Source of the DNA: Deltaproteobacteria bacterium
GTDB taxonomy: Bacteria; Desulfobacterota; Desulfobacteria; Desulfobacterales; JAFDCJ01
DNA: 7,569 bases
Direction: 5' to 3'
Assembly: GCA_024277475.1 (NCBI GenBank)
Contig: JAJRVC010000461.1
Span: 1-7,569 of the forward strand
Of this stretch, positions 1 through 7,569 are shown piece by piece. Positions within the stretch are counted from its first letter, which is position 1. Each line of letters starts with the position of its first letter. The notes beneath the pieces are model-generated. The model was not told the DNA's origin and made no database searches. It saw nothing but the letters and a program-made list of their open reading frames with translations. A program made the position numbers and the translations under genes.

Positions 1-449
1 ACCATACCGGCGCCCTATCCGAGCTGAAATCCGTCCTGAATATACCGATTGCCGCGCACAGTGATGATGCCGCCAATTTGCCGTTGCAACCGGACATTCT
101 ATTAAACGATGGTGATCTGATCTCTATTGGAGATATTCGCTTAAAGGTGTTGCATACGCCGGGGCACACGCCTGGCAGCTTGTGCTTTTTGACCGGAAGC
201 TACCTGATAGCCGGTGACACCCTGTTTCCGGGTGGACCGGGTAAAACCGGTTCTCCCGCCGATTTTACGCGAGTTATGGAATCTCTGGCCGGAAAGGTTT
301 TTGTTCTGCCCGAAGATACGCGGATCTTTCCCGGCCATGGCGATTCTACGATATTAAAAAAAGAAAAGAAGGCCTTCGATGCTTTTTCCGCCGGATCCCA
401 TGACCCCGGTCTTTGCGGAGATGTCCTTTGGTCTTCGTTTGATGACTGA
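1..449 (+). CDS. MBL-fold metallo-hydrolase, 3' part (5' end outside window)
   Basis: This is the C-terminal three quarters or so of a metallo-beta-lactamase-fold hydrolase of the glyoxalase-II-like type, a soluble binuclear metal hydrolase. The reading frame is open from base 3, whose first codon is His followed by TGAL. That His is almost certainly the last residue of the HxHxDH metal motif, so the window edge cuts the motif. The remaining metal ligands are visible: His in HTPGHTPG (codons near 153-167), Asp in AGDTLF (216-218), and His in PGHGDS (336-338). The tail contains HDPGLCGDVLW, which I recall as a conserved ending of one MBL subfamily, so the 3' end appears intact. The stop at 447-449 overlaps the likely start of the acetyltransferase downstream, suggesting one transcription unit. 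The substrate cannot be told from the sequence; thioesters such as S-lactoylglutathione are typical for relatives. Confidence 0.9.
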   Translation, partial: HTGALSELKSVLNIPIAAHSDDAANLPLQPDILLNDGDLISIGDIRLKVLHTPGHTPGSLCFLTGSYLIAGDTLFPGGPGKTGSPADFTRVMESLAGKVFVLPEDTRIFPGHGDSTILKKEKKAFDAFSAGSHDPGLCGDVLWSSFDD

Positions 450-1452
450 ATATTTGATGAACAAAAACTACTTCAAAATAAGAAGCTATCGCCCCGATGA
501 TTTTGACAACTATGTACAATTGCATATGGAGATAGATAAGCTCGATCGATCGGGGCGTTCTATCTCAAAGCAGCGGATAGCAGAGGACCTGGGACATCCA
601 AGTTTTCATCCGGAAAATGATTTGTTTGTTGCAGAGCATGACGGCAGCATTATCGGCTATGCCGCTGTTTTTTTGGAGACCGCAATTAAACGCGCCATAA
701 TGGACTGCATGATTCACCCTCTGCACCGGGAAAAAGGTATCGCCACAGAGCTGATTCACCGCGCTATCCGGCATGCCGAGGCGGCGGAATCCAAGGTGTT
801 GCAAGTCTGCGTCCCCCAAATCAACCTGCCGGCCAGGAACCTGGTGTCACATCTGGGCTTCAAATTTATTCGCTATTTCTGTGAGATGAAGTTGGACCTC
901 GGCATTATCCGATTGCCGGATGTCGAACCGGGTGGATATATTATCCGCGGTCTCGGCCGTGATGGAGCAGATCAGTTAACTCATATCCAAAACCGTGCCT
1001 TTGCCGATTGCTGGGGCTTTAATCCCAATACCCCTGATGAAATTTCATACCGCATCAGCTTGAGCAACTGCTCTCCGGAAAACATCAGGATGGCTTACCT
1101 GGAAAACAGGCCTGTCGGCTACTGCTGGTCACGGATAATGATTGAAGACAATCCGGCGGCAGGCGGTGTGGAAGGTGAGATCCATATGCTGGGAGTCGAT
1201 CCGGATTTTCGTAAGAAAGGAATCGGACGTACTGTTTTGCTGGCAGGATTGGCTAATCTTAAAGGCAAGGGGATCTCCCTCGTCAAATTAACCGTGGATG
1301 GCCAGGACCCGGTGGCGCTGGGCCTCTACGAATCTGTGGGGTTTGAAGTATGTTCCCGCACCGAGTGGTACGAGAAAAAGCTTGCCGTAGTAGGTAACCG
1401 TTCACAGGTTCAGGGTTCAGCGCTCAGGGTTAAAGACAAAAAAGGCATTTAA
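442..1452 (+). CDS. Tandem-GNAT N-acetyltransferase (MshD-like architecture)
   Basis: The product is about 336 aa with two GNAT (acetyl-CoA-dependent acyltransferase) domains. The N-terminal domain begins at FKIRSYRPDDF and carries the acetyl-CoA loop IHPLHREKGIATEL. The C-terminal domain begins near GYIIRGLGRDG and carries the better loop LGVDPDFRKKGIGR followed by LGLYESVGFEV. This two-domain plan and the second loop resemble mycothiol synthase (MshD), but Desulfobacterota are not known to make mycothiol, so the substrate is unknown. The start is uncertain. ATG 442 overlaps the MBL stop by 8 bases and fits translational coupling; ATG 457 is also possible. ATG 379 has a better upstream GAAGG but would add 21 residues read out of frame through the conserved MBL tail. 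The last 18 or so residues are encoded by a heptamer repeat and look like an acquired tail. Confidence 0.88.
   Translation: MTEYLMNKNYFKIRSYRPDDFDNYVQLHMEIDKLDRSGRSISKQRIAEDLGHPSFHPENDLFVAEHDGSIIGYAAVFLETAIKRAIMDCMIHPLHREKGIATELIHRAIRHAEAAESKVLQVCVPQINLPARNLVSHLGFKFIRYFCEMKLDLGIIRLPDVEPGGYIIRGLGRDGADQLTHIQNRAFADCWGFNPNTPDEISYRISLSNCSPENIRMAYLENRPVGYCWSRIMIEDNPAAGGVEGEIHMLGVDPDFRKKGIGRTVLLAGLANLKGKGISLVKLTVDGQDPVALGLYESVGFEVCSRTEWYEKKLAVVGNRSQVQGSALRVKDKKGI
1398..1433 (+). repeat. Imperfect 7-bp tandem repeat at the acetyltransferase 3' end
   Basis: Four contiguous heptamers run AGGTTCA (1406-1412), GGGTTCA (1413-1419), GCGCTCA (1420-1426) and GGGTTAA (1427-1433). A fifth related unit, CCGTTCA, lies just before them at 1398-1404 with one extra base. 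The array sits inside the coding frame just before the stop at 1450-1452 and encodes a tail (SQVQGSALRV) beyond the end of the recognisable GNAT fold. Runs of GGTTCAG-type heptamers are familiar from intergenic DNA of this bacterial group (recollection), so this looks like repeat DNA that has grown into a gene end. Confidence 0.6.
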
Positions 1453-1706
1453 GGGCTTCGGAAACAAAAATATTCAATATCCCCATCTCAAACAAGATCA
1501 AAAGCCAATTGCTTAGAATTTTGAATCCCGGTCTTTGTTATTTGAAATTTTTTAATTACTGAAACCCGATACCCTGCGTTCCTTACAACATATCGTCAGC
1601 CCCCCTAAGGGCCTAAGACACCCTTGTTGCAACTATGGGGGACACAATGGTCCCGATCCGCAGCTGTCCCGCGGCACCATCAATACTTTCTCCGTTTCTC
1701 CAAAAA
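1453..1706. other. Convergent intergenic gap, repeat-bearing, no gene seen
   Basis: The 254 bases between the stops of the acetyltransferase (+) and the UPF0182 gene (-) contain no convincing coding frame. They hold copy A of a dispersed repeat (1534-1616) and a short stem, AAGGG (1607-1611) with CCCTT (1621-1625). A weak stem, GGGAC/GTCCC with a 6-base loop, lies near 1636-1651. The block AATATTCAAT at 1469-1478 recurs at 5462-5471, both times followed closely by a CCCC run. No classic terminator with a T-tract is evident on either strand. Confidence 0.6.
1534..1616 (-). repeat. Dispersed repeat, copy A
   Basis: This copy matches, in inverted orientation, bases 5212-5322. Shared blocks are the perfect 16-mer CCCCCTAAGGGCCTAA (1601-1616, against 5212-5227 reversed), CTTACAACAT (1582-1591, against 5242-5251 reversed), and TTTTTAATT followed by R-free-ending CTGAAACC (1549-1566, one mismatch). 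Copy A lacks about 25 bases present in copy B, including the TCCGCC/GGCGGA hairpin. Read on the minus strand, it lies about 90 bases downstream of the UPF0182 stop codon. Confidence 0.75.
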
Positions 1707-4550
1707 TCATTCTTTTTCCGTGGTCGTTTTTGAAAACTGTTTCAGGATGCCTTCAAGCTTTTCCAGTTCCCTGCCGTATCCGGCCCAATCCCCCCGGCGC
1801 AGGTAATCTTTAGCATTATTGTAGTATCTCAAAGCCTGTTCTCCGAGAACGGAGATTTTTCCTGTTTTGGGCTTATTAGAGGAAATATGGTCTTGTTTGA
1901 TAAATTGGCCCCCAAGCACCTGATTCAACGCTTGATCGAGCTTTTTCTCCATAGCAACCCGGTTGCCTATGGCCACAATTACCCGTTTCAGTTCCGGCAG
2001 GGCCGCAGTCGCTGTATTTCCTTTCCTTGCAGGTCGTGTCGACTGTTGTTTCTGCGACTGCTTGTTTTTTTGGGGCGGTGCCGGTTGTGTTTCCCGTTGC
2101 GGCTCCTGCTGGGCCTCCAGATAAATCGGCTCCACATAGATGAATGAGTCACTCACCGGAATAGCCAATAGATTACCCCTGATGACCCGCGAACCGCGCT
2201 GACCCCAGAGGCTGAGTTCTCGGGAGATATCCGTTTGTTGGTCGATCCTGGCCTCGATCTGCATGGGGCCGTATACCAGTTTTTCTTTTGAAAGTTTATA
2301 AACCAGCAGTTTGCCGTAGTGGGGCAGATCGCTTCTGGCTGCCAGCCACGCGATCATGTTGTCCTTTTTAGAGGGCGTATAGGGCAGCATCAGGAGAAAT
2401 TCCCCCTTATCCTCATCAGGCAGCTTTATGATGATATAGTATGGCTTCATCAGCTGGCGGTTGTCACCATATATCTCATCCGGAGGCTCCCAGAGGTCTT
2501 CCTGGTTGTAGAATACCTGGACGTCCTGCATGTGATATTTGGCGTATGTTTGCACCTGGATTTCAAAGAGATCATTGGGATATCGAAGATGCTTTTTCAG
2601 ATCAGCGGGCATTTCATCCAGGGGTTTAAAAAGAGCCGGGTATACTTTTGAGTATGTTTTGAGAATCGGGTCTTTTGCGTCAATTGTGTAGTAGGTGACA
2701 TGTCCGTTATAAGCATCGATGATCACTTTGACCGAGTTTCGGATGTAGTTGAGTTCTTTTTTCCTGAATGGAGTTTTGGATCGTTTGGAGTATGGATACA
2801 TATTAGAGGCGGTATAGGCATCCTGGATCCAAAAGAGCTTGCCTCCTGAGACCACCATATAAGGGTCGGTATCATAGGCAAGAAACGGGGCGATGGCGAT
2901 CACCCGTTTCTTAATCCGGCGGTTAAACATTATCCTGCTTTCAGGGGTCAGATAAGTAGTGAACAGTATCTGAGGATCCTGAAATTCAATGGCAAAGAGC
3001 AGTCTTTTCATAAAAGAATTGATAAGAACTCCACCCTGGCCCTGGTAATTGGTATAGACGTTTTTGTCCCCTCTGGGATAATCAAACTCCTGGGTGCTGG
3101 TATTCACCAGGATATATTCAGTCGTTTTTTCTCCGAAATAAATTTCCGGCCGGTCTAACTTCAGATTGATATTCACCGAGGGGGGAACGTCCTTAATCAT
3201 GAGTTGCGGTAAACCTTCGGAGGTAACCTCATTGACCGGGCTCATGGCCAATCCGTATCCGTGGGTGTAGATCAGGTGTTTGTTGACCCAGGTCTTCGCC
3301 TTGGGCGGGAGATGATCTACCACCAGTTCCCGGGCAGCCAGCATGACCTGTCGATATTGATTGTTGATCATATAACGATCGACATCAACGTTATTGAAAT
3401 CGTAATAGAGCCTTATTGATTGAATCTGGCGGTAGGTCTGGAGCAGGGGCCGTTCATCCCACACCCGGATGTTTTGGATGGTTACGTCATGGTTTTTGAT
3501 CTCTTCAGCACTCAGGCTGTTATTGACCTCAAAGTCGACCTCCTTAATATTATTCAGGTTATAGGCCCGGCGGGTAAAATCGATATTATGGGCTATGTAG
3601 GGTAATTCCTTGGCCAGTTCGTTAGGTTTGACCACGAACTGCTGTACCAGGAGCGGAAGACCGGTGGCGAGGACCCCAATGGCACCAACCCATATTGCTG
3701 CAGAAATTAAGAGAAATTTTATCTTTAGTCTGAAGGCGTTATAAATGATAAAAAGGCACAATAGAAAGGACATTACCATTAAGATCCTGTAAGCGATGAT
3801 CTTTATGCTGACATCCGTGTAGCTTGCGCCAAAAGCAGCGCCCTGGGTAGAGTAGAGAACTCCGTAGGTCTTTAACTGGTAACCCCATGCGACCAGGAGG
3901 ACTAAAATTCCGGCGAGTACCAGAAGATGCTTGCCGACTTTATCCGCCATTTTAACTTTGGGGAGAGAGGCCGGCCTGTCCTCCGCCAGAACGAGTTCAC
4001 CGATTATCTGGATCGCGCCGTCTTTTATATACCATATAACGGTCACCAGAGCTGCAAAGAGAAGGACAAGCAGCAATTGTTCCCGCACAAACAGGTAGAA
4101 GGGAAGCGAAAAGACGTAGAAACCGATGTCCCTGCCGAATATGGGATCAGTGCTGCCAAAGGGTTGCTGATTTAGATAACTAAGCACCATATTCCATTGT
4201 ATGGATCCCTTTGATGCAATCATAAAACTAACAATCAGTATTGCGGCCAGAATTAGGGTATTCAGAGTCCTGCCGGAGACAGGCATGCCTGCTATTTCGG
4301 TAATCTTCTGCTCACTTTCGCTATAAAAACGTTGAGCCGCATAAAGATTGACGGACAGGGTGATGATGATAAGAAACCAGATCACCGCGGCAACTCCGTA
4401 TTTGCCCAGTACCATCGTCCAGAACACCGGCGCTAAGTTCAGGTTCCCGAACCACAGCCAGTCAGGATAAATTGAAACAATTATCCCCACCAGGATAAAC
4501 AGCAGAATTGCTAAGATTCCCAATAATATAGTCGATTTCCCTATCTTCAT
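1707..4550 (-). CDS. UPF0182 family large integral membrane protein
   Basis: This 947-aa protein is a full-length UPF0182 member (family usually about 900-1000 aa), whose molecular function is unknown. Seven hydrophobic segments lie near residues 7-27, 46-70, 96-113, 145-175, 208-226, 250-272 and 278-303, followed by a large non-membrane domain. Family hallmarks are visible: DPIFGRDIGFYVFSLPFY (135-152), PNELAKELPYIAHNIDFTRR (309-328), YTHGYGLAMSPVNEV and RPEIYFGEKTTEYILVNT in the middle, and NRRIKKRVIAIAPFLAYDTD further on. A Gln/Pro/Lys-rich linker (about 806-840) separates the main domain from a helical C-terminal segment ending ...LEGILKQF. The ATG at 4548-4550 has GGAG nine bases upstream. 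It overlaps the stop of a doubtful small frame by ATGA. The gene faces the acetyltransferase and has no functional partner in the window. Confidence 0.96.
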   Translation of the reverse strand: MKIGKSTILLGILAILLFILVGIIVSIYPDWLWFGNLNLAPVFWTMVLGKYGVAAVIWFLIIITLSVNLYAAQRFYSESEQKITEIAGMPVSGRTLNTLILAAILIVSFMIASKGSIQWNMVLSYLNQQPFGSTDPIFGRDIGFYVFSLPFYLFVREQLLLVLLFAALVTVIWYIKDGAIQIIGELVLAEDRPASLPKVKMADKVGKHLLVLAGILVLLVAWGYQLKTYGVLYSTQGAAFGASYTDVSIKIIAYRILMVMSFLLCLFIIYNAFRLKIKFLLISAAIWVGAIGVLATGLPLLVQQFVVKPNELAKELPYIAHNIDFTRRAYNLNNIKEVDFEVNNSLSAEEIKNHDVTIQNIRVWDERPLLQTYRQIQSIRLYYDFNNVDVDRYMINNQYRQVMLAARELVVDHLPPKAKTWVNKHLIYTHGYGLAMSPVNEVTSEGLPQLMIKDVPPSVNINLKLDRPEIYFGEKTTEYILVNTSTQEFDYPRGDKNVYTNYQGQGGVLINSFMKRLLFAIEFQDPQILFTTYLTPESRIMFNRRIKKRVIAIAPFLAYDTDPYMVVSGGKLFWIQDAYTASNMYPYSKRSKTPFRKKELNYIRNSVKVIIDAYNGHVTYYTIDAKDPILKTYSKVYPALFKPLDEMPADLKKHLRYPNDLFEIQVQTYAKYHMQDVQVFYNQEDLWEPPDEIYGDNRQLMKPYYIIIKLPDEDKGEFLLMLPYTPSKKDNMIAWLAARSDLPHYGKLLVYKLSKEKLVYGPMQIEARIDQQTDISRELSLWGQRGSRVIRGNLLAIPVSDSFIYVEPIYLEAQQEPQRETQPAPPQKNKQSQKQQSTRPARKGNTATAALPELKRVIVAIGNRVAMEKKLDQALNQVLGGQFIKQDHISSNKPKTGKISVLGEQALRYYNNAKDYLRRGDWAGYGRELEKLEGILKQFSKTTTEKE

Positions 4551-4759
4551 AATTTCAGGCTCCGTAGGTATAAGATTTGCAAAAGCACATTCAGCGAGCA
4601 GGGATGATAGATCTTAAAAGTATTAAAAGCAAGCAGGAAAAATGTAATGATGGGAATAGGGGTTGCTCGACACACCCGGCAGGGATTCCTAAATTTCTTT
4701 TTTGATTTGATTGGCCGCTTTTCAGGCCAGTAGCGGGGCTCGTATTTGATTTCGTTCAA
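4547..4759 (-). CDS. Possible small hydrophobic protein, coupled to UPF0182 (doubtful)
   Basis: A 70-codon frame starts at TTG (4757-4759). Its TGA stop (4547-4549) overlaps the UPF0182 start codon as ATGA, the classic geometry of translational coupling. The product would have a basic N-terminus (EKRPIKSKKKF) and two hydrophobic stretches (TPIPIITFFLLAF and LNVLLQILYL). Against it are a rare start codon, no clear Shine-Dalgarno sequence (only CGGG close by), scattered Cys residues, and no family I recognise. It may be only an open frame in the UPF0182 leader. It does account for most of the otherwise empty stretch upstream of UPF0182. Confidence 0.25.
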   Translation of the reverse strand: MNEIKYEPRYWPEKRPIKSKKKFRNPCRVCRATPIPIITFFLLAFNTFKIYHPCSLNVLLQILYLRSLKL

Positions 4760-4924
4760 CGCCCGAAAATTTCTTCAAAATCAATTAACCCGATCCTATC
4801 ATTAGGTCAATGCGGCCTTTTGTGATATTTTATCGTTGACACAGAAATGCCGGTTTGTCATCTTTGCCAAACTAAAATAAAATATGAACCGGCTACAATT
4901 CAAGCAGATCGAAAGGAAGTATTT
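4760..4924. other. Divergent intergenic region between UPF0182 and the small exported protein gene
   Basis: Together with 4551-4759 this makes about 370 bases without a secure gene. It holds the rightward promoter described separately. For the leftward transcript the best candidate is TTGACC (reverse complement of 4805-4810), but its -10 at 17 bp, TAATTG, is poor, so no leftward promoter is called. A spaced inverted repeat, TGACA/TGTCA, lies at 4837-4860 (TTGACA at 4836-4841 and TTGTCA at 4855-4860) and could be an operator. This is a weak signal. Confidence 0.45.
4855..4883 (+). promoter_or_regulatory. Sigma-70-type promoter for the small exported protein
   Basis: TTGTCA (4855-4860) and TAAAAT (4878-4883) are separated by exactly 17 bp, each one base off the consensus. 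Transcription would start near 4890 and leave a leader of about 35 bases ending in the strong AAAGGAAG ribosome binding site (4912-4919), five bases before ATG 4925. Confidence 0.65.
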
Positions 4925-5215
4925 ATGTTTACAACCCAAATGAAAATTCTGGTAGTGGTCCTGGCTGTATTTATATGCAGTGGTGCGGCGTATGCCGATG
5001 ATGTTTTGGAAGCGATTCAGGAAGCCACCGAAGCATACAACGAAAAGGCTTACACGGAAGCCATTGTAAAATACAGTGCAGACAATCAGGATGGAGAAAT
5101 AATGATCAATGTGGCTAAAAAGTATTTGGTAATAGTTAAAGGTTCCAATGTAGAAAAAGAAGACTTGATGAACTACGCCAACGCACTGGATTATAAAGGG
5201 CTGAAGAGCTTTTAG
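4925..5215 (+). CDS. Small exported protein of unknown function (96 aa), possibly internally deleted
   Basis: The start ATG 4925 is chosen over upstream in-frame codons because AAAGGAAG lies five bases before it and it yields a clean signal peptide: a short charged start (MFTTQMK), a hydrophobic core (ILVVVLAVFICSGA), and a signal-peptidase I site AYA-DD at about residue 24. The mature protein is about 72 aa and periplasmic. It has an acidic helical start (VLEAIQEATEAYNEKAY) and then a segment with the character of a small beta-alpha domain (EIMINVAKKYLVIVKGSNV, then EEDL-like EKEDLMNYANALDY). The second half resembles, from memory, the C-terminus of a longer exported family of about 190-200 aa in related bacteria, whose N-terminus matches the first helix. 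This suggests the middle is missing here. The stop codon lies inside copy B of a dispersed repeat. Confidence 0.85.
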   Translation: MFTTQMKILVVVLAVFICSGAAYADDVLEAIQEATEAYNEKAYTEAIVKYSADNQDGEIMINVAKKYLVIVKGSNVEKEDLMNYANALDYKGLKSF

Positions 5216-5322
5216 GCCCTTAGGGGGTTTTTCCCGACAACATGTTGTAAGAAACTGAAGGTTTCAGGTGTTCCGCCGAAGGCGGATCAGGTTTCAGCAA
5301 TTAAAAATCACAAATACCAAAC
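5212..5322 (+). repeat. Dispersed repeat, copy B (with hairpin)
   Basis: This is the inverted partner of 1534-1616. It begins at the stop codon of the small exported protein and includes CCCTTAGGGGG followed by five T, which might act as a weak terminator (CCC/GGG stem only). It continues through ATGTTGTAAG (5242-5251), the hairpin TCCGCC-GAA-GGCGGA (5272-5286), GGTTTCAG and AATTAAAAA (5290-5307). GGTTTCAG occurs twice, at 5260-5267 and 5290-5297, on either side of the hairpin, which may explain its absence from copy A by slippage or recombination. Confidence 0.75.
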
Positions 5323-5540
5323 AAATCACAATGATCGATCCATCTCAGGCGGACCAAACAACTGGTTAAATAGAAAAGACAGAGCGACTTGTCGGGTCGT
5401 AGCCGAAGGCGAAGCCTGAAGCGATACCACAAATTTTCAATCTTTCCGCCGCTGGCGGATCAATATTCAATCCCCCGATAAAGCAGGATTTTCGCTGCAC
5501 TACGGCCCCGCCAAGCGGGATCTTCGCTTCGCTACGACCG
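5272..5540. repeat. REP/BIME-like cluster of palindromes and inverted repeats
   Basis: Three short hairpins share a GC-rich 3-base-loop design: TCCGCC-GAA-GGCGGA (5272-5286), TCCGCC-GCT-GGCGGA (5445-5459) and CCCGC-CAA-GCGGG (5507-5519). In addition, GGTCGTAGCCGAAGGCGAAG (5395-5414) recurs inverted at 5522-5539, with 18 matching bases and two single-base gaps. The second arm supplies the last codons and the stop of the anti-sigma gene. The 316 bases from 5216 to 5531 hold no gene that I can see. Spacing is irregular, so this is not a CRISPR array; it resembles a mosaic of REP-type elements. Confidence 0.7.
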
Positions 5541-5804
5541 GCTAAGCTTGTCCGGGTTGGGTATGTTCTGAATGATTTCTTTCAATTTTCGGGAGAATTC
5601 CTGGGGGACCGGTTGGTCTTTTGCGTTTTTGCAAATTGCAACCGTCTTTTTCAGGGTTTCCAGGCAGCTGAAGCAGGCCACGCAGTTATCGGCGTGTTTT
5701 TCAATTTCGGCACAGGTGACATGATCCAGTTCCCCGTCGATATATTCAGAGAGCTTCTGAAACATCTCCAGACAATGTTTATGGTCGTGATCATCGCTGG
5801 TCAT
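5532..5804 (-). CDS. Zinc-binding anti-sigma factor (ZAS / zf-HC2, RsrA-like spacing)
   Basis: This is a 90-aa soluble protein with no membrane segment. It carries the anti-sigma zinc motif H-x3-C-x2-C as His37, Cys41, Cys44 in KHADNCVAC, preceded by the typical helix with YIDGEL (21-26). Further cysteines lie at 11, 31, 47 and 58. It should bind the ECF sigma factor encoded immediately upstream and release it on a signal. ATG 5804 is preferred over TTG 5810: AGGA lies 10 bases upstream, and with this start Cys11, His37, Cys41 and Cys44 take the same positions as in the redox-sensing RsrA of Streptomyces. The gene overlaps the sigma gene by 14 bases, as expected for a stoichiometric pair. Its last residues (LSRS) and stop come from an inverted-repeat element. 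Confidence 0.88.
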   Translation of the reverse strand: MTSDDHDHKHCLEMFQKLSEYIDGELDHVTCAEIEKHADNCVACFSCLETLKKTVAICKNAKDQPVPQEFSRKLKEIIQNIPNPDKLSRS

Positions 5805-6414
5805 TTTCAAAATATCCTTTCAGTTTATCTCTTAAATAAAGCCGGGCACGGTGAAGCCTCACTTTTACATTGGATGGCGACAAGCTGAGAATCTGTGCGG
5901 TCTCCGCCGTGCTGAATCCTTCAATATCCCGCAACACAATAACCAGACGATATTTTTTTGGAAGTGACAGGATTTCCTGGTTAACCGTGATGGCAAGCTC
6001 CTGGTTCAGCAATTTATCCAGGGGCATCAGTGCCCAATCCGGGACGTGGTCCGGTACCTCGGTTTCATTTCCGGGGAGAAAATCATCTAAGGACAGTTCT
6101 TTTTCCGGGGCAAATTTAGACTTGCGTCTTTTCTTAATACAAGTGCTGGCCGCCACTTTGTACAGCCAATTTTTAAATTTTGTTTCGTATCTGAAATCTT
6201 TTAAATATCTGAAAACATTTAAAAATGTTTCCTGTATCATGTCCTCGGCATCACTGTGATCCCGACACATCCGCAAACTGAAATTGTAAAGCTTCTGTTC
6301 GTAGCTTTTGACAAGGTCATGAAATTTATCTGTCTGGCCGGAGTTAATGGCCTGGATCAGTTCAAAATCTTTATCTTGAATCTTCTTGTGATTTGGATTT
6401 TTTTCCGCTGTCAT
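5791..6414 (-). CDS. ECF-type RNA polymerase sigma factor
   Basis: This 207-aa sigma-70-family factor contains only regions 2 and 4. Region 2 spans about residues 30-100, with DAEDMIQETFLNVFRYL (core binding) and FRYETKFKNWLYKVAAS (-10 recognition). Region 4 spans about 138-197, with LPKKYRLVIVLRDIEGFS and the helix-turn-helix AETAQILSLSPSNVKVRLHR (-35 recognition). The linker (101-137) is acidic and somewhat long. Start ATG 6412-6414 has AGGTGA nine bases upstream. That Shine-Dalgarno sequence is the loop and stem of a hairpin just after the UGA of the preceding tiny gene, so translation of the two is probably linked. The regulon is unknown. A zinc anti-sigma factor follows with a short overlap. 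Confidence 0.95.
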   Translation of the reverse strand: MTAEKNPNHKKIQDKDFELIQAINSGQTDKFHDLVKSYEQKLYNFSLRMCRDHSDAEDMIQETFLNVFRYLKDFRYETKFKNWLYKVAASTCIKKRRKSKFAPEKELSLDDFLPGNETEVPDHVPDWALMPLDKLLNQELAITVNQEILSLPKKYRLVIVLRDIEGFSTAETAQILSLSPSNVKVRLHRARLYLRDKLKGYFENDQR

Positions 6415-6419
6415 AGTCG

Positions 6420-6452
6420 CTTGTCACCTGACAAGAATCTTTCAGTCAGGTG
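6420..6452 (-). promoter_or_regulatory. Two mutually exclusive hairpins over a UGA and the sigma-gene ribosome binding site (SECIS candidate)
   Basis: On the minus strand the UGA of the tiny gene (6448-6446) is followed by ten bases and then CTTGTC-AGGT-GACAAG (6435-6420), a perfect 6-bp stem with a four-base loop. A bacterial SECIS is an in-frame stem-loop just after the Sec codon with a small G-containing loop. The E. coli fdhF element has an apical loop that starts AGGU, and the position here is comparable. The alternative stem CACCTGAC/GTCAGGTG (6452-6445 with 6432-6425, 12-base loop) is also perfect and uses the same bases. Both structures hide AGGTGA, the sigma gene's Shine-Dalgarno sequence. 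A ribosome moving through or pausing at the UGA would open the 8-bp stem. Confidence 0.6.
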
Positions 6453-6535
6453 GAAATTCCCAGTTTCGGAAGGATGTAGACCTGGATCAAAAACCAGACG
6501 CCGACGATCCCCAGCACCACTAATAGGTCTTTCAT
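6446..6535 (-). CDS. Tiny single-pass membrane protein (29 aa to UGA)
   Basis: The frame starts at ATG 6533-6535, preceded by a strong AGGAG seven bases upstream, and it has its own promoter about 100 bases away. It encodes MKDLLVVLGIVGVWFLIQ..., one membrane helix followed by YILPKLGIST, then UGA. A short helix ending in LPKLG-x-x-T is familiar to me from small proteins of about 50 aa in this bacterial group that continue with a Cys-x4-Cys motif (recollection, unverified). The UGA stands exactly where the first Cys would be. The gene leads an apparent operon with the ECF sigma and anti-sigma genes. If the UGA is a true stop, this is a 29-aa membrane or leader peptide; if it is Sec, see the 54-aa version below. 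Confidence 0.7.
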   Translation of the reverse strand: MKDLLVVLGIVGVWFLIQVYILPKLGIST

Positions 6536-6590
6536 GGAGTATCTCCTCTGAAGCAGCTTCACATAACCGGTTCAAATTTTCCAAAAGGGC

Positions 6591-6653
6591 AAATTATCGA
6601 ATATGATCTGAGGTTATGGCACCACTTCGATAATTTTATACGCGGTTATCGAA
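6591..6653. promoter_or_regulatory. Three TTATCGAA sites around the promoter (operator candidate)
   Basis: TTATCGAA occurs at 6594-6601 and 6646-6653, and its complement TTCGATAA at 6626-6633. The first two in order form a perfect 11-bp inverted repeat, AAATTATCGAA (6591-6601) with TTCGATAATTT (6626-6636). The second and third flank the -10 box with a 12-bp gap, placing one site between -35 and -10 and another at the expected start point. This is where a repressor would bind. The right-hand site also contains the stop codon of the upstream gene. No regulator in the window is an obvious owner. Confidence 0.55.
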
Positions 6654-6663
6654 CAGTTGTCCA
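6635..6663 (-). promoter_or_regulatory. Sigma-70-type promoter of the tiny gene / sigma operon
   Basis: On the minus strand TGGACA (6663-6658) and TATAAA (6640-6635) are separated by exactly 17 bp, each one base from consensus. The -35 lies within the last codons of the cytochrome-b-like gene. Transcription would start near 6628, giving a leader of about 93 bases before ATG 6535. It is a housekeeping-type promoter, so the sigma operon need not depend on its own sigma. Octamer repeats overlap it. Confidence 0.65.
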
Positions 6664-7119
6664 CTGTTTTTTATAGACAAGGCAGTACAGGCTGACAAAC
6701 AAAAAAGCCATGACAAGTCCAAGATGGCTGAGATCCAGAAAAATAATAAAACTGGATGAAAAATTTGATTCGGTTAAATTCCTGATTGCAAGGAATATTC
6801 CGCTGGCCAGGATACCGACAAGCAGGGCACCGCGTACATACCCGCTGGCAGTCATTTGTATTGATTTGCGCTTTAACACCAGATAATCAATGATCATATA
6901 GGCGGCAAAAGCCAAAATTAATATGGCACCCAGGTAGTGGATATAGTGCGTTACAAAAAATTTAGCCAGCCAGCCCAGCCCAGGGATATCGGCGATATAA
7001 TAGCGTTTGAAAATAGGCATCTGACCAAAACCGGACAGGGCCAGAAAAAAAATTGTTATTAAGTAAAACCAGCGACCCGGCAAGCTGATCGTCCCGGTGT
7101 TACTTTGACCGTGATTCAT
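6646..7119 (-). CDS. Cytochrome-b-like membrane subunit (formate dehydrogenase gamma-type)
   Basis: This 157-aa protein has four membrane helices at about 16-36, 57-80, 94-112 and 122-148. Candidate haem ligands are His58 and His61 in THYIHYLGA (helix 2) and His132 in DLSHLGLVMAF (helix 4). With an iron-sulfur subunit encoded just upstream, it probably passes electrons between that subunit and the quinone pool or membrane haems, as the gamma subunit does in FdnGHI-type formate dehydrogenases or related oxidoreductases. It is shorter than FdnI (about 217 aa), and helix 1 starts GRWFYLITIF without the usual His, so it may hold one haem or none. ATG 7117-7119 has GGGAG eight bases upstream. The gap to the preceding gene is 52 bases. 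Confidence 0.75.
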   Translation of the reverse strand: MNHGQSNTGTISLPGRWFYLITIFFLALSGFGQMPIFKRYYIADIPGLGWLAKFFVTHYIHYLGAILILAFAAYMIIDYLVLKRKSIQMTASGYVRGALLVGILASGIFLAIRNLTESNFSSSFIIFLDLSHLGLVMAFLFVSLYCLVYKKQWTTVR

Positions 7120-7171
7120 CAGAAATACTCCCTTGTTACTGAGATCGTTATATGCTTGATTCGTTCAAAAA

Positions 7172-7569
7172 CTACTTCGTCTTTTTATAAAATTTTCCAA
7201 CTGCCGCCGCAATCCCGGCAATGGGGGCCACAAACATGGCCGTCGTCAGGTTGTTTGCCTGGGCCATTGTATCCCCTACGGGTTTCAGATGGGGCTTTCC
7301 CTTTCCTTTTTCGATCGCTTTGTTCAGTTCTTCAAAAGGAACCGGCGAAACATAGATGGTGTTGGTGCCGCCGTTTTCATTTTCCCCATAAATGTAGCCG
7401 TTAATTTCTTTGGCCAGGGCATGGGCCTTTTTAATGATTTCTTCCCGGGGGCCGATGGTCTGGACATCTTCGGGACAGGCCTCGATGCAGGCCGGCAGTT
7501 CTCCGTCGGCTACCCGTTGGTAACAGCGGTCGCATTTGTACATGACACCGTTGCCGGCCAAGGATGGCA
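7172..7569 (-). CDS. [4Fe-4S] electron-transfer subunit, FdnH/HybA-type, C-terminal part (5' end outside window)
   Basis: The frame is open to the window edge, so the protein is partial; about 132 C-terminal residues are seen. Near its start is the cluster motif YKCDRCYQRVADGELPAC, then IEACPEDV (C-x2-C-x11-C-x3-C-P). This is the arrangement of the ferredoxin-type subunits of the DMSO-reductase and formate-dehydrogenase families (FdnH, HybA). GTNTIYVSPVPFEEL follows, comparable to GTHVMYVL in FdnH. A hydrophobic segment, TTAMFVAPIAGIAAAVGKFY, just before the basic end KKTK is a probable C-terminal membrane anchor. With the downstream membrane subunit it should form the electron exit route of a molybdenum or tungsten oxidoreductase; formate dehydrogenase is the best guess, but the catalytic subunit lies outside the window. 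Confidence 0.88.
   Translation of the reverse strand, partial: PSLAGNGVMYKCDRCYQRVADGELPACIEACPEDVQTIGPREEIIKKAHALAKEINGYIYGENENGGTNTIYVSPVPFEELNKAIEKGKGKPHLKPVGDTMAQANNLTTAMFVAPIAGIAAAVGKFYKKTK

Follow-up and report, generated by a model that had tools for sequence, protein, structure and literature searches.

The window, that is to say the whole stretch of 7,569 nucleotides analysed here (contig JAJRVC010000461.1 of assembly GCA_024277475.1, from a Deltaproteobacteria bacterium), contains on its minus strand a very short predicted selenoprotein gene, the tail of which overlaps the start of an ECF sigma factor gene; an anti-sigma factor gene follows. The features are listed below with the evidence used for each.

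6543..6547, minus strand: Shine-Dalgarno AGGAG of the predicted selenoprotein gene (sequence).
6371..6535, minus strand: predicted selenoprotein ORF of 54 residues, Sec at position 30, ending in TAA (sequence, homologues).
6449..6535, minus strand: codons 1–29, one membrane helix and the conserved LPKLGIST (translation, profile, structure model).
6446..6448, minus strand: in-frame UGA, the predicted Sec codon, replaced by Cys in other homologues (comparison).
6431..6433, minus strand: TGT, Cys35 of the U-x4-C motif (translation, comparison).
6420..6435, minus strand: predicted SECIS hairpin with a 6-bp stem, the loop AGGU and 16 nt from UGA to loop (comparison and the bSECIS model of PMC13188914).
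5791..6414, minus strand: ECF sigma-70 factor gene, with its start within the tail of the selenoprotein ORF, 34 nt downstream of the U of the UGA (sequence, family matches).
5532..5804, minus strand: zf-HC2 anti-sigma factor gene, best NCBIfam match RsrA (TIGR03988, below cut-off; family matches).

Read along the minus strand, the selenoprotein gene runs from the ATG at 6535 through MKDLLVVLGIVGVWFLIQVYILPKLGIST to the TGA at 6448-6446, and on through LKDSCQVTSDYDSGKKSKSQEDSR to the TAA at 6373-6371. The 29 codons before the UGA end in LPKLGIST, and the 24 codons after it place a Cys at +5 (U-x4-C). A preliminary description of this DNA had placed the feature correctly at 6371..6535 without naming the strand, which is minus. 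The AGGAG, the membrane helix ending in LPKLGIST, the in-frame UGA, the 24 further codons and the U-x4-C that it listed are all present, as is the perfect 6-bp stem with an AGGU loop ten bases past the UGA. The structure model of the selenoprotein revealed a helix at residues 2–24 (pLDDT 90 and 88 in the first two ten-residue blocks), followed by an unstructured tail modelled at low confidence (mean pLDDT 67.3). On average (n = 179) the tail contains 5.3 K/R and 3.8 D/E, and the N-terminal five residues are approximately neutral. The positive-inside rule relates the charge of membrane proteins to their topology, and under it the tail leans towards a cytoplasmic location.

A search with the 54-residue product as first query found six proteins, all of which terminate precisely at ...LGIST. 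Two profile searches extended the family: profile A1, which included four invented Cys-type probe rows, matched 267 proteins (best 120 of 267 listed), and profile A3, built from natural sequences, matched 1607 proteins at E <=0.001 (best 120 of 1607 listed). Because some of the relatives in A3 had come from A1, the searches are not independent of each other; both listings are biased toward forms that resemble the query rows. Among the 209 relatives from the matches listed, (i) 149 carry Cys at the UGA column, all as C-x4-C, in line with the Cys-x4-Cys relatives that the preliminary description had mentioned; (ii) 56 terminate exactly at the UGA column; and (iii) 4 were translated with W by their source and keep LKDSCQV or LRNSCQV. 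All 153 listed relatives that continue past the UGA column have Cys at +5. The truncated relatives are database entries for hypothetical proteins that break off at the Sec codon, most of them with 29 residues, which is the truncation by gene callers that had been anticipated. Few listed relatives have a named source; the named Cys forms among the matches listed belong to Planctomycetes, Candidatus Omnitrophica, Acidobacteriota and Candidatus Hinthialibacter, together with two records labelled Deltaproteobacteria. A Cys form may therefore exist inside or near the phylum sampled below.

At the DNA level, a genome collection of 84,980 species was scanned for the pattern QxYILPKLG; this yielded 128 matched stretches and 112 confirmed relatives, and in all 80 loci kept the column was TGA and the residue at +5 was Cys. 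A profile search (E <=0.001) of a phylum sample, comprising 297 genomes from the phylum to which Desulfosarcina widdelii belongs, found a family match in 122 of the 297 genomes (112 of those at <=4.4e-9), and DNA sequence was retrieved from 127 places (30 + 97 loci). The resulting 208 sequences (207 loci and the window) contained 207 family hits, one per sequence with none in L206. The Sec column was TGA in 196 of the 207 hits. Of the 11 others, nine show TGA one or two codons further on as the script places the column, and the remaining two (L205 and L207) look unrelated beyond the helix. TGC, TGT, TAA and TAG were found at this column in 0 of the 207 family hits, which refutes the possibility, raised earlier, of homologues ending at TAA or TAG in the same place. 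The final stops of the 196 TGA genes are TAA in 90, TGA in 68 and TAG in 38, so these organisms also use UGA for ordinary termination. A second phylum sample of 47 genomes, reached via a locus titled Candidatus Eisenbacteria (L017), gave matches in eight genomes at nine places, one of them (L208) being L017 itself; all nine have TGA, and three of the matches are weak.

Three of the 196 loci (L081, L084 and L085) duplicate earlier ones, leaving 193. Cys is found at +5 in 172 of the 193 distinct stretches and is absent in 21, in some of them through a one-codon shift; conservation past the UGA, a point left for checking in the preliminary description, thus extends from the 80 close loci to most of the family. 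In L190, L213, L214 and L215, insertions put the second Cys further from the UGA. Five loci (L182, L192, L193, L194 and L196) retain the UGA without Cys at +5 or +6, and their tails differ.

The stem in the window pairs positions 6435–6430 with 6425–6420 around a loop at 6429–6426. According to PMC13188914, the bSECIS model has a loop of 3–9 nt with G in the first two loop bases, a stem of 4–16 bp, a distance of 16–37 nt from the UGA and an MFE of <= -7.5 kcal/mol. The window hairpin fits this model in loop (AGGU), stem (6 bp) and spacing (16 nt, the lower limit). Taken alone it reaches -5.6 kcal/mol; the window's 49 nt reach -7.9 kcal/mol, but as a different pairing, and this 49-nt fold is by itself unremarkable (z -0.64, 50 of 200 shuffles as good). 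Rfam gave no match in the window at gathering score. The single-sequence fold is uninformative; support for a genuine hairpin comes from comparison across loci.

For this comparison, identical sequences were removed, which left 193 distinct 60-nt stretches. A hairpin of <= -4 kcal/mol in bSECIS geometry is present in 165 of them, compared with 15.4% of synonymous-codon shuffles; one of -2 kcal/mol or better is present in 183, and 10 have none under the bSECIS model. Pair 18-25, which joins the third base of the Cys codon to the base seven further on, covaries among 97 Cys-Gln stretches (UA 71, CG 21, UG 4, UC 1, CA 0; Fisher 1.6e-17, kinship ignored). Pair statistics were computed on an alignment of 56 hairpins, 54 of them distinct, in which 84.9% of cells pair (79.9% in shuffles) and 37 double changes occur (17.2 in shuffles), values that 0 of 500 shuffles equalled in either case. 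Pairs with a double change numbered four, as many as 86 of 500 shuffles also reached; further pair types, one of the five measures, were no higher than in shuffles (493 of 500 as high); and shifting the stem partner dropped pairing to 30–69%. RNAalifold returned no consensus pair for all 56 aligned hairpins and recovered the hairpin from 51, after removal of the shifted hairpins of L032, L039, L072, L079 and L080. The prediction that the hairpin after the UGA acts as a SECIS element is supported by its loop, stem and spacing, its covariation and its frequency far above that in synonymous shuffles.

Genes for selenocysteine insertion were sought in genomes of relatives, namely 50 hand-chosen hosts of the 80 and the 297-genome phylum sample. 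selB scored over its cut-off in 45 of the 50 host genomes and in 2 of 14 controls, and tRNA-Sec was detected at E <=1.1e-13 in 35 of the 50 (38 over the tool's cut-off). The five hosts without a full selB include G006, which has selB as two adjacent pieces together with selA; G009 has selA and tRNA-Sec, and G015 and G050 have selA. No selA, selB or tRNA-Sec was found in G008 (1.1 Mb), one of the 50 hosts tested. In the phylum sample, selB was present at 1e-62 in 263 of 297 genomes, among them 115 of the 122 family-positive genomes; the remaining 7 all have tRNA-Sec and 6 of them selA, so that every one of the 122 carries selB or tRNA-Sec. selB hardly separates family-positive from family-negative genomes (115/122 and 148/175) because most of the phylum has it.

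We conclude from this comparison of sequences that the window gene very probably encodes a small selenoprotein with selenocysteine at UGA 30, because the UGA is fixed in the fetched genomes, homologues carry Cys in its place, the U/C-x4-C spacing is kept, coding continues past the UGA, the hairpin covaries and Sec genes are present. SelB and Sec-tRNA would read UGA 30 as selenocysteine, directed by the hairpin ten bases downstream, and the product would be a protein of 54 residues with an N-terminal membrane helix and a selenol/thiol pair, Sec30/Cys35, just beyond the membrane. The unannotated 54-residue membrane selenoprotein proposed earlier is supported in this respect, and it belongs to a large family.

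Three other readings of the UGA were weighed. It might be an ordinary stop that closes a 29-residue membrane peptide, with the hairpin serving only as a regulatory RNA for the sigma gene; the database forms that end at the UGA column and, in 29 loci, a hairpin immediately ahead of the sigma start are what such a stop would leave. However, the identity of a stop would drift if the UGA merely terminated, so TGA in 196 of 207 hits, and TAA or TAG in none of them, counts against this explanation; the downstream residues also match Cys homologues translated as one protein, and hairpins occur in 183 of 193 stretches whereas the sigma gene accompanies just 29 of 193 loci. We regard an ordinary stop as very improbable. 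That these organisms decode the UGA as Trp, or read through it generically, is less probable still: the four metagenome records translated with W at the column would agree with it, but 68 of the same 196 genes terminate with TGA, 149 of the 153 full-length relatives among the matches listed have Cys there, and the SECIS-type hairpin and the Sec genes would be left unexplained. Synthesis of two peptides, by termination at the UGA and re-start at the next codon (UGAAUG), is suggested by the bases at positions 4-6 of the stretches, which follow the UGA and are A in 63%, T in 93% and G in 84% of 172 stretches, yet the next codon is CTG in the window and other codons elsewhere, and the Cys homologues are a single continuous protein; this too we consider hardly credible.

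With UGA 30 read as selenocysteine, what the protein does must be judged from its motif and its neighbours. We slightly favor the view that a selenylsulfide forms between Sec30 and Cys35 and that the pair works as a redox relay or sensor anchored in the membrane. The preliminary description had called the protein a redox selenoprotein; the selenoprotein part of that claim is supported, and the redox part is plausible, being one that we infer because U/C-x4-C is an invariant core, because thioredoxin and CcdA/DsbD-type genes are neighbors in some lineages, and because 18 loci have an ECF sigma gene and then a Cys-rich zf-HC2 anti-sigma gene. The gene row of L136 and L156, read gene by gene in both and with families checked for L136, consists of ArsR, the selenoprotein, a small Cys-rich protein, an FmdB-type zinc ribbon, thioredoxin and CcdA; the Cys-rich protein of L136 (66 residues) had no Pfam match. 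The script found CcdA-type genes near the selenoprotein gene in seven loci and thioredoxin in six; it misses the thioredoxin of L136 and the CcdA of L156, both found by eye. In L090, L101, L114 and L121 a CcdA/TlpA-type gene lies on the strand opposite to the selenoprotein. Such thiol-redox neighbors occur in only a minority of loci, and no neighbor gene is common to all 193.

Alternatively, the protein could be a selenoprotein in which Sec30 and Cys35 bind metal or heme as part of a small subunit of a membrane complex. Example partners would be the Fe-S and cytochrome-b-like genes upstream; of the 193 loci, 16 encode an Fe-S protein within the fetched stretch, 13 a cytochrome-b-like membrane protein and 19 MobB. 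These neighbors are confined to part of the family, however, and other lineages have Trx, CcdA and ArsR genes instead, so we consider a metal or heme subunit rather unlikely. Two other genes lie on the minus strand of the window. The one at 6646-7119 encodes a membrane protein of 157 residues that has relatives in 13 of the loci and matched nothing in Pfam at E 0.1 or in NCBIfam at E 0.01. The other, at 1707-4550, is an ORF of 947 residues, apparently a membrane protein, which may belong to the UPF0182 family.

The sigma gene, absent from the preliminary description, starts with the ATG at 6414 and overlaps the selenoprotein tail in another frame. An ECF sigma gene lies downstream in 29 of the 193 loci, all close relatives and the window included, and a Cys-rich zf-HC2 anti-sigma gene comes next in 18 of the 29; among the 11 without it, the contig of L001 ends first. 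The sigma start falls within the selenoprotein tail in all 29 (L001-L007, L012 and L014 among them). Measured from the U of the UGA, the start is an ATG at 34 nt in 9 loci, including the window, and an ATG at 40 nt in 19, and L037 has a GTG at 40 and an ATG at 43; for L022, the script's first sigma start was at 10, and the start at 40 was taken instead. An ATG at 34 or 40 is also found in 14 of the 164 loci without a sigma gene. In the 9 loci of the 34-nt class the loop forms part of AGGUGA, a 6-base anti-Shine-Dalgarno match with a spacer of 9 nt to the sigma start. The 40-nt class comprises 20 loci: in 18 of them a 15-nt spacer separates AGGUGA from the start, L022 has AGGUG with a spacer of 16 nt, and the loop of L037 has no anti-Shine-Dalgarno match. 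No other such match of >=4 bases was found 4-11 nt before the start in these 20 loci, so the sigma gene there would lean on ribosomes that arrive via the selenoprotein gene. The AGGTG loop is present in 28 of the 29 sigma loci, compared with 38 of 68 other Cys-Gln(CAG) loci (Fisher 3e-5, kinship ignored).

It is conceivable, though we hold it to be improbable, that events at the UGA set the output of the ECF sigma factor in the window's branch, making sigma translation selenium-dependent. SelB binding, Sec readthrough or termination at the UGA would then tune sigma translation, and selenium status would be sensed at the very codon that builds the redox protein. Against such coupling, kinship alone could yield the AGGTG loop bias. 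A spacer of 15 nt is too long for usual Shine-Dalgarno pairing, and the number of such spacers in the 40-nt class lowered our estimate. The anti-sigma factor of the window matches TIGR03988 (antisig_RsrA) at 35.9 bits, below the cut-off of 62.5 bits, and carries HADNCVACFSC, which by eye fits HxxxCxxC. The HxxxCxxC pattern is the zinc motif of RsrA-type redox anti-sigma factors.

This seems to be a common selenium protein that has been overlooked, with UGA-bearing relatives in many genomes of a large group to which sulfate-reducing bacteria belong. The case points to very short selenoproteins as a blind spot, their truncated forms being easily missed. The family contributes a one-helix protein with a U-x4-C selenol/thiol pair, and its conserved overlap with an ECF sigma gene makes selenium-dependent sigma control directly testable.

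The arrangement can be set beside several known systems. As in the SigR/RsrA pair, the anti-sigma gene follows the sigma gene, with the TIGR03988 match below cut-off; to our knowledge, no selenoprotein is part of the SigR/RsrA system. The E. coli-type SECIS sequence ggttgcaggtctgcacc is presumably the fdhF element. Comparison with this element, as printed in PMC3834832, revealed that both hairpins stand right after the UGA and carry AGGU on the loop's 5' side; unlike the E. coli-type element, the window loop consists of AGGU without further loop bases, and the stem sequences differ. Hypothetical protein DW, which the deep-Sep paper (PMC12013277) also predicts in Desulfosarcina widdelii, shares this host with our family (L018). 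DW is listed there with NF041197 and the motif GxU, whereas the window protein has S two residues before U, and ten family proteins had no NF041197 match. Scans of ten family proteins each against NCBIfam and Pfam gave weak, below-cut-off matches to unrelated families only. The accessible portions of the literature searched, including PMC9312934, PMC8318568, PMC4607533 and PMC8124441, contain no report of this selenoprotein family. The family GOS_A (PMC2398784) may be related. With that reservation, and with no family name found in the sources at hand, we file the proteins as a new family within the bacterial selenoproteins. In Table 1 of PMC13188914, as far as it was available, 119 predicted selenoprotein families are given, some without a listed motif, and no entry is described as a small one-helix U-x4-C protein; like the window family, those families combine a UGA/Cys pair with a SECIS-like hairpin and a presumed redox role.
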